Assembly (NCBI RefSeq): GCF_012926505.1 | Contig: NZ_JABBNT010000002.1 | Span: 372,001 to 436,000, forward strand | Reading direction: 5' to 3' | DNA length: 64,000 bases | Source: Pacificispira spongiicola | Lineage (GTDB): Bacteria; Pseudomonadota; Alphaproteobacteria; UBA8366; Aestuariispiraceae | Shown here: positions 1 through 64,000 of the stretch, piece after piece | Layout of the letters: each line of letters opens with the position of its first letter | How positions within the stretch are numbered: position 1 is the stretch's first letter | The notes under the pieces: generated by a model | Seen by the model: the letters and a program-made list of their open reading frames with translations, nothing else | Database searches by the model: none | What the model was told of the DNA's origin: nothing | Translations under genes and position numbers: made by a program

Positions 1-1
1 G

Positions 2-307
2 GACGGTTATTGGCGCGTCGATCCGGAGCAGGAAGTTTCACCGGGCGTCTATCGCCTGCGGTTCGACGCCGTGCGGGACGCGTCGGTCATTGCGCGCCTG
101 GAAATACCGTTCAGCCGCGCCGCGCCCCTTGCGGATCTGGACCCGGATTCCTTTATTGTCGTGCAGCCCGGCAACAGCCTGTGGCGTATTGCCCGGCGGA
201 CATTGGGTACCGGCTTCAGCTATACTGAGATTTACGAGGCGAATAGCGACCAAATCCGCGATCCGGATCTGATTTATCCCGGTCAGGTCTTCGAGATACC
301 GAAATAG
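2..307 (+). CDS. LysM-domain protein, C-terminal part
   Basis: This is the end of a gene that begins before the window; the frame is open from base 2. The last ~50 residues form a LysM peptidoglycan-binding module: VVQPGNSLWRIARRTLG, then YTEIYEANSDQIRDPDLIYP and PGQVFEIP. The part before it (FDAVRDASVIARLEIPF) looks like a beta-rich Ig-like or carbohydrate-type segment. Many alphaproteobacteria carry a long periplasmic LysM protein of this kind, but its full domain layout cannot be seen. It ends 100 bases before psd. LysM is certain; the overall function is unknown. Confidence 0.85.
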   Translation, partial: DGYWRVDPEQEVSPGVYRLRFDAVRDASVIARLEIPFSRAAPLADLDPDSFIVVQPGNSLWRIARRTLGTGFSYTEIYEANSDQIRDPDLIYPGQVFEIPK

Positions 308-407
308 GCCGCAATGAACCGCCGCAGCGCCGAAGACCGGCGTCCCGGACCAAGCGCATGACTTGCGCCACCGGGAACGGGATCGTTAAACCGAGAGGAA
401 TTTACGG

Positions 408-1112
408 ATGAAAAGCGCCCTGGATACGGTCATCGTTCCGATACACCGGGAAGGCTATCCCTTTATCGTTTTGTTTGCCGTTTGCGGATTCGGCATCGGC
501 TTCCTGTGGGAGCCGCTGTGGGTGCTGGGTCTGATCCTGACCGCGTGGTGCGTCTATTTCTTCCGCGATCCGGATCGCGTCACCCCGACCCGACAGGGGT
601 TGGTCATCAGTCCTGCCGACGGCGTCGTGCAAAGCGTCGGCAAGGCGGAACCGCCGCCAGAACTGGAAATGCCGGCGAAGCCCGTTTGGCGCATCTGCGT
701 CTTCATGAACGTCTTCAACGTCCATGTGAACCGCGCACCGGTCGACGGCACGATCACAAAAATGGAATACCGCCCGGGCAAATTCCTCAACGCCTCCCTG
801 GACAAGGCCAGCACGGATAACGAGCGCCAGTGCTTCCGCATCGAAACACCGACGGGCAAGGAATTCGCGGTGGTGCAGATTGCAGGACTGGTTGCCCGAC
901 GCATCCTGGCTGATGTAGAACCCGGCGACGAGGTCCAGGCTGGACAGCGGATCGGCATGATCCGGTTCGGCAGCCGCGTCGATGTATATCTGCCACCGAA
1001 TGTCGTTCCCATGGTCTGCGAAGGGCAATTGGCGATTGCCGGTGAAACCGTCCTCGCCGATATGGGCGGGGTTAAGGGTAAGGAAGGCGTCCGCGAAGGC
1101 GCAACACGCTGA
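408..1112 (+). CDS. psd: Phosphatidylserine decarboxylase
   Basis: Converts phosphatidylserine to phosphatidylethanolamine at the inner membrane. At 234 residues it is the short (archaetidylserine-decarboxylase-like) form common in alphaproteobacteria. Residues 15-55 are hydrophobic, followed by the family signature SPADGVV near 68-74. The self-cleavage site that makes the pyruvoyl group is the Gly188-Ser189 pair in [11 protein letters not shown]. The start has AGAGGA a few bases upstream. pssA begins 17 bases after the stop, so the two consecutive steps of PE synthesis form one operon. Confidence 0.95.
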
Positions 1113-1128
1113 AAGCAGGCGAAATTAC

Positions 1129-2019
1129 ATGCTGAAACCGACTGCCAGAAAACGGCGCGCGCCGCGACTGAAAGGGATGACCGTCGCCCGGTTGATCCCG
1201 AACATGATCACCGTGGCGGCGACTTGCGCGGGATTGAGTGGTATTCGCTTCGCTCTCGATGGCCGTTGGGAAGTCGCGCTGGGCGCCATTCTGGTCGCCG
1301 CCGTTTTGGACGCCTTGGACGGCCGCATGGCGCGCCTGCTGCACGCGACCAGCGACTTCGGTGCGCAATTGGATTCGCTCAGCGATTTCGTCGCCTTCGG
1401 TGTTTCCCCCGCCCTGATCATGTGGCTTTGGGGGTTGGGCGACCTTGGCGGTCCGGGCTGGGGCATCGCCCTGTTCTTCGCTATGTGCTGCGGTTTGCGG
1501 CTGGCGCGGTTCAACAGCCGCCTGGATAAGCTGCCGCCCTATGCCTACAACTATTTTCAGGGCATTCCCGCCCCGGCGGGGGCCGCCGTGGCCATGATGC
1601 CCATGGCGCTCGGCTTCGTTCTGGGCGACACGGTCAGCATTCCGCCGCTCGCCTCCGGGATTTGGGTGGTGGCGATCGCGCTTCTGATGGTCAGCGAATT
1701 GCCGACCTATTCATTCAAGAAGTTCAAGCTGGCGCCGCGATGGGTCCTTCCCTTCATGGTGACGGTCGGATTGGCCTTGGCCGGTTTGTTCAGCGCACCC
1801 TGGGAAACGCTCAGTCTCGTCGGCGTCGTCTACCTGACCACACTGCCGATGTCGGTGCGTTCATTTTCGCGGTTGAAAGCGGAAGCAGAACGGCTGCAAA
1901 CGGACGAACCGTCTGTTGATGAGATGTCCGCGGATGAGGCGAAATCAGATGGCGGCACCGGCAAGGATGGCGATGCGGATAATACGTCCGCGTCGATCCA
2001 TCCGCTCCGCAATTCCTGA
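1129..2019 (+). CDS. pssA: CDP-diacylglycerol-serine O-phosphatidyltransferase
   Basis: Makes phosphatidylserine from CDP-diacylglycerol and serine, the step before Psd. The CDP-alcohol phosphotransferase signature is complete: D64-G65, A68-R69, G78, D82 and D86 in DALDGRMARLLHATSDFG and DSLSD. About eight hydrophobic segments follow. The frame is open upstream into psd, but the ATG at 1129 lies after the psd stop and is followed by a basic N-terminus typical of the family. The C-terminal ~45 residues are acidic and of low complexity (DEPSVDEMSADEAKSDGG) and probably disordered. Co-transcribed with psd. Confidence 0.95.
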   Translation: MLKPTARKRRAPRLKGMTVARLIPNMITVAATCAGLSGIRFALDGRWEVALGAILVAAVLDALDGRMARLLHATSDFGAQLDSLSDFVAFGVSPALIMWLWGLGDLGGPGWGIALFFAMCCGLRLARFNSRLDKLPPYAYNYFQGIPAPAGAAVAMMPMALGFVLGDTVSIPPLASGIWVVAIALLMVSELPTYSFKKFKLAPRWVLPFMVTVGLALAGLFSAPWETLSLVGVVYLTTLPMSVRSFSRLKAEAERLQTDEPSVDEMSADEAKSDGGTGKDGDADNTSASIHPLRNS

Positions 2020-2054
2020 CATCGGAACTCGCGCGATTAACCCGGATTCGCGGT

Positions 2055-2339
2055 TTACCGTGGCAAACACTGGTAAGTGACACGGTTCTTTTTGCTAATC
2101 GGGCAATTGTTGAACAGTGTGTCGTCATCCAAAACGGACACCCGCCGCGTTTCTTCCGGACACGCTTCCATCGCCATGGATGCCAGTTCTTCGCGGGTTG
2201 TCGTTTTCGACGAATAGCAGAAGGCAACAACCTCATAATCCGACGTTGCGGGCATGTCGCTGTCGGTTAGCGACGGCTTTTCCGCACAGGCCGCGAGTAG
2301 GCCAGCAACGGCGAGCGCCAAAATAGAGCGTGTCTTCAT
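2055..2339 (-). CDS. Small lipoprotein of unknown function
   Basis: Encodes 94 residues with a lipoprotein signal: MKTRSILALAVAGLLAACAE, where the lipobox Cys is residue 18. The mature part has three more cysteines (FCYS, EACPE, NNCPI) and ends YQCLPR, so disulfides in the periplasm are possible. A second ATG lies directly upstream (2342). The Shine-Dalgarno is weak. The gene lies just downstream of the VWA gene (62-base gap) on the same strand and could share its transcript. The function is not recognised. Confidence 0.7.
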   Translation of the reverse strand: MKTRSILALAVAGLLAACAEKPSLTDSDMPATSDYEVVAFCYSSKTTTREELASMAMEACPEETRRVSVLDDDTLFNNCPISKKNRVTYQCLPR

Positions 2340-2400
2340 CATGCGGCGTTTATTACATGCTTCATGAGTACTGACCAGCGGCCAAATATCCTGATTTCCA

Positions 2401-3576
2401 TCACGCCAAGGCCCGCATTGCATCATCCAACCCCTGCACCGTCATCGGGAACATGCGGTCTTCCAACTGATCCCGGACGAGCTTGATCGACTGATAATAG
2501 CCCCAGCGTTCTTGCGGTTGCGGATTCAGCCAGATGACATTGTCGAAATGGTCCAGAATCCGCTGCATCCAGACCTGCCCGGATTCGTCGTTCCAGTGTT
2601 CCACACTGCCGCCGGGATAGACGATTTCATAGGGCGACATGGTCGCGTCGCCAACGAAAACGACCTTGTAGTCTTTCGAATAGGTACGCAGAAAATCCCA
2701 AGTCGAAACCCGGCTTTGGTACCGGTTGCGCATATCCGAAAACAGGTTTTCGTAAAGGTAGTTGTGGAAGTAGAGCGAGACGAGATGCTTGAATTCCGTC
2801 TCCATCGCGTCGAACAGTTTCTTACTGTCCAGGATGTGATCGTCCATGCTGCCGCCGACATCGTATAGCGCGATGATCTTAACCGCGTTATGCTTTTCCC
2901 GCTGCCATTGAATATCGACATAGCCGCCGTTATCCGCCGTCTTGCGGATCGTATTGCCGAGGTCGAGTTCAAAACGGGACCCGGTTCGCGCAAAGCGCCG
3001 CAACCGTCGCAGGGCGACCTTCATATTCCGGTTCGATAGCGGTTCGTCGGTATCGAGATTCTTGAATTCGCGTTTGTCCCAAACCTTCACGGCCCGGCGG
3101 TGGCGGCTTTCTTCCTGACCAATCCGCACCCCTTCCGGGTTATAGCCGTAAGCGCCGAACGGACTGGTACCCGCCGTCCCGATCCATTTGCTGCCGCCTT
3201 GATGTCGCTTTTCCTGTTCGGCAAGCCGTTGCTTCAAGGTTTCCATCAACTTCTCGAAGCCGCCCAAGGCCTCGACCATTGCCTTTTCTTCGTCCGACAG
3301 ATGCTTTTCCGCCAATTTCATCAGCCATTCTGTCGGAAGATCGACGGCGGCGACGCCCGCTTCCCCCAATACACCTTTAAATACTTCGGAAAAGACGCGG
3401 TCGAACCGGTCCAGGTACCGTTCATCCTTCACGAGAGCCGTCCGAGCGAAGTAATAAAACTGTTCCGTATCCCGGCCGCAAACGTCCTTCGAAAGGCCTT
3501 CAACGACGCTTAGATATTCGCGAAGGGATACCGGAACACCCGCCGCCTTCAATTTGAAGAATAAGGTCGGAAACAT
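2401..3576 (-). CDS. CoxE-like VWA domain protein
   Basis: About 391 residues. The N-terminal half (FFKLKAAGVPVSLREYLSVV onward) is the conserved helical part of the CoxE/YehP-like family; the C-terminal half is a von Willebrand A domain. The metal site reads ALYDVGGSMDDH, so the first serine of the usual DxSxS is glycine, a variant known in this family. The ATG at 3576 is chosen because GGAG sits 6 bases before it; an ATG four codons upstream is possible. CoxE-type proteins usually work with a MoxR-type AAA+ ATPase as a metal-insertion chaperone pair. No such ATPase is in the neighbourhood. Confidence 0.85.
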   Translation of the reverse strand: MFPTLFFKLKAAGVPVSLREYLSVVEGLSKDVCGRDTEQFYYFARTALVKDERYLDRFDRVFSEVFKGVLGEAGVAAVDLPTEWLMKLAEKHLSDEEKAMVEALGGFEKLMETLKQRLAEQEKRHQGGSKWIGTAGTSPFGAYGYNPEGVRIGQEESRHRRAVKVWDKREFKNLDTDEPLSNRNMKVALRRLRRFARTGSRFELDLGNTIRKTADNGGYVDIQWQREKHNAVKIIALYDVGGSMDDHILDSKKLFDAMETEFKHLVSLYFHNYLYENLFSDMRNRYQSRVSTWDFLRTYSKDYKVVFVGDATMSPYEIVYPGGSVEHWNDESGQVWMQRILDHFDNVIWLNPQPQERWGYYQSIKLVRDQLEDRMFPMTVQGLDDAMRALA

Positions 3577-3822
3577 GCTGCACTCCATCTACCGAGGTCA
3601 TTTTATCTCCACGGGACCGGAATACTCAAAAATATTCGTGGGTTATTCCGAAATATTCCGCATTTGGCATTCTTGTTAGGGGAATCGCAGTATCGTATAT
3701 TGTTTGGGAATGCTTGTTCCCGGCAGGGTGGAAGAAATCCGAATGCCGGGTGAAGCGGGAGGGGCTGACGCAGCGGAACCGGGCCGAGCGCACGGGCCGT
3801 CGCCCATATATAGGAATGCGGG
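3577..3822. promoter_or_regulatory. Divergent intergenic region with repeated TATTCCG boxes
   Basis: This AT-rich gap lies between the divergent VWA and DUF2336 genes. It holds CGGAATA at 3618-3624 and TATTCCG at 3644-3650 and 3654-3660, giving one inverted and one direct repeat of the same heptamer close to the VWA start. This could be an operator or a hairpin in the minus-strand leader. Nothing identifies the factor. Confidence 0.35.
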
Positions 3823-4929
3823 ATGCGTAACATTCCGATGGATCAACTGGTCGACGTCGCGCGCAGTACGCGGCGTGAGGATCGTTCCGCCCTGGCGGAG
3901 GCGATTGGCGATCTGTGCCTCAAAATGGGGCGAACCCTCTCCAAGTCCGAAAAATCGCTGGCTTATGACATCATCACCGCACTGATCCGCGATGTCGAAG
4001 CGCAGGTTCGCGCGGCCCTGTCCGAACAATTGGCGGAACAGAGCGACGCGCCGAAGGATTTGATCCTGAAAATGGCGAATGACGTGATCGAGGTCGCCCG
4101 CCCCGTCCTTGTCCGCAGCGTCGTCTTGCAGGACAGCGATCTGGTGAACCTGATCCTGTCGAAAGCGGAATCACATCAGATGGCGATCGCGCAGCGCGAG
4201 GAACTGTCGGCGCAGGTTACGGACAAGCTTGTCGCGACGGAAAACTCCTCCGTCATTCAGGCGGCCCTGCTGAACGACGGCGCCAAATTTTCCGAACGGA
4301 CGATGGAGCATTTGGTGAATCTGTCCCGCGAGGACCAGACGATCCAGGAACCGCTGGTTAAACGCGACGAACTGACGGTCGATCAGGCGCGGCGCATGTA
4401 CGAATTCGTCGGCTTTTCCATGCGCAAGGCACTGTCCGAACGTGTGGAAAAAAATGGCGAGTCGATCAAAATCGACATGGACAAGGTCGTCGACCAAGCC
4501 GTCGCGGACGCACTGGGTCAGAACGACTTCCTGTCGCCGCTCGATCAACCGGACGCCTATTCCGGGTTGGGCGGGTTCGGTTTCAAGCCCCATCCGCGCC
4601 TTTTGGTCGGCGCCTTGGAACAGAACGATCTGTTCAAATTCGAGGAACTGTTCCAGGAACTGACGGACCTGACCGAACAGGGCGCCACCCGCGTCCTTTA
4701 CGATTCCGGACCGGAAGCCATCGCCATCGCCTGTAAGGCAACCGGGTTCGACCGCAAGAATTTCGCGGACCTTCTGGCCTATCTACAGGGTGGTGGTGAG
4801 CCGGAGAAGTACCGCCAAACCTCCGCCTATCTGAAGATCGTGGATTATTTCGAACGGATCGACCGGGCCGGGGCGGAACGTGTTCTGGCGGCGTGGCGCC
4901 GGGCGCCGGACGATAGCTGGAACCGCTGA
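3823..4929 (+). CDS. DUF2336 domain protein
   Basis: A 368-residue all-helical protein that matches the alphaproteobacterial DUF2336 family. The N-terminus (MDQLVDVARS, EDRSALAEAIGDL, then ALIRDVEAQVRAALSEQLAE) is built of HEAT-like helical repeats. There is no signal peptide or membrane segment, so it should be cytoplasmic. AGGA lies 7 bases before the chosen ATG; a second ATG five codons later is possible. Members are often found near regulators, but the biochemical role of the family is not settled. Confidence 0.85.
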   Translation: MRNIPMDQLVDVARSTRREDRSALAEAIGDLCLKMGRTLSKSEKSLAYDIITALIRDVEAQVRAALSEQLAEQSDAPKDLILKMANDVIEVARPVLVRSVVLQDSDLVNLILSKAESHQMAIAQREELSAQVTDKLVATENSSVIQAALLNDGAKFSERTMEHLVNLSREDQTIQEPLVKRDELTVDQARRMYEFVGFSMRKALSERVEKNGESIKIDMDKVVDQAVADALGQNDFLSPLDQPDAYSGLGGFGFKPHPRLLVGALEQNDLFKFEELFQELTDLTEQGATRVLYDSGPEAIAIACKATGFDRKNFADLLAYLQGGGEPEKYRQTSAYLKIVDYFERIDRAGAERVLAAWRRAPDDSWNR

Positions 4930-4960
4930 TCCGGGGGGAACCGGCCGGACTTACATCCGC

Positions 4961-5332
4961 CTATTCCGAATCGCCGCTGCGCTTACACAGTCCCTGAAGG
5001 AATGCCCCGGCGTCGATAGACAGCGACTTGTGATAGATATCGCCCATCACCCGCGCGCTGGCCGCCAGGTAAACCGACTCACCATGAATTTCGCCGTTCA
5101 CGGTTCCGGCGACACGGATAATGTCTCCTGAAATCGTACCGTTAACCGTGGCGGACGGCCCGATCGTCACGCTGCGGGTGCGCAGATCGCCGTCGACGAC
5201 GCCATCCACTTGCGCGTCCCCCTGGGTTTCCAGATCACCCTGAATATGCATATCGGCGGCAATGATCGACGGTGGCGTGGGTTTCTGTGCCGCCGTCGCG
5301 CGCGCCGTCGGCGCCTTAGATTTTGTGAACAT
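4961..5332 (-). CDS. Bactofilin-family cytoskeletal protein
   Basis: 123 residues with a short proline/alanine-rich N-terminus and a right-handed beta-helix core of repeated hydrophobic/glycine steps (ADMHIQGDLETQGDAQVDG, then RSVTIGPSATVNGTISGD). Bactofilins polymerise without nucleotide and place cell-wall enzymes. The start at 5332 lies 17 bases inside the end of the M23 peptidase gene, so the two are translationally coupled. The pair is likely a local peptidoglycan-shaping unit, as in other bacteria where a bactofilin partners an M23 enzyme. Confidence 0.92.
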   Translation of the reverse strand: MFTKSKAPTARATAAQKPTPPSIIAADMHIQGDLETQGDAQVDGVVDGDLRTRSVTIGPSATVNGTISGDIIRVAGTVNGEIHGESVYLAASARVMGDIYHKSLSIDAGAFLQGLCKRSGDSE

Positions 5333-7355
5333 GGCGTCCCGCTTCGATAAAGGCTTCAGGATCCTTGTGGGCTCCGCCGATCTTGATTTCGTAATGGACA
5401 TGCGGACCGGTACTGCGGCCCGTGCTGCCGAGGGTACCCACCACCGCGCGATGCTCAACCGTATCACCGACCTTCACCTTGATGCGCTTCAGATGCGCAT
5501 AGACTGTACGGATGCCGCAGCCGTGATCGATTTCCACCATGAACCCATATCCCGCATTGCGTCCGGCAAAAGTCACCTTGCCGGGCGCTGTTGCGTGCAC
5601 ACGGATACCGGCCCAACCGCCGATATCGATCCCGCTATGCATCGCCAGCTGTCCGGTGATCGGGTCCTTGCGCTGCCCGAAGGGCGAGGTCAGTTGGTAA
5701 TTATCCACCGGGGAAATCAGCGGTACGCAGCGCATAACCTCATTCAGCGCCGACATGCGCATCAGACGGCTTTGCAGGATCGCGATACTGTCCGCCAATT
5801 CGCTGGCGTCCTGAGACACAGACAACCCGCCGACATCCGTATCCAGCGACGCGACCTCTATGCCTTTAGGAGATCCGGCGGCCGGCGCGATATCGCCCAA
5901 AGACGCCTCGTCGACGACTTCCAGCGGGCCGCCCATGCCGACCTCGAAGCCGGATTCGCTCAATAGCTGATCCACATCGACGCCCGCCATCCGCAGCAAC
6001 GCTTCGTTCCGCGAAATACCCAGATCCGCCTGTTCGGTCAGGCGTTCGATCAAAACATGCTGGTCTTCCTGAATCCCCGCCACCGTTTCCAGCAACTCGC
6101 GGGTCAGGTTTACCTTTTCTTCCGGGTCCGCAACCTTGTCCAGGCGCGTCGGGGAATCGCCCGCGACCTGCGCCAGACCGACGACGACCTCGCCAATCGC
6201 GGTTTCCATATCGGCGGCGTTGTTGCGGGCGGACCGCAGTTCCCCAGCCAGTTCGCCGATCTGCGTTTCCAGCGCCTGCAGGGCCCCGGCATCGTCGTCG
6301 GTACCGATATTGGCGTCGTCCGTCAGTTCCGCCAACTGCGATACGACACCGGCCAACCGTTCGCGGGTCTTATCCGTCGCCGCCTGATGCAGGGACAGTT
6401 CCGCCTCCACCGTTTGCAGGTCGGAGGTCAGGGCCTCGCGCTCCCCCGCCATGGCGACACGTTCGGATTCCAGCGATTGCAGGCTTTCCGTCAACTGCGC
6501 GACGTTTTCCGCCAAACGCTCGCTGCGCGTTTCCGCTTGGTTGAGGCCGAATTCCAACGTTGCGACCTGATGCGACAGGCGATCGCGCGTATCGTCCAAA
6601 TCGGAGACCCGAGAGCGTTCCTCGGAAAGAGCGGCGACCGTGAATTCCAATTCCGATTCCAGGGAATCGATTTTCTGGGTCGCGCTGGACAATTCATCTT
6701 CGAAAGTGTTCGCCTTGCCGCTCCAGTGGTCGCGCTCCGCGGTCAGGGAGGAAACAAGCCGCTCCTGACGGTCCAGCAGGGCATCGCGCTTGCCGACATC
6801 GGCGCTCAACGACGCGACCTGGGCATAGGCCGCTTTCAGATCGGTTTCCAGGGCGGCGATTTTTTCGTGCAGGGCATCGCGGCTTTGAATGATGCGGCGG
6901 CGGTCGGCTTCGGTGACATCCAGGTCGCGGCTGATCCGGTCGAACGCGCCCTCGATCCCCTTGGTGATGCTTTCAAGCTCGGCGGCTTCCAGACCGGGCG
7001 CGATTGCCGGATTGCCCTCGCCAGAAGCGACGAGTTGACGCGCCAGATCGCCCAATTTCTGTTGATAGCCGGAAAACTCGGTACGCAACCGCTCATAGGC
7101 GATGCGGGCTTCCACGATTTCGGCTTGCTTACCTTCCAGGCGGGTTTCCTGCCAATAGGCGAATCCGTTCGCCCCGGCCAGCCACAGCGTAACGGCGGCA
7201 ATGGCACCGGCCATAACCATTTGCGGCATCGGGCGAAGCTTCAGATAGCGTATCGCACCTTCGGACCGCAGGATGATTTCCCGCTCCCGGAAGGCGTGTT
7301 TGAATTTCGCTTTAAACCCGCTGCGCGCCCGCGACTCAGTGCCGAACCCCGTCAT
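5316..7355 (-). CDS. Membrane-anchored coiled-coil M23 (LytM) metallopeptidase
   Basis: 679 residues. A cytoplasmic basic N-terminus is followed by one membrane segment near residues 47-68, then a very long coiled coil (~70-410, rich in E/L/A/R heptads), a linker and a C-terminal LytM domain. The zinc and catalytic residues are present: HSGID (His ~573, Asp ~577), YAHL (His ~621) and PHVHYE (His ~654). It is therefore predicted to be an active peptidoglycan endopeptidase, unlike degenerate EnvC/NlpD activators. The bactofilin gene follows with an overlap, which suggests positioning by the filament. Confidence 0.93.
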   Translation of the reverse strand: MTGFGTESRARSGFKAKFKHAFREREIILRSEGAIRYLKLRPMPQMVMAGAIAAVTLWLAGANGFAYWQETRLEGKQAEIVEARIAYERLRTEFSGYQQKLGDLARQLVASGEGNPAIAPGLEAAELESITKGIEGAFDRISRDLDVTEADRRRIIQSRDALHEKIAALETDLKAAYAQVASLSADVGKRDALLDRQERLVSSLTAERDHWSGKANTFEDELSSATQKIDSLESELEFTVAALSEERSRVSDLDDTRDRLSHQVATLEFGLNQAETRSERLAENVAQLTESLQSLESERVAMAGEREALTSDLQTVEAELSLHQAATDKTRERLAGVVSQLAELTDDANIGTDDDAGALQALETQIGELAGELRSARNNAADMETAIGEVVVGLAQVAGDSPTRLDKVADPEEKVNLTRELLETVAGIQEDQHVLIERLTEQADLGISRNEALLRMAGVDVDQLLSESGFEVGMGGPLEVVDEASLGDIAPAAGSPKGIEVASLDTDVGGLSVSQDASELADSIAILQSRLMRMSALNEVMRCVPLISPVDNYQLTSPFGQRKDPITGQLAMHSGIDIGGWAGIRVHATAPGKVTFAGRNAGYGFMVEIDHGCGIRTVYAHLKRIKVKVGDTVEHRAVVGTLGSTGRSTGPHVHYEIKIGGAHKDPEAFIEAGRHVHKI

Positions 7356-7559
7356 CCCTACCTTGTGCTTCCCTGCCCGAAACCTCTCTTTAAGTCGGCA
7401 GCCGTTCTTGGCCAGCCAACTCGCCCCCGTTCAGATTTTTAGATCGAACTCTCTCCGGCCCCTTCTGGGTCCATCCTTAATACCGGATCGGCACGCGTCA
7501 TGCGAGTCTGGAATCGCAATGGTCGCGGCATGGCAGGAGGACACGCGACGATTCAACCC

Positions 7560-8507
7560 TCAGTCGAAATTTTTGCCCGGCGGCATATCCTTCAACGTGT
7601 CCAGAAGCCAGGTGCGGAATTTCACGATTCTCGGCTCGTTCCGCCGCTCGCGCGGACAGACGAAATACCATGGCGCCCGGTTCGGCACCTTCACGTCGAA
7701 GGGCGCGATCAGTCGTCCCTTTTCCATATCATCCGCCACCAGCACCTGGGTGGCCAGGGAAACACCGCCGCCGGACGCCGCCTCCTCCAAAGCCAGAAGA
7801 TAACTGTCGAACCGCGCACCGCTGGACGAATCGGGCGACAGGTCGGTGACCCCCGCCGCCGCCAGCCAATCCGGCCAATCATGCTTCGCCGGATAAACAT
7901 GCAATAGACGATGATGGTGCAGGTCTTCCGGCTTTTTCAACGCGGGGCCGGATTCCAACAATTTCGGTGCGCAGACAGGGAACAGATGAGCCTTACCCAG
8001 CGGCGTATAGTCCAGATCGGTGGTTTTGTGTTCGACCAACAAGATCGCCGCGTCTACCTCCCCCCGTACGAAATCCCAATCGGTGTAGGAGGTCGCCAGC
8101 GCGATCTGAACTTCCGGATAGGCGGCGGAAAATTCGTGCAGGCGCGGCAACAGCCATTTCACGGCGAGCGTCACATAAATCTGGATCGTCAAAGGCCCGG
8201 CATTCTGGCGGCGGCGCAGCATATCCGTTCCGGCGACGATGCCGTCGAAGGCCTCCCGCAGGATCGGGAACAGGATACGGCCTTCCTCCGTCAGACGCAC
8301 GGCGCGGCTACCGCGCGAAAAAAGCGGCACGCCCAGATGCTCTTCCAGCGCTTTTACCTGATGGCTGATGGCGGAATGGGTTACATTCAATTCGTCCGCC
8401 GCCGCGCGAAAGCTGCCATAGCGAGCCGCCGCCTCGAAGGCACGCAGCGCGCTCAATGACGGCAGGCGCCTGCGCCGTGCGATGCTTTCATTAGTTTCAC
8501 TCACCAT
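7560..8507 (-). CDS. LysR-family regulator, GcvA-like
   Basis: 315 residues. The N-terminal winged HTH (PSLSALRAFEAAARYGSF, then ELNVTHSAISHQVKALEEHL) is followed by a substrate-binding domain, with the wording typical of the GcvA subgroup. It is divergent from the MttB-like methyltransferase gene, the classic LysR layout, so it probably controls that gene in response to a methylated amine or a product. Glycine-cleavage control itself is not implied, since no gcv genes are near. Confidence 0.9.
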   Translation of the reverse strand: MVSETNESIARRRRLPSLSALRAFEAAARYGSFRAAADELNVTHSAISHQVKALEEHLGVPLFSRGSRAVRLTEEGRILFPILREAFDGIVAGTDMLRRRQNAGPLTIQIYVTLAVKWLLPRLHEFSAAYPEVQIALATSYTDWDFVRGEVDAAILLVEHKTTDLDYTPLGKAHLFPVCAPKLLESGPALKKPEDLHHHRLLHVYPAKHDWPDWLAAAGVTDLSPDSSSGARFDSYLLALEEAASGGGVSLATQVLVADDMEKGRLIAPFDVKVPNRAPWYFVCPRERRNEPRIVKFRTWLLDTLKDMPPGKNFD

Positions 8508-8542
8508 TGCCCTAATATTCCCTATATTTTTCGCGGTGCAGC

Positions 8543-8562
8543 ATTATTTAACATGAATTAAT
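8543..8562. promoter_or_regulatory. Candidate LysR-type operator
   Basis: The divergent gap contains an AT-rich imperfect palindrome, ATTATTTAAC followed by ATGAATTAAT, with the T-N11-A form expected of LysR sites. It lies 36 bases before the regulator start and 114 bases before the methyltransferase start. The assignment rests on form and position only. Confidence 0.35.
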
Positions 8563-8675
8563 CTGACCGTTATTTGAAATAATCGCGTTTGTCGAGACAG
8601 CCGTTTACGCGCAAGACTTCCCAAAACTATTCGACCGCACCGGACCGGTAGTGGCCATGGGAGAAGGAATGCCGC

Positions 8676-10286
8676 ATGACGCTGATTACCCCGGATGAAA
8701 TTCAAGGCGCCGCGCCCTCTTCCGCATCGCCTACACCGGCCTTGGCCGATACCGGCGGTAGTCGTCGTCGCGGCGGTCGTCTCGCCCGCCAGGCCTTGCG
8801 CGCGGCACCGTTGACAGACGACATCCGCCCGGTACGGCCCGGCATGGAAGGCGGGCACTATCAGGTTCTCAACGAGACCGACATTCTGCGCATTCACACT
8901 GCCGCCCTGGAAATCCTGGAAACCGTCGGTCTGGCGGATGCGATCCCGACCTGTATCGAGGCCGTGACGGCCCGCGGCGGGTTCCTGAACGAATATGGGC
9001 GTCTGTGCATCCCGCGCGCGCTGGTCGAGGACACCCTGGCCATCGCGGCGCGGAAATTCGTGCTGCATGGGCAGGACCCGCGCCACGACATGGAACCCTG
9101 GGGCAAGAAGGTTTATTTCGGCACCGCGGGCGCGGCCGTTCATATTGTCGATCCCGTCACCAGGAAATACCGCGAATCCACGACGCGCGACCTCTACGAC
9201 ATCGCACGATTGGTCGACGCGATGGATCATATCCATTTTTTCCAGCGGTCCGTCGTGTGCCGGGATCTGCCGGACCCGTTCGAAATGGATTTCAACACAT
9301 GCTACGCCTCCGTCCGGGGCACATCGAAACATGTCGGCAGCAGTTGGGTCCATCCGGACCATTTCGACGCGTCGCTGGAAATGCTGCACATGATTGCGGG
9401 CGGCGAGGATAAATGGCGCGCGCGTCCCTTCGTCAGCATGTCCAACTGCTTCGTCGTCCCGCCGATGAAATTCGCGGAAGATGCCTGCCGCTGCCTGGAA
9501 TCGGCGGTCAAGGGCGGCATGCCGATCCTGTTGCTGGCCGCCGGACAGGCCGGGGCGACCAGTCCCGCCTCCTTGGCCGGCGCCGTTGTCCAGGAAGTGG
9601 CGGAAGTTCTCGCCGGTCTGGTTTATGTCAATGCGTTGAAACCGGGCCATCCCTGCATCTTCGGGACATGGCCTTTCGTATCGGACCTGCGAACGGGGGC
9701 GATGTCGGGCGGCAGCGGCGAACAGGCCTTGCTGATGGCGGCCTGCGCGCAAATGGCCAATTTCTACGACCTGACGGGCGGTGTCTGCGCGGGAATGGCG
9801 GATTCGAAAATCCCAGACGCCCAGGCCGGATACGAAAAGGGCTACAACTATGCGCTCGTCGGCAATTCGGGGGCCAATCTGGTGTACGAATCCGCCGGTA
9901 TGCATGCCAGCCTGCTGGGATTCTGCCTGGAAAGCGTCCTGATGGACAATGACGCGATCGGGGCCAGTCTGCGCACAGTACGCGGGATCGAAACCGACGA
10001 CGATTCCCTGTCCGTCGAAACCATCCGGCAGGTCTGCATCGAGGGGCCGGGGCATTATCTTGGGCACAGCCAGACCATTGGGCGGATGCAGAAGGATTAC
10101 GTCTATCCGCTGGTCGGTGACCGGACGAGCCCCAAGGAATGGGTGGAAGGCGGATCGACGACCATCATCGACCGCGCCGTCAAGAAAACCGCGGAACTGC
10201 TGCGCACTCACCATCCGTCCCACATTTCCGACGCCGTCGATGCGGAAATCCGGGCGAAATTCCCGGTTGGCCTGAATTTGCAGTGA
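8676..10286 (+). CDS. MttB-family (non-pyrrolysine) methyltransferase
   Basis: 536 residues of the trimethylamine methyltransferase MttB superfamily (landmarks ILETVGLADAIPTCIEA, SMSNCFVVPPMKFAED, MADSKIPDAQAGYEKGYN). The frame has no internal TAG, so this is not a pyrrolysine enzyme. Non-Pyl members such as MtgB demethylate glycine betaine or related quaternary amines and pass the methyl group to a corrinoid protein. No corrinoid protein or MtgA-like partner lies next to it, so the substrate is open. The first ~45 residues are low-complexity (PSSASPTPA, GSRRRGGR). GAAGGA precedes the ATG. A divergent LysR gene lies upstream. Confidence 0.88.
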   Translation: MTLITPDEIQGAAPSSASPTPALADTGGSRRRGGRLARQALRAAPLTDDIRPVRPGMEGGHYQVLNETDILRIHTAALEILETVGLADAIPTCIEAVTARGGFLNEYGRLCIPRALVEDTLAIAARKFVLHGQDPRHDMEPWGKKVYFGTAGAAVHIVDPVTRKYRESTTRDLYDIARLVDAMDHIHFFQRSVVCRDLPDPFEMDFNTCYASVRGTSKHVGSSWVHPDHFDASLEMLHMIAGGEDKWRARPFVSMSNCFVVPPMKFAEDACRCLESAVKGGMPILLLAAGQAGATSPASLAGAVVQEVAEVLAGLVYVNALKPGHPCIFGTWPFVSDLRTGAMSGGSGEQALLMAACAQMANFYDLTGGVCAGMADSKIPDAQAGYEKGYNYALVGNSGANLVYESAGMHASLLGFCLESVLMDNDAIGASLRTVRGIETDDDSLSVETIRQVCIEGPGHYLGHSQTIGRMQKDYVYPLVGDRTSPKEWVEGGSTTIIDRAVKKTAELLRTHHPSHISDAVDAEIRAKFPVGLNLQ

Positions 10287-10330
10287 AATGTTGCGCCGAC
10301 ACCGGCGAGACGATATGACCACCCCCGTCA

Positions 10331-10455
10331 CTTGGGGAGTAGCCGACCGTTCCCATCCCAGTGCGGATCATGGAACGGGCCTTCGCGTCAACATACTCGG
10401 TCCTCAGACCGTGGTGCGAAGGGAGCGATCGGACAGATCGTTCGGGCGAGACCGA
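10331..10455 (+). promoter_or_regulatory. yybP-ykoY manganese riboswitch
   Basis: The leader before the TMEM165-type gene shows the conserved parts of the yybP-ykoY aptamer in order: TTGGGGAGTAGC at 10333-10344, GTCAACATACTC at 10387-10398, and GGGCGAGACC at 10444-10453, which closes the basal helix. This RNA class senses Mn2+ and in proteobacteria commonly controls UPF0016/TMEM165 and MntP exporters. The motif and the downstream gene support each other. Its presence also shows that the open frame upstream of 10553 is leader, not protein. Confidence 0.88.
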
Positions 10456-10497
10456 TGACATCGGCTTTCCGCACCGGCTGGGCGGGGGAGACGATGT

Positions 10498-10529
10498 CGT
10501 TGGATCGTTCGAAACACGATCGTTCAACG
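10498..10529 (+). promoter_or_regulatory. Riboswitch expression-platform hairpin
   Basis: CGTTG-GATCGT (10498-10508) can pair with ACGATC (10516-10521) and CAACG (10525-10529), leaving a three-base bulge. No T-run follows. The hairpin sits just before the GGAG Shine-Dalgarno at about 10539, so control of translation fits better than termination. Confidence 0.55.
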
Positions 10530-10552
10530 CCCGGCCCTGGAGTTTCGGTCTC

Positions 10553-11113
10553 ATGGAAGCGTTTCTGACCTCAACCGCCGCCGTCGCCCTGGCGGAAATC
10601 GGCGATAAGACCCAATTGCTCGCCATCGTCCTTGCCGCGCGGTTCTGTAGGCCCTGGCCTATCGTCGCGGGCATTCTGGCCGCCACCCTCGCCAACCATT
10701 TCCTTGCCGCCCTGCTCGGCAGCCAAGTCGCCGATTTCCTGGATGGTTACTGGTTCCGGTTGGCGGTCGCCGCCTCCTTCCTGGCCATGGCCGCCTGGAC
10801 CCTGATCCCGGACAAGGACGACGGCCTGAACGAAAACTACAGCCGGTTCGGCGCCTTCATGACGACGCTGGTCGCCTTCTTCCTGGTGGAGATGGGGGAC
10901 AAGACCCAAATCGCCACCATCGCCCTGGGCGCTCGGTTCCAGGACACGATCTTCGTCACCCTGGGCACGACCCTGGGCATGATGATCGCAAATGTCCCGG
11001 CGGTCTTCCTGGGTAAGGAACTTGTCCGCCGTATCCCAATGACGGCCATGCGCCTGATAGCGGCCTGTGTCTTCGCCGCGCTCGGTATCTGGCTTCTGTT
11101 GGAGACGCTGTAG
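10553..11113 (+). CDS. TMEM165/GDT1 (UPF0016) family cation transporter, likely Mn2+ exporter
   Basis: 186 residues with six hydrophobic segments in two repeats. Each repeat carries the family motif E-x-G-D-K-T: ALAEIGDKTQLLAIVLAARF and FLVEMGDKTQIATIALGARF. Family members export Mn2+ (MneA in Vibrio) or exchange Ca2+/Mn2+ for protons. The ATG at 10553 is chosen because the second repeat-type start MEAFLTS follows a GGAG and because the upstream frame is riboswitch. Expression should rise with manganese. Confidence 0.92.
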   Translation: MEAFLTSTAAVALAEIGDKTQLLAIVLAARFCRPWPIVAGILAATLANHFLAALLGSQVADFLDGYWFRLAVAASFLAMAAWTLIPDKDDGLNENYSRFGAFMTTLVAFFLVEMGDKTQIATIALGARFQDTIFVTLGTTLGMMIANVPAVFLGKELVRRIPMTAMRLIAACVFAALGIWLLLETL

Positions 11114-11122
11114 TCCGACGCC

Positions 11123-11659
11123 TTAACGGCACACCTGAAAATCGACCAGTCCGTCGCCGGCCCCGAAACGCTGCATCGTGTATTTCTCGATGTCGATCAG
11201 GTAGCCGTCGCCGCCGAGATTGGCCGTACAACAGCCGTCGCAATCGGCGTCCGAACACGCATCAAGGACACGGACATCAATCGTCCGTGCTCCTTGGCGC
11301 AGGCGCAGAACTTTCATGCCAAGCAACGGCCAGTCCTTCATGTGAACCGCAACGATATTGTGCCAGGCGACCCAGCTTTCGGATCGTTTTCCTTCCAGAC
11401 CATAAAACTGACCTGCCCAAGCGCAGCCGTTATAATCGACGCATTCCGCGCTGCCGGGCACCGGATAGGATTCGTAATGGGTCAGCCGCGCGGTATGCCA
11501 TTGCGGGTCGCACTGTCGTTCTCCGGCCTGCGCCGTCCCGGAAACCGTCCAGCAGAAGACCATCACGATCACCGGAAGCAGGCAGCGAAACGTCCAGAAA
11601 CTTCCCCCTGCGTTCAACGGCACATCCCCCTGGATCGAGATCAAGCAAGCGTTATCCAC
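11123..11659 (-). CDS. Secreted cysteine-rich protein, RlpA/expansin-like
   Basis: 178 residues. A long N-terminus with a hydrophobic stretch ends TAQAG, giving a likely signal-peptidase site near residue 45; a shorter start inside the frame is possible. The mature part starts ARLTHYESYPVPGSAECVDY and ends VRVLDACSDADCDGCCTANL, then YTMQRFGAGDGLVDFQVC. The order (HY near the N-terminus, D-A-C and the closing V-x-F-x-V) resembles a double-psi beta-barrel as in barwin, expansin and RlpA proteins. Eight or more cysteines point to disulfides. Enzymatic activity is unknown. Confidence 0.6.
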   Translation of the reverse strand: MDNACLISIQGDVPLNAGGSFWTFRCLLPVIVMVFCWTVSGTAQAGERQCDPQWHTARLTHYESYPVPGSAECVDYNGCAWAGQFYGLEGKRSESWVAWHNIVAVHMKDWPLLGMKVLRLRQGARTIDVRVLDACSDADCDGCCTANLGGDGYLIDIEKYTMQRFGAGDGLVDFQVCR

Positions 11660-11804
11660 TGCGGTAGGGAAGAGCGTACAATTAATTGAATTATTTAAAA
11701 AACATGAAATTTTCCGAGTTTACCCACGGCGCAATTGACAGACCTGTCCTGACCGTGCCGTGCTAATCGCAAACACGCCATCGGGGATGTCATCGGGGGA
11801 CGCC

Positions 11805-12509
11805 ATGACAATGCATCGCTATGCGATTTACTTCGGTCCACGACAGGGGGAACCGCTGCACGATTTCGGGAAGTCCTGGTTGGGGATCGACCCGGAAAGC
11901 GGCGCGGCGCATGCCGCGGATCCCCTGCCCGGTTACGACGCGGAGGCTCATGCCGCGATGGTCGCCGATCCGCGCCGCTATGCCCTGCACGGGACGTTGA
12001 AACCGCCCTTCGTTCTGGCGGAAGGCACGGATGCCGATAGCCTGCGCGCCGCACTGTCCGGCCTTGCCCGACGTCTGTCGCCGGTCACCCTGTCGCCAAT
12101 GCGGTTGAAGCGGTTGAGCGGTTTTCTGGCGCTCTGCCCCGAAACGCCGCCGGACGCGTTGGGCGACCTCGCCGCGACCTGTGTGCGGGTGTTGGACAGT
12201 TTTCGCGCCCCCGCCAGCGATGCGGAATTGGCCCGCCGTCGCAAGGCCGGTCTGACCGCTCGTCAGGAAGCCTATCTACAGGATTGGGGATACCCCTATG
12301 TGATGGAGGAATTCCGGTTCCACGTCACCCTGACGAGCCGCCTGGACGAAGACCTCGGCAATCGTGTGATAAACGGGCTGGCCCCGCGCCTGGAACCGGT
12401 TATCGGACCGAACGCGCGGCCCATCGTGTTGCGCGACCTATGCCTTTACGCCGAAGCGGGCGACGGAACGCCCTTCCGGGTGGTGGAGCGGTTTCCGCTG
12501 GACACCTAA
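11805..12509 (+). CDS. DUF1045 phosphonate-operon protein, 2H phosphoesterase fold
   Basis: 234 residues of the DUF1045 family, which recurs in C-P lyase clusters. It has the two H-x-T motifs of 2H phosphoesterases: LHGTLKPPF (His62, Thr64) and RFHVTLTSRL (His173, Thr175), so an active RNA-ligase/cyclic-phosphodiesterase-like fold is expected. GGGGGA lies just upstream of the ATG at 11805; an ATG two codons later is possible. It converges on phnN. No phnP is in the window, so opening the 1,2-cyclic ribose phosphate made by PhnJ is an attractive but unproved role. Confidence 0.85.
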   Translation: MTMHRYAIYFGPRQGEPLHDFGKSWLGIDPESGAAHAADPLPGYDAEAHAAMVADPRRYALHGTLKPPFVLAEGTDADSLRAALSGLARRLSPVTLSPMRLKRLSGFLALCPETPPDALGDLAATCVRVLDSFRAPASDAELARRRKAGLTARQEAYLQDWGYPYVMEEFRFHVTLTSRLDEDLGNRVINGLAPRLEPVIGPNARPIVLRDLCLYAEAGDGTPFRVVERFPLDT

Positions 12510-12511
12510 CC

Positions 12512-12600
12512 GTCACCCTGGCGCAGGCCAGGGTCCAGAGCGACAGGTTGCGACGGCGCAATCCGCCCTGGATCCTGGCCTGCGCGAGGATGACTTTTTT
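12512..12600. terminator. Large palindromic repeat, probable bidirectional terminator
   Basis: A 27-base left arm (12512-12538) and right arm (12568-12594) match at 24 of 27 positions as inverted repeats, with a 29-base loop and six T at 12595-12600. The arms start GTCACCCTGGCGCAGGCCAG on the left and GTCATCCTCGCGCAGGCCAG when the right is read backwards. It lies between the convergent DUF1045 and phnN genes. It looks like a dispersed genomic palindrome reused as a terminator. Confidence 0.7.
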
Positions 12601-12602
12601 GG

Positions 12603-13145
12603 TTATCCGTGAAGGGCGGCGATAAACGCTCGCTCGGCCTCCGCCAGAGGGCCTTCGTTCCTGACGGTCACGACATCAGGCCCTTCCGGAAATTCCGTTG
12701 GGGCACGGGACAGCCGCGCCTCGATTTCCGCCGCGCTTTCCCGACCTCGCGCGGCCAGACGTCCTGCCAGAACGGCGGGCGATGCCGTCACGACCAGAAT
12801 CCGGCGCTCCGGAAATTCCTGCCGCATTTGCGAAATGGCGGCTCTGGACAGGTTTGCCAAAACGCTGCGCCCCACCGCAAGACTGTCGCGGATATCCGCC
12901 GGAATGCCATAGGACAGGCCATGCGCTTCCCAATGCAGGGCGAAACCGCCGGACGCGGCACGAGCGGCGAATTCTTCCGCTGTCAGGGCCTCATGCGCCT
13001 CCCCCCCTGCATCGGCGGGCCGCGTGATCGCGCGTTGAACGAAACGGATCGGCCCGTCTTCCCCGAAATGACGGCGCGCCGCGTCGATCAGGCTGTCCTT
13101 GCCCGCACCGCTGGGGCCGACAACGGCGATGAAGCGCGCGGTCAT
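12603..13145 (-). CDS. phnN: Ribose 1,5-bisphosphate phosphokinase
   Basis: 180 residues, related to guanylate kinase. It phosphorylates ribose 1,5-bisphosphate to PRPP and so returns the ribose carrier of the C-P lyase pathway to metabolism. The P-loop is GPSGAGKDS near residues 10-18, and FVQRAITRPAD matches the family segment after it. The start is four bases after the phnM stop. This is the last gene of the operon and ends at the palindromic terminator. Confidence 0.93.
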   Translation of the reverse strand: MTARFIAVVGPSGAGKDSLIDAARRHFGEDGPIRFVQRAITRPADAGGEAHEALTAEEFAARAASGGFALHWEAHGLSYGIPADIRDSLAVGRSVLANLSRAAISQMRQEFPERRILVVTASPAVLAGRLAARGRESAAEIEARLSRAPTEFPEGPDVVTVRNEGPLAEAERAFIAALHG

Positions 13146-13149
13146 CCGA

Positions 13150-14367
13150 TCAGGATACCCGATGTCCGTCGCGCCAGACGCCGCGCAGCAACGGATGGTG
13201 GCGGGCGTCGTGGACGCGCAGCAGGTCGCCCTTCATCCCGACCGCGATTTCGCCCCGGTCGGTCAAGCCCACGGCCTTCGCCGGGTTGCGGGTCACCGTG
13301 GCGACGGCGGCGGGTAGGTCCATAGACTCCGCCTGTTCCGCCAGCAGGAAGGCGGAATGGATCATGGCCGCCGGGAAATAGTCGCTGGACACGATATCCA
13401 GAAGCCCCAACCGCGCCAGTTCAATCGCTGCGACATTGCCGGAATGGGATCCACCGCGCACGAGGTTCGGCGCCCCCATCAGAACCGCCAAACCTTTTTC
13501 ATGCGAGGCGCGGGCCGCGTCCACGGTGGTCGGGAACTCCGCAATGGTCATGCGGTCCCGCACGGCCTCGTCCACATGGGCCTCCGTCGCGTCGTCATGG
13601 CTGGCCAGCGCGTGGCCGTATTGATGTGCCAGATCGACGACGAAGGCCCGGTTCCGCGCGCTGTTGCGGATCTGATCCTTCTTGCGTTCGACGATATAGG
13701 CCTCCATTTCCGCATCGGTGAAGCCGTGCTTGCCTTGGTAGTAGAGGCGGTATTTGCTTTCGTCGACAAATTGGCGCTGACCGGGCGTATGATCCATGAC
13801 GGACAACAGCCCGACCAGATCGCCCGCCACCAGCGGCGGCAGCAGGTTCTCAATCCCGGCGAAGGCGATTTCGCAGCGCAGGTGGATTTTATGATCCGCC
13901 TTGAACAGATTGTTCTGCGCGCCCTCCACGACTGCATCGCAGATCGCCTGCAGCGTTTTCAACCGCATGTCGCCTTCATCGAAGGCACCGACGGCGACGC
14001 TGTCATAGACCGTGGTGATTCCGGCGGCGATGATCTGCATATCATGCGCGATGGCGGCGGCCAGCGGCGGCCAGGCCGTGCCGGGACGCGGCATCAGGTG
14101 CTTTTCGGCGTTGTCGGTATGCAGTTCGATCATGCCCGGCATCAGATAGTCGCCGGCGCAGTCGATCACCGTCGCGCCCGGCGCGGTCGGCACGGCATCG
14201 CCTTCCGCGATTTCCGTAATCAGGCCACGCTCAACGGTCACCCGCCCGCGTTCGACCCGGTTGGGCAGGATCAGATAGGCATTGGCGAAAATTACCGTAT
14301 CCGATTCGTCATCGCCTTCGAACGGCATCGTGTTCAGTTGCGAAATCTCGTTCATTTTCCCATCCAT
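13150..14367 (-). CDS. phnM: Ribose 1-methylphosphonate 5-triphosphate diphosphatase
   Basis: 405 residues of the amidohydrolase superfamily. PhnM removes pyrophosphate from alpha-D-ribose 1-alkylphosphonate 5-triphosphate before C-P cleavage. Visible metal-site parts include DYLMPGMIELHTDNAEKHL and, later, DHTPGQRQFVDESKY and ASHDDATEAHV. The first four codons may be leader: an ATG at codon 5 (MNEISQ) is an alternative start. It lies between phnL (8-base gap) and phnN (4-base gap). Confidence 0.95.
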   Translation of the reverse strand: MDGKMNEISQLNTMPFEGDDESDTVIFANAYLILPNRVERGRVTVERGLITEIAEGDAVPTAPGATVIDCAGDYLMPGMIELHTDNAEKHLMPRPGTAWPPLAAAIAHDMQIIAAGITTVYDSVAVGAFDEGDMRLKTLQAICDAVVEGAQNNLFKADHKIHLRCEIAFAGIENLLPPLVAGDLVGLLSVMDHTPGQRQFVDESKYRLYYQGKHGFTDAEMEAYIVERKKDQIRNSARNRAFVVDLAHQYGHALASHDDATEAHVDEAVRDRMTIAEFPTTVDAARASHEKGLAVLMGAPNLVRGGSHSGNVAAIELARLGLLDIVSSDYFPAAMIHSAFLLAEQAESMDLPAAVATVTRNPAKAVGLTDRGEIAVGMKGDLLRVHDARHHPLLRGVWRDGHRVS

Positions 14368-14375
14368 TCAGATTC

Positions 14376-15074
14376 TTACGCCGCCTTCTTGAAGTCCGAC
14401 ATCAGGAATTCGCGGGTACAAACCGCTTCCCGCGTTTCCGCGTCATGGAAGATACCGACCACGGCCACCCCGTCGGACTTCGCTTCTTCGATCAGGGTCA
14501 AAACCGCCTCGCGGTTCGCCTTGTCCAACGACGCCGTCGGTTCGTCCAACAGCATGACGGGGTAGCGCGCCACGAAGCCGCGCGCAATATTCACGCGCTG
14601 CTGTTCGCCGCCGGAAAACGTCGCCGGGGCCAGATGCCAAAGCGATTCCGGCAGGTTCAGTCGGCCCAGCATGACTGCCGCATGCTCCCGCGCCTCATCC
14701 GGCTTCATCCCCCGTCCGACCAGCGGTTCCGCGACGACGTCCAGCGCGGAGACGCGCGGCACGACGCGCAGGAACTGGCTGATATAGCCCAGGGTCCAGC
14801 GACGGATATCCAACACGACGCGCGGATCGGCGCTGGCGATATCGACCCAGGTATCGCGATGGCGGATGTCGATCGCCCCCGCCGGGCATAGATAGTTGCC
14901 GTAGATCATGCGCATCAGGGTCGATTTCCCCATGCCGGACGGCCCGGCCAGGGCGACACACTCGCCTTTCTCCACCGACAGGGAAAGCCCTTCAAAAACA
15001 GGAATTTGAATCCCGCTTTGATTATACAGCGTGAAGCTTTTGGCGACGTTGTTCAGTTTCAACATGTCTTGCAT
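14376..15074 (-). CDS. phnL: C-P lyase ABC-type subunit PhnL
   Basis: ABC ATPase of about 232 residues needed for ribosylation of the phosphonate by PhnI. Walker A is GPSGMGKST, the signature is FSGGEQQRVNIARGF and Walker B is VMLLDEPTASLD. It has no transport role: the genes of the importer lie elsewhere. The ATG at 15074 is preferred because AAGGA sits nine bases before it; the upstream ATG at 15083 touches that AAGGA, and a third lies at 15065. The gap to phnK is 12 bases. Confidence 0.95.
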   Translation of the reverse strand: MQDMLKLNNVAKSFTLYNQSGIQIPVFEGLSLSVEKGECVALAGPSGMGKSTLMRMIYGNYLCPAGAIDIRHRDTWVDIASADPRVVLDIRRWTLGYISQFLRVVPRVSALDVVAEPLVGRGMKPDEAREHAAVMLGRLNLPESLWHLAPATFSGGEQQRVNIARGFVARYPVMLLDEPTASLDKANREAVLTLIEEAKSDGVAVVGIFHDAETREAVCTREFLMSDFKKAA

Positions 15075-15086
15075 CGCGCGCATTCC

Positions 15087-15905
15087 TTACGGCTGAAGGA
15101 CGGAGGAGACGAGAAGCTGCGTATAGTCGTGTTGCGGGTCGTCCAGAACCTGATCGGTCAGACCGCGCTCCACGACCTTGCCCCGCCGCATGACCATCAG
15201 CCGGTGCGACAGCAGGCGCGCCACGGCCAAATCGTGGGTGACGATGATGGCGCTCAACCCCATTTCCGCGACAAGCCCACGCAGCAGGTCGAGCAGACGC
15301 GCCTGAACCGACACGTCCAGGCCGCCAGTCGGTTCGTCCATGAAGACCAGACGCGGGCCGGTAACGAGGTTCCGGGCGATTTGCAGGCGCTGCTGCATGC
15401 CGCCGGAGAAGGTGCTCGGCCGGTCGTCGATACGGGTCAGGTCGATTTCCGTCTTTTCCATCCAGTCCAGCGCGGCGGATCGGATTTTACCGTAATGACG
15501 CGCCCCCGCGGCCATCAGGCGTTCGCCGACATTCCCCCCGGCGCTGACGCCCATGCGCAGCCCGTCACGCGGGTTCTGGTGCACAAAGGCCCAATCGGTG
15601 CGCATCAGCATGCGGCGGCGCGGTTCGGACACGGCATGAACGTCCACCTCCTCGCCCGTGCGGTCGGTATAGACGACGCTGCCTTCTTCCGGCGACAGAC
15701 GACCGGCGAGGCAGTTCAGCAGGGTCGTCTTGCCGGACCCGCTTTCGCCGACGATTCCCATCACCTCCCCCGGATAGAGGTCGAAACTGACATCGGCGCA
15801 GCCAAGCTGATTGCCGTATAGCTTCGTCAGGCGATCCACGGTCAGGAGCGGCGTATCAGTCGATACATCGTTCCGGGCAGGTTGTTGCATCGTTTGGGCG
15901 CTCAT
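15087..15905 (-). CDS. phnK: C-P lyase ABC-type subunit PhnK
   Basis: 272 residues. Walker A GESGSGKTT, signature FSGGMQQRLQIARNL and Walker B LVFMDEPTGGLD are intact. PhnK binds the PhnGHIJ core complex and is required for C-P cleavage in vivo. The start codon overlaps the phnJ stop as ATGA, so translation is coupled. The frame is open further upstream but that part overlaps phnJ. Confidence 0.95.
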   Translation of the reverse strand: MSAQTMQQPARNDVSTDTPLLTVDRLTKLYGNQLGCADVSFDLYPGEVMGIVGESGSGKTTLLNCLAGRLSPEEGSVVYTDRTGEEVDVHAVSEPRRRMLMRTDWAFVHQNPRDGLRMGVSAGGNVGERLMAAGARHYGKIRSAALDWMEKTEIDLTRIDDRPSTFSGGMQQRLQIARNLVTGPRLVFMDEPTGGLDVSVQARLLDLLRGLVAEMGLSAIIVTHDLAVARLLSHRLMVMRRGKVVERGLTDQVLDDPQHDYTQLLVSSVLQP

Positions 15906-16783
15906 TCCGCAGCCTCCCCGACAGCCTGCGCATCCGGGCCGACATGCCCTGCCTCTCGCCGCGTCGTGCAATAGTCGGTGTCGGAGCATACGAACATCCG
16001 CGTGCCCTTATCGTCCATAATGACCTCGTCCAGGTAGCTGTCCGTCGCACCGCACAGGGCGCAAGGCTCGTCCCAGGTCTGGGTTTCGAAGGGATGATCC
16101 TCGAAATCCAGGCTCTTCACCGGGGTATAGGGCGGCAGCGCGTAAATCCGCTTTTCGCGACCCGCGCCGAACAATTGCAACGCCGGGGAGTTGTCGAGCT
16201 TCGGATTGTCGAATTTCGGGATCGGCGACGGGTCCATGATGTACCGGTCCGCGACCTTCACCGGATAGGCATAGGTCGTCGCGATATGGCCGTGGCGCGC
16301 GATATCCTCATACAGCTTCACATGCATCAGCCCATATTCCTCCAGGGCGTGCATCTTGCGCGTTTCCGTTTCGCGCGGCTCCAGGAAGCGCAGCGGTTCC
16401 GGGATCGGCACCTGATAGACCATGATCTGGCCTTCCTCCAGATCGCGTTCCGGGATGCGGTGACGCGTCTGGATGATGGAGGCCTCTTCCGTCTTTTCCG
16501 TCGTTTCCACGCCCGCGACTTTTTGGAAGAACTTACGGATGGACACCGCGTTGGTCGTGTCGTCCGCGCCTTGGTCGATGACCTTCAGCGTGTCTTCCGG
16601 TTCCAAAATCGCCGCCGTCACCTGAATGCCGCCGGTGCCCCAGCCATAGGGCATGGGCATTTCCCGGCCCGCGAAAGGCACCTGATAACCGGGCACCGCA
16701 AGCGCCTTCAGCAGCGCCCGCCGGATCATGCGTTTCGTCTGTTCGTCCAGATAGGCGAAATTGTAGTTCTGCTCTTCCTGCAT
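15902..16783 (-). CDS. phnJ: Carbon-phosphorus lyase, radical SAM subunit
   Basis: 293 residues. This is the enzyme that breaks the C-P bond of ribose-1-alkylphosphonate 5-phosphate by radical chemistry, giving the alkane and ribose 1,2-cyclic phosphate 5-phosphate. The cluster cysteines of its unusual CX2C-X21-C motif are at 241, 244 and 266, and the catalytic thiyl cysteine at 272, identical to E. coli numbering (CALC, then VCSDTDYC). The motif PYGWGTGGIQVT is also present. It begins five bases after the phnI stop and overlaps phnK by four bases. Confidence 0.97.
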   Translation of the reverse strand: MQEEQNYNFAYLDEQTKRMIRRALLKALAVPGYQVPFAGREMPMPYGWGTGGIQVTAAILEPEDTLKVIDQGADDTTNAVSIRKFFQKVAGVETTEKTEEASIIQTRHRIPERDLEEGQIMVYQVPIPEPLRFLEPRETETRKMHALEEYGLMHVKLYEDIARHGHIATTYAYPVKVADRYIMDPSPIPKFDNPKLDNSPALQLFGAGREKRIYALPPYTPVKSLDFEDHPFETQTWDEPCALCGATDSYLDEVIMDDKGTRMFVCSDTDYCTTRREAGHVGPDAQAVGEAAE

Positions 16784-16788
16784 CGTCC

Positions 16789-17883
16789 CTACTCCGCCGC
16801 TTCCGCGAGATTGCTTTCCACTTCCTGACGCATGCGCCGGACAAGGCCCAATTCGGATTGGAAATCGACATAATGCGGCAATTTCAAATGTTCGACGAAG
16901 CCCGTCGCCTGCACGTTGTCGCAGTGTTCCAGAACGAATTCCTGATCCTGAGCCGGGGCTTTCACCTCCTCGCCCAGTTCCACGGCGCGCAAGGACCGGT
17001 CGACCAGCGACATGGCCATCGCCTTGCGTTCGCCATGTCCCATCGCAACGCCGTAGCCGCGCGTGAATTGCGGCGCGACTTTCTTGGAGCCCGCGAACTG
17101 GTTGATCATGTTGCATTCGGTCAGTTCGATTTCGCCGATTTCGACCGGGAAGCCCAGTTCCTCCGGCACGTATTCCACCGACACGCGTCCCAACCGGATT
17201 TCGCCCGCGAAAGGGTGCGATTTCGCATAGCCGCGCTGCGTCGAGTATCCCAGCGCCAGAAGGTAGCTTTCGTCGCCGCGTGCAAGGCTTTGCAGCCGGG
17301 TCGCCCGATCCATCGGAAATTCCGACGGATGGCGTGTGATGTCGCCCGGCACCGCCTCATCATCGCGTTCCGGCCGCTCGACCAAGCCTTCCTCGGCCAG
17401 CAGGTCCAAAACATGCGGCGCGGCCAGCGTCTCCTCGCTGAAATCCTCGCGGGCTTCCGCCCGCGGCGGTTCCCCTTCGGCGGCCAACGCAAAATCGATC
17501 AACCGATGGGTATAGTCGAAGGTCGGGCCCAGAACCTGACCGCCCGGCACATCCTTGAAGGTCGCGGAAATCCGACGTTCCAACCGCATTTTGCCGGTTT
17601 CGACGGGTTTGCTGGTACCGAAGCGCGGCAAGGTCGTGCGATAGGCACGGACCAGGAAGATCGCCTCGATCAGGTCACCGCGCGCCTGCTTGATCGCCAG
17701 CGCCGCCAGTTCGGGGTCATAGACCGATCCTTCGGTCATCACGCGGTCCACCGCCAGCTTCAACTGTTCGCGGATCTGATCCACCGAAAGCTCCGCCACG
17801 CCGGTATCGCCGCGCCGGGTTTCGGCCAACAGACGATGCGCATTGTCGATCGCCTTTTCGCCGCCTTTTACTGCCACATACAT
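16789..17883 (-). CDS. phnI: C-P lyase core subunit PhnI (nucleosidase)
   Basis: 364 residues starting MYVAVKGGEKAIDNAHRLL, the typical PhnI N-terminus. With PhnG, PhnH and PhnL it couples the phosphonate to the ribose of ATP with loss of adenine. The regions TFDYTHRLIDFALAAEG and RGYGVAMGHGERKAMAMSL are strongly family-like. The frame is open further 5' but that lies in the phnH intergenic gap, which is only 13 bases. It is part of the core complex (GHIJ)2. Confidence 0.96.
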   Translation of the reverse strand: MYVAVKGGEKAIDNAHRLLAETRRGDTGVAELSVDQIREQLKLAVDRVMTEGSVYDPELAALAIKQARGDLIEAIFLVRAYRTTLPRFGTSKPVETGKMRLERRISATFKDVPGGQVLGPTFDYTHRLIDFALAAEGEPPRAEAREDFSEETLAAPHVLDLLAEEGLVERPERDDEAVPGDITRHPSEFPMDRATRLQSLARGDESYLLALGYSTQRGYAKSHPFAGEIRLGRVSVEYVPEELGFPVEIGEIELTECNMINQFAGSKKVAPQFTRGYGVAMGHGERKAMAMSLVDRSLRAVELGEEVKAPAQDQEFVLEHCDNVQATGFVEHLKLPHYVDFQSELGLVRRMRQEVESNLAEAAE

Positions 17884-17896
17884 GGGTCTGTCTCCT

Positions 17897-18499
17897 TCAC
17901 GCGGCGTTGGGGGAAATGCGCGTGCTGCGCGGCAACGCGGCGACGGAGGACGGCCCGGCGAAGAACGTATCGACGCCCAGTGGGAACAGTCCCGCATTCA
18001 TCGCCAAAACGTCCCAGCCCGCCGCATTCAGTCCGATCGGCGCCATTTCCGTATTTCCGTCGATCCCGGGACCGGACAGCCGCCGCTCCTCCGCGCCGCC
18101 GAAACCGTCGACAAGGGCGATCAACGTCGCGGCCCGGTCCGGATATTCCGGCGTCCCGATGGATAGCTGCGGCAGCAACTCCGGCAATTCCGCGATCGGC
18201 GCGAAAACGAAAGCGGCGTCCCCCACCGTCGCCACCGGCTTCGCCCCGGTATGGAAGGCGATGTGGGCCGTCACCACCGGACTGGCCAACGAATCCGCTA
18301 CCCAAACCGTCGTATCCGCATCGAGCAGGCTGAGTGCGATCACGGTCGCCCCGGCATTGAAGGGCGCCGGGCAGTCCGGCTGCACCGGCAAGGCGCGGAC
18401 CAGCCCCGGCCGGGACATGGCATTCAGCAAGCATCGGAAGCTAACCGCCGCATCGCGGACGGGGTCGCTGAAACCGGGCGTGAGTTCCTGTACGGTCAT
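17897..18499 (-). CDS. phnH: C-P lyase core subunit PhnH
   Basis: 200 residues. The N-terminus VQELTPGFSDPVRDAAVSFR and the segment FRCLLNAMSRPGLVRAL are characteristic of PhnH, a structural subunit with a pseudo-PLP-transferase fold that lacks a cofactor. It sits between phnG (14-base gap) and phnI (13-base gap) in the canonical gene order. Confidence 0.95.
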   Translation of the reverse strand: MTVQELTPGFSDPVRDAAVSFRCLLNAMSRPGLVRALPVQPDCPAPFNAGATVIALSLLDADTTVWVADSLASPVVTAHIAFHTGAKPVATVGDAAFVFAPIAELPELLPQLSIGTPEYPDRAATLIALVDGFGGAEERRLSGPGIDGNTEMAPIGLNAAGWDVLAMNAGLFPLGVDTFFAGPSSVAALPRSTRISPNAA

Positions 18500-18513
18500 G
18501 ATCTCGATCCCCT

Positions 18514-19008
18514 TTAGTCTTCGCCGCGAACCATGGTGAAGAAATCGACCTTGGTCGCCGCCGCCTTGGCGGCGCGGGCGGCATCCTTTCGGGCGCGCTC
18601 GGCGCGCAGCGGCTGAAAGACGGTGCGATCCAGGTCCACACGACGCGCCGGGTCCTGCATCATCGCATCCAGTGTCGCGGAGATTTCCGCCTTCGCCTTG
18701 TCGCGCCCGGCCTGATAGGCGTGTCCGACGGTCCCGTTATCGAGAATCACGCTGCACCGCGTCACCGTGATTTCACCCAGATTGAACGGGCTGCCGGTGC
18801 CGCCGATGCGGCCTTGCGTCATCACCAGACCGCATTCGGGCGCCCGCAGGAACCGGGCACCCGGCTTATCCGGCACCCCATCCCAAAGCGTGGAGAGCCG
18901 CGCCGTCGTGGCCCAGCTCAACAACGCCATCCATTCCTGACGGGCCGCCGTTTCTTCGGGTGCTTGCGCGTCGCGCAGCGCCGTCGCCGCCCCTGTGTCG
19001 CCGTTCAT
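18514..19008 (-). CDS. phnG: C-P lyase core subunit PhnG
   Basis: 164 residues, first gene of the phnGHIJKLMN operon. The segments RQEWMALLSWA, LRAPECGLVMTQGRIGGTG and FNLGEITVTRC match PhnG; the C-terminus ends VDFFTMVRGED as is usual. Transcription should start in the 200-base gap shared with divergent phnF, where two PhnF-like sites lie. Confidence 0.95.
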   Translation of the reverse strand: MNGDTGAATALRDAQAPEETAARQEWMALLSWATTARLSTLWDGVPDKPGARFLRAPECGLVMTQGRIGGTGSPFNLGEITVTRCSVILDNGTVGHAYQAGRDKAKAEISATLDAMMQDPARRVDLDRTVFQPLRAERARKDAARAAKAAATKVDFFTMVRGED

Positions 19009-19054
19009 TGCATACCTGCCTTGCCATACTTGACGTGATCGACAATTCGCAAAT

Positions 19055-19089
19055 TGGTCTAGACACCCCGCGTTAATTCGTATAGACGT
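19055..19089. promoter_or_regulatory. Two PhnF-type operators between phnG and phnF
   Basis: TGGTCTAGACAC at 19055-19066 and TCGTATAGACGT at 19078-19089 each match 9 of 12 positions of the mycobacterial PhnF site TGGTATAGACCA as I recall it. GTCTAGAC in the first is a perfect palindrome, and TAGACGTCTA overlaps the second. The starts are 23 bases apart, about two helical turns. Their position between the divergent genes supports repression of both. Confidence 0.6.
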
Positions 19090-19208
19090 CTAGATGAATT
19101 TAGAATGAAGTATCCAGGGCGGATATGCAATAGGCAGTCTGCCCCGGTCCCGTGAAATTCTTATGACGCGGCAACAGACCTGTAAGATAATTTGCGGAGA
19201 GTTCGAGC

Positions 19209-19976
19209 ATGTACCAAACCGAAGGCGAACCGATTTGGCGTCAGATTGCCGGGTCCTTGGAAGTGGAAATCGACCAGGGCACCTATCAGCCCGGCGACCG
19301 CCTGCCGACGGAAGGCGACCTGTCCCGTCGTTTCGCCGTAAACCGGCACACGGTCCGGCGCGCCATGTCTTTCCTTCAGGAAATGGGCAAGGTCCGGATC
19401 GAACAAGGCCGGGGCACGTTCGTGCAGAACGACCTTGTCGAATATCCGATTGGGGAGCGCACGCGTTTCACGCAGAACCTGCACAGCGCCAACCGCCTGC
19501 CCAGCAAGGTCCTGCTGCGGGCCGAACAGGTTCGTGCCGACGCATCGGTCGCGCGGAACCTTGGCGTGCGGAAGGGCGCGCCCGTCTATCTGCTAGAAAC
19601 GATCAGCGAGGCCGACGGGCGGCCGATCAGTGTCGCCACCCATTATTTCCCGGCCAAACGCTTCGGCGGCATTATCGAGGCCTTCCGCACCTCGCAGTCG
19701 ATTACGGAATCCCTGCGCGCCTGCGGCGTGTCGGACTACAAGCGGTTTTCCACGCGGATCACCGCCACGATGCCGACACGCCAATTGGCGACCCATCTAC
19801 AACAGCCTCAGACGCGCCCCGTCCTGCAGACGGAAAGCATCAATGTCGATATGGACGGGCGGACGATCGAATATGGCCTCTCCTACTTCGCCAGCGACCG
19901 CACCCAATTCATCGTGGAAAGCGAACCGCTGGACCGGCATGCCGTCCTGAAGCGGCCGAAGGATGAAGACGACTAA
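19209..19976 (+). CDS. phnF: GntR/HutC-family phosphonate regulator PhnF
   Basis: 255 residues: an N-terminal GntR winged helix (PIWRQIAGSLEVEIDQGTY, then RFAVNRHTVRRAMSFLQEMG and GRGTFV) followed by a UTRA ligand domain (from about residue 95). PhnF represses phn genes and is released by phosphate-starvation signals or pathway ligands. It is divergent from phnG with two palindromic sites between. Its stop overlaps the end of the convergent EamA gene by four bases. Confidence 0.93.
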   Translation: MYQTEGEPIWRQIAGSLEVEIDQGTYQPGDRLPTEGDLSRRFAVNRHTVRRAMSFLQEMGKVRIEQGRGTFVQNDLVEYPIGERTRFTQNLHSANRLPSKVLLRAEQVRADASVARNLGVRKGAPVYLLETISEADGRPISVATHYFPAKRFGGIIEAFRTSQSITESLRACGVSDYKRFSTRITATMPTRQLATHLQQPQTRPVLQTESINVDMDGRTIEYGLSYFASDRTQFIVESEPLDRHAVLKRPKDEDD

Positions 19977-20911
19977 GCCGCCTTCTTTTCCTTTCGCATC
20001 CCCGCGACCGCCAGCCCATAGATACACAGAACGACGATCACGAAGGCTCCGATCTGATAGGCGGCAACCGCCTCTCCCAAGAACAGGGCGGCCAGCACCA
20101 TCGTCACGGCCGGCCACGGCGTCGTAATGGAACTGGCCAACGAAACATCGATGAAGCGGACCGCGTGGAACCAGACGAACAGTTCCAGGTAATAGACCAG
20201 CCCCATCACCAGCGCGACCCTCTGAAAATCCAGGCGCAGGATGTTGTCCACGAACCCTTCCGGCGCGACGACGGCGACGACACCCGCCAAGAAGACGGTC
20301 GATATCGATACCCGGAAGAAGGTCACCTGCGACGGCGTGATCGGCGTGCGGCCCAGTTCCTCCTTGATGATGACATGGGCGATGCTCCACAGGAACGGCA
20401 CGCCCAGAACCACCAGGATCCAGGGCGAGAAACCGTCGATCCGCCCCGTCCCGCCGGTCCCCAGATAATACAGCGCCCCCACCAGCAATCCGGTCAGCGC
20501 CAGTTCCAAGGCAGTCTTGCGGCGTTTGAGGAGGATCGCCTCCCACAGAATGGCAAAGAGCGGATAGGCCTGAATCGCGATCGCGGCGCTTACCGCCCCC
20601 GCCTTTTCGACGCCGTAGACGTATAGATAGGTCGACAGCCCGAACAGCGCGCCGGTGAACAAAGTCGCGCGGATCACGCGCCGCCTTTCCGACGGTGAGA
20701 AGCCCGCCGCGAAAACCCCCTTATTCGGTCCCCGAAGTTCTCGGACAAAGAGCGGCGTCGCGAACACGACCTGCCATACGGACAGGAAGAAAGCGAACTC
20801 CAACGCGCCGAAACCTGCCGGGCGGCTGTTCGAGATAACGGGCATGACCCCAAGGATGCACAGGCAGACGAGCGCGAGGCCCGTTCCGGTGAGCGTGCGG
20901 CTGGCTTTCAT
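19973..20911 (-). CDS. EamA/DMT-family exporter
   Basis: 312 residues with about ten hydrophobic helices in two EamA repeats (start MKASRTLTGTGLALVCLCIL; second half WILVVLGVPFLWSIAHVII). AAAGG lies eight bases before the ATG at 20911. Such proteins export amino acids or other small metabolites. It is divergent from a MocR-type regulator, a common pairing for amino-acid exporters, so the substrate is probably an amine or amino acid. The substrate is not shown by the sequence. Confidence 0.88.
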   Translation of the reverse strand: MKASRTLTGTGLALVCLCILGVMPVISNSRPAGFGALEFAFFLSVWQVVFATPLFVRELRGPNKGVFAAGFSPSERRRVIRATLFTGALFGLSTYLYVYGVEKAGAVSAAIAIQAYPLFAILWEAILLKRRKTALELALTGLLVGALYYLGTGGTGRIDGFSPWILVVLGVPFLWSIAHVIIKEELGRTPITPSQVTFFRVSISTVFLAGVVAVVAPEGFVDNILRLDFQRVALVMGLVYYLELFVWFHAVRFIDVSLASSITTPWPAVTMVLAALFLGEAVAAYQIGAFVIVVLCIYGLAVAGMRKEKKAA

Positions 20912-20996
20912 GACATTGACCTTTCGCTGGATGAATGATCTTATTGCTATCGAAATTGCATCCTTTATTTCCAGAAACAACGGATACATTGCACCA

Positions 20997-22391
20997 ATGG
21001 CAATTTGGCTTCCCGACCTGTCCAATCGGCGTGGACCGAAGTACCGGCAAATTGTGGAGGCGCTGTCGGACGCCATCGCCGATGGGCGCCTGGAACCGGG
21101 AACACAACTGCCGCCGCATCGGGAAATGGCCTATCAACTGGGCCTGTCCCCCAACACGACCAGCCGCGCCTATGCGGAGGGGGTGAACCGCGCCCTTCTG
21201 CGTGGAGAGGTCGGACGCGGCACTTTCGTTCGGGAGCCGGGAAGCGATCTCACTGGCGGATCGGTCGGGGACCTGCGGCGCGCGGACACCGGCCCCATAG
21301 ACCTGTCCAAAAACCTACCGGCCCCAGGGTTGGCGGCGGCGCCCGTGGCGCGCGTCCTGCACGACTTGGGATTGTCCGATATGATCCAGGCGTCGCTGGA
21401 CTATCAAACCGATGCCGATCCGGCGCTCGCCCTAAAAGCCGCGCAAACATGGCTTTCGCCATCCGGCCTGACCGCCGACGAAGACACACTGGTCATCACC
21501 AACGGTGCGCAGCATGGCATCTTTTGCTGCCTGATGGCGCTGCTGCGCCCCGGCGACCTGCTATTGACCGAAACTCTGACCTACACGCCCGTGCGCGCCA
21601 TGGCGGACCGGCTGGGCCTGAAACTGGGAGGCGTCGCGATGGACGCCGTCGGCATCCGTCCCGACGCGTTCGAAGCCGCCTGCAAATCCGGTGCGCCGCG
21701 AGCCCTCTATCTCACGCCGACCCTGCAGTCGCCGACGACCCTGACCCTGCCGGAAGACAGACGGCGGGCCATCGCGGCCATTGCCGTGAAATATGACGTT
21801 AAGCTGATCGAAGACGATGTCTTTGGGCGATTGAAGGCCGATGCGCCGCCGCCCCTCGCCCTGCATGCCCCGAAAAACACGGTGTTTCTAAGCAGCCTTT
21901 CGAAATGCGTCGCGCCTGGATTGCGCGTCGGGTTCGTCCGCGCGCCCGACCGTTTCGTCCCGGCCTTGCGGCAGGCAGTCCATTTGAGCTGCTGGATGAC
22001 GCCGCCCCTGATGGCGGACATCGGGGCGCGCTTGATCCTGGACGGGGCCGCCGACAGGTTGACGAAGCGGCAACGCCGCATTGCCCGCCATCGTCAGGAA
22101 TTGGCGCAAACCGCCCTTCCCGACCTCGCCATTCAGGCCGACCCGGATGGTTTGCACCTTTGGCTGCCCCTGCCCGATGGCTGGCGAGCCGACGCTTTTC
22201 GGGCGGAAGCCGCCCGGCAAGGCGTGCTTGTCACGGAAGCCGCCGCCTTCGCGGAACGTCCGTCCGACGCCCCGAATGCCATCCGCCTGTGCCTGAGCCA
22301 CGAAGCATCCGAAAGCCGCCTGAAACAGGGGCTTTCGGTGATCGGCACTCTGCTGAACAGCCCTCCGGTCCGGGGGGGCATGTTCCTTTAA
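20997..22391 (+). CDS. MocR/PdxR-type regulator (GntR HTH fused to aminotransferase fold)
   Basis: 464 residues. The start MAIWLPDLSNRRGPKYRQI leads into a winged HTH (about 15-80, GRGTFVREPG at its end), then a fold-type I aminotransferase domain with the PLP lysine in FLSSLSKCVAPGLRVGFV. Proteins of this type bind PLP-amino acid adducts and switch a neighbouring gene. An ATG at 20931 is in frame but would leave only 19 bases to the divergent gene. The 85-base gap repeats ATTGCA at 20955-20960 and 20988-20993, possible direct repeats of the kind MocR proteins use. Confidence 0.9.
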   Translation: MAIWLPDLSNRRGPKYRQIVEALSDAIADGRLEPGTQLPPHREMAYQLGLSPNTTSRAYAEGVNRALLRGEVGRGTFVREPGSDLTGGSVGDLRRADTGPIDLSKNLPAPGLAAAPVARVLHDLGLSDMIQASLDYQTDADPALALKAAQTWLSPSGLTADEDTLVITNGAQHGIFCCLMALLRPGDLLLTETLTYTPVRAMADRLGLKLGGVAMDAVGIRPDAFEAACKSGAPRALYLTPTLQSPTTLTLPEDRRRAIAAIAVKYDVKLIEDDVFGRLKADAPPPLALHAPKNTVFLSSLSKCVAPGLRVGFVRAPDRFVPALRQAVHLSCWMTPPLMADIGARLILDGAADRLTKRQRRIARHRQELAQTALPDLAIQADPDGLHLWLPLPDGWRADAFRAEAARQGVLVTEAAAFAERPSDAPNAIRLCLSHEASESRLKQGLSVIGTLLNSPPVRGGMFL

Positions 22392-22496
22392 ACCCCTACC
22401 GATATTTTATTTAAGCAATCACTTAAAAAAATTCAGTTGCGGAGTCCCCTCAGTCTCGGTCAGAGTTTCCCGGAAACATCCATTTGGGGAACGGAT

Positions 22497-23693
22497 ATGA
22501 GCGCGGTACGGCCTGGAACGGGTAAAGCGTCGGGCAAGACGCTGACCGGCGATGAAGATTTTGACGGGCTGGACCGTGTCGAACCCACCCTGCCCGGCAG
22601 TACCTATTACGATCCCGCCTGGTATGAGCATGAGTTGGACCGCATCTTCTATCGGGAATGGCTCTACCTCTGTCACGGCAGCACGATGGCGAAACCGCGG
22701 TCCTTTCGCACCTTCAAGATCGGCAGTCAGCGCATCCTACTGGTACGCGGCGAAGACGGCCAATTGCGCGGCTTTCACAATACCTGCCGCCATCGCGGGT
22801 CCATCCTGTGCAAGGAAGCGCAAGGCCGCCTGACCGGGAAGGCGATCCGCTGTCCCTATCACCAATGGGCCTATTCGATGGAGGGCGACTTGCTCGCCAC
22901 CTCCTCCCTGGCCGAAGCGGCGGATTTCGACAAGGCCGATTTCCCGCTCTATCCCGTACATGTTCAGGAATGGCGCGGCCTCGTCTTCGTCTGTCTGGGC
23001 GACGACGCCCCGGATCTGCGCGACAGTTTCGAACGCGGCAGCGACCGCATCGAACATTGGCCGGTCGAGGACCTTGTCGTCGGGTACACCTGGCGCAAGG
23101 TGATGAAATGCAACTGGAAGACATTCTGGGACAATTTCAACGAATGCCTTCATTGCCCGAATATCCATCCGGAACTTTGCGATCTGGTGCCGATCTACGG
23201 CCGCCGCATTTCCGGCCAGCGCGACGACCCGCATTGGCAAGACACGGCGGAAAGCGGCGACCCGCGTTTCGTCGGTGGCTTGAAGGAAGGCGCGCAAAGC
23301 TGGACCAGCGACGGCGTGGCCCTACGGGAACCTTTCCCCAATCTGACGCCGGAAGAAATCGCGCGCGGCCAGTCCTATTTCATCAGCGCCCCGTCGGTCT
23401 TCATCGCCTGCCATGTCGACTACATGCGGTCGGTCCGTCTGCTGCCCCTGGGGCCGGAGGAAACGGAGATCGAGGTCGAATGGCTATTCCTGCCGGAGAC
23501 CATGGAACGCCCCGATTTCGACCTGAGCAAGGTGACGGATTTCGCCATCCTGGTGATGCAGCAGGATGCGGAAGCCTCCGAATTGAATCAGGAAGGCATG
23601 CGATCCCGCCGCTTCACGGAGGGCGTCCTGATGCCGGAAGAACACTGGCTGAAGCGCTTTCAGGATTGGGTGCGCGAACGGACGGACCAATAG
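22497..23693 (+). CDS. Rieske non-heme iron oxygenase, alpha subunit (demethylase-like)
   Basis: 398 residues. The Rieske cluster ligands are Cys97-x-His99 and Cys119-x2-His122 (TCRHRG, RCPYHQW). The catalytic iron motif is NECLHCPNIHPEL (His-x4-His). The overall form (WYEHELDRIFYREWLYLCHG) resembles oxygenases that demethylate glycine betaine, stachydrine or carnitine-type compounds, such as GbcA. No reductase gene is adjacent. GGGGA precedes the ATG by seven bases. Upstream, TTTAAG-N6-CTTAAA at 22410-22427 is a possible operator. Confidence 0.88.
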   Translation: MSAVRPGTGKASGKTLTGDEDFDGLDRVEPTLPGSTYYDPAWYEHELDRIFYREWLYLCHGSTMAKPRSFRTFKIGSQRILLVRGEDGQLRGFHNTCRHRGSILCKEAQGRLTGKAIRCPYHQWAYSMEGDLLATSSLAEAADFDKADFPLYPVHVQEWRGLVFVCLGDDAPDLRDSFERGSDRIEHWPVEDLVVGYTWRKVMKCNWKTFWDNFNECLHCPNIHPELCDLVPIYGRRISGQRDDPHWQDTAESGDPRFVGGLKEGAQSWTSDGVALREPFPNLTPEEIARGQSYFISAPSVFIACHVDYMRSVRLLPLGPEETEIEVEWLFLPETMERPDFDLSKVTDFAILVMQQDAEASELNQEGMRSRRFTEGVLMPEEHWLKRFQDWVRERTDQ

Positions 23694-23710
23694 CCCGTCC
23701 GTTCGGCTTT
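23676..23710 (+). terminator. Rho-independent-like terminator after the Rieske gene
   Basis: GAACGGACGG (23676-23685) pairs perfectly with CCGTCCGTTC (23695-23704), loop nine bases, followed by GGCTTT. The left arm lies in the last codons of the oxygenase gene and the stop codon is in the loop. It also separates the convergent lipoprotein gene. Confidence 0.65.
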
Positions 23711-23715
23711 AACTG

Positions 23716-25764
23716 CTATTGCCGGGTTGCGAGCAGTGCAACCTGAGACTCAAGCGCTGTTTTTGTCCGCTCCCAAAGACCGCCTTGGCTCAAGCAATCG
23801 GAGTTCGAAGGCAAACGGGCCTTCAAGACGTCCAATTGCTTCTTCTCGATCTTCACGATCCGGAATTCCGCGACCTTAGGCAGCCTACCGTCACCGGTGT
23901 GAGAACCATATTTCAGGAAAACAGCACTAATGCGGTTATTGTCCGGGATATCGTCGCCGAAATATTCAAGCAACCCCATCAAGTCGTATCCGGGTAAGTC
24001 GAATTGTGAAAACGCGATCGGTATCCGATCTTCCTCGCTCTCATTGTTGGCGATGTTCAGGTAGCAGCCAAATTGCGCCCAGACCGTCTTGGTCAATGCG
24101 ATGAAATCGGTTCGACTGATGTTCACCCCCTGCCCTAAACTGCTCTCATCGTATTCGTCATTGGCGATAATTTTGGCCAGTGGGGATCGGACTCTCAAAA
24201 ATACACCGTCTTCCATCCATGCGCTGAAATCCGCATCGACTCGGTTCCGGCCCTCAACACGGTAAAATGCATTGTGGACTCGGTTTCGTATCGTTTCCGA
24301 GACGCGTTCGGGCGGCAGAATATTGAAGGCGGCATTCTCAAAGCCCTCAATTCTCTTGCGAACTGTCTCCAGTCGCATGGTCGCCTGCTCGTTAAGGCGT
24401 CCGACCCTGGATCCGATCTTCGCCATGAGAGCGGTCCGCCCCTGCAGGCAACTGTTTTGGAAGGCGGCGAGATACTGCTCCAACGACTGTTCCACGGCAC
24501 GCAGTTTTACCAAACCCGCATCGCGTTCACGCAATTGTTCGCTTTCCGATTCATCGTAGGTGAAGATCGGGATGGGCGGCAGACCGACGATGCTCGGTAC
24601 CTTAGTCGAGCTTGAAAAGACATTCGGCATCGCCCTTTCGGCAAACAGGGAAAGCACCGCCGCCCGATCAATCTCGGCCAGTTTGAAATATGTCTTGAGC
24701 TGACCGTCGAGCGTTTGGCATCGAAAATTGAAGTCCCCCGAACTTATCGGCATTTCGCTGGCAGATGGGAGGCTTTGGTTCAGCAAGGCGTTCAGATTGA
24801 TTTGCGTGCCTAGCATGTCGACGGACGACGCTGGCAAATTGGCGACCGTGTAGCCCGCGAAATCAGGGTACCCTTCCTTCAATTCCCCGGTTATCAAGAC
24901 CGACGGTCTCGCTTCAAAGAGAACCTCCACAAAACCGATCGTTCGTTTTGGTATCGTCGGCGTTTCTGACGAGGTGTCCTTGACGAAATAGCTGACCTCA
25001 ACATACCGGCGGGTCTTTTGGTCCCAGGCGCTTTGCCCGATCAAAAAGGTTTGGGGTTTAATCAAAACCGATTTCTCGCTCAACCCCGCGTTCAGCAGAT
25101 CGCCGATGCGTGTCCCCGCGGATTCCGCCTCCGTCAACTCGCTCAGCTTAAAGACAACCCCCGTCGGATCGGCGAATTTGAACACGCCGGTAAGCGTATC
25201 CACCACGTCCTCAACCTTCGTGTCGATCTTCAATGAATTGATCATCACAAAATTCACTTTGACGGGGTCATACGTATTCCACCGCCGGGTCGACAGAACC
25301 GTATATTCCTGTTCGTCGATATGGCACTTGATCTCATCTTTGCCGTGGATCGGATCCAACATAACGAAATAATGCCCGGGATTGATCTGATCTCGGACAT
25401 TGCCCAGGTCCTCAAATTTAATCGGATCGCCGGTATAGATTCCCATCAGCCCGGTAATTTTATCCTGTTTGAGGTCCTCCACCTGGGACGCACATACATC
25501 CCGTATCGAAATCGGATGACGCGCCTTTTGTTTCACGAAACCCGGAAGCTCCGAGTGCTCTACATCAAGAAAACGTGCACTAATGCGATAGTATCCTTCA
25601 TTGGACTTCGCATTCTTCATAAATTCCGAATAATGCACTGCTTCCTGACGCGCACCATACTTAATATTATCTTGTATTACTGTGTCATCGTACTCAACGA
25701 CGACAGTCTTACACGCAGCGACAGATACAAAAACAGACGATAGCGCTAATAATTTCCAACCCAT
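23716..25764 (-). CDS. Large lipoprotein of unknown function
   Basis: 682 residues with a lipoprotein signal, MGWKLLALSSVFVSVAACKT (lipobox Cys18). I do not recognise any domain. The middle is rich in beta-type segments, and residues ~420-500 form a helical coiled-coil-like stretch (EQLRERDAGLVKLRAVEQSL, then RLETVRKRIEG). About ten cysteines are scattered. Base composition is clearly more AT-rich than the neighbours, and the 240-base gap upstream is AT-rich too, which suggests acquisition by transfer. AGGAAC precedes the start. It stands alone, with no operon partner. Confidence 0.75.
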   Translation of the reverse strand: MGWKLLALSSVFVSVAACKTVVVEYDDTVIQDNIKYGARQEAVHYSEFMKNAKSNEGYYRISARFLDVEHSELPGFVKQKARHPISIRDVCASQVEDLKQDKITGLMGIYTGDPIKFEDLGNVRDQINPGHYFVMLDPIHGKDEIKCHIDEQEYTVLSTRRWNTYDPVKVNFVMINSLKIDTKVEDVVDTLTGVFKFADPTGVVFKLSELTEAESAGTRIGDLLNAGLSEKSVLIKPQTFLIGQSAWDQKTRRYVEVSYFVKDTSSETPTIPKRTIGFVEVLFEARPSVLITGELKEGYPDFAGYTVANLPASSVDMLGTQINLNALLNQSLPSASEMPISSGDFNFRCQTLDGQLKTYFKLAEIDRAAVLSLFAERAMPNVFSSSTKVPSIVGLPPIPIFTYDESESEQLRERDAGLVKLRAVEQSLEQYLAAFQNSCLQGRTALMAKIGSRVGRLNEQATMRLETVRKRIEGFENAAFNILPPERVSETIRNRVHNAFYRVEGRNRVDADFSAWMEDGVFLRVRSPLAKIIANDEYDESSLGQGVNISRTDFIALTKTVWAQFGCYLNIANNESEEDRIPIAFSQFDLPGYDLMGLLEYFGDDIPDNNRISAVFLKYGSHTGDGRLPKVAEFRIVKIEKKQLDVLKARLPSNSDCLSQGGLWERTKTALESQVALLATRQ

Positions 25765-26004
25765 GTTCCTGCCCCCTTAAGCTGGCCCCCTGAACGTGGA
25801 TGTCGCAAATTACCATAACACCGCGCTAAATATATCTTACGATGGTTTTTATTTCTATTTTTAAATCCCAACGATTGTTTTACGATGCATTTCCTATAGA
25901 AAATCAACAGTTTTCACGTATTCCGGGATACGTGACTATCGGCAATATCGTTCAAATTTCGAAGGGATACCTATCGGTGTGGAGGGCGTCGCGCTTGATA
26001 CACT

Positions 26005-26655
26005 CTACCCCGCCCGAAGACCTTTCACGAATTCGCCCAGACCGACCTGACGTTTGCGTTTCAGGCGTTCGGAACGCAGAATGGCGCGAACATCGCTGAT
26101 GCTTTGATCCAGGTCCGTGTTCACGATGACCCAATCGTATTCGGGATAGTGGCTCATCTCATCCGCGGCCTTCGCCATGCGGCCCGCGATGACGTCCTGG
26201 CTGTCCTGGGCGCGCGTGTTCAGGCGTCGCTCCAATTCGTGGGAGGACGGCGGCAGGATGAAGACGCGGACCAGATCGTCCAACGCGCTTTCCGCCAATT
26301 GCTGCGTGCCCTGCCAGTCGATATCGAAGAGAACGTCCTTACCCTGGACCAGCGCGTCCATCACGGCGGCACGCGGCGTGCCGTAATAATTGTCGAACAC
26401 TTTCGCATGTTCCAAAAGCTGCCCGCGATTCACCATCAGATCGAATTCGGTCTTGTCGATGAAATGATAATGAACGCCGTCGACCTCCCCCGGCCGTTTG
26501 GGGCGGGTCGTGACCGATACGGACATGGAGATATTGTCGTCGTCTTCCAGGATCGCGCGGGAAATGGTCGACTTCCCCGCCCCGGACGGGGAGGACAGGA
26601 CCAACATCAGGCCGCGTCGGCGGATGGGGTTGAGATCATAGTCGCTCGCGGGCAT
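26005..26655 (-). CDS. gmk: Guanylate kinase
   Basis: 216 residues. It phosphorylates GMP to GDP. The P-loop is LSSPSGAGKST near 20-30; SVTTRPKRPGEVDGVHYHF is the GMP-binding segment and IDWQGTQQL the Walker B region. It follows yicC by 21 bases, the usual order in alphaproteobacteria. Confidence 0.97.
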   Translation of the reverse strand: MPASDYDLNPIRRRGLMLVLSSPSGAGKSTISRAILEDDDNISMSVSVTTRPKRPGEVDGVHYHFIDKTEFDLMVNRGQLLEHAKVFDNYYGTPRAAVMDALVQGKDVLFDIDWQGTQQLAESALDDLVRVFILPPSSHELERRLNTRAQDSQDVIAGRMAKAADEMSHYPEYDWVIVNTDLDQSISDVRAILRSERLKRKRQVGLGEFVKGLRAG

Positions 26656-26676
26656 GTACCGGTTCCTGGCTGAGAA

Positions 26677-27549
26677 CTATTCGAGGTTCTGCACCTGCTC
26701 GCGCAGGCGGTCGATGACGGCTTTGAGGTCTAGGCCGATTCGCGTCAGTTCGATGGCGGAGGATTTGGAGGCCAGGGTATTGGCCTCCCGATTGAATTCC
26801 TGACACAGGAAATCGAAACGGCGGCCGACGCCCGCCCCTTCCGCCAACAGATCCCGTGCGGCGGCGATATGGGCCCGCAGACGGTCCAATTCCTCGCGGA
26901 CATCGGCCTTCACCGCCAGAACGGCGGCTTCCTGTGCCAACCGCTCGGACGGCAAGGCCCCATCCTTCGGCAACAGGTCTTCCAACTGTGCCGCCAGCCG
27001 GGCGCGGATCGCATCCGGCGCCGCATCGGCGGAGGTGGAAGCCGCCGTGACCAGCCCTTCGATTTCGGTCAGGTGATCGATCAGAACCGCGCCGATCCGG
27101 GCCCCTTCTTCCTTTCGGGCGGCGACCAGGGCGTCCAGCGTTTCCCCCAGCGTCGCCTCCACGGCGAACAGGCGCGACTCGTCGTTGAGTGGGTTTTCGT
27201 CGCTATCGGCGGTATCCACAACCCCGCGCACGGTGAGCAACTGGTCCAAGCGGGGCGTTTCGCCGAAGGCACGGCACCGGTCGATCAGCGCTTCCAGCAG
27301 TTCTTCGTTGATGCGGACGGCACTGCGGCCCGCGACGGGGCGGACATCCAGATTGACCGACAAGTTCCCGCGCTTGAAGCGCGCCTGGACGGCCTTGCGG
27401 ACGATCGGGTCGAACCGTTCCCAACCCGACGGCAGGCGCAGGCGCATGTCCAACGCCTTGCCGTTGACGCTGCGCGCCTCCCAAGACCACAGCAATGCCG
27501 CGTCCCCGCCTTCGGAACGCGCAAAGCCCGTCATGCTGGCGACCGTCAT
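26677..27549 (-). CDS. YicC/YloC-family endoribonuclease
   Basis: 290 residues starting MTVASMTGFARSEG, the family signature (SMTGFA/R). YicC proteins are ring-shaped endoribonucleases that act in small RNA turnover. The C-terminus KAVIDRLREQVQNLE also fits (usual ending EQVQN-E). GGGG lies eight bases before the ATG at 27549; the frame stays open further upstream without a better start. It is cotranscribed with gmk. Confidence 0.93.
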   Translation of the reverse strand: MTVASMTGFARSEGGDAALLWSWEARSVNGKALDMRLRLPSGWERFDPIVRKAVQARFKRGNLSVNLDVRPVAGRSAVRINEELLEALIDRCRAFGETPRLDQLLTVRGVVDTADSDENPLNDESRLFAVEATLGETLDALVAARKEEGARIGAVLIDHLTEIEGLVTAASTSADAAPDAIRARLAAQLEDLLPKDGALPSERLAQEAAVLAVKADVREELDRLRAHIAAARDLLAEGAGVGRRFDFLCQEFNREANTLASKSSAIELTRIGLDLKAVIDRLREQVQNLE

Positions 27550-27647
27550 GTTCAAATCCCCCTGCTTCGGTTCGGCGCTTTCTTTCGCATGTGCGGCCCG
27601 GAAAGGGAAGACTTGCCGCCTTTCGGGGAAATCCCCATTCTGCGGCC

Positions 27648-28388
27648 ATGACAACGATCCTGATCACCGGCGCCTCCAGCGGCATTGGGGAGGCCCTGGC
27701 GAAAGCCTATGCCGAGCCGGGAAACCGCCTGTGTCTATCGGGCCGGGATGAAACCCGCTTAAACGCCGTCGCGACGCAATGCCGGGATGCCGGAGCTTCG
27801 GTCGACACCGCCCAATTGGACGTTACGGACCGGGACAGCATGCGGACCTGGATCGAAGCCTGCGACGATGCCGCACCGTTGGATATTGTTGTCGCCAATG
27901 CCGGTATCGCGGGGGAAGCCGATGAAGACGCCGTGCGCCGTATCTTCGACGTCAACCTGACGGGCGTCTTGAACACCGTTCATCCGGCGCTGGATAGAAT
28001 GCTGGCGCGGAAATCCGGAACCATAGCCCTGGTCAGTTCCATTGCCGGAAACCGGGGCTTTCCCAGCGCCCCCGCCTATTCCGCCGCAAAAGCCGCCGTC
28101 CTGGCCTATGCCGAAGGGTTGCGCGGCAAGCATGGGCGCGACGGGGTTACCGTCTGCGCCGTCTGTCCCGGTTTCGTGCGCAGCCGGATCACCGATGCGA
28201 ACGACTTTCCCATGCCCTTCTTTATGGAGGCGGACCGCGCTGCCGCCACCGTTCGCAAGGGATTGGCACGCGGAACGGCGAAGATATCCTTCCCCTGGCA
28301 AATGCGCCTGTCCGGCTGGCTGATGCGGGCGCTGCCCAGTGGCCTGGGAACGACACTGACAGCGCGCCTGCCGGAAAAAGGCAGCTAA
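27648..28388 (+). CDS. Short-chain dehydrogenase/reductase
   Basis: 246 residues of the classical SDR family. The nucleotide motif is TGASSGIGEALA at residues 7-18, NAGIAG marks the NAG motif, and the active site is Ser in VSSIAGNRG with YSAAKAAV (Y-x3-K). The start at 27648 is given by the canonical MTTILITGAS; the frame upstream overlaps the divergent yicC. The substrate is not known. It overlaps the convergent TauE/SafE gene by four bases. Confidence 0.9.
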   Translation: MTTILITGASSGIGEALAKAYAEPGNRLCLSGRDETRLNAVATQCRDAGASVDTAQLDVTDRDSMRTWIEACDDAAPLDIVVANAGIAGEADEDAVRRIFDVNLTGVLNTVHPALDRMLARKSGTIALVSSIAGNRGFPSAPAYSAAKAAVLAYAEGLRGKHGRDGVTVCAVCPGFVRSRITDANDFPMPFFMEADRAAATVRKGLARGTAKISFPWQMRLSGWLMRALPSGLGTTLTARLPEKGS

Positions 28389-29125
28389 AGCGTCGTCATC
28401 GCGATGCCGGTGACGCTGCCCAGGATGACCAGCCCCAATACGACCCGGCGAAAAGCCCGTTCGGAAATCACGCCGAACAGCCGCCGCCCGATCACCACCC
28501 CACCCAGATAGATCGGCAGCAGGGAAAGGCCGAAGATCAACGTATCCCAGGTGAAGACGCCGGAGATCGTCAGCATGACCACGGCGATGGCATCGATCAG
28601 CGCGAAATAGGCGATGATATTGGCGCGTAGCGTCGGCCCCGGCACCTGCGCCGCCACCCATCCCAGAATGACCGCCGGTCCCGGTAGCGCCGCCGCGCCC
28701 TGCATCAGGCCGGACAAGGCACCGGTCACGATGGTGCGCAAACGCGATGCCTCGCCGCTGATTTTCAACCCCGCCAGCAATGCCAAGGCGGTGGCCAAAA
28801 CCATGACGTTGACCGCGACGGCCAATGTTTCGGCCTCCACGAGTTTCAACAGCGCGATCCCGACGGGCATGGCGATAAGGGCCGCGCCTGCCAGCCAGGC
28901 AAGCGCGCGTCTATCGACCTGTTTCCATGCCTCCCGCACCAGCACCAGGGAGGCCGGGCAATCCAGCACCGACAGGACCGGCACCATGAAGGCAGGCGTC
29001 AGCAGCGATGCGCCGATCGGCATCATGATCAGCCCGATACCGAACCCCGAAAGCCCACGCGCAACGCCCGCCGCCGCCGCGAGTCCCGCGACGACACCCC
29101 ATTCCAGGGTAAATAAATTGTCCAC
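28385..29125 (-). CDS. TauE/SafE-family permease
   Basis: 246 residues with about eight hydrophobic helices and the paired glycine-rich motifs of the family (GVARGLSGFGIGLIMMPIGA, and GALSGLMQGAAALPGPAVIL). Members export sulfite, sulfoacetate or other organic acids. It lies nine bases before the ureohydrolase end on the same strand and may be cotranscribed with it. The substrate is not shown. Confidence 0.9.
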   Translation of the reverse strand: MDNLFTLEWGVVAGLAAAAGVARGLSGFGIGLIMMPIGASLLTPAFMVPVLSVLDCPASLVLVREAWKQVDRRALAWLAGAALIAMPVGIALLKLVEAETLAVAVNVMVLATALALLAGLKISGEASRLRTIVTGALSGLMQGAAALPGPAVILGWVAAQVPGPTLRANIIAYFALIDAIAVVMLTISGVFTWDTLIFGLSLLPIYLGGVVIGRRLFGVISERAFRRVVLGLVILGSVTGIAMTTL

Positions 29126-29133
29126 CCGACCTC

Positions 29134-30111
29134 CTAGCCGCGCTTACGCTCGGCAACCTTCTCCGCCATCAGGCACAGAATTTCCCACATGATCGTCACC
29201 CCGGCCAAGGCCGTCGCACCGCTGGCATCGAACGGCGGCGATACTTCCACGACATCGGCACCGACCAGATCGAGACCGCGCAGACCACGGATCATCCTCT
29301 GCGCCTCATGGGTCGAATAGCCGCCGATTTCCGGCGTCCCCGTCCCCGGCGCATAAACCGGATCCATGCCGTCCACATCGAAGGAGATATAAGTCGGACC
29401 GCCGCCGACAACCTCTCGCGCCAAGGCCGCCACCTTATCGGGTCCTAGGTCGAAATATTCCTCGATCTCAACCACGCGGATTCCCTGGGCCAGCCCCCAT
29501 TCCTTGTCGTCGGCCGTATACAGACCGCCACGAATGCCGATCTGGATCACGCGCTTCGGATCCAGGATGCCCTCCTCGATCGCGCGGCGGAACGGGGTGC
29601 CGTGGGTATATTTGGATTCCCCGAAATACCGGTCCCAGGTATCGGTATGGGCGTCGAAATGCACCATCCCGAGGGGCCGCGCCTTGTCCGCGATGGCCCG
29701 CATGATCGGCAGTGTGATCAGATGATCCCCGCCCGCCGTCAGCGGCAGAATGCCCTTTTCGTGGATCGTCCGGAAATGGGTTTCGACGCGGTCCAGCGTG
29801 TCTTCGATCTGGATCGGGTTGACCGGACTGTCGCCCAGATCCGCACAGTTCGCCAGTTCATAGGGCGAAATGCCGGAAACATGGTGATAATTCCGCGTCA
29901 GGGTCGACATGTCGCGCATCTGGCGCGGGCCATGCCGGGCGCCGGCCCGGTTCGTCGTGCCGCCGTCCCACGGAACGCCGGTGATCCCGATATCGACCCC
30001 ATCGGCGTCGTCGGGCGCCAGATGGGGCAGCCGCATGAAGGTCGCGATCCCCGCATAGCGCGGCAGAACCGCGCCGGAGACGGGTTTGAAGTTAGTTTTC
30101 TTGTCGGACAT
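29134..30111 (-). CDS. Ureohydrolase (agmatinase/guanidinobutyrase family)
   Basis: 325 residues. All manganese ligands of the arginase superfamily are present: GGDH (His130), DAHTD (Asp153, His155, Asp157) and SFDVDGMDP. It hydrolyses a guanidino compound, giving urea. The agmatinase group is most likely, but guanidinobutyrase and guanidinopropionase share these motifs. GGGGGAG lies six bases before the ATG at 30111. It lies between a GST and a TauE/SafE permease on one strand, perhaps a small catabolic unit. Confidence 0.9.
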   Translation of the reverse strand: MSDKKTNFKPVSGAVLPRYAGIATFMRLPHLAPDDADGVDIGITGVPWDGGTTNRAGARHGPRQMRDMSTLTRNYHHVSGISPYELANCADLGDSPVNPIQIEDTLDRVETHFRTIHEKGILPLTAGGDHLITLPIMRAIADKARPLGMVHFDAHTDTWDRYFGESKYTHGTPFRRAIEEGILDPKRVIQIGIRGGLYTADDKEWGLAQGIRVVEIEEYFDLGPDKVAALAREVVGGGPTYISFDVDGMDPVYAPGTGTPEIGGYSTHEAQRMIRGLRGLDLVGADVVEVSPPFDASGATALAGVTIMWEILCLMAEKVAERKRG

Positions 30112-30144
30112 GCGGAACTCCCCCTTTTCCAATGCGGCACGCCG

Positions 30145-30771
30145 TCAGGACGGTACGGCCATCCCCTTCTTCACCGCCTCGCGCTCGCCCAGTTCCGTGA
30201 ACCAACGCCAGACATTGGGAAGCCTCTTCAGGTCGATCTGATGCCATTCCCAGCGCGCGACCCAGGGATAGGTGGCGATATCCGCGACGGTGTAATCCCT
30301 ACCGGCCAGATACGGCGCGTCCCCCAAACGCTTATCCATCACGCCGTAAAGGCGGTGCGCTTCCGTGCGATAGCGTTCTTCGGCATATTCCGATTTGCCC
30401 GGATTGAAATGCAGGAAATGGTTTGCCTGCCCGAACATCGGTCCGACGCCGCCCATCTGGAACATCAGCCATTGATGGGTGATGGCCCGCGCGCGCGGAT
30501 CGGACGGCCACAGCGGACTGCCGCATTTTTCCGCCAGATAGACCAGGATCGCACCGGTTTCGAACAGCGCCAGCGGTTCCCCGCCCGGCCCGTCCGGGTC
30601 GACAATGGCGGGAATCTTGTTGTTCGGGCTGATCTTCAGGAAATCCGGCGCGAATTGCTCGTCCTTGCCGATATTCACCGGGATCACCCGATAGGACAGC
30701 CCCATTTCCTCCAGCCCGATGGATACTTTCCGGCCGTTCGGCGTCCCCCAAGTGTATAGGTCGATGGTCAT
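30145..30771 (-). CDS. Glutathione transferase, YfcG/YghU type
   Basis: 208 residues. The thioredoxin-fold N-domain has TPNGRKVSIGLEEMGL, the YfcG/YghU signature in which Thr/Asn contact glutathione, then ISPNNKIPAI and FETGAILVYLA. The helical C-domain has QWLMFQMGGVGPM and DYTVADIATYPW. Relatives act as disulfide-bond reductases with glutathione. It starts directly after the small gene upstream (two-base offset), so both are in one transcript. Confidence 0.9.
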   Translation of the reverse strand: MTIDLYTWGTPNGRKVSIGLEEMGLSYRVIPVNIGKDEQFAPDFLKISPNNKIPAIVDPDGPGGEPLALFETGAILVYLAEKCGSPLWPSDPRARAITHQWLMFQMGGVGPMFGQANHFLHFNPGKSEYAEERYRTEAHRLYGVMDKRLGDAPYLAGRDYTVADIATYPWVARWEWHQIDLKRLPNVWRWFTELGEREAVKKGMAVPS

Positions 30772-30772
30772 T

Positions 30773-31117
30773 TTAGTGATCCGATTCTTCCATGAAGTTC
30801 TTGCCCAGGCCGGTATCGTATTCCAGCCCCGCCTTGGTCAGCGTCACCGCGCCTGTTTCCGGCCCATGCGCCAGGCCCTTTCGGGCCAGGGCAACCCAGA
30901 CCGCCGGATTCGAAAAGCCGCTGGCATCGCGGGCATGCACGACATAGGGACCGACATGGACGTGATCGCCATGGGCATGCGGTACCTGGATCAGGGTCGC
31001 GTCGCCGGATTCCGGGTTGACCACGGCCCCGCCGGGGTGCCGGGCGACGACCTGGGCCAGGACCAGGGTCCGGGCCTGTAGCTTGTTCAGTTTCAACGGG
31101 TTCGGGCGCTGCGCCAT
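30773..31117 (-). CDS. Conserved small protein with histidine-rich motif
   Basis: 114 residues, not recognised. The N-terminus is basic (MAQRPNPLKLNKLQARTLVL). The centre has PHAHGDHVHVGPYVV, which could bind a metal, and the C-terminus is acidic. No signal peptide or membrane segment. AAGGGA precedes the ATG at 31117; the frame is open a little further upstream without a ribosome site. It is coupled to the GST gene. Confidence 0.7.
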   Translation of the reverse strand: MAQRPNPLKLNKLQARTLVLAQVVARHPGGAVVNPESGDATLIQVPHAHGDHVHVGPYVVHARDASGFSNPAVWVALARKGLAHGPETGAVTLTKAGLEYDTGLGKNFMEESDH

Positions 31118-31426
31118 TCTGGTCCCTTTCGATGGTCTGGCCGGGGATGCGACCGTGGGATGCCCCACGTTGTGTCCGCGCTTTGTCGTCAGGACAACCC
31201 TCCCGCCGACCTTTGGTCAACCCTTTCATCATTCTGACACATAACCTGCACGCGGTTGAAACGCTACGCGCGTAGATCAAGACTCGAAAACCGGGGGAAA
31301 CGTCCCGGAAGCGAACGGTGCCGCCGATAAGAGGGCGGATGCCGATTCGTGATGTGTCGTTAGTCGATTAGGGACTGTCATCGGGCGCCCCCTCCTGCCG
31401 AGGGATCCTCCGCCCAAGGGGATCGA
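31118..31426. other. Intergenic leader before phnC with several hairpins
   Basis: No gene is seen here. It contains a perfect palindrome CTACGCGCGTAG (31264-31275), the hairpin CCGGGGGAAACGTCCCGG (31291-31308), and a further GC stem, CCGCC with GGGCGG, just after 31315. CTGACACATAA then CCTGCAC at 31234-31251 weakly resembles a Pho box. The region probably holds the phnC promoter and a structured 5' leader. Confidence 0.4.
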
Positions 31427-32272
<846 letters not shown>

Positions 32273-32351
32273 CGGCGGGCTCGTGCTCGACGGGCGGCGG
32301 GGGGTCCTTCGCCCGGAATGCAGATCACATGGAACACGAAAAGGGTAGACC

Positions 32352-33266
32352 ATGAAAATGAAGCTATTTGCGGCTGCTGCGGCGACCGCTGCCATCATGT
32401 CCGCTGTCGGGGTTGCCCAGGCGGAAGACCTTACCGAAATCCGCATCGGCATCCTGGGCGGCGAAAACGCCAGCGACCGGTTGAAGGCCTATACCTGCCT
32501 GGAAGAAAAAGTCGAAGCGCTGATGGGCGTCGAAGCCTCCGTCTTCGCGCCGGCCGACTATTCCGGCGTCATCGAAGGCCTGCTGGGCGGCAACCTCGAC
32601 CTCGCCTGGCTGGGCGCGTCGGGCTACGCGGCGGTCTACATCGCCGACCCGGAAGCGGTTGAACCGGTCCTGGTCAAGGTGAATACCGACGGCTCCTATG
32701 GCTACTACTCGATCGGATTCGCCCGTGTCGACAGCGGCATCACCAGCCTGGACGACATGAAGGAAAAGGTCTTCGCCTTCGGCGATCCGAACTCCACCTC
32801 CGGCTACCTGATCCCGTCCATCGAAATCCCGCAGAAGGGCTATTCGATGAAGCCGGGCGAATACTTCAAGGACATTAAATTCTCCGGCGGTCACGAACAG
32901 ACCATCGTCGGCGTGTTCAACGGCGACTATGACGGCGGCGTCACCTGGGCCGACGGTCTGGGTACCTGGGAAGAAGGCTTCAATTCCGGCGCGCTGCGCA
33001 AGGCGACCGACGCCGGTCTGGTCGACATGACGGAAATCCGTGAAATTTGGCGCTCGGACGTCATTCCGGAAGGCCCGTTCGTCGTCCGCAAATCCCTGCC
33101 GGAAGACGCGAAGGTCAAACTGACCGGTCTGCTGGCCAGCCTGCCGTCGATGGACCCGGATTGCGCCTATGGCGTCCTGGCCGGTGACGCGAAGGGCCTG
33201 GCCCCGATCACCCACAAGGCCTATGTCAGCGTGATCGAAGCCCGTAAGGCGAAGATCAAAAACTAA
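32352..33266 (+). CDS. phnD: Phosphonate-binding periplasmic protein
   Basis: 304 residues with a signal peptide cleaved after AQA at residue 24 (SAVGVAQAED). The mature protein begins EIRIGILGGENASDRLKAY, the typical PhnD start, and contains the loop YSGVIEGLLGGNLDLAWLG, which forms the phosphonate pocket in relatives. It delivers phosphonate to PhnE1/PhnE2. The gene is strongly codon-biased and should be the most abundant product of the operon. Confidence 0.95.
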   Translation: MKMKLFAAAAATAAIMSAVGVAQAEDLTEIRIGILGGENASDRLKAYTCLEEKVEALMGVEASVFAPADYSGVIEGLLGGNLDLAWLGASGYAAVYIADPEAVEPVLVKVNTDGSYGYYSIGFARVDSGITSLDDMKEKVFAFGDPNSTSGYLIPSIEIPQKGYSMKPGEYFKDIKFSGGHEQTIVGVFNGDYDGGVTWADGLGTWEEGFNSGALRKATDAGLVDMTEIREIWRSDVIPEGPFVVRKSLPEDAKVKLTGLLASLPSMDPDCAYGVLAGDAKGLAPITHKAYVSVIEARKAKIKN

Positions 33267-33347
33267 GTTTCGTTGCGGATCGGCGGCGTCGGGAACACTC
33301 CCGGCGCCGCTGTTCTTTTCCCTTCTCTTACGGTACCGGCGCGACAT

Positions 33348-34205
33348 ATGACCGACAGTACGCTCAGCATCGGACAGCTGCATTCCCATTTCAGCGAGAT
33401 GGAGAAACGGCGGCGACTCTACACCGTCCTGTTCATCGCCGGTTCCCTGATCATCTTCTTCGGCGGCTTCAGCATCGCCGAAAACCTGAATTCCGGCGGG
33501 TTCTGGCAGGGCCTGTCGAAATTCATGGATTATCCGGCGGCGATCGTTTCGGACACGCTGAACGCCGACGACTGGCTGGTGACGATCGTGGGACACGTCC
33601 CGGCATTGATCGAAACCATCAACATGGCGGCGGTTTCGACCCTCTTCGGAACACTGTTCGCCATGATCCTCGCCTTCTGCTCCTCCCGGAATCTCGGCAT
33701 CTTCGCCTGGATCGTGCCGATCGCGCGGCGGCTGATGGATATCACCCGCGCCTTTCCGGAACTGATCATCGCGCTGTTCCTGATTTATCTCCTGGGCGCG
33801 ACGCCGATCCCGGCGATCATCGCGGTCGCGTTCCACACGGCCGGCGCGCTGGGCAAGCTGTTTTCGGAAGTGAACGAGAATATCGACAAGAAACCTTTGG
33901 AAGGATTGCAGGCGACCGGCGCGACCTGGCTTCAACGCATGCGCTTCGGCGTCCTGCCGCAAGTTCTCCCGAACTATTGCAGCTATGCCCTGCTGCGGTT
34001 CGAAATCAACATCCGGGCTTCCGCCATTCTGGGCTTCGTCGGCGCCGGCGGGATCGGTCAGGAATTCCGCACCGCGATCAGCTGGGGCGCGGGCGATCAG
34101 ATTTCCGCCCTGTTCCTGCTGCTGTTCCTCACCATCGTCGCCATCGACCAGATTTCCAGCCGCATCCGCCGCAGTCTCGTCGGCGGCGCGTTCCAGATGG
34201 CCTGA
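33348..34205 (+). CDS. phnE: Phosphonate ABC importer permease 1
   Basis: 285 residues with an N-terminal cytoplasmic stretch and five or six membrane segments. The EAA-type loop that meets PhnC is in KKPLEGLQATGATWLQRMRF, and the downstream LGFVGAGGIGQEF is a permease hallmark. The frame is open 75 bases further upstream, but MTDSTLSIGQL at 33348 is preferred. phnE2 begins 17 bases after the stop. Confidence 0.93.
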   Translation: MTDSTLSIGQLHSHFSEMEKRRRLYTVLFIAGSLIIFFGGFSIAENLNSGGFWQGLSKFMDYPAAIVSDTLNADDWLVTIVGHVPALIETINMAAVSTLFGTLFAMILAFCSSRNLGIFAWIVPIARRLMDITRAFPELIIALFLIYLLGATPIPAIIAVAFHTAGALGKLFSEVNENIDKKPLEGLQATGATWLQRMRFGVLPQVLPNYCSYALLRFEINIRASAILGFVGAGGIGQEFRTAISWGAGDQISALFLLLFLTIVAIDQISSRIRRSLVGGAFQMA

Positions 34206-34221
34206 CGGGAAGGACCGCGCC

Positions 34222-35658
34222 ATGAGCACCATCGCCCATTCCACCGACATGTCGATCAGCCGCGCGGAGGTTCTGAAAACCTCCCGTCGCGCGACGATCT
34301 GGCCGATTGCCGGACTCATCCTCGCGTTCGTCTATCTGGCCTATGCCTGGTTCGCCTTCGATGTCGGCGGCGTGCTGGCCAAGGCCGATTGGGAACGCGG
34401 CGCGCTGATGTCGCGCGACAGTTTCCATTACAAATATCAGGTCGAGTTGGCCCGCCGGAACGACGAATTGTCCGTCACGGTCGAGGGCGGTCGCGGAACG
34501 GAACAGGATCCCCTGCCCGCCTGGATCACCACGGATGGGAAGCAGACCCGCGTTGATCTTGGCGACGGCTATCGCGCCGTGATGAACGCGAACGCATTGA
34601 CCTATACCGAACCGGACGGTCGCCAATTCGTCGCCGAGATCAAAGGGAAGGAAGTCGTCGTCAACGGCTATCGCGCCTTCTTGGACGAAACGGAAAGCCG
34701 GTATCGCTATTTCCCGGAAACGGCGCCGGAGCGGACGAATGTGGTCGACTATGCGGACCTCGTCGCCCTGGGCGTCCTGCCCGACGGATCGTCTTTCGCC
34801 CCGTCGAAGTTCGAATTCCACCCGGACTATTACAAGGATGTGCGCATCACCCGTGCGCAAATCCGGGTACAACGATATTTCTTCGGCTGGGAATATTTCT
34901 GGTTCGGTCCGCAATCGCCGCTGGTCGACAAAAGCGCCGCCGAAGTCTGGGGTATCGTTTGGTCCGGCGATCGGATTGACCCGGCGCTGTCCAACGCCGA
35001 ATTCGTCTTCCTGCAATTCTGGCGGAACCCGGACTGGCAGCATAACGAGATGTTCACCGCGTTGCTGGAAACCCTGTTGATGGCGTTGCTGGGAACTTTT
35101 GTCGCCGCCGGTGTCGGTCTGCCGCTCGGCTTCCTGGCCGCCGCGAATTTCAACCCGATGTTCGCAAGCCGGATGGTGCTGCGCCGCCTGTTCGACTTCC
35201 TGCGCGGCATCGATCAGATCATCTGGTCGCTGATCTTCATCCGCGCCTTCGGTTTGGGGCCGCTGACCGGGTCGCTGGCCATCGCCTTCACCGATACCGG
35301 CACCCTGGGCAAGCTGTTTTCCGAAGCGATCGAAAACATCGACAACAAGCAGGTGGAGGGCGTGCGCTCCACCGGCGCGGCGGCGGTCCAACGCTATCGC
35401 TTCGGCGTGATCCCGCAAATCCTGCCGGTCTTCGTCTCTCAGACACTCTATTACCTGGAATCCAATATCCGGTCGGCGACGGTCATCGGCGCCCTGGGCG
35501 CCGGGGGAATCGGCCTGAAGCTGGTCCAGGCGTTGCAAACCCACAAGGATTGGGAAAACGTCATGTATCTGATCTTCCTGACGCTGATCGTCGTTGTCGC
35601 GATGGATATCGGGTCGGGGTGGCTGCGGCGTAAACTGATCGGCGAAAGCACCCATTGA
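34222..35658 (+). CDS. phnE: Phosphonate ABC importer permease 2 with large periplasmic insert
   Basis: 478 residues, about 200 more than a typical PhnE. After one membrane helix (~28-45) comes a hydrophilic, probably periplasmic segment (~46-265, with EVVVNGYRAFLDETESRYRY), then the regular permease part (from LLETLLMALLGTFVAAGVG) with an EAA loop KQVEGVRSTGAAAVQRYRF and GALGAGGIGLKL. A long second PhnE occurs in other alphaproteobacteria; the insert's job is not known. AAGGA lies seven bases before the start. Confidence 0.9.
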   Translation: MSTIAHSTDMSISRAEVLKTSRRATIWPIAGLILAFVYLAYAWFAFDVGGVLAKADWERGALMSRDSFHYKYQVELARRNDELSVTVEGGRGTEQDPLPAWITTDGKQTRVDLGDGYRAVMNANALTYTEPDGRQFVAEIKGKEVVVNGYRAFLDETESRYRYFPETAPERTNVVDYADLVALGVLPDGSSFAPSKFEFHPDYYKDVRITRAQIRVQRYFFGWEYFWFGPQSPLVDKSAAEVWGIVWSGDRIDPALSNAEFVFLQFWRNPDWQHNEMFTALLETLLMALLGTFVAAGVGLPLGFLAAANFNPMFASRMVLRRLFDFLRGIDQIIWSLIFIRAFGLGPLTGSLAIAFTDTGTLGKLFSEAIENIDNKQVEGVRSTGAAAVQRYRFGVIPQILPVFVSQTLYYLESNIRSATVIGALGAGGIGLKLVQALQTHKDWENVMYLIFLTLIVVVAMDIGSGWLRRKLIGESTH

Positions 35659-35680
35659 TCGGTCCGGAACCTTTTTCTCC

Positions 35681-36454
35681 ATGTGCGAAAAGCAGGCTTT
35701 CCTCGATACCGCCGTCGAACTGGCCGAAATCGCCGGGCCCATCGCGCGGGCCGCGTGGTTCGGGCAAACCGATGTCGGCTATAAATCCGACGGGACGGCC
35801 CTGACCCAGACAGACCTGGACATCGAATCCGCGTGGCGGGATTTGTTGTCCCGCCGGTTCCCGGATCATGGAATCCTGGGCGAGGAATACGGCGAAGACA
35901 GGACCGGAAGCACCTATACCTGGGTTCTCGATCCGATCGACGGAACACGGCAATTCGGCACCGCCCTGCTGAACTTCGCGTCACTGATCAGCCTGTGTCG
36001 CGATGGAAACCCGATATTGGGCATCATCGACCTACCGCTTCTAAGCGCGCGCTATACCGGCCTCGAAGGACATGGGGCACGGCTCAACGATACCGACATC
36101 AAGGTCAGCGGTATTAGCGACATGGCTCGGGCGAAGCTCAGCCTCGCCAATCCGGAAAGCTTTGTGGGACCGGAAGTGCCGCGCTTCGAACGCTTGCAAT
36201 CGCGCACGGCCTTGAAGGTATTCGACGGCGGCGCGCCCGCTTACGGTGCGCTGGCCCGCGGTAGAATCGATATCTGCCTGAACGGCAATGACCTCGACCC
36301 CTATGACATCTGCGCCCTGTGCCCCGTCGTGATTGAGGCCGGGGGATCGATTACGGGCTGGTCCGGCGAGGCTCTAGGATTGCATTCCCATGGCGGTATC
36401 GTGGCCAGCGGTTCCGACGCGTTGCACGAAACCGTCTTGGACGTGTTGCGGTAA
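35681..36454 (+). CDS. Inositol-monophosphatase/HisN-family phosphatase
   Basis: 257 residues. The metal site is complete: LGEEYG (Glu68/69), WVLDPIDGTRQF (Asp84, Asp87) and a C-terminal PYDICALCPVVIEAGG. TRQF in place of TKNF points to the HisN-like histidinol-phosphate phosphatase group. It follows phnE2 by 22 bases and reads as the last gene of phnCDE, so it may act on a sugar phosphate or phosphonate-derived ester instead of histidinol phosphate. No his genes are near. Confidence 0.85.
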   Translation: MCEKQAFLDTAVELAEIAGPIARAAWFGQTDVGYKSDGTALTQTDLDIESAWRDLLSRRFPDHGILGEEYGEDRTGSTYTWVLDPIDGTRQFGTALLNFASLISLCRDGNPILGIIDLPLLSARYTGLEGHGARLNDTDIKVSGISDMARAKLSLANPESFVGPEVPRFERLQSRTALKVFDGGAPAYGALARGRIDICLNGNDLDPYDICALCPVVIEAGGSITGWSGEALGLHSHGGIVASGSDALHETVLDVLR

Positions 36455-36478
36455 GGAAAGCGGGAAGACGCTTGGCGA

Positions 36479-37921
36479 TTATTCCGCCGCGTCCTGTCCC
36501 GGGTCGGAGACCGGCGATCCGCCGATCTGTTCGAACTTCTCATTTTCGATATAACCGGCGCTGCAATTCCGCCCGTGGTGTTTCGCGAAGTACAAAGCCT
36601 GATCCGCCTTGTGCAGCACGCTTTCCACGCTATCGATATCGAAATCGAACATCGCAACACCGATGGAAATCGACACATTGAGGCCTTTTTCCGGCCCGCC
36701 GCGCACCGCCATCGGCACCGACACGATACTTTTGCGCAGGCGTTCGGCCACGACACCGGCGACGGCATAATCGGCGTCGGGCATCAGCACCACGAACTCC
36801 TCCCCGCCATGGCGGGCGATCGTGTCGATGGAGCGCACGTTCTGGCCGATCCGGCGACTGAGCTCCACCAGAACCTCATCCCCCGCCGCATGACCGTAGG
36901 TATCATTGATTTTCTTGAAGAAATCGATGTCGAACATCATCACGGCCAGCGGCTTGCCGCCGGCCCGGACACGATCGACCAACCCGGCAAGGTGGGCGTT
37001 CAGATAGCGCCGGTTGTACAGGCCGGTCAGACTGTCCGTCAGTGCCATGGCCAGACTGCGTTCGTAATTCTCGCGCAGTTTTTCCTGATACCGCTGGCGA
37101 CGGATCTGTGTGCGCACACGGGCCAGCAGTTCCTGCTTGTCGATCGGCTTTATCAGATAGTCGTTGATGCCGATATCCAGGGCCTTGGTCAGGCGGTTGG
37201 TGTCGTCTTCCTCCACCGTCAGCAGCAGCGGCGTGTGCCGGGTCGATTCCGCCGCGCGGATATGACTGCACAGGCGCAGCGCATCCCCGGCGGCGAGCCG
37301 AAGATTGATGATCACCAATTCGTATTGGGTGAAGGCCAGACGCTCATGCGCCTCGTCAACGCTGGTCGCGATATCGGCCGTATCGGCGTCGCGGTCCAGG
37401 GAATCGACGATCTTCTGCGCATCGACGGGGCTATCCTCCACGACCAGTGCATGGGCATGGGTCGCGTCGACATTCAGAATCGACCGGTTTTCCCGCATAA
37501 CCCCCAACTGGCCGGAGGTCTGTTCGCGCATCCGCCATTCGTCCATCAGCATCTTCAAACGCACGAGCGACCGGACGCGGGCGAACAGCGCCGCATCGTT
37601 TACAGGCTTGGTCAGGAAATCGTCGGCCCCGGCCTCCAACCCACGCACGCGGTCGCTGGAATCGGACAGGGCCGTCACCATGATGACCGGGATATGCATC
37701 GTGTCGGGATCGCGCTTCAGGCGTTCACAGACCTCAAACCCGTCCATGCCGGGCATCATGACGTCCAGCAGGATGATATCCGGCTGGTCGTGCTTCGCCA
37801 TTTCAAGGCCGGTCATGCCGTCGCGCGCCGTAATCACCTCGAAATACTCACTGGTGAGTTTGGCCTCCAACAGCTTGACGTTGGGAAGCAAGTCATCGAC
37901 CACGAGTACGCGAGCGGTCAT
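36479..37921 (-). CDS. pleD: PleD-type diguanylate cyclase response regulator
   Basis: 480 residues: REC1 (phospho-Asp53), REC2 (~155-275), then a GGDEF domain. REC2 has Asn in place of the acceptor Asp (VIINLRL), so it should serve as a dimerisation adaptor as in Caulobacter PleD. The active site is GGEEF at 372-376 and the product-inhibition site RSID at 363-366, five residues before it. It makes cyclic di-GMP in cell-cycle polarity control. It lies 48 bases downstream of divK, the usual alphaproteobacterial operon. Confidence 0.95.
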   Translation of the reverse strand: MTARVLVVDDLLPNVKLLEAKLTSEYFEVITARDGMTGLEMAKHDQPDIILLDVMMPGMDGFEVCERLKRDPDTMHIPVIMVTALSDSSDRVRGLEAGADDFLTKPVNDAALFARVRSLVRLKMLMDEWRMREQTSGQLGVMRENRSILNVDATHAHALVVEDSPVDAQKIVDSLDRDADTADIATSVDEAHERLAFTQYELVIINLRLAAGDALRLCSHIRAAESTRHTPLLLTVEEDDTNRLTKALDIGINDYLIKPIDKQELLARVRTQIRRQRYQEKLRENYERSLAMALTDSLTGLYNRRYLNAHLAGLVDRVRAGGKPLAVMMFDIDFFKKINDTYGHAAGDEVLVELSRRIGQNVRSIDTIARHGGEEFVVLMPDADYAVAGVVAERLRKSIVSVPMAVRGGPEKGLNVSISIGVAMFDFDIDSVESVLHKADQALYFAKHHGRNCSAGYIENEKFEQIGGSPVSDPGQDAAE

Positions 37922-37969
37922 GCGCTATCGGTCCTCACTGGTAGCGGTCCCGGCGACGGCGTAAACGCG

Positions 37970-38335
37970 TCAGGACAGAAACTTTTCAACAGTGGACAGG
38001 AAATTGGCGACGGAAATCGGCTTCGCGATATATGCCTCACAGCCACCTTCCAAAATCTTTTCCTCATCCCCCTTCATCGCAAAGGCCGTCACGGCGATCA
38101 CCGGAATATGACGCAGATCGTCATCTTCCTTGATCCATTTCGTGACTTCCAGCCCCGACACTTCCGGCAATTGGATATCCATCAGGATCAGATCCGGTTT
38201 ATCGCTACGGGCGATCTTCAGCGCCTCCATACCGTCCTTGGTCTGAAGGATATTATACCCTTTGGAATCCAACAGATCGTGGAACAGCTTCATATTCAAT
38301 TCGTTGTCCTCAACGATCAATACCGTCTTCGCCAT
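37970..38335 (-). CDS. divK: Single-domain response regulator DivK
   Basis: 121 residues, one receiver domain. [20 protein letters not shown] gives the acidic pair, Asp53 in [16 protein letters not shown] is phosphorylated, and Lys in YIAKPIS completes the site. DivK relays cell-pole signals to DivL/CckA and controls CtrA. AAAGGGG lies five bases before the ATG at 38335. pleD follows in the same operon. Confidence 0.95.
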
Positions 38336-38546
38336 TTGGACCCCTTTTCCATACACCCGACACATAGTATGCGCCGCGGCGACGAGACCTCGCAACCGGG
38401 ACGATACAAATTCAACCCCCAAAACGTCCCAGAATAATTTTCTTGGGGCACAGCATGACCGACCCCACCGGGACTTGTCAAAACACGGGACTGAAAATTC
38501 TTTCTAAACCATAATGCTGGGCGTTGCGACGGATTTCGAGACAAAG

Positions 38547-39464
38547 ATGACAAAGAACGGCCTGCATATCGGCATAGACTTGGGTGGCACAAAGACATCG
38601 GGGGTCCTTATGGAAGAATCCGGTGCCGTGCGACGTCATATTCGTATCGCCAGCCCACGCGGAAACTACGACGATACCGTGCAGGCGATTCGTACCCTGG
38701 TCGACGACCTGACCGATTCGACGGCCCCGAACTGCCCAGTCGGTGTCGGCATACCCGGCGCGATCTCGCCGGCGACAGGCCTTGTAAAGAACGCGAATTC
38801 GACATGGTTGATCGGGCGCCCCATCGATCGCGACCTGACCGCCGCTCTGGCGCGCCCGGTGCGCGTCGCGAACGACGCGGACTGTTTCGCCCTGTCCGAA
38901 GCGCTGGACGGCGCGGGTGCCGGATATAGATCCGTATTCGGCGTGATTCTCGGGACGGGGGTCGGCGGCGGCTTGGTCTTCGACAGGCGCCTGCATGAGG
39001 GACCGAACGCTATCGCCGGGGAATGGAGCCACAATCCCCTGCCCCGCCCCGATCCCGAAACGGACCCGTTACGCGATTGTTATTGCGGGCGGACCGGCTG
39101 TATCGAAACCTTCCTCAGCGGTCCCGGCTTGGCCGAAGATCACTTGATGCGAACCGGGGAAGCGGCAACACCGGAAGAAATCATGGCGGCGGAAACACCG
39201 GATCGGGAAAACAGCCTGACGCTTTATGCCGACCGCATGGCGCGCGCCTTGGCGACCGTGATCAACATTGTCGACCCGGAGGTCATCGTCCTGGGGGGCG
39301 GTCTTTCCGGTGTGACGGCGCTTTACGACCTTGTGCCCGACCGCCTGACCCGTCACGTCTTTTCGGATACGGTCCGCACACGGCTGCTGCCCAACCGTCA
39401 CGGCGACGATAGCGGCGTTCTGGGGGCCGCACGGCTCTGGCTCTCGACGTCGGCCGTATCATGA
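38547..39464 (+). CDS. ROK-family sugar kinase
   Basis: 305 residues. The ATP site is [27 protein letters not shown] carries the catalytic Asp, ILGTGVGGG follows, and the ROK zinc site is GEWSHNPL with [15 protein letters not shown]. Fructokinase or N-acetylglucosamine kinase activity is likely. The start at 38547 ([10 protein letters not shown]) is preferred; an ATG at 38514 is possible. The stop overlaps the dinB start by four bases, an odd partner. Confidence 0.9.
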
Positions 39465-40738
39465 CCGACACCGTCCAATTGTGCCGCGACTGCCTGCATA
39501 TCGAACGGATGGATGCGAATGCGCTCGGCCCGCGACGATGCCCATCCTGTCACGGGTCGCGTCTGATCCGTCATCCGGAACTAATGGACCTGTCCATCGC
39601 GCATATCGATTGCGACGCCTTCTATGCTTCCGTCGAAAAGCGGGACGATCCCAGTCTGGCGGACAAGCCGGTCATCGTCGGCGGCGGCCAGCGCGGTGTC
39701 GTGTCCGCCGCCTGCTATGTCGCGCGCATTTATGGCGTCCGATCCGCCATGCCGATGTTCAAGGCGCTAAAGGCCTGCCCCGACGCCGTCGTCATCCGCC
39801 CGAATATGGAAAAATACAGCGCCGTGGGCCGACAGATCCGCGCGCTGATGCTGGATGCGACGCCGCTCGTCGAACCCTTGTCGATCGACGAGGCCTTTTT
39901 GGACCTGTCCGGGACGACACGCCTGCATGGACGCCCGCCCGCCGCAACGCTGGCGCATTTGGTAAAGCGGATCGAAACGGAAATCGGGGTCAGTGCCTCC
40001 ATTGGCCTCAGCTACAACAAGTCGCTAGCGAAAATCGCCTCCGACCTCGACAAACCACGCGGCTTCGCCGTGTTGGGACGCGCGGATGCGCTATCGTTCC
40101 TGGAGGAACAGCCTGTCGGCATCATCTGGGGCGTCGGCAAATCGCTGCGGGCCAAGCTGGAACAGGACGGGCTGCGCACGATCCGCGACTTGAAGAAGAT
40201 CGACAAATTCGACCTGATCGCCCGATACGGCGCGATGGGAAAGCGCCTATATCACTTCGCACGCGGCGAGGACGATCGCGGCGTCCAACCGGACGGCGAA
40301 ACGAAAAGCATTTCCGCCGAAACCACCTTCAACGCCGACCTGTCGGATATCCAAAGCCTGAAGGAGGAACTGTGGCCGCTGTGCGAGAAAGTGGCCCGGC
40401 GCATGAAGCGTCAGGGCTTCGCCGGGCGCAGCGTGCATCTGAAACTAAAGACCGCCGACTTCAAGACCGTGACCCGATCCCGTACCCTGCCGGACCCGAC
40501 CCAATTTGCGGAGGTCCTGTACCGCACCGCCGCGCCGATCCTGGAAAAGACGGTCGAAGGAAGAGCCTTCCGCCTGATCGGGGTCGGCGTCGCAGACCTG
40601 ACCGATCCGGTTCTGGCGGACCCGATCGATCTCGCCGATCCCGACTCCGGAAAGCGTGCCAAGGTCGAACGCGCCATCGATGCGGTCCGCGCGAAGCTGG
40701 GCGACGGCGCGCTAAAGAAAGGGCGCGGCTGGCATTAA
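39461..40738 (+). CDS. dinB: DNA polymerase IV with N-terminal zinc ribbon
   Basis: 425 residues of the Y-family. The palm has [12 protein letters not shown] (first Asp), then [12 protein letters not shown] (catalytic Asp-Glu), and the helix-hairpin-helix begins GIIWGVGKS. The first 40 residues form a CxxC...CxxC zinc ribbon (LCRDCLH, RCPSCHG), an addition seen in some alphaproteobacterial DinB proteins. It performs translesion synthesis. Its end overlaps the convergent chrA by 27 bases. No LexA box was recognised near it; it may be read through from the ROK gene. Confidence 0.94.
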
Positions 40739-42031
40739 TGTCGATGCATAGCCCAGCGCGGCGGACACCAACAACACGCCGATCACCCCCAGCTTCCGGG
40801 AAAACAGTAGGGCTGCTGCAATCACGGTAATGGCCAGGGCATACAGGTCGATCCCACCGCCTTCCACCGTCAGGACCTGAATCCCGAACCAGATCGCCAG
40901 ATTGGCGATAACGCCGACGACGGCGGCCAGGATCGCCGCCAGCGCCGCCGTCAGGCGCGGCCGGTCCTGCAATTTTTCGATTACTGGCGCCCCCAGAAAG
41001 ACCATGGCGAAACAGGGCGCGAAGGTGACCCACAGCGTCAGTACCGCCATTGCCGCGGCTCGCCAAAGGCTGCCGTCCGGCCCATATCCGGCCAGAAAGC
41101 CGACAAATTGCAACACCAGGATCAGCGGCCCCGGCGTCGTTTCCGCAAGACCTAGACCGGCAACCATCTGATCCGCCGTCAACCAGCCATGGTTCTGCAC
41201 CGCTTCCTGCGCGACATAGGTCAGAACGGCATAGGCCCCGCCGAAAGTGACCAGCGCCATCTTGGAAAAGAATGCCGCCACATCCGCCGCAACGCCGCCC
41301 AGGACCAAGGCACCACCCAGGACGATGCCCCATAGAGCGAGCGCCAGAATGCCGGACCGCCGCGCACTTGCCGCTCGTGCTGAGGCGATGGCCGGGTCTC
41401 GCCGCATGGCCTGATCCAGCAAACCTTCGGGCAGGTCCGTACCGCCGCTTTTTCCCCTGCCGTCGAACCGTCTTGGCACAGCGAATCCGACCAGTGCCGC
41501 ACCGCCGACGACCAGCGGAAACGGCACGGCGAAGACGAACAGTGCGACGAAAGCCGCCGCCGCCAGCGCCCAGGACAGATATCCGTGCAAGGCCCGGCGC
41601 GCGACTTTCAGCAGCGCTTCCGACACGATCGCCAGTACCGCACAGGTCAGACCGAAGAAAAAGGCCGCAATCGCCGGGACACTGCCCGCCGTGACGTAGA
41701 GAACGGCCAGCCCCGCCATAACGACGGCGCCGGGCAAGATGAAAAACAAACCGGCGATCCAGCCCCCCACGGCCCCATGCATCAGCCAGCCCAGATAGGT
41801 CGCCAATTGCTGTGCTTCCGGTCCCGGCAGCAATGAACAGAAATTCAGCGCTGTCAGGAACTTGCGTTCGCCTAGCCAGTTGCGCTCTTCCACCACCTCG
41901 CGGTGCATCAGCGCGATCTGCCCCGCCGGGCCGCCAAAGGATAGGCACCCGATCCGAAACCAGATGCGCGCCGCCGCCGACACTGTCGGCAGACAGTCCA
42001 CCGTCCCTTTCGAAATATCTTCCTGACTCAC
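40712..42031 (-). CDS. chrA: Chromate efflux transporter
   Basis: 439 residues of the CHR family with two homologous halves. The N-half signature is [24 protein letters not shown]; the C-half has [20 protein letters not shown]. It has about ten membrane helices and exports chromate, often by proton antiport. The start overlaps the stop of the rhodanese-ChrB gene by four bases (ATGA type), so the two form an operon. Confidence 0.94.
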
Positions 42032-42849
42032 TTGCTCTTCCCCCCTGCAGGCGGCCAGTCGTGGCCTTCTTGGGCCGCATCACGGCACCAGCGATAGAAC
42101 GCATCATAGAGAGCCATGGACGCATCCAATTGCTCCAAATCGTCCCGATAGGTCCGCGACAACCCCAGCGACACCGCCAGCAACCCCGCCGATTCTGGTG
42201 CCAGATCATGGCGATCCGTATCGGCCCCACGGACAATGGTCGCAAGGTGCGACAACGGATCCGTCGCGATGCCGAATTCTTCCAGCATCGTATCGAAGCT
42301 GCATCGCTCACCACGATGGCTCCAAAAAATATCTTCCATATCGAAAGGGATCGCGTTGAACCGGTCCGCAACCTCCATAACTTCCGATGCCGATACGAAC
42401 AGAAATTCCGCATTCGGATCGACAAACCGCCGGATTAGCCAGGGGCAAGCGATGCGGTCGATCTTCGGTCTCGCGCGGGTAACCCAGCGGGTCGTTCGTC
42501 CGGCCGCCAACGTCGGCAACGCATCCGTTCGGACCAGCGGCAGACCGGCATCGCGCCACGCATTGAAACCACCTTCCAGCGTTTCGGCAGGCACGCCACG
42601 TCCGCGCAGGATTGCTGCGCCCCCCTGGCTGAGCTTCAGCCCTTTCTGGCACACGACAACGGCCTTTCGGATGTCGCCGGAAAAGCGGCCTTCGGATATC
42701 TCTCGATGGGAAACACGCGTCGACGCCGGAATAAGCCGCGCGTCCTCGGCAAAATCCTCGTCGATACGCACATCGAGAACCTGCGGACATTCCGGCGTGC
42801 CGATCAAGCGGGATAGTTGGGATAAGGATATTTCAGTCGGAGAAGTCAT
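42028..42849 (-). CDS. Rhodanese-ChrB fusion, chromate resistance protein
   Basis: 273 residues. The N-terminal rhodanese domain (~1-105) has the active cysteine in VVVCQKGLKLSQGGA (Cys ~67); the C-terminal ChrB domain begins RWVTRARPKIDRIACPWLIR and carries FDMEDIFWSHRGERCSF. ChrB proteins sense or reduce chromate and control chrA. This fused form is common in alphaproteobacteria. The transposon lies 131 bases upstream of its start, inside what was the divergent promoter region. Confidence 0.92.
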   Translation of the reverse strand: MTSPTEISLSQLSRLIGTPECPQVLDVRIDEDFAEDARLIPASTRVSHREISEGRFSGDIRKAVVVCQKGLKLSQGGAAILRGRGVPAETLEGGFNAWRDAGLPLVRTDALPTLAAGRTTRWVTRARPKIDRIACPWLIRRFVDPNAEFLFVSASEVMEVADRFNAIPFDMEDIFWSHRGERCSFDTMLEEFGIATDPLSHLATIVRGADTDRHDLAPESAGLLAVSLGLSRTYRDDLEQLDASMALYDAFYRWCRDAAQEGHDWPPAGGKSK

Positions 42850-42972
42850 CTCACGCCCTCGCGTCGATTAGTATGTCGATGGGACGCGAAACTTCGGCTG
42901 ACGCCTCACGGGGTGATCGCTTACCCCATATGGAAAAGATACTGTTCTCCCGATGGCCGAGTCAATTTATCA

Positions 42973-42980
42973 AAATGTTT
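42973..42980. repeat. Target-site duplication, left copy
   Basis: AAATGTTT directly borders the left inverted repeat and is repeated exactly at 47397-47404. Eight bases fits the IS1 family. Confidence 0.9.
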
Positions 42981-43002
42981 GGTAGTGTCTCAGTTTGAAA
43001 AT
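42981..43002. repeat. Left terminal inverted repeat
   Basis: Begins GGTAGTGTCTCAGTTT; it matches the right end at 21 of 22 positions. The GGT start is typical of IS1-family ends. Confidence 0.93.
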
Positions 43003-43013
43003 TGATCCTCGTT

Positions 43014-43034
43014 GACAGGGTATCGCATCCTGTC
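43014..43034. repeat. Palindrome at left cargo promoter
   Basis: GACAGG (43014-43019), nine bases, then CCTGTC (43029-43034). It overlaps TTGACA at 43012-43017. It may be a second operator. Confidence 0.45.
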
Positions 43035-43046
43035 CAGGCTTCCTAT

Positions 43047-43064
43047 ATGCTTAGCGGAAAGCAT
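43047..43064. promoter_or_regulatory. Operator copy 1: ATGCTT-N6-AAGCAT
   Basis: ATGCTTAGCGGAAAGCAT lies two bases before the GGAGG of the small membrane-protein gene. It overlaps a -10-like TATATG (43044-43049). The same half-sites with the same spacing recur at 45491-45508 over the transposase promoter. The XRE protein of the element is the natural candidate to bind both. Confidence 0.65.
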
Positions 43065-43074
43065 TGGAGGATAA

Positions 43075-43311
43075 ATGGCCGATTGCATGACCATCACAGG
43101 CCTGATCTTGAACCTAGCCGGCGTTCTGCTTCTTTTCCGCTATGGAATGCCATTCCGCGTCTCATCAGATGACGGCGAACGCGTGGTGGTTCCAGCCGGA
43201 CCTGAAACCAAAAAACTCGACAAACGGTATGAAGTGATCGGTTACATCGGGCTCGCGGCCATCGTCATTGGTACGCTCCTGCAAATTTTCGCCGTATTAG
43301 GAGTAAAGTGA
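43075..43311 (+). CDS. Transposon cargo: small two-helix membrane protein
   Basis: 78 residues with two membrane helices: residues ~6-24 (MTITGLILNLAGVLLLFRYG) and ~53-74 (EVIGYIGLAAIVIGTLLQIF), joined by a polar, charged loop. Function unknown. GGAGG lies four bases before the ATG, right after operator copy 1. Its stop overlaps the next start (TGATG), so both are coupled. Confidence 0.75.
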   Translation: MADCMTITGLILNLAGVLLLFRYGMPFRVSSDDGERVVVPAGPETKKLDKRYEVIGYIGLAAIVIGTLLQIFAVLGVK

Positions 43312-43571
43312 TGCCTAAAGGACCGCGAGGACAGAAGCGACCCGCCGACGTGATCGGTAATGCTGTGCTCATTGCGCAGATCGCCACGGGCGAGGTTGAG
43401 GACGAAATCGAGGACGACGGGAAAGACCCCGCCGCGAAAGCTCTTGGTCGAAAGGGCGGCGCAGCGCGTGCCGCAAAGCTGACGCCGGAGCAACGCCGTG
43501 AGATTGCCAAAAAGGCCGCTCAAAAGCGGTGGGGAAAGAAAGGCAGTCCTACCGCTTCCGGTCAAAAATAG
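43311..43571 (+). CDS. Transposon cargo: basic KGG-motif protein, putative RNA/DNA binder
   Basis: 86 residues. The N-terminus PKGPRGQKRPADVIGNA is basic, the middle acidic, and the C-terminus AKALGRKGGAARAAKLTPEQ with REIAKKAAQKRWGKKG is a lysine/alanine-rich motif often labelled RNA-binding or histone-like. Such small genes are frequent near mobile elements, but their role is unproved. TAGGAG precedes the ATG. The end overlaps the convergent XRE gene by 23 bases. Confidence 0.75.
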   Translation: MPKGPRGQKRPADVIGNAVLIAQIATGEVEDEIEDDGKDPAAKALGRKGGAARAAKLTPEQRREIAKKAAQKRWGKKGSPTASGQK

Positions 43572-44739
43572 ATACGACGTTACCGTGTTGATTCTCTAAT
43601 TCAGATTTTAGGGTCGGTTCGGCTCTTTTTTGAGTCGGAGCTCCTAGCGTACCGGGCTCTAGATCAGCCAGTTCTTCTAAGTCCTCTAGAGGGAATGGTA
43701 GCGCACTACGGATATCAGAGACTGTTTGCACCTCTTTTTCCAGCAGCAATTCAAAACTCCGCCTTATAAGGTGCGGAGATTCTTTTTCCATCTTCCCATC
43801 AAAAGGTTCACCTTTGCGCCACCCTCGGCGCGTATAGTTCATCCACATGCGCTTCGCAGAAATATCATCTAACAAATCTAGAGATTTGCAGCGCATTATC
43901 ATGGCGCCGACCGAAACCCCCCACCGCTCCTTCATACTCAAGAATCCATCCAAAGTCGGTGCGTACAGTTCATCCAAAAAATCCGGTTCTGGAAGCAGCA
44001 TGAAGCTTGCAAACGTATCAGCCTGCTTTTCCAGAAGTTTGTATGTCGAACGATCGCTTAGATGTTTGAAGGTCACATGACGATGGAAAAGAATGTGGGC
44101 TAGTTCATGCAATGCATCAAAGCGTTGTCTCGCTGCACTTGCCTTGTCGCGAGACAACATCATGAACGGGATACCAAAGCGATCCGACCACTGCGAAAAG
44201 GCATCGACCTTCTCGGCACGAACATGGATGCGTGAAACCAAAATCCCGCTTTCCTCAACCTTCTCCAACACATCGGGTAGCGGACCACCGCGTACGCCCC
44301 ATGCCGCTCTGACGCGAAACGCGGCATCTTCAAGGAAATCGGTGCTGATACGAGTTGGATCCCTGGGGGTATCAAAGTCGAGGATAGATAGCGCGGGAAA
44401 GTCAAAGAACTCACCCAGGTAGTCGACCGTTTCTTTTAACCATTCCAAGCGTACGGCGGCACGATCAAGGTCTGTGGTGAGCGCTGTAAGCTTTGATCGC
44501 CAAAACACCGGTCTCTGGTCGAGAGATGGTTGCGGACGGAAAAAATATTGGCGTGGAAACCCCAAGGCTGTGGCCAATCGGTCAACAGTGTCATGCCTTG
44601 GAGTCTGATGCCCATTCTCGTACTTGCTAAGCGACTGTACGCTAACCTCGACAATACTCGCCAAGTCAGCGGCCGTAACACCTCGCGCCCGCCTAGCTTC
44701 TGTTAGGCGGTATCCTGTAAATCCAACTGCCGTGCTCAT
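43549..44739 (-). CDS. Transposon cargo: XRE-HTH fused to ImmA/IrrE metalloprotease
   Basis: 396 residues. An XRE-type helix-turn-helix occupies ~8-65 (YRLTEARRARGVTAADLASI, then SVQSLSKYENGHQTP). An ImmA/IrrE (COG2856) domain follows, with the zinc motif HELAH at 211-215 and a second conserved acidic site LEKQADTFASFMLLP near 238. In ICEBs1, separate ImmR and ImmA proteins make a repressor and its anti-repressor protease; here one chain holds both. The start at 44739 overlaps the upstream gene by four bases (ATGA). It probably binds the ATGCTT-N6-AAGCAT sites, which would make it a controller of cargo and transposase. Confidence 0.9.
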   Translation of the reverse strand: MSTAVGFTGYRLTEARRARGVTAADLASIVEVSVQSLSKYENGHQTPRHDTVDRLATALGFPRQYFFRPQPSLDQRPVFWRSKLTALTTDLDRAAVRLEWLKETVDYLGEFFDFPALSILDFDTPRDPTRISTDFLEDAAFRVRAAWGVRGGPLPDVLEKVEESGILVSRIHVRAEKVDAFSQWSDRFGIPFMMLSRDKASAARQRFDALHELAHILFHRHVTFKHLSDRSTYKLLEKQADTFASFMLLPEPDFLDELYAPTLDGFLSMKERWGVSVGAMIMRCKSLDLLDDISAKRMWMNYTRRGWRKGEPFDGKMEKESPHLIRRSFELLLEKEVQTVSDIRSALPFPLEDLEELADLEPGTLGAPTQKRAEPTLKSELENQHGNVVSIFDRKR

Positions 44740-45401
44740 TTTTCTACCGTTTTGCGTTCGGTGCCAGCCTTCCATGCCGGTTCTCGAGTAGGCTTCGCAA
44801 CCTTTTTCTCTTCTGGATAAAGCGCGAGCAGTTCCGGCACACTTATCGAAACCGACCATGCGCGCATATCGTGGCTCGGGACGCAAAACATGAGCGATCC
44901 GAGCTTCTGTTCCTCTTGTCGGAATTTTCGACCAACAGGATTGTGCGCCAAAAGCGCATAGAATTTTTTCAGATCGTAGATTTCAGCGTCATCGTCGATT
45001 GGCAGCCGAGGACAACGGGCGGAAGCGGCCAGCGCTTCTCTAAATCGTGCGGGATGGGGCAGATCGCCTATTCGCTGAACATATGATTGGGTCATCCCAA
45101 ACGCCCCAGATGTCACATAGGCGTGGTGCCATTTGTTTAGTGGCAACGATTTTGCTGTGGCCGCCAACCCATGCGCGGTTGCAGCCTGAACAAAATCCCA
45201 ATCGACCCTGAAACAGCGGTTCTGGGTCAGTTTAAATATACGCTGTTCTTCCAGCGTCGTTTTGCTGTGTTGAACCTCGGAGTATTCTTCATCATACGCC
45301 CTTCTGATGCGCTCCATGGCTTCGTTGAGAAACCCGCGAGGGACATGAGCGATGGTCTGTTCAATGATGTGCTCTTGTAGCCGCTGTTCGTCGGTGGCCA
45401 T
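44736..45401 (-). CDS. Transposon cargo: unknown protein coupled to the XRE-protease
   Basis: 221 residues, not recognised. Mostly helical and polar, no membrane segment; motifs include IIEQTIAHVPRGFLNEAMER, FRVDWDFVQAATAHGL and SVSISVPELLALYPEEKK. It is the first gene of a two-gene operon with the XRE-ImmA protein, the position usually held by a toxin or a protease substrate. A promoter TTGACA-N17-TACACT (45470-45465 and 45447-45442, minus strand) precedes it. The invariant operon overlap suggests the two proteins act together. Confidence 0.7.
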   Translation of the reverse strand: MATDEQRLQEHIIEQTIAHVPRGFLNEAMERIRRAYDEEYSEVQHSKTTLEEQRIFKLTQNRCFRVDWDFVQAATAHGLAATAKSLPLNKWHHAYVTSGAFGMTQSYVQRIGDLPHPARFREALAASARCPRLPIDDDAEIYDLKKFYALLAHNPVGRKFRQEEQKLGSLMFCVPSHDMRAWSVSISVPELLALYPEEKKVAKPTREPAWKAGTERKTVEK

Positions 45402-45441
45402 ACGTGAAGCCCTTCAGCAAGTTGCCTTAAACGTCGAAAAC

Positions 45442-45470
45442 AGTGTATGGCTTAAAGTCTTATGTGTCAA
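45442..45470 (-). promoter_or_regulatory. Promoter of the XRE-protease operon
   Basis: On the minus strand TTGACA (45470-45465) and TACACT (45447-45442) are 17 bases apart, close to the sigma70 consensus. The expected leader to the start at 45401 is about 35 bases. It is back-to-back with the transposase promoter. Confidence 0.65.
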
Positions 45471-45490
45471 TATCGACTGGCGATTAAACA

Positions 45491-45508
45491 ATGCTTGACG
45501 GTAAGCAT
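45491..45508. promoter_or_regulatory. Operator copy 2: ATGCTT-N6-AAGCAT
   Basis: ATGCTTGACGGTAAGCAT contains the -35 hexamer TTGACG of the transposase promoter, so a bound protein would block RNA polymerase. Both half-sites are identical to copy 1 at 43047-43064. Confidence 0.7.
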
Positions 45509-45523
45509 AAAAGTTCATATATT
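45495..45523 (+). promoter_or_regulatory. Transposase promoter, apparently leaderless
   Basis: TTGACG (45495-45500) and TATATT (45518-45523) are 17 bases apart. The expected start of transcription is at about 45530, exactly the A of the transposase ATG, so the message should have no leader. Confidence 0.65.
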
Positions 45524-45529
45524 AGGGAC

Positions 45530-46423
45530 ATGAACAAATTGCCCCTGCATAAGCGCGTGATGATCCTGAACCTTCTTGTGGAGGGTTCGTCCATGCGGTC
45601 GATCAGCCGGACGGTCGGAGTGTCGATCAACACCGTGACCAAGCTGCTGGTCGAGGCTGGGGAAGCCTGCGCTGCCTATCACGATGAAGCGGTGCGCAAC
45701 GTGAAAGCCGCGCGCGTTCAGTGCGACGAAATCTGGTCATTCTGCTATGCTAAGGAAAAGAACGTCGCGACCGCGAAGGCTGCGCCGGATGGTGCGGGAG
45801 ACGTGTGGACGTGGACAGCGATAGACAGCGATAGCAAGATGATCCTGGCCTATGAGGTCGGTGATCGTTCTGCGGCTACCGCTATCGAGTTCATGGACGA
45901 CCTGCGGGCTCGTCTGGCAAACCGGGTGCAGCTTACGACGGACGGCCACAAGGCGTATCTGGAAGCCGTGGAAGGCGCGTTCGGTGGCGACGTGGATTTC
46001 GCCCAGCTTGTGAAGCTGTACGGCGAAAGCACCGACGGAAAGCGCCACGAGAAGAAATACAGCCCAGCCGAATGCACAGGCACTAAGAAGCGCGTTGTGG
46101 AAGGTAAGCCGGACATGAAGGCGGTCAGCACGTCTTACGTGGAGCGGCAGAACCTAACGATGCGTATGGGGATGCGCCGGTTCACTCGCCTGACCAACGG
46201 GTTCAGCAAGAAGCTGGAAAACCACCTGCACATGCTCAGCCTGTACTTCGTCCACTACAACTTTGTGCGCATCCACAAGAGCCTAAAAGTCACCCCGGCG
46301 ATGGCGGCGGGTGTTGCGGATACGCTTCATGATATGGAGTGGATCGTTTCGCTAATTGATGCCCGCGCGCCGAAACCAGGGCCGCGTGGACCGTACAAGA
46401 AAAACTTATCCGAGCCCGAGTAA
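45530..46423 (+). CDS. IS1-family DDE transposase
   Basis: 297 residues in one frame, without the InsA/InsB frameshift of classical IS1. An N-terminal HTH (LVEGSSMRSISRTVGVSINT) is followed by the catalytic domain with Asp66 (QCDEIWSFC), Asp138 (TTDGHKAYLE) and Glu205 (SYVERQNLTMRM). TRLTNGFSKKLENH also fits the family. A longer frame begins at the ATG of operator copy 2 (45491), but MNKLPLHKR at 45530 matches the family start. AGGGA is only one base from that ATG, in line with a leaderless message. Confidence 0.95.
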   Translation: MNKLPLHKRVMILNLLVEGSSMRSISRTVGVSINTVTKLLVEAGEACAAYHDEAVRNVKAARVQCDEIWSFCYAKEKNVATAKAAPDGAGDVWTWTAIDSDSKMILAYEVGDRSAATAIEFMDDLRARLANRVQLTTDGHKAYLEAVEGAFGGDVDFAQLVKLYGESTDGKRHEKKYSPAECTGTKKRVVEGKPDMKAVSTSYVERQNLTMRMGMRRFTRLTNGFSKKLENHLHMLSLYFVHYNFVRIHKSLKVTPAMAAGVADTLHDMEWIVSLIDARAPKPGPRGPYKKNLSEPE

Positions 46424-46624
46424 AAGGCTCAACTGGAACGCCGCATCGTCCGTGTGTATTTGAGCGAGAACCTCGATTGAGTTCGGGTCGGATGCCTTGG
46501 TTCTATATAAAAAATATCCGCCGACGCCATCATACTCAGGTCCCGCCAACAGAGCTTGATCTGAGGATAGAGGCGATATTCTTAGACTCGTATCATTATC
46601 TACAGTTGCGCTATAGTACTGCAT
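46406..46624 (-). CDS. Transposon cargo: small unknown protein
   Basis: 72 residues, not recognised. The sequence looks protein-like: QALLAGPEYDGVGGYFLYRT then SIEVLAQIHTDDAAFQLSLL. GAGAAAG lies two bases before the start, which is closer than usual. The end overlaps the 3' end of the transposase gene by 18 bases on the opposite strand. It is divergent from the 240-residue gene, the starts being 20 bases apart. Confidence 0.5.
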   Translation of the reverse strand: MQYYSATVDNDTSLRISPLSSDQALLAGPEYDGVGGYFLYRTKASDPNSIEVLAQIHTDDAAFQLSLLLGLG

Positions 46625-46643
46625 CGCTTTCTCAGAGGTTCGT

Positions 46644-47366
46644 ATGGAAAAGAAAACGCATCGTGAGGCCCCCTCGCCAGAAATTCCTCTCCAATATCTG
46701 GCCGACTACATGGGGGCATCCAATCAAGCCCGCCGGAGCATCGTCCAGAAATGCAAGTACAAGGCACTTGCACGCACCTTTCAGCACCAGATTGCTAGGA
46801 AAACAATAACAGATCACTTACTTGACGGGAATCCCCTCCCTGGCGATTTAGCGGATAAGGCCGAAGAAATACGAAATCGGATAGCAGATACTCCGTTTGA
46901 CGCCACACTGCACGGCTACAACGCCGACTTTGTAGACGCATTTGCCGCCGTCTCAAGCACAATAGATTTTTCATCGTTTGAACTGGTTGCGCCGCCGGAA
47001 ATCGAGAATCCGATGTACAACGGAACCATCGTTCGTTTTACTCCCAGCCTGTTGAGCTATCGCACGACGAAAGCGAACACGCAAAAAATCGGCGGGATAA
47101 TGTTTAGATACTCCAAAGGGACGCCGCTAAACGAAGATGTTGGTGGGTTCCAGGCTGCGTTTATGTATGGCTTTTTTACCGATTCCCCGTTTATCGAAGA
47201 AGCCAAGCCAGAGCGCGGTCTTTGCCGGGTGATTTGCGCCCTATCGGGAAAAGTTCATACGGCGCCAGTCAAACCGATTTATAAGTTCAATGAGATGAAG
47301 GCGGTTTGTTACGACATTGCTGAGAAGTGGGAAAATATCGCTCCCCCTTCCGGCGCGATTCTCTAG
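46644..47366 (+). CDS. Transposon cargo: unknown 240-residue protein
   Basis: 240 residues, not recognised. It is soluble and mixed alpha/beta: an N-terminal helical part (IPLQYLADYMGASNQARRSI, with KYKALARTFQHQ) and a beta-rich C-part (NGTIVRFTPSLLSYRT, GGIMFRYSKG). It looks unlike any enzyme family I know. TATAGT at 46612-46617 may be its -10, and AGAGG precedes the ATG by five bases. It ends eight bases before the right inverted repeat, so it fills the element to its edge. Confidence 0.7.
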   Translation: MEKKTHREAPSPEIPLQYLADYMGASNQARRSIVQKCKYKALARTFQHQIARKTITDHLLDGNPLPGDLADKAEEIRNRIADTPFDATLHGYNADFVDAFAAVSSTIDFSSFELVAPPEIENPMYNGTIVRFTPSLLSYRTTKANTQKIGGIMFRYSKGTPLNEDVGGFQAAFMYGFFTDSPFIEEAKPERGLCRVICALSGKVHTAPVKPIYKFNEMKAVCYDIAEKWENIAPPSGAIL

Positions 47367-47374
47367 GTGCCCCT

Positions 47375-47396
47375 ATTTTCAAACTGAGACACCACC
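47375..47396. repeat. Right terminal inverted repeat
   Basis: Read inward it begins GGTGGTGTCTCAGTTT; it matches the left end except one base (position 4). Confidence 0.93.
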
Positions 47397-47404
47397 AAAT
47401 GTTT
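47397..47404. repeat. Target-site duplication, right copy
   Basis: AAATGTTT, identical to 42973-42980. It lies 37 bases before the start of the dehydrogenase gene. Confidence 0.9.
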
Positions 47405-47440
47405 CTCTAACTTCGACGTATGACGTTAAGGAATTGAATC

Positions 47441-48406
47441 ATGCCCACGCTGCCCCGCGTTCTTGCCACCCGCCTCATGCCGGATGCCGTCGAAACACGG
47501 TTCCGGGCCGAATTCGATGCCGTTGGCAATGATGCCGACGACGCGCTGGATGCGGCGGCTTTGGCAGACCGTGCGCGGGGATGCCAGGGCGTGATCTGCA
47601 CCCCCACCGAAAAGATGGATGCCGCCGCCATTGCCGCGCTGCCCGACAGTGTGGAAATCCTGGCCACCTTTTCCGTCGGCTGCGACCATATCGATCTGGA
47701 TGCCGCGAAGGCGCGCGGCTTGATCGTGACCAACACGCCGGACGTCCTGACGGCGGCAACGGCGGATATCACCATTCTGTGCCTGCTGGGCGCCGCCCGG
47801 CTGGGACAGGCATCCGAAGCGACGCTGCGCGAAGGCCGTTGGGGGCGCTGGTCGCCGACCTTCCAACTCGGCGTCGACCTCAGCGGTAAGCGGCTGGGCA
47901 TCCTGGGCATGGGCCGCATCGGTCAGGCCGTGGCCAAGCGCGCCGCCGGGTTCGATATGACGGTCTTTTATCACAATCGCCGGAAGCTCGATTCCAGCGA
48001 TGAACATGGGGCGACATTCTGCGCGGATGCGGCGGACATGCTGCGGCAGAGCGATTTTCTGGCCATTACCTGCCCGTTGACCGACGAAACGCGGCATTGG
48101 TTGAACGCGGAACGGATCGCCCTGCTGCCCGACGGCGCGGTGGTTGCGAATACGGCGCGCGGCCCCGTCGTCGTGGATGACGACCTGATCGCCGCGCTGG
48201 ACAGCGGTAAGGTCTTTGCCGTCGGCCTGGATGTCTTCGACGGCGAACCGAAATTCGATCCGCGCTATCTGGACCGGCCGAACGCCTTCCTGCTGCCACA
48301 TATCGGATCGGCGACCGTCGAAACCCGCAATGCCATGGGCTTCCGTTGCCTGGACAATCTGGCCGCCCATTTCGCCGGACACCCCTTGCCCAGTCGCGTT
48401 GTGTAA
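47441..48406 (+). CDS. D-2-hydroxyacid dehydrogenase (glyoxylate/hydroxypyruvate reductase type)
   Basis: 321 residues. The NAD(P) motif is GKRLGILGMGRIGQAVAKRA near 150-169, with catalytic residues Arg in NTARGPVVVDD, Glu in LDVFDGEPKF and His in LLPHIGSAT. This is the GyaR/GhrB group, which reduces glyoxylate or hydroxypyruvate. The transposon sits directly upstream and has probably separated the gene from its native promoter region. A GST gene follows after two bases. Confidence 0.92.
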   Translation: MPTLPRVLATRLMPDAVETRFRAEFDAVGNDADDALDAAALADRARGCQGVICTPTEKMDAAAIAALPDSVEILATFSVGCDHIDLDAAKARGLIVTNTPDVLTAATADITILCLLGAARLGQASEATLREGRWGRWSPTFQLGVDLSGKRLGILGMGRIGQAVAKRAAGFDMTVFYHNRRKLDSSDEHGATFCADAADMLRQSDFLAITCPLTDETRHWLNAERIALLPDGAVVANTARGPVVVDDDLIAALDSGKVFAVGLDVFDGEPKFDPRYLDRPNAFLLPHIGSATVETRNAMGFRCLDNLAAHFAGHPLPSRVV

Positions 48407-48407
48407 G

Positions 48408-49073
48408 ATGTCCGCCCCGCTAACCCTTTTCGGCTACCGGTACAGTTCCTATACACGGATCGTCCGGATCGTGCTGCGGGAATTGAGGATTTCTTACGCG
48501 TATCACGAGGCCGATCCGTTCAGCGAGAACCCGCCGAAAGACCTGCTGGACATTCATCCTTTCGGCCATGTCCCCGCCCTGCGGCACGGCACTTTCGCCC
48601 TGTACGAAACCGCCGTGATAACACGCTACCTATGCGAAACCTTCCGTGGTGAGGACGGCAAATCGCCCCTGTTGCCGGACGACACGCGCAAGGCCGCCCG
48701 CATGGCGCAGGTCATTGCGATTATCGACGGCCACGGCTATCGGCCGATGGTGCGTCAGGTCTTCGCCCAGCGCGTTTTCGGCCCGGCGGAAGGGCGAACA
48801 CCGGACGAAACGGAAATTGCGGCTGGAATGAAGGCGTCCGCAAAGGTCCTATCCGTCCTGGACGGGATCGCGGCGGAAGGACTGTGCCTGGACGGACGAA
48901 CCGCCACCCTTGCGGATTGTCATTTAGCCCCGACGATCGATTATTTCATAAAGGCGCCGGAAGGGGCGGCACTGTTCGACACCTATCCCGCGCTAGCGCA
49001 TTGGTGGCGAAGTTTGCCCGTGCGCGCGGCGCTAGACGCGACAGACCCTGGATTACCAAACGACGGAACCTGA
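48408..49073 (+). CDS. Glutathione S-transferase-like protein
   Basis: 221 residues. The thioredoxin-like N-domain begins LTLFGYRYSSYTRIVRIVL and has HPFGHVPALRHG and YETAVITRYL, the glutathione-binding parts. The C-domain has ATLADCHLAPTIDYF. The frame continues upstream into the dehydrogenase gene, but ATG 48408 directly follows that gene's stop. It is cotranscribed with the dehydrogenase; the reaction is unknown. Confidence 0.88.
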   Translation: MSAPLTLFGYRYSSYTRIVRIVLRELRISYAYHEADPFSENPPKDLLDIHPFGHVPALRHGTFALYETAVITRYLCETFRGEDGKSPLLPDDTRKAARMAQVIAIIDGHGYRPMVRQVFAQRVFGPAEGRTPDETEIAAGMKASAKVLSVLDGIAAEGLCLDGRTATLADCHLAPTIDYFIKAPEGAALFDTYPALAHWWRSLPVRAALDATDPGLPNDGT

Positions 49074-49076
49074 CTC

Positions 49077-49211
49077 GTGGCCGAGCCCCCCCATAAAGAA
49101 ACCGCGCTGATCGTCGGCGCGGGGCCGGTCTGCGGCCCTGGGTCGAACGGTTCTGAGCGCGCCGTGTCACCGCAATTCTCGCGTTTTGGCGTTGTACTTC
49201 CGCTTCTTTGA
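49077..49211 (+). pseudogene. Truncated SDR remnant
   Basis: A GTG start four bases after the GST stop reads AEPPHKETALIVGAGP, the N-terminus and nucleotide-binding start of a short-chain dehydrogenase. The similarity ends after about 17 residues and the frame stops at 49211 with unrelated residues. The rest of the gene has been lost, apparently in a rearrangement that brought in the CGNR gene. Confidence 0.5.
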
Positions 49212-49730
49212 CTGGTTGCCGCATCGCGACATACTGCACCATCGACGTTTTCCGGGGCGAGACCGATCGACGAATAGAACGGAACAATCGTCCGACGCGC
49301 AGCGTTTCATTTTTTCCAGTTCCGGTCCCGCCAACAAGTCGACGGCATCCCGGGCTATTTCCCCCAGCGCGGCTTCCAACGTAGTTCCCTGGTTCGATGT
49401 TAGGGTCCGGCCATCCTTTGCCAATTGCGGCGGCGAAGCCTGAATAGCCGCGTATCGGTTCACCACGTCGATATCCTCCGCCGCCGGAACACGGCCCGCA
49501 AAAACGGTGTCCGCCACGCGGCACAATGCGTTCCGAAGCCCCAGAACCACCGATAAATCATGTGCCGACAGCGGTTCCGGGATCGGGTAGCGCGCCACGG
49601 TTCGGAACCACGCCGTCGCTGCCGCCGTGTCAGGCAATCTCTCCAAACCGTCGCCGCCCCGGTCGCCGAGCGTGGCGATCAAGTCCAGGGAGGGACGCCC
49701 TGTTTCAGTATGAAAATCCATGTCCGACAT
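49167..49730 (-). CDS. CGNR zinc-finger/ABATE domain protein, putative regulator
   Basis: 187 residues. An N-terminal ABATE domain (RPSLDLIATLGDRG, LSVVLGLRNALCRVADTVF) is followed by a C-terminal CGNR zinc finger: KRCASDDCSVLF and WCSMSRCGNQSKKRKY, giving four cysteines. Such proteins are thought to bind DNA. AAGGAGG lies five bases before the ATG at 49730. It is divergent from a hydrolase across two GGTGCCA palindromes that it probably binds. Confidence 0.88.
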   Translation of the reverse strand: MSDMDFHTETGRPSLDLIATLGDRGGDGLERLPDTAAATAWFRTVARYPIPEPLSAHDLSVVLGLRNALCRVADTVFAGRVPAAEDIDVVNRYAAIQASPPQLAKDGRTLTSNQGTTLEAALGEIARDAVDLLAGPELEKMKRCASDDCSVLFVDRSRPGKRRWCSMSRCGNQSKKRKYNAKTRELR

Positions 49731-49750
49731 CCCTGCCTCCTTCACAAAAA

Positions 49751-49811
49751 ATTGGCACTAGTATAATCGGTGCCAATTGGTTAGTCTATGGCACCTATTT
49801 AACTGGTGCCA
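49751..49811. promoter_or_regulatory. Double palindromic operator between CGNR gene and hydrolase
   Basis: ATTGGCAC/GTGCCAAT at 49751-49758 and 49770-49777 (11-base spacer), and TGGCACC/GGTGCCA at 49789-49795 and 49805-49811 (9-base spacer). Four copies of one half-site, GGTGCCA or GTGCCAA, span 61 bases. TATAAT (49762-49767), a likely -10 for the hydrolase gene, lies inside the first palindrome. Confidence 0.75.
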
Positions 49812-49827
49812 AACGAGGAAACATCAA

Positions 49828-50712
49828 ATGCCCCATGCTACGCCCTGGATCGAATTCACGCGCACGACTGTCGAAACGGAACATGGACCGCTTTATGTCC
49901 GGCGTGCGGGGTCCGGACAACCGCTACTGTTGCTGCATGGTTTTCCGCAGACCGGACACACATTTCGGATGATTGCACCGGCCCTGTCTGCGCATTTCGA
50001 CGTTTTCGTTCCCGACCTGCCTGGTTACGGCAAAAGTCCGGGACCGGAATCGAACGAGGATGGGACGCCCTATGACAAACGGTCTGTCGCTCGCACCATG
50101 GCCGCAATGATGACGGAATTCGGGGCGGACCGCTTTCTGCTTGTCGGTCACGACCGGGGCGCGCGGGTCGCATACCGCATCGCCCTCGACATGCCGGAAA
50201 AGGTTGCGGCCCTTGTCAGCCTCGACACGGTTCCCACAATCGCCGTTTGGGACGGCATGACCTATGAGAAAGCAATCTCCGCGTTTCACTGGCCGTTCCT
50301 CGCCCGAGAGAAATCATTAACCGAACCGGTATTGGCCCGTGCATCGGACATCTTGATTGGGAGTTTCTTGGATGCTTGGGCCCATATTCCGCTGGCCGAC
50401 GATGCGCGCGAACGCTACCTGTCCGCCTATCGTAACCCGGCGGTTCAGGTCGGCGCTTGCGCGGATTATAGAGCCGGTGCCGGACCGGACATCGCGGCGG
50501 ACCGGGACGACGTTGCCGCGGGCCGCATGATCCAATGCCCTGTGCTTGTTCCCTATGGACGGTACTACACCCAAACCGACCCCGCACCGGCTTGGGCTTC
50601 GTTCGCGCAAGACGTTCGATCGATTGCCATCGATTGCGGCCATTTCCTATCCGAAGAAGCCCCCGAGGCACTGTTGCCCTTGCTTATGCGGTTTCTGCAA
50701 GATCCACGATAA
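49828..50712 (+). CDS. Alpha/beta hydrolase, haloacetate dehalogenase-like
   Basis: 294 residues. The oxyanion/halide region is LLLLHGFPQTGHTF, the nucleophile is Asp in LVGHDRGARVAYRIALDMP, and the catalytic His lies in DCGHFLSEEAPE. An Asp nucleophile in GHDRG is the mark of haloacetate and fluoroacetate dehalogenases and some epoxide hydrolases. AGGA lies eight bases before the ATG. It is controlled, by inference, by the divergent CGNR protein. The substrate is not proven. Confidence 0.85.
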   Translation: MPHATPWIEFTRTTVETEHGPLYVRRAGSGQPLLLLHGFPQTGHTFRMIAPALSAHFDVFVPDLPGYGKSPGPESNEDGTPYDKRSVARTMAAMMTEFGADRFLLVGHDRGARVAYRIALDMPEKVAALVSLDTVPTIAVWDGMTYEKAISAFHWPFLAREKSLTEPVLARASDILIGSFLDAWAHIPLADDARERYLSAYRNPAVQVGACADYRAGAGPDIAADRDDVAAGRMIQCPVLVPYGRYYTQTDPAPAWASFAQDVRSIAIDCGHFLSEEAPEALLPLLMRFLQDPR

Positions 50713-50865
50713 CCCTCTGACCCGGAATCGGATTCCGGGTAACTGGGCAGGAATCGCCAGCCCTGAATCGCATCCCGTGTACTAACGCATTGAATCTTGG
50801 ACTTATTCGGACTGGCACGCAGCTTGCGCTTACTCCCCCATCGATCCGTTGAGGGAGAGTGAGAG

Positions 50866-51579
50866 ATGAGTGAAGCGATCCTGGCGCATCTGTTGGATAC
50901 GACGGTCCATCCCGATGATCCAGTTGCGGAGCTGACAAGCAAGCTGATGGAGGACGTGTCCATGGAGAATGCTGGTGCGCGCGGGTTCAAGCGGCTGCTG
51001 GAAGAAGCCCTGTCCGCCGCGTTCGAGGCACGACGCGCCCTGCATGCCGCGGAAAAGAAAATCGCGCTGCTGGAACATCAGGCCCTGACCGACCCGGTCA
51101 CCGGCCTGCTGAACCGACGCGGCTTTGAACAAGCGCTTCAGACCGCGATGGCACGAATGCAGCGCTTCGATGAAAAGGGCGTGTTGGTCGTGGTCGATCT
51201 CGACAAATTCAAGACGATCAACGACACGATGGGCCATCAGGCGGGCGACCGTGTGCTGGAAACGGTCGGCGCCATCCTGACCCGTCACACCCGTGACACG
51301 GATATCGTCGCCCGGATCGGCGGTGATGAATTCGCCCTGATCCTGCCGGAAGCCGATGCCGTCGGTGCGAAACGGCGGGTCAAAATCCTGGACCGCATGA
51401 TGAACCTGACGACGGTTCCCTGGCGCGGCACGGAAATCCCGCTGCGGGCCAGTTTCGGCACTGTCCCCTACGGCAACGGCGAAACCCCGACGGAACTGTT
51501 CTCACGGGCCGACCGGGCGATGTACGACAACAAAAAATCGCGGGGCGAGTCCCTGCCCGCGCTGTCCTGCGTCAGATAG
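50866..51579 (+). CDS. Diguanylate cyclase
   Basis: 237 residues. An N-terminal helical part (~1-70, coiled coil near 45-72) is followed by a GGDEF domain with ALTDPVTGLLNRRGFE, the metal Asp in VVVDLDKFKTIND and the active loop RIGGDEFA (152-156). The inhibitory I-site RDTD is at 143-146. No membrane or sensor domain is seen, so it is cytoplasmic and its signal unknown. GGGAG precedes the start. Confidence 0.93.
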   Translation: MSEAILAHLLDTTVHPDDPVAELTSKLMEDVSMENAGARGFKRLLEEALSAAFEARRALHAAEKKIALLEHQALTDPVTGLLNRRGFEQALQTAMARMQRFDEKGVLVVVDLDKFKTINDTMGHQAGDRVLETVGAILTRHTRDTDIVARIGGDEFALILPEADAVGAKRRVKILDRMMNLTTVPWRGTEIPLRASFGTVPYGNGETPTELFSRADRAMYDNKKSRGESLPALSCVR

Positions 51580-51656
51580 CGTCGCTTTCCGAGCACTCGC
51601 CCTTTCAAAACCGGCGAATTCTTTCCGAAGCCAATCCAGGCTTTGGGGAGAGAGAC

Positions 51657-52907
51657 ATGGGGTTGAATTCGATTGCGACGGTCGGACGTGCCCGGCAGGC
51701 CCGGCAACACGGCGCCATGGAATATTCCGACGCGCCGGTCGATCTGGACATATTGCGCGGCTATCGCCTGAACCGGCTGCGCGACGCCCTGAAAGCCGGG
51801 GATTATGCAGGCGGTCTTTTCTTCAACCAGCTCAATACCCGTTACGCGACCGACGCGACGAATATGCAGGTCTGGTGCGCCCATTACGAGGCCCGCTGCG
51901 TCTTCGTTTCCACCGAAGGACCGGTCGTCCTGTTCGACTACTCGAACCACCCGCATCTGGCGGAAGACCTGCCCGGTGTCGACGAATATCGGGTTATCCC
52001 CGCCTTCTATTTCTTCACCGCGGGAACGCGCGGGGAAGAACGCGTCCAACTCTTCGCCGATCAGATCGCCGACCTTGTGGCGAAACACGGCGGCGGCAAC
52101 CGTCGGATCGCGGTCGACCACCTGTCGCTCATGGGCGCGGAAGCCCTGCGCGACCGGCAGGTCAGCCTGCATGACGGCGAAGGTCTGGCAGAAGTCGCGC
52201 GATCGATCAAATCACCGGAAGAACTGGTCCTGATGAAAGCGTCCATGGATGTCTGCGAACAGGGTATCCGCGAAATGCGGGAGATTCTGGAACCCGGCAT
52301 CACGGAAAACGCCCTTTGGGCGAAACTGCATGAAGTGAATATCCGCCTGGGCGGGGAATGGATCGAAACGCGGCTACTGTCGTCCGGCCCGCGCACCAAT
52401 CCCTGGTTTCGCGAATGTTCCATGCGACCGATCGAACGCGGCGACATGGTGAGTTTCGACACCGACCTGATCGGACCATACGGCTATTGTTCGGATATCT
52501 CCCGCGCCTGGATTTGCGGCGACAAACCCAATGACGAACAACGCCGCCTTTATTCGAAAGCCTATGAGCAGATCGAACACAATATCGCACTGTTGGGGCC
52601 GGGTCGGTCTTTCCGAGACGTGACACACGAGGCATGGGCGATCCCGGAAGAATTCCTGTCCAACCGCTACAGCAGTTGCATGCACGGTGTCGGGCTGGCC
52701 GACGAGTATCCGTCGATCAAGCATGCCGCCGATTTCGACCTGAAGGGCTACGACGGCGTTTTCGAACCGGGCATGGTCGTCTGCGTCGAAAGCTTCATCG
52801 GTACCGCAGGCGGTCGGGAAGGCGTTAAGCTGGAAGAACAGGTCGTCATCACCGAAACCGGCATCGAACGGCAATCGACCTATCCGTTCGAAATGGATTG
52901 GCTTTAA
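51657..52907 (+). CDS. dddP: DddP-type DMSP lyase (M24 fold)
   Basis: 416 residues of the M24 creatinase/aminopeptidase fold. The metal ligands are Asp268, Asp270, Asp280, His343, Glu378 and Glu393. From memory of the characterised DddP (295, 297, 307, 371, 406, 421) all fall at a constant offset of 27-28, and the reported catalytic Tyr366 and Asp377 correspond to Tyr338 and Asp349 here. The segment GGEWIETRLLSSGPRTNPWF is nearly unchanged. DddP cleaves dimethylsulfoniopropionate to dimethyl sulfide and acrylate. GGGGAGAGAG lies before the ATG. No other ddd gene is adjacent. Confidence 0.82.
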   Translation: MGLNSIATVGRARQARQHGAMEYSDAPVDLDILRGYRLNRLRDALKAGDYAGGLFFNQLNTRYATDATNMQVWCAHYEARCVFVSTEGPVVLFDYSNHPHLAEDLPGVDEYRVIPAFYFFTAGTRGEERVQLFADQIADLVAKHGGGNRRIAVDHLSLMGAEALRDRQVSLHDGEGLAEVARSIKSPEELVLMKASMDVCEQGIREMREILEPGITENALWAKLHEVNIRLGGEWIETRLLSSGPRTNPWFRECSMRPIERGDMVSFDTDLIGPYGYCSDISRAWICGDKPNDEQRRLYSKAYEQIEHNIALLGPGRSFRDVTHEAWAIPEEFLSNRYSSCMHGVGLADEYPSIKHAADFDLKGYDGVFEPGMVVCVESFIGTAGGREGVKLEEQVVITETGIERQSTYPFEMDWL

Positions 52908-52928
52908 GCAATCAGGCACGCCTTCCTA

Positions 52929-53240
52929 TCAGCGTAGGGACAGATCCTTCGCCATCCAATCGAGATAGCCCCGGATCGCAGCGTCGTCCCGTTTGCAGTA
53001 GGACCATTTCAGGTGTTTTCGGACCGTGATGAAGCCTGCCTGCCGCAGAATGTCCAGGTGTCGGCTGACCGTCGGCTGTGAAATGGACAAGGCCTCCGCA
53101 ATCATTGTCATGCAGACGCCGAATTCCACGGGGTCGGCGGACCATTGATGACCGAAATGCCGTCCCGGATCCGACAGGAGACGCAATACCTCCAACCGGG
53201 TGTCGCTGGCCATGGCTTTTATTTGCATTGATCGATCCAT
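52929..53240 (-). CDS. ArsR-family regulator
   Basis: 103 residues, one winged HTH: MASDTRLEVLRLLSDPG, then AEALSISQPTVSRHLDILRQ and AGFITVRKHLKWSYCKRDD. No CxC metal site of the ArsR/SmtB type is seen, so it probably senses something other than metal. It is divergent from a hydrolase gene, with a perfect AATTAGCTAATT palindrome between. Confidence 0.9.
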   Translation of the reverse strand: MDRSMQIKAMASDTRLEVLRLLSDPGRHFGHQWSADPVEFGVCMTMIAEALSISQPTVSRHLDILRQAGFITVRKHLKWSYCKRDDAAIRGYLDWMAKDLSLR

Positions 53241-53248
53241 ACTCCCAT

Positions 53249-53278
53249 CATATCGTTAATTAGCTAATTGACAATATG
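53249..53278. promoter_or_regulatory. ArsR-type operator between regulator and hydrolase
   Basis: The perfect palindrome AATTAGCTAATT is at 53258-53269, and outer arms CATAT (53249-53253) and ATATG (53274-53278) extend the symmetry. It fills most of the 49-base gap, so one bound dimer would control both genes. Confidence 0.6.
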
Positions 53279-53289
53279 GATAGATCGCA

Positions 53290-54108
53290 ATGCTTGAGCT
53301 TCCGAACACGTCGATCATCGAGGGCAATGCCGTTCGCTGGGGCAAAATCGGCAACGGCCCGCCGCTTGTCGCCATTCACGGAACACCGTTTTCCGCGCAG
53401 GTCTGGCGGCGGATCGTGCCGCATCTGACCGACCGAAGGACCGTCTACTTCTTCGACCTTGTCGGATACGGACAGTCGGAAATGCGATCGAAACAGGACG
53501 TATCCCTGGCCGTCCAGAACCGGGTGCTGGCCGCCTTGTTCAAAGAATGGGGCCTCTCACGCCCCGACATTCTGGCGCATGACTTCGGCGGCGCAACGGC
53601 CCTGCGGGCCTATTATCTGAATGGATTACGGTATGCCTCGCTGACGATTTTCGATGCCGTCGCTCTTGCGCCCTGGGGATCGCCCCTGGTCCAGCATGTG
53701 CGGCAGCATGACGCCGCGTTTTCCGGCATGCCGGATTACATGCATCGCGCATTGCTGCGGGCCTATCTGCAGACGGCGGCACATATGCCCCTGTCGGAAG
53801 AAGCATTGGATATTTATAGCGCACCGTGGCTCGGCCCCGTCGGACAACCGGCTTTCTATCGTCAAATTGCGCAGATGGACCAGAAATTCACCGATGAGAT
53901 CGAGGGCCTGTACAACCGTTTGGACTGCCCCGTTCGCGTTCTTTGGGGCGTGGAGGACGACTGGATTCCCTATGCCAAGGGGGAAACGCTGGCGGCAGCG
54001 ATTTCCGACCTGCCTTGCACGCCAATTCCCGGCGCGGGGCACCTCGTCCAAGAGGACCGGCCGGAAGCAATTGTCGCCGCGGTGCTGAAGGCAATCGCCG
54101 CCGGATAA
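53290..54108 (+). CDS. Alpha/beta hydrolase, haloalkane-dehalogenase-like
   Basis: 272 residues. LVAIHGTPFSAQVWRRIVP forms the oxyanion region; Asp in LAHDFGGATALRAYYL is the nucleophile, and His in IPGAGHLVQEDRPE closes the triad. An Asp nucleophile excludes a simple esterase and points to a dehalogenase or epoxide hydrolase. It is the second such enzyme within 4 kb, each facing its own regulator. Its start lies 21 bases after the ArsR-type palindrome. Confidence 0.85.
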   Translation: MLELPNTSIIEGNAVRWGKIGNGPPLVAIHGTPFSAQVWRRIVPHLTDRRTVYFFDLVGYGQSEMRSKQDVSLAVQNRVLAALFKEWGLSRPDILAHDFGGATALRAYYLNGLRYASLTIFDAVALAPWGSPLVQHVRQHDAAFSGMPDYMHRALLRAYLQTAAHMPLSEEALDIYSAPWLGPVGQPAFYRQIAQMDQKFTDEIEGLYNRLDCPVRVLWGVEDDWIPYAKGETLAAAISDLPCTPIPGAGHLVQEDRPEAIVAAVLKAIAAG

Positions 54109-54129
54109 CGGCAACGGGGCTGTATTATT

Positions 54130-55359
54130 CTATTCCGCTAGTCCTGGATCGGGATACATATAGGCGCGCGTCAACGGCACCCGTTCGACATGCTTCGCCA
54201 TCTGGATTTGGAACACCATCAGACCGTCGTGCCGGAATGCCATTTCCGACCCGGCCAGATAGAATTCCCACATACGGCAGAACCGTTCGTCATAGATCGC
54301 CTTCGCCTTGTCCCAGTTATCCAGGAACCGCATGCGCCAATGCCGCACCGTTTCGGCGTAATGGATGCGCAGGATTTCGATATCCGTCGTCCATAGGCCC
54401 GATTTTTCCACCCGATTCAAAACCTCCGATACCGCCGGGATATACCCGCCGGGGAAGATATATTTGCGGATGAAGGGGCTGGTGATTCCCGGCGGTTCGT
54501 TGCGTCCGATGGAATGCAGGACCGCGACCCCGTCGGGCGACAGCAGCGCATTCACCTTGTCGAAGAAGGTTTGATATTGCGGCACGCCGACATGTTCGAA
54601 CATGCCGACCGACACGATGCGGTCGAACTGTCCTTCGACCTTGCGGTAATCGATCAGCTCGAACTTCACGCGGTCGGCCAGTCCGGCTTCCTCCGCCCGG
54701 CGGCGGGCGACGCCCAACTGTTCCGTCGACAGCGTGACCCCCAGAACCTGTACGTCCGGCGCCGTCCTCGCCAGGGTCAAGGCCATGCCGCCCCAGCCGC
54801 AACCGATATCGAGAACCCGGTTTCCAGGCTCCAGCATCAGTTTACGCGCAATATGAGCCTTTTTCCGTTCCTGAGCCTCGTCCAGGGTCAGGTTGCCCGT
54901 ATCGAAATAGGCGCAGGAATATTGCCGGTCCTTGTCCAGAAACAGATCGTACAATTCCCCGGAAAGGTCGTAGTGATGGGCAACGTTTTTCCGCGCCCGG
55001 TGAGCTGGATTGATCTGATGCGCCTTGCGCAGCAGATGGCCGAACGTGCGGCTGATACCACCCGGCGTGTTGCGACCATTGTCGATATTGCGCCCAATCA
55101 ATTCCAGCAAATCGTATATCCGGCCATTCCGGATTTCGATCTTGCCTTCCATATAGGCCTCACCCAGGCCGGGGTCCGGGTCCAGCGCGATGCGGTTACC
55201 GACGGACGGTTCTTTCAGGACAAGAACCAAGTCCCGCGCATCATCCCCCCCGGTTTCGCCATAGGCACGACGGCGTCCCTTCGCGTCTTCGATGATCAAC
55301 CGGCCACGTTTGATCAGCCGCCGCAAGATTCGATCCAACAGCACGACACCTACTCCCAC
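54130..55359 (-). CDS. cfa: Cyclopropane-fatty-acyl-phospholipid synthase
   Basis: 409 residues. It adds a methylene from S-adenosylmethionine to membrane unsaturated fatty acids. The SAM motif is VLDIGCGWGGMAL; the motifs HHYDLSGELYDLFLD, QYSCAYFD, VSVGMFEHVGVPQYQTFF and RMWEFYLAGSEMAF are typical of the family. The N-terminal ~90 residues are the lipid-binding domain. Monocistronic. Confidence 0.95.
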   Translation of the reverse strand: MGVGVVLLDRILRRLIKRGRLIIEDAKGRRRAYGETGGDDARDLVLVLKEPSVGNRIALDPDPGLGEAYMEGKIEIRNGRIYDLLELIGRNIDNGRNTPGGISRTFGHLLRKAHQINPAHRARKNVAHHYDLSGELYDLFLDKDRQYSCAYFDTGNLTLDEAQERKKAHIARKLMLEPGNRVLDIGCGWGGMALTLARTAPDVQVLGVTLSTEQLGVARRRAEEAGLADRVKFELIDYRKVEGQFDRIVSVGMFEHVGVPQYQTFFDKVNALLSPDGVAVLHSIGRNEPPGITSPFIRKYIFPGGYIPAVSEVLNRVEKSGLWTTDIEILRIHYAETVRHWRMRFLDNWDKAKAIYDERFCRMWEFYLAGSEMAFRHDGLMVFQIQMAKHVERVPLTRAYMYPDPGLAE

Positions 55360-55441
55360 TCAATGCGGAATCCCCACCGCATGTAGTTTAGAGTAATCCA
55401 AAAATAATTTTGAAAACAAGAGATGGTGGTAGAATTTTACA

Positions 55442-56497
55442 TCAATTGCCGGACGACTTCGCCTTGCGCCATGCCGCAACGTTCCGGTTGTGCTGTTTCA
55501 GGGTTTCGGCGAAGGCATGCCCGCCAGTCCCATCGGCCACGAAATACAGGTCTTTCGTCGGCATCGGGTTCATCGCCGCCGCAATCGCATCCCGGCCGGG
55601 ATTGGCGATCGGTCCCGGCGGCAGACCGGTGTTCTGATAGGTGTTGTAGGGATTGTCGACCTTCCAATCCTGACGCGTCAATTCCCGCCCCAACGGCCCC
55701 TGCCCACTGGTCAAGGCATAGACCACCGTGGGATCGGATTGCAGGCGCATACCCTTGTTCAGACGATTGACGAAAACGCCCGCGATATGCGGCCGTTCCA
55801 ACGCGACGCCCGTTTCCTTTTCGACGATACTGGCAAGGACCAGGGCTTCTTCCGGGGTGGCGTATGGCAGGCCCGCCGACCGGTTCTCCCATAAGTCCGC
55901 AACCACCGCCTGCAGGGCAATCTGCATGCGCCGGACGATATCGGCGCGGCTTTCGCCCCGATTGAAATGATAGGTTTCCGGCAGCAGGGTTCCCTCCACC
56001 ACGCCGTCCGGCAATTCGCCGGTCAGGTCCGTATTCTGACGCAAGAGATCAAAGATTTCATAGACCGTCAGGCCCTCGGGGATCGTCACCGCATGGGACA
56101 GAACGTCATTGTCCACCAGCTTGCGTGTCACCGCTTCCGGTGAAACCGCCGGATCGAACGCATATTCACCCGCCTTCAAATCCCGGTATTCACCGGTATA
56201 GCGCAACATGGCAATGAAAACTTCGGGCCGGTCGAGGATACCGGCTTCCGACAATTGGCGGGCGATCCGTTGCAGGCCGGATCCGGGTTCGATGACGACA
56301 ACGGTTCGCTCTGCCAGGGGACCCGGTGCGCGGTATTCCTTCTGCGCCCACTGAAACAGGGCGAAGACTCCCCCGCCGGTCAGCATGACGACGATACAGA
56401 AAAGGATCAGTAAACGCCGGACGACCCGGCCAGCCCGCCGGGCGCCCTGATCGGGCGCGTCTTCCGGCGGCGGCGGGTCGGTTTCCGGATCGCTCAC
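55442..56497 (-). CDS. mltG: Endolytic murein transglycosylase
   Basis: 351 residues: a cytoplasmic proline-rich start, one membrane helix (~29-48), a LysM-like part, then the YceG catalytic domain. The catalytic Glu226 lies in LASIVEKETGVALERPHIAG, and LQSDPTVVYAL is also a hallmark. It cuts nascent glycan strands and sets their length. It lies 24 bases after fabF on the same strand, the conserved alphaproteobacterial order fabF-mltG. Confidence 0.96.
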   Translation of the reverse strand: MSDPETDPPPPEDAPDQGARRAGRVVRRLLILFCIVVMLTGGGVFALFQWAQKEYRAPGPLAERTVVVIEPGSGLQRIARQLSEAGILDRPEVFIAMLRYTGEYRDLKAGEYAFDPAVSPEAVTRKLVDNDVLSHAVTIPEGLTVYEIFDLLRQNTDLTGELPDGVVEGTLLPETYHFNRGESRADIVRRMQIALQAVVADLWENRSAGLPYATPEEALVLASIVEKETGVALERPHIAGVFVNRLNKGMRLQSDPTVVYALTSGQGPLGRELTRQDWKVDNPYNTYQNTGLPPGPIANPGRDAIAAAMNPMPTKDLYFVADGTGGHAFAETLKQHNRNVAAWRKAKSSGN

Positions 56498-56521
56498 GAA
56501 CGATAGATCCCGGCTGCTGTT

Positions 56522-57784
56522 TTACGGGGTCGGCCCGAAGATGACGCTCGCATTCGTGCCGCCGAAACCGAAGCTGTTCGACAGCGCGTAGTCGACCTTC
56601 CGCTGCTGGGCTTCATGCGCGACGAGGTTGATGTCGCAGCCTTCCGACGGATTGTCGAGGTTGAGCGTCGGCGGCAGGTCGCCCGTCTGAATTGCCTTGA
56701 CCGTGAAGATCGCCTCCACCGCGCCGGCCGCCCCCAACAGGTGCCCGATCGCCGATTTCGTCGACGACATGGCCAGCTTATAGGCGTGATCGCCGAACAG
56801 ACGCTTCACCGCGCCGAGTTCGATCTCGTCGCCCAACGGCGTCGAGGTGCCGTGCGCATTGACGTAATCGATCTTTTCCTTGGCGATTCCGGCATTGCGG
56901 AAAGCGTTTTCCATGGCGCGGAACCCGCCCGATCCGTCTTCGGACGGCGCCGTCATATGATAGGCATCGCCCGACAGGCCGTAGCCCAGCACCTCGGCAT
57001 AAATCTTCGCGCCGCGCGCCTTGGCATGTTCCAGTTCTTCCAGGACGACGATCCCGGCGCCTTCACCCATGACGAAGCCGTCGCGGTCCTTGTCCCAGGG
57101 GCGCGAGGCTTTTTCCGGCGTCTCGTTAAAGTTGGTGGACAGCGCGCGCGCCGCCGCGAACCCGGCAAGACCAATGCGACAGACCGCCGATTCCGTGCCG
57201 CCCGCGACCATGACATCGGCATCGCCGAACATGATCAGGCGCGCGGCGTCGCCGATCGCATGCGTTCCGGTCGCGCAGGCCGTGACCACCGCGTGGTTCG
57301 GGCCGCGGAAACCGTATTGGATGGACACGAAGCCGCTGGCCAGATTGATCAGGTTGGCCGGAATGAAAAACGGGCTCAACCGGCGCGGTCCCCGTTCCGC
57401 CAACAGTTTGGACCCTTCGGAAATTCCGCCAAGGCCACCGATACCGGACCCAATCATCACACCGGTGCGGTCACGCTCGTCCTGATCCTCGGGCTGCCAG
57501 CCGGCATCCTCGACCGCCTGCTTCGCCGCCGCCATGGCATAGGCGATGAAGACGTCCATCTTCTTCAGGTCTTTTTTATCGACCCATTCTTCCGGATCGT
57601 ATCCGCCGTCGGCATAGGTGCCCGCCGGAACCAGCCCGGCAATCTTGGCCGGAAGGTCCGATACGTCGAAACTATCGATCAGTTTAATACCGGAAGCCCC
57701 GTCCAGCAGACGGTTCCACACGTGATCCACGCCGACCCCCAACGGAGTAACGGCACCCAATCCAGTGACGACGACACGTCTCAT
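56522..57784 (-). CDS. fabF: 3-oxoacyl-ACP synthase II
   Basis: 420 residues. The Cys-His-His triad is seen in VTACATGTHAIG, NAHGTSTPLGD and SAIGHLLGAAGAVE. It extends acyl-ACP with malonyl-ACP and sets the level of cis-vaccenate. The N-terminus RRVVVTGLGAVTPLG is standard. It lies 204 bases after acpP with a hairpin between, then mltG follows. Confidence 0.97.
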   Translation of the reverse strand: MRRVVVTGLGAVTPLGVGVDHVWNRLLDGASGIKLIDSFDVSDLPAKIAGLVPAGTYADGGYDPEEWVDKKDLKKMDVFIAYAMAAAKQAVEDAGWQPEDQDERDRTGVMIGSGIGGLGGISEGSKLLAERGPRRLSPFFIPANLINLASGFVSIQYGFRGPNHAVVTACATGTHAIGDAARLIMFGDADVMVAGGTESAVCRIGLAGFAAARALSTNFNETPEKASRPWDKDRDGFVMGEGAGIVVLEELEHAKARGAKIYAEVLGYGLSGDAYHMTAPSEDGSGGFRAMENAFRNAGIAKEKIDYVNAHGTSTPLGDEIELGAVKRLFGDHAYKLAMSSTKSAIGHLLGAAGAVEAIFTVKAIQTGDLPPTLNLDNPSEGCDINLVAHEAQQRKVDYALSNSFGFGGTNASVIFGPTP

Positions 57785-57882
57785 TCTGGCCCATCCTTAC
57801 TTGATATCTCACACACTACCCGGAAACCGGTCCCGAAAACAGGACGAGTAAAAGGAAGCGGATTCCCAGGATATCGCAACAA

Positions 57883-57907
57883 CGCCGGGCGGAGAACCCG
57901 CCCGGCG
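57883..57907 (-). terminator. Hairpin between acpP and fabF
   Basis: CGCCGGGCGG (57883-57892) and CCGCCCGGCG (57898-57907) pair perfectly around a five-base loop. In the minus direction the tail is TTGTTGCGATAT, only moderately T-rich, so it probably acts as a partial terminator that lets acpP be made in excess over fabF. Confidence 0.6.
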
Positions 57908-57988
57908 CCATTACAATTCAGTTCGGTGTCGGCATGGTCGACTTGGAAACCCGACGAAGCGGACCTCGTCCCTACGCCGTTATACCGC

Positions 57989-58222
57989 TTACTGATTCGC
58001 TTCGATGAAATCGATCGCGTCTTTCACGGTCGCGATTTTTTCCGCCGCATCGTCCGGAATTTCGCAGCCGAATTCTTCTTCAAAGGCCATGACCAGTTCG
58101 ACCGTATCGAGACTGTCGGCGCCCAGATCGTCGATGAAGCTGGCATTGTCCGTGACCTTATCGGCGTCAACACCCAGGTGTTCGACCACGATGCTTTTCA
58201 CGCGTTCCGCAACGTCGCTCAT
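57989..58222 (-). CDS. acpP: Acyl carrier protein
   Basis: 77 residues, highly acidic. The phosphopantetheine serine is Ser37 in [19 protein letters not shown]. It carries growing fatty acyl chains. It sits between fabG (203 bases upstream) and fabF, the usual order fabD-fabG-acpP-fabF. Confidence 0.98.
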
Positions 58223-58424
58223 TTCTATCTTTCCCTTGCTTGTCGCGGCCAGGGAGACCGGCCGTCCACTGTTTAAACCCTAGTTTTGCGCCTTTCTCCA
58301 GCGCGACGGCGCCTGCCTATCACACTTCATCTGGCGAGACCAGCCTTTAGCTTTCACCAAAGGGAGACACGTCCAAATGCCCGGAGTCGGTCCGACATCC
58401 AAGAGAAATCCGGCGCAACGGCGC

Positions 58425-59165
58425 TCAGATCATGGCCATTCCGCCATTCACATGCAACGTCTGCCCCGTAACATAGGCCGCTTCGTCGGATGCCAGATAC
58501 AGCGCCGCGGCGGCGATTTCTTCCGGCTTGCCCATACGTCCCGCCGGAATAGCCGGCATCAATTTCGCCTTCTGATCGTCCGTCAACGCGTCGGTCATCG
58601 CGGTTTCGATGAAACCCGGCGCCACGCAATTCACGGTAATGCCCCGGCTCGCCACTTCCTGAGCCAGAGATTTGGACATGCCGATCATGCCGGCCTTGGA
58701 CGCGGCATAGTTCGCCTGACCGGGATTTCCCGTGACACCGACGATGGAGGTGACGCCGATGATCCGTCCGAAACGGCGTTTCATCATGCCGCGCAGACAG
58801 GCCCGCGACAGACGGAACGCGGCGGTCAGGTTGACCGCGATCACCTGATCCCATTCCTCATCCTTCATGCGCATGGCAAGGTTATCGCGGGTCAGTCCGG
58901 CATTGTTGACCAGAATATCGACCGCGCCCATCGCCTCTTCGGCGGCCTTCGCAAGCCCATCGGGACCGTCCGCATCGCCCAGATTGGCCGGCAGGACATG
59001 GACTCGCTCACCGCCCAGTTCCGCGGCCAACTCCTCCAGGACACCCGCGCGGGTACCGCTGAGGCCGACCGTCGCCCCCGCCGCATGCAGCGCCTTGGCG
59101 ATCTCGCCGCCGATACCACCCGTGGCGCCGGTTACCAGCGCCGCCTTGCCCGTCAGATCGAACAT
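58425..59165 (-). CDS. fabG: 3-oxoacyl-ACP reductase
   Basis: 246 residues, SDR family. TGATGGIGGEIAKAL binds NADPH; the active site is Ser in VTSIVGVTGNPG with NYAASKAG (Tyr-x3-Lys). The ending YVTGQTLHVNGGMAM is typical of FabG. It reduces 3-oxoacyl-ACP. It follows fabD by 36 bases. Confidence 0.97.
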   Translation of the reverse strand: MFDLTGKAALVTGATGGIGGEIAKALHAAGATVGLSGTRAGVLEELAAELGGERVHVLPANLGDADGPDGLAKAAEEAMGAVDILVNNAGLTRDNLAMRMKDEEWDQVIAVNLTAAFRLSRACLRGMMKRRFGRIIGVTSIVGVTGNPGQANYAASKAGMIGMSKSLAQEVASRGITVNCVAPGFIETAMTDALTDDQKAKLMPAIPAGRMGKPEEIAAAALYLASDEAAYVTGQTLHVNGGMAMI

Positions 59166-59201
59166 AATGTTTCCTTTCCCTACTATTCGGTATGTCGGGG
59201 A

Positions 59202-60143
59202 TTAAAGCGTATTCAGGAACGCTTCGACATCGGCCGGTCCATTGACCGCAACGCCGGACATTTCCTTGTCGATTCGCTTCGCCAACCCGGACAAAACCTT
59301 CCCGGCGCCCAATTCGACCAGCGTATCGATCCCCAGATCCTTCATCGTCAGCACGCTTTCGCGCCAGCGCACCCGGCCGCAAACCTGTTCCACCAATTGG
59401 CGACGAATGGTTTCCGGATCAACGGTGCGCGCCGCCGTGATATTGGCAATCAACGGCACGGCGGGCGGCTGGATGACCGTTTCCGCCAATGCCCGCCCCA
59501 TCGCATCCGCCGCCGGGGCCATCAATTCACAATGGAACGGCGCGGATACGGGCAGCAGCACGGCGCGCTTCGCGCCTTTTTCCTTGGCAATTTCCAACGC
59601 CCGTTCGACGGCGGCCTTGCTGCCGGAAATCACAACCTGACCGGGCGCATTGTCATTCGCCGCCGCACAGACGTCACCTTGGGCCGCTTCGGCGGCAACG
59701 GCTTCCGCCGCTTCCAAATCCAGCCCCAGCAGGGCGGCCATCGCACCCTCCCCAACCGGCACCGCCGCCTGCATCGCCTTGCCACGCAGCTTCAGCAACC
59801 GCGCCGTATCGGCGAGTTCGATGCCGCGCGCCGCTGCCAGCGCCGAATATTCTCCCAGGCTGTGCCCGGCGACGCAGTCCACCAAGTCGGCAATCGTCTT
59901 ACCGGACTCCGCCTCGATCACCCGCATTGCCGCGATGCTGACCGCCATCAGGGCCGGTTGCGCATTTTCGGTAAGGGTCAGGTCGCCTTCCGGCCCGTCC
60001 TGCATCAGACGGAACAGGCTTTGTCCCAATGCGTCATCGACTTCTTCGAAGACTTCGCGGGCGACCGGAAAGGCCTCCGCCAGATCACCGCCCATTCCGA
60101 TCGCCTGACTTCCCTGACCGGGAAACACGAACGCGCGTGCCAT
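59202..60143 (-). CDS. fabD: Malonyl-CoA:ACP transacylase
   Basis: 313 residues. The nucleophile is Ser95 in VAGHSLGEYSALAAARG; FVFPGQGSQAIGMG is the oxyanion region, and the catalytic His lies in SAPFHCELMAPAA. It makes malonyl-ACP for chain extension. First gene of the fab cluster in this window. Confidence 0.97.
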   Translation of the reverse strand: MARAFVFPGQGSQAIGMGGDLAEAFPVAREVFEEVDDALGQSLFRLMQDGPEGDLTLTENAQPALMAVSIAAMRVIEAESGKTIADLVDCVAGHSLGEYSALAAARGIELADTARLLKLRGKAMQAAVPVGEGAMAALLGLDLEAAEAVAAEAAQGDVCAAANDNAPGQVVISGSKAAVERALEIAKEKGAKRAVLLPVSAPFHCELMAPAADAMGRALAETVIQPPAVPLIANITAARTVDPETIRRQLVEQVCGRVRWRESVLTMKDLGIDTLVELGAGKVLSGLAKRIDKEMSGVAVNGPADVEAFLNTL

Positions 60144-60268
60144 GACTTCAACTCCCCCTCGTAAACGGCCCCGTTTGCGGGCTTTCGATATCGATCGCAG
60201 TCATAGCCCCATCGAGACCGGAGTCAAGTTTCGGCGCTGAATGCAGACAGCGCCGCGGCACAAACGAA

Positions 60269-60298
60269 AACGCCCCGGCGCATATCGGCCGGGGCGTT
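60269..60298 (-). terminator. Rho-independent terminator
   Basis: An 11-base-pair stem, AACGCCCCGGC (60269-60279) with GCCGGGGCGTT (60288-60298), loop eight bases. On the minus strand the stem is followed by TTCGTTTG, so it ends the transcript of the gene at 60333-60764. Confidence 0.8.
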
Positions 60299-60332
60299 CA
60301 CCTGCCAGGGTGAAAACTCAATGCAACACCGG

Positions 60333-60764
60333 TTATTCGGCGGCCGCGGCGAAAGACGGGGGAATCGATCCGTCGTCGTTGGCGCCGCCCTTCAGCAGCG
60401 CGGAATGGACCCATTTATCTTCGGCGACATATTGCGGGAATTCGTCCCAGAACCCTTCGAAATCACCGACTTGGCCATGGACGAAACGACCGTTGCGAAT
60501 CTGAATCAGGATTTTCTTGGCCGAAAACGCATCGCCGTTTCGGGAGCAGAGGTACCAGAGACCCACCCCTTCGAAATCGAAATCCATATCGAGTTCGACC
60601 ATCCCGACGTCGGCCCGGTCGATCAACTGGTAGTCGATCGGGTTTTCCGGTTCCGCCGGATCATAGAGCGTGAAAACGACCAAATCGGCTTCTTCCGCAA
60701 GACGCCGCACCTCTTGGGCGATCATCTGCGTCATCATCTCTTTCATCCGCTGCGGGTCGGTCAT
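60333..60764 (-). CDS. Conserved protein of unknown function
   Basis: 143 residues, soluble and acidic, not recognised. It starts MTDPQRMKEMMTQMIAQEV with a helical segment; the middle is beta-rich (DLVVFTLYDPAEPENPIDYQ, VGLWYLCSRNGDAFSAKKIL) and the end is an alanine-rich tail. AAGGAGAG lies five bases before the ATG at 60764; the frame is open 48 bases further upstream. It is a single gene closed by a strong terminator. Confidence 0.75.
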   Translation of the reverse strand: MTDPQRMKEMMTQMIAQEVRRLAEEADLVVFTLYDPAEPENPIDYQLIDRADVGMVELDMDFDFEGVGLWYLCSRNGDAFSAKKILIQIRNGRFVHGQVGDFEGFWDEFPQYVAEDKWVHSALLKGGANDDGSIPPSFAAAAE

Positions 60765-60853
60765 CTCGTCTCTCCTTGTTGATAGAGAGAATCGGGCGAT
60801 TCGCAGCGTCATTCAAATAAAAATTCACTGGTTATTTATTTTCTAAATATTTT

Positions 60854-61024
60854 TTATGTTTCCTTTTCCTCTTTTACCTTATTTTTCTGTATTAACTTTC
60901 CGCCGAGAATCGAAAAAGGCATTATTCCAACCAGCTCCGACTCATGATTCGGAACATCGTAAGCAGGTTCAGGAACTGCATAAGGATTTCCCTTATCATC
61001 GACGCCCCACTATAGTAGCGCCAT
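60854..61024 (-). pseudogene. Possible small gene interrupted by TAG at codon 5
   Basis: On the minus strand an ATG at 61024 reads MALL, then TAG, and continues open for 51 more codons as WGVDDKGNPYAVPEPAYDVP, then a hydrophobic SELVGIMPFSILGGKLI and a lysine/glutamate-rich end. The residues after the stop look protein-like, not random. No good ribosome site is seen. This could be a decayed small gene in the AT-rich gap 60765-61061. Confidence 0.25.
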
Positions 61025-61061
61025 AACATATCTAGGTTATTTCAACTCGGAGCGGTGGCCC

Positions 61062-62738
61062 GTGTCCAAAGCTTCCTCGAACGATCCCGTGAACTGGAGT
61101 GCTTTTTCCAAAGACGAACGCGCGCTATTGGATCGTACCTTCAATTTCGTGGCGCGGGACAGCTGGCGTATCCCGGAAGCACAGTTTTACGCGGCGGTGG
61201 TTCGCTTCATTTCCGAAACGCTGGATGTCGCGCATGTCCTATGCGACGAGATCGCCTCGGTGGAACCGCTGGTGTTCCGGACGGTGGCCGCGATTGTCGA
61301 CCGCGAATTCGTGCCGAACTTCTCTTATGAAGGCGCCCCGTCGCCCTGCCGAAACGTCGTGCATGGCAAACCTTATATCGTGCCGAGCGGCCTGCAGCCG
61401 CTGTACCCGGACTACGAAATACTCGCAGAGGTCGGCGCACAGAGTTACATCGGCGTCCCCCTGACGACCGAAACCGACGAACCGGAAGGACTGGTCTGCA
61501 TTCTGGATCGCAAACCTATCGAAAATCCGGAACTCTATAAGGCGGTTCTGGAGCTGATCGGTACGCGCGTTGCCTCCGAAATGAAGCGCCAGGAAGTTCT
61601 CGCCACATTGCGCAGCAGCGAACGGCGCTTCCGCGATTTCGTCGATATCAGTTCCGATTGGTATTGGGAAAAGGACGCGGAACTGCGCTATTCCTATTTT
61701 TCGGAAAAGTTCGATCATGTCACCGGCATATCCTCGGCAAGCATGCTGGGGAAGAAGCGCAACGAATTGGGGGTGGCCCATGCCGACATGAAGGCGCTGA
61801 CGTCTTTGGATGAAGACATGGAAATGCGCCGACCGTTCCGGGATTTCATTTATGCACGGCAGAAACCCGACGGATCCAGCGCGTATCTTTCGATCAGCGG
61901 CAAACCGGCCTATGGCGACAACGGAGAATTTCTAGGCTACCGCGGGATCGGCCGGGATATAACCCGACAAAAATTGGGCGAACTGGCCCTCGCGCAAAGC
62001 CGCGACGAGGCCAATCGTGCGAACCGTGCGAAATCCGACTTCCTGGCGTCCATGAGCCATGAATTGCGCACGCCGCTGAACGCGATTCAAGGGATGAGCG
62101 AAGCCCTGATGTATATCGAGGCGTTTCGAAACGATCCGAACCGGCTGACCGATTATCTGAAAAGCATTCACGAAAGCTGCACGCATCTGGTGTCGCTGAT
62201 CGACGAAATTCTGGACATCGCGAAGATCGAGCAAGGCGCCTACGGCATGCATGCGGAGTATCTTGAGCCGAAAGAGCTGATCGAAGCGGTCCGGCGCCTG
62301 ATGAAGGACAGCGCCGCGAAGAACGAATCCAAAATAGAAATCGACGCGCCGTCGGACCTTCCGCGTATTTTTGCGGACCGCCGCGCCTTTCATCAGGTCC
62401 TGCTGAACCTCATCGCCAATTCGGTGAAACATAGCGGCAAGGGAACGACGGTTTGGATCAAGGCACGGGCCGAAGGGTCCAATACCGACCTGATCGTCGA
62501 GGTGTCCGACAATGGGTGCGGCTTCGACCCGGAAACCCTGGATATGGTCGGCCAACCCTTCATCCATGCGCATACCCCGCATGTACGGCGGGAAGCGGCG
62601 GGTACCGGCCTGGGCCTGTCCATCGTCGTGCGCCTTGTCCAGGCATGCGGCGGTCGGGTCGAATTCGAGAGTGAACCGGGGCGCGGCGCGGTCATCAAAA
62701 CCTATTGGCCGACGGCCCCGGCCAGCCGCCCCGCGTAA
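61062..62738 (+). CDS. GAF-PAS sensor histidine kinase
   Basis: 558 residues starting with GTG (GGAG nine bases upstream). Domains: GAF (~30-175, with IGVPLTTET), PAS (~185-300, RFRDFVDISSDWYWEKDAEL, GYRGIGRDIT), HisKA with His333 in LASMSHELRTPLN, and HATPase with the N box NLIANSVKHSG, DNGCGFD and GTGLGLSI. It has no membrane segment, so it should sense a cytoplasmic signal. No response regulator is adjacent. The upstream gap is unusually AT-rich and pyrimidine-rich. Confidence 0.93.
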   Translation: MSKASSNDPVNWSAFSKDERALLDRTFNFVARDSWRIPEAQFYAAVVRFISETLDVAHVLCDEIASVEPLVFRTVAAIVDREFVPNFSYEGAPSPCRNVVHGKPYIVPSGLQPLYPDYEILAEVGAQSYIGVPLTTETDEPEGLVCILDRKPIENPELYKAVLELIGTRVASEMKRQEVLATLRSSERRFRDFVDISSDWYWEKDAELRYSYFSEKFDHVTGISSASMLGKKRNELGVAHADMKALTSLDEDMEMRRPFRDFIYARQKPDGSSAYLSISGKPAYGDNGEFLGYRGIGRDITRQKLGELALAQSRDEANRANRAKSDFLASMSHELRTPLNAIQGMSEALMYIEAFRNDPNRLTDYLKSIHESCTHLVSLIDEILDIAKIEQGAYGMHAEYLEPKELIEAVRRLMKDSAAKNESKIEIDAPSDLPRIFADRRAFHQVLLNLIANSVKHSGKGTTVWIKARAEGSNTDLIVEVSDNGCGFDPETLDMVGQPFIHAHTPHVRREAAGTGLGLSIVVRLVQACGGRVEFESEPGRGAVIKTYWPTAPASRPA

Positions 62739-62798
62739 CATCGGCTCCCGCGCGGATCGCCCGATCTGTGGAAATTCCGGTCTTTCGCAGGGAAACAC

Positions 62799-62826
62799 TT
62801 GCATTTCGAATACCCCTCCCCTATAA
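62799..62826 (+). promoter_or_regulatory. Promoter of the rpsF operon
   Basis: TTGCAT (62799-62804) and CTATAA (62821-62826) are 16 bases apart. The leader to rpsF is about 175 bases, GC-rich and able to fold. In other bacteria an S6:S18 complex binds such leaders; I could not confirm that motif here. Confidence 0.6.
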
Positions 62827-63006
62827 GCCGCCGGTCCTGGATCGGCTGTGCCGGTTCGGGCGTTAACTCCTTGCCGGTTTCTACGCGGGTTTTGACCCGA
62901 TGAGAAAGCGGCTAGGGCCGGGCGGCAGAGTCGGCGGCGGGGCGTGAATGCCCTGTCCGATCGACCACTGCGCCGGACCGTGAAACAGCCAGAGGGAGTG
63001 ACATCT

Positions 63007-63474
63007 ATGGCTTTCTATGAAACCGTGCTCATCGCACGGCAAGACGTTTCGTCCGCCCAGGTGGATGGCATCGTCGACATGGCCCAGGAAATCCTGGCCG
63101 AAGACGGCGGCAAGATCTCGCGCCGCGAATATTGGGGCCTGCGCAGCCTCGCCTTCCGGATCAAAAAGAACCGCAAGGGCCACTACGTCCTGTTGAACTT
63201 CGACGCGAAGGCCGAGGCCGTTGCCGAAATGGAACGCCGTTTCCGCCTGCACGACGACGTCCTGCGTTACATGACCGTCCGCACCGAAACCCTGCCGGAA
63301 GAACCGTCCGTGGTTCTGGCCCGTCGCGACGAACGCGATCGGGGAGACCGTGGCGACCGGGGTGGCCGTGGCGAACGCGGTGATCGTGGTGACCGCGGTG
63401 ACCGGGGCGGCGATCGCGGTCCGCGTCGTGACCGTGGCGACCGCCGCGACCATAACGAAGAATCGGAGGACTAA
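63007..63474 (+). CDS. rpsF: 30S ribosomal protein S6 with RGD-rich tail
   Basis: 155 residues, about 50 more than a minimal S6. The core begins [20 protein letters not shown] and has [20 protein letters not shown]. From residue ~108 the tail is nearly all Arg, Gly and Asp ([20 protein letters not shown]) and ends DHNEESED. Long charged tails occur on alphaproteobacterial S6, but this one is extreme. GGGAG lies before the ATG. rpsR begins two bases after the stop. Confidence 0.96.
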
Positions 63475-63476
63475 TC

Positions 63477-63716
63477 ATGGCTATGCGTCCTGCTCGTCGG
63501 CCCTTTTTCCGCCGCAAGAAAACCTGCCCGTTCTCTGGCCCGAATGCGCCTGAGATCGACTACAAGGACATCAAGACCCTGCAGCGCTTCATTTCCGAGC
63601 GCGGCAAGATCGTGCCGTCCCGCATCACCGCGGTGAGCGCGAAGAAACAGCGTGCCCTGGCCCAGGCCATCAAACGCGCCCGTTTCCTCGGCCTCATCCC
63701 CTACGTCATTCGCTAA
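63477..63716 (+). CDS. rpsR: 30S ribosomal protein S18
   Basis: 79 residues, standard length and sequence ([20 protein letters not shown], then [20 protein letters not shown]). It binds next to S6 on the 30S platform. The gene lies between rpsF and rplI. Confidence 0.98.
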
Positions 63717-63728
63717 GGGGGAAACGTC

Positions 63729-64000
63729 ATGCAGATCATTCTTCTCGAACGCGTCGAAAAGCTCGGCCAGATGGGCGACGAAGTCGTCGTGAAGCCGGGT
63801 TTCGCGCGTAATTTCCTGCTGCCGAAAGGCAAGGCCGTCCGTGCGACCGACGCGAACCGCAAACGCTTCGAAGCACAACGCGCCGAACTGGAAGCCCGTA
63901 ACCTCGAGCGCAAATCAGAAGCCGAACGCGTCGCCCAGGATCTGGAAGGCCTTCAGGTCGCCCTGATCCGTGCCGCGTCCGACACCGGACAGCTCTACGG
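63729..64000 (+). CDS. rplI: 50S ribosomal protein L9, N-terminal part
   Basis: The first 90 residues of L9 ([20 protein letters not shown], then [16 protein letters not shown]) before the window ends. GGGGGAAA lies just upstream of the ATG. Usual third gene of the rpsF-rpsR-rplI operon. Confidence 0.97.

Follow-up and report, generated by a model that had tools for sequence, protein, structure and literature searches.

The window analysed here, a stretch of 64,000 nucleotides from Pacificispira spongiicola (contig NZ_JABBNT010000002.1, positions 372,001 to 436,000), contains two divergent genes separated by a gap of 97 bp. On the minus strand lies a gene for an ABATE-CGNR regulator (49167..49730), which more probably starts with the ATG at 49730, preceded by a ribosome-binding-like AAGGAGG (49736..49742, minus strand); the open reading frame as listed spans 49167-49745, with the GTG at 49745 as an alternative start. 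On the plus strand lies a gene for an alpha/beta-hydrolase resembling fluoroacetate dehalogenases (49828..50712), which starts with the ATG at 49828 and carries a ribosome-binding-like GAGGA at 49815..49819 (plus strand). An ArsR-type gene is found about 3 kb off, at 52929-53240. Three Rfam matches reach gathering scores in the window, and no fluoride riboswitch is among them.

The gap holds two copies of one 25-bp palindrome with the core GGCACC-N9-GGTGCC, 36 bp apart from start to start. In the register shared by both, TGGCAC-N11-GTGCCA, palindrome 1 is TTGGCACTAGTATAATCGGTGCCAA (49752-49776) and palindrome 2, or operator 2, is ATGGCACCTATTTAACTGGTGCCAA (49788-49812). Operator 1 extends over 49750..49778, with perfect 9-bp arms (49750-49758 and 49770-49778) and N11 between them; the perfect arms of palindrome 2 comprise 7 bp each (49789-49795 and 49805-49811) with N9 between. 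The original prediction had described two palindromes of one half-site, with spacers of 11 and 9, formed by four copies of GGTGCCA. The pair of palindromes was borne out, as the same 25-bp element occurs twice and a search of the species' own genome (4.2 Mb, 19 contigs) for TTGGCAC-N11-GTGCCAA found only two places within one mismatch, both in this gap. The differing spacers proved to be an artefact of arm length, the common register giving N11 in both, and the number of half-sites needs amendment: three are exact (49769, plus; 49789, minus; 49805, plus), while the fourth reads AGTGCCA, one base off. There is no third copy within one mismatch in this genome, and a regulon elsewhere was rejected since no second locus appeared at that threshold. 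At two mismatches or fewer, nine places were found in total against 22 for a reversed control pattern, so the other seven are regarded as background. Taken singly, the half-site occurs no more often in the window than chance predicts (seven GGTGCCA observed, 8.3 expected), and half-site counting was therefore dropped as sole evidence.

A promoter predicted for the CGNR gene, TAGACT-N17-TATACT (49760..49788, minus strand), has nine of twelve consensus matches; operator 1 covers its -10 element and most of its spacer, and operator 2 abuts its -35 element. A second minus-strand pair found by the consensus scan, TTGGCA-N18-TAGACT, overlaps the first and has an equal score. Between the end of operator 2 and the start codon of the hydrolase lie 15 bp. 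One palindrome had earlier been placed around a TATAAT, and this hexamer (49762..49767, plus strand) is indeed inside palindrome 1; it overlaps TATACT on the opposite strand, however, and the better-supported promoter there faces the CGNR gene. Because no promoter on the plus strand of the gap emerged from the consensus scan, TATAAT was rejected as the hydrolase promoter and the overlapping TATACT was preferred.

The regulator was correctly recognized at the outset as a CGNR/ABATE protein, with both Pfam models well above their cut-offs: ABATE (PF07336) with 72.2 bits (cut-off 24.4, 8e-20) and zf-CGNR (PF11706) with 59.7 bits (cut-off 24, 2.3e-16). The zinc cysteines C144, C149, C165 and C170 are invariant in an alignment of family members. 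The arginine of the name-giving motif, which the Pfam score can do without, is absent, the protein reading CGNQ where its counterparts at the congener loci L006 and L007 read CGNR; another finger of the collection (L059) reads CGDQ. A phmmer search with the protein returned no PDB match, and its AlphaFold model is poor (mean pLDDT 56.8, 3 sequences). In the parts of the structure paper available, the solved family member Jann_2411 (3h0n) is described as a likely dimer with an interface cavity, in which two treble-clef fingers, the putative DNA-binding elements, are considered likely to form the binding site; a ligand-sensing regulator released from DNA in the manner of LacI or TetR is what the authors put forward (PMC2954205). 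That 2009 paper has the sole title naming the family among the family literature listed. No operator for a CGNR, ABATE or DUF1470 protein is named in the titles and abstract openings of the open-licence literature among the matches listed, and one may be in print elsewhere.

The arrangement recurs within the genus. The CGNR gene is present in three of its six genomes (that of the window, G002 and G004), with orthologues 57% (G002) and 56% (G004) identical to the window protein, and the divergent hydrolase accompanies it in G002 (62% identity) and G004 (63%). Both palindromes and their 36-bp offset are kept at L006 and L007. The far arm of operator 1 is TGGAAC in both, with one base changed, and one arm of operator 2 is also altered in L006, which misses our strict site rule despite being a congener. 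Runs of invariant columns across the three species cover the half-sites together with both hexamers of the CGNR promoter, the -35 TAGACT and the -10 TATACT. Upstream of eight paralogous hydrolase genes in the genus (35-42% identity), none of them beside a CGNR match, there is no site with a spacer of 8 or 9 bp (N8/N9), and one of the eight, L115, has an isolated N19 match; this control is weak, because the orthologue L107 also fails the strict rule, with one arm changed.

ABATE-CGNR regulators are widespread, and their upstream regions could be compared across two phyla. Matches were found in 13 of 59 genomes of relatives, 34 of 241 of the class, 47 of 299 of the phylum and 16 of 41 in a set of Actinomycetota, and a profile built from six K-type proteins (E 1e-12) gave matches in 50 of 385 and 46 of 149 genomes; the loci surveyed are the best-scoring matches (up to 30 per survey) plus 51 further stretches, and not a random sample. 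Of 201 loci, 37 escaped a stricter motif and nine a relaxed one. At less than 60% identity, 127 of 192 loci were non-redundant (87 Pseudomonadota and 40 Actinomycetota), and at each a stretch of 290 bp around the gene start was scanned, with dinucleotide shuffles as controls. An enumeration that presupposed no motif began from 100 loci. Thirteen that were C-terminal-only matches, lay on cut contigs or were duplicates dropped out, and the remaining 87 gave 73 non-redundant loci (48 Pseudomonadota and 25 Actinomycetota). Among inverted 4-mers, GGTT-N8 came top, in 15 of the 73 loci, against a maximum of nine for any word in 100 shuffle sets; among inverted 5-mers, GGTTA with a gap of 8 occurred in six loci, against a maximum of four in shuffles.

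When the 87 Pseudomonadota loci were scanned for NACC-N-GGTN', peaks appeared at N8 (27 loci), N9 (6), N17 (8), N18 (14) and N19 (10), with 0-5 loci at all other spacings from 3 to 30 and about 1.2 expected; N9 and N17 stand only modestly above their own shuffle maxima (5 each). An N8, N9, N18 or N19 site was present in 53 of the 87 loci (mean 4.8 and maximum 11 in 200 shuffle sets) and missing in 34. In Actinomycetota such sites were present in 13 of 40 loci and missing in 27, which is little above shuffles (mean 4.1, maximum 10), and the peaks lay at N9 (7 loci) and N17 (10 loci, shuffle maximum 4). Matches in Pseudomonadota were densest, with 70 per 100 loci, at 450-600 nt before the first finger cysteine, a 150-bp bin that holds the gene start and the sequence upstream of it, as compared with 1-18 per 100 loci in other bins; eight control spacings together gave 9 in the same bin. 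Counts for the reversed arrangement, GGT-N-ACC, stayed between 0 and 4 of 48 loci across spacings 3-26, without such peaks.

Half-site letters vary among loci, yet the two arms of one site agree. N8 and N18, like N9 and N19, are 10 bp apart, about one helical turn, and the spacing classes largely track clades of the CGNR tree. Judged by eye, several relatives have the site on top of, or immediately ahead of, a -10-like sequence near the start codon. A mechanical rule found a divergent open reading frame at 83 of the 87 Pseudomonadota loci, some of them surely spurious, and among these 83 were matches to Abhydrolase_1 (22), AzlC (9), Glyoxalase (7) and EamA (6). As the kind of palindrome is constant while the divergent neighbours differ, what these loci share is the CGNR gene. 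The window palindromes, which precede a CGNR gene and have inverted GGT-core half-sites at N9, belong to this N8/9 and N17-19 class.

The letters of the half-site are associated with a residue of the regulator, here called X, which directly follows CGNxxK in the finger's final helix and corresponds, by inference, to residue 178 in Jann_2411 numbering. Lysine at X goes with C at base 5 (GGTGCC, GGTTCC), and alanine or valine with A (GGTTAC, GGTTAG, GGTGAC). The window protein is of the K type (CGNQSKK) and its half-site is GGTGCC, in agreement with this relation. In the training set, four of five K loci had C (one undecided), as compared with one of 57 non-K loci (14 undecided). The rule was noted before new data were gathered by genome searches (matches in 32 of 396 and 12 of 398 genomes, E 1e-26) and a plasmid search (199 records); the advance note named the two genome searches and not the plasmid search, and it did not fix the scoring rule. 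The arm rules in fact differed: where both arms had to agree, L059 is undecided, and where a majority of arms decided, it counts as C. The count tables omit two K-type loci, L006 and L100, whose arms do not satisfy the strict rule, and include L007.

In four of 50 new loci (L255, L262, L268 and L272) the motif recognized no finger, which left 46 held-out loci. Eleven of these shared 75% identity or more with training proteins and were set apart; they include four K-with-C loci, one of which, L247, copies L059. The other 35 gave 21 half-site calls and 14 without a call. In the called loci, three of which (L266, L270 and L274) share identical fingers, C accompanied K in two of two (L236 and L267) and a residue other than K in none of 19, and A accompanied alanine or valine in 15 of 16, the exception being L233 with G. 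Three more new K loci, with 79-83% identity to training proteins, also had C. The final set comprised 92 loci (less than 75% redundant), of which 80 were decided: all eight K rows had C, and the 72 non-K rows had A (61), T (7), G (2) or C (2, L104 and L164). All K rows are confined to a single part of the tree; the best tree needs three to four changes and well-supported branches force only one, so that Fisher p-values overstate the evidence, and a paired test was without power. The relation is a likely one, an association rather than a code. The aligned sequences themselves show the sites and that they recur in congeners, as well as the pattern across the family, its spacing classes and the relation of letter to residue.

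Taken together, these comparisons make it quite likely that the CGNR protein is a dimeric repressor of its own gene and of the divergent hydrolase gene, binding the GGTGCC palindromes and relieved by a ligand. The ABATE N-terminal domain would serve as the dimerizer and probably as the ligand sensor, and the C-terminal treble-clef zinc finger would read the DNA, a dimer occupying the two copies of the palindrome with their GGTGCC half-sites. In the resting state, the protein would most likely keep both genes repressed, and it may be released once ABATE takes up a small molecule, for which the substrate or product of the hydrolase would be the simplest choice. Candidates for such a ligand are a fluoro- or haloacid, or an epoxide. 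The simplest mechanism to fit operator 1 on the CGNR -10 element and operator 2 immediately ahead of the hydrolase gene would be that both promoters are repressed until a ligand lifts the block. We infer binding, repression rather than activation, release by ligand and the nature of the inducer from this arrangement and from the relatives. A small, self-contained divergon, made up of the CGNR gene, the hydrolase gene and the two operators, is the explanation that we hold, as a whole, with considerable confidence.

Palindromes at divergent promoters are typical of many regulator families, and these could belong to another regulator, for instance of the TetR, MarR or ArsR type and encoded elsewhere, such as by the ArsR-type gene about 3 kb away, with the CGNR gene a mere target. 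Such an origin is improbable, however: palindromes of the same class lie upstream of ABATE-CGNR genes across Pseudomonadota while the neighbours vary, the sites peak only around the 5' end of the CGNR gene, and their letters track the helix of the CGNR finger. That the pattern is promoter-associated or driven by composition, with no specific binder, is harder still to credit; parts of the sites do overlap promoter hexamers, but dinucleotide shuffles, off-locus bins and the eight control spacings fail to reproduce the pattern, GGT-N-ACC has no such peaks, and the letters differ among loci while the arms agree. The original prediction that the CGNR protein binds the palindromes is well supported by comparison, through recurrence in congeners, family-wide sites, co-variation of base and residue, and the precedent of Jann_2411. 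It may of course bind as an activator or dual regulator rather than as a plain repressor, given that zinc-finger regulators can do either, that operator 2 is upstream of the hydrolase start and that the consensus scan found no hydrolase promoter. We regard this as rather unlikely, because operator 1 covers the CGNR -10 element, because the position of the relatives' sites relative to -10-like sequences (judged by eye) suits polymerase occlusion, and because the authors of the Jann_2411 structure suggest, in the parts of the paper available, that DNA binding is lost when ligand is bound (PMC2954205).

If repression by the CGNR protein is relieved by a ligand of the hydrolase, the identity of the enzyme bears on that of the inducer. 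The closest PDB chains by phmmer are the fluoroacetate dehalogenase of Rhodopseudomonas palustris (5k3d/3r3u, E about 3e-62), and chains named 'probable epoxide hydrolase' are close behind (4bat, E 3.8e-57). The motifs GHDRGAR, LDTVPT, HW, DYR and GHF are present, and we take D109 to be the counterpart of the nucleophilic aspartate of fluoroacetate dehalogenase. Twelve NCBIfam models matched at E 1e-8; none reaches its cut-off, the best being haloalkane dehalogenase (69 of 241 bits), and there is no fluoroacetate-dehalogenase model among them. Fluoroacetate-dehalogenase-like hydrolases with the same motifs are divergent to the K-type CGNR genes of L006, L007, L024 and L129, while the divergent open reading frames of the K types L059, L236, L267 and L100 are, by eye, not of this kind. 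For fluoroacetate dehalogenase, the available part of one report names His109, Arg111, Arg114, Asp134, His155, Trp156, Lys181, Tyr219 and His280 (PMC5485738). By the 3r3u alignment and the motifs, and assuming an inferred numbering offset of 2 between the chain and that partial source, H108, R110, R113, D133, H154, W155, Y214 and H272 are identical counterparts, and in the same alignment Lys181 is not kept, its place being taken by Phe180.

The label 'dehalogenase' in the original prediction thus agrees with the closest solved homologues and with most of the named active-site residues, and is weakened by the loss of Lys181 and by H154 and Y214, which are compatible both with a dehalogenase pocket and with the His/Tyr pair that positions the epoxide in Cif-like enzymes. 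A Cif-like epoxide hydrolase rather than a defluorinase, with an epoxide as inducer, is a tentative alternative: His154 and Tyr214 would also serve such an enzyme, and the replacement of Lys181 by Phe180 and the score of the 4bat chains speak for it; one subclass of epoxide hydrolases uses His in place of one Tyr, according to the part available of a published account (PMC8244358). Against it stand the fluoroacetate dehalogenases as nearest solved proteins and the eight identical residues among those that the available text of PMC5485738 names. No regulator of the R. palustris enzyme is mentioned in the titles and abstract openings of the literature on it among the matches listed.

The initial observation at this locus was right, and the larger point is the family-wide operator pattern with its likely relation of residue to base, as drawn from comparison of loci. 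It seems fairly probable that CGNR treble-clef proteins form a large, uncharted family of repressors that bind as dimers to inverted GGT-core half-sites, spaced either N8/9 or N17-19, and in which the residue after CGNxxK reads base 5 (K to C, A or V to A, perhaps T or I to T), so that operators, and often the target gene, would be predictable from sequence. With a defined operator, a spacing rule and a relation of residue to base, the DNA targets of the family become testable at once, and the neighbouring genes point largely to detoxification and transport. As a candidate sensor-enzyme unit, the pair in the window would be directed at fluoro- or haloacids or at epoxides and may be useful as a biosensor.

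In its layout the pair resembles TetR-tetA, in which the regulator faces its target gene across two copies of a palindromic operator and regulates itself. Both have a divergent regulator and target and a duplicate palindromic operator, and autoregulation is proposed here as well; unlike TetR-tetA, which pairs a helix-turn-helix protein with an efflux pump, the window pairs a treble-clef zinc finger with a hydrolase. The hydrolase in turn has catalytic and pocket residues in common with the R. palustris fluoroacetate dehalogenase and differs from it at Phe180. The regulator shares with Jann_2411 the ABATE domain, the CGNR finger and the four zinc cysteines described in the available parts of the structure paper (PMC2954205), the finger reading CQNR there and CGNQ here. 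Whereas those parts of the paper name no DNA target for Jann_2411 (PMC2954205), the family of the window protein can now be given a candidate operator, its spacing classes and a helix residue that is paired with a base of the half-site.

Next to the gene for the ABATE-CGNR regulator lies a remnant of an SDR gene (window 49077-49156). This SDR gene is intact and convergent to the CGNR gene in two congener loci, L006 and L007, which carry an orthologous CGNR gene and the same divergent hydrolase. In the window remnant, the N-terminal part (ETALIVGAG) is followed at once, in a different frame, by the C-terminal part (GLRPWVERF and its stop), so that the middle of the gene has been lost. About 3 kb away from the CGNR-hydrolase pair is an IS1-family transposase-like ORF (45491-46423, plus strand; 75.4 bits, under the NCBIfam cut-off of 100). 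An M24-family protein resembling the DMSP lyase DddP is also encoded on the plus strand (51657-52907; 414.7 bits, under the cut-off of 600), and 3' of its gene an ArsR-type regulator faces a second alpha/beta hydrolase (53290-54108). The RNA elements matched in Rfam are a chrB-a RNA (RF03078; 42847-42932, minus strand, 67.3 bits) and, on the plus strand, a yybP-ykoY manganese riboswitch (10321-10525, 61.6 bits) and PYLIS_3 (mttB) (9795-9894, 44.3 bits), which may point to a pyrrolysine context with an in-frame TAG.

Among the loci surveyed around ABATE-CGNR genes of other genomes, a -10-like TAGAAT or TAGAAA was seen by eye only 6-7 nt 5' of the CGNR ATG at L009, L010, L013, L046, and L051, and these CGNR mRNAs may therefore be leaderless. 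Predicted operators with long spacing (N17-19) often contain an internal TGTCAA or AGTCAA (L039, L042, L043, L057, L065, and others), perhaps a second contact. Six Actinomycetota loci (L086, L087, L088, L092, L094, and L101) encode zinc fingers of the CSSR-, CSNR-, CANR-, or CGNR-RQH-type. Inspection of these six by eye found the main GGT-core palindrome mostly absent and different repeated words, such as GTCAA and CTTAC; these other words suggest that their CGNR genes have a different type of operator.
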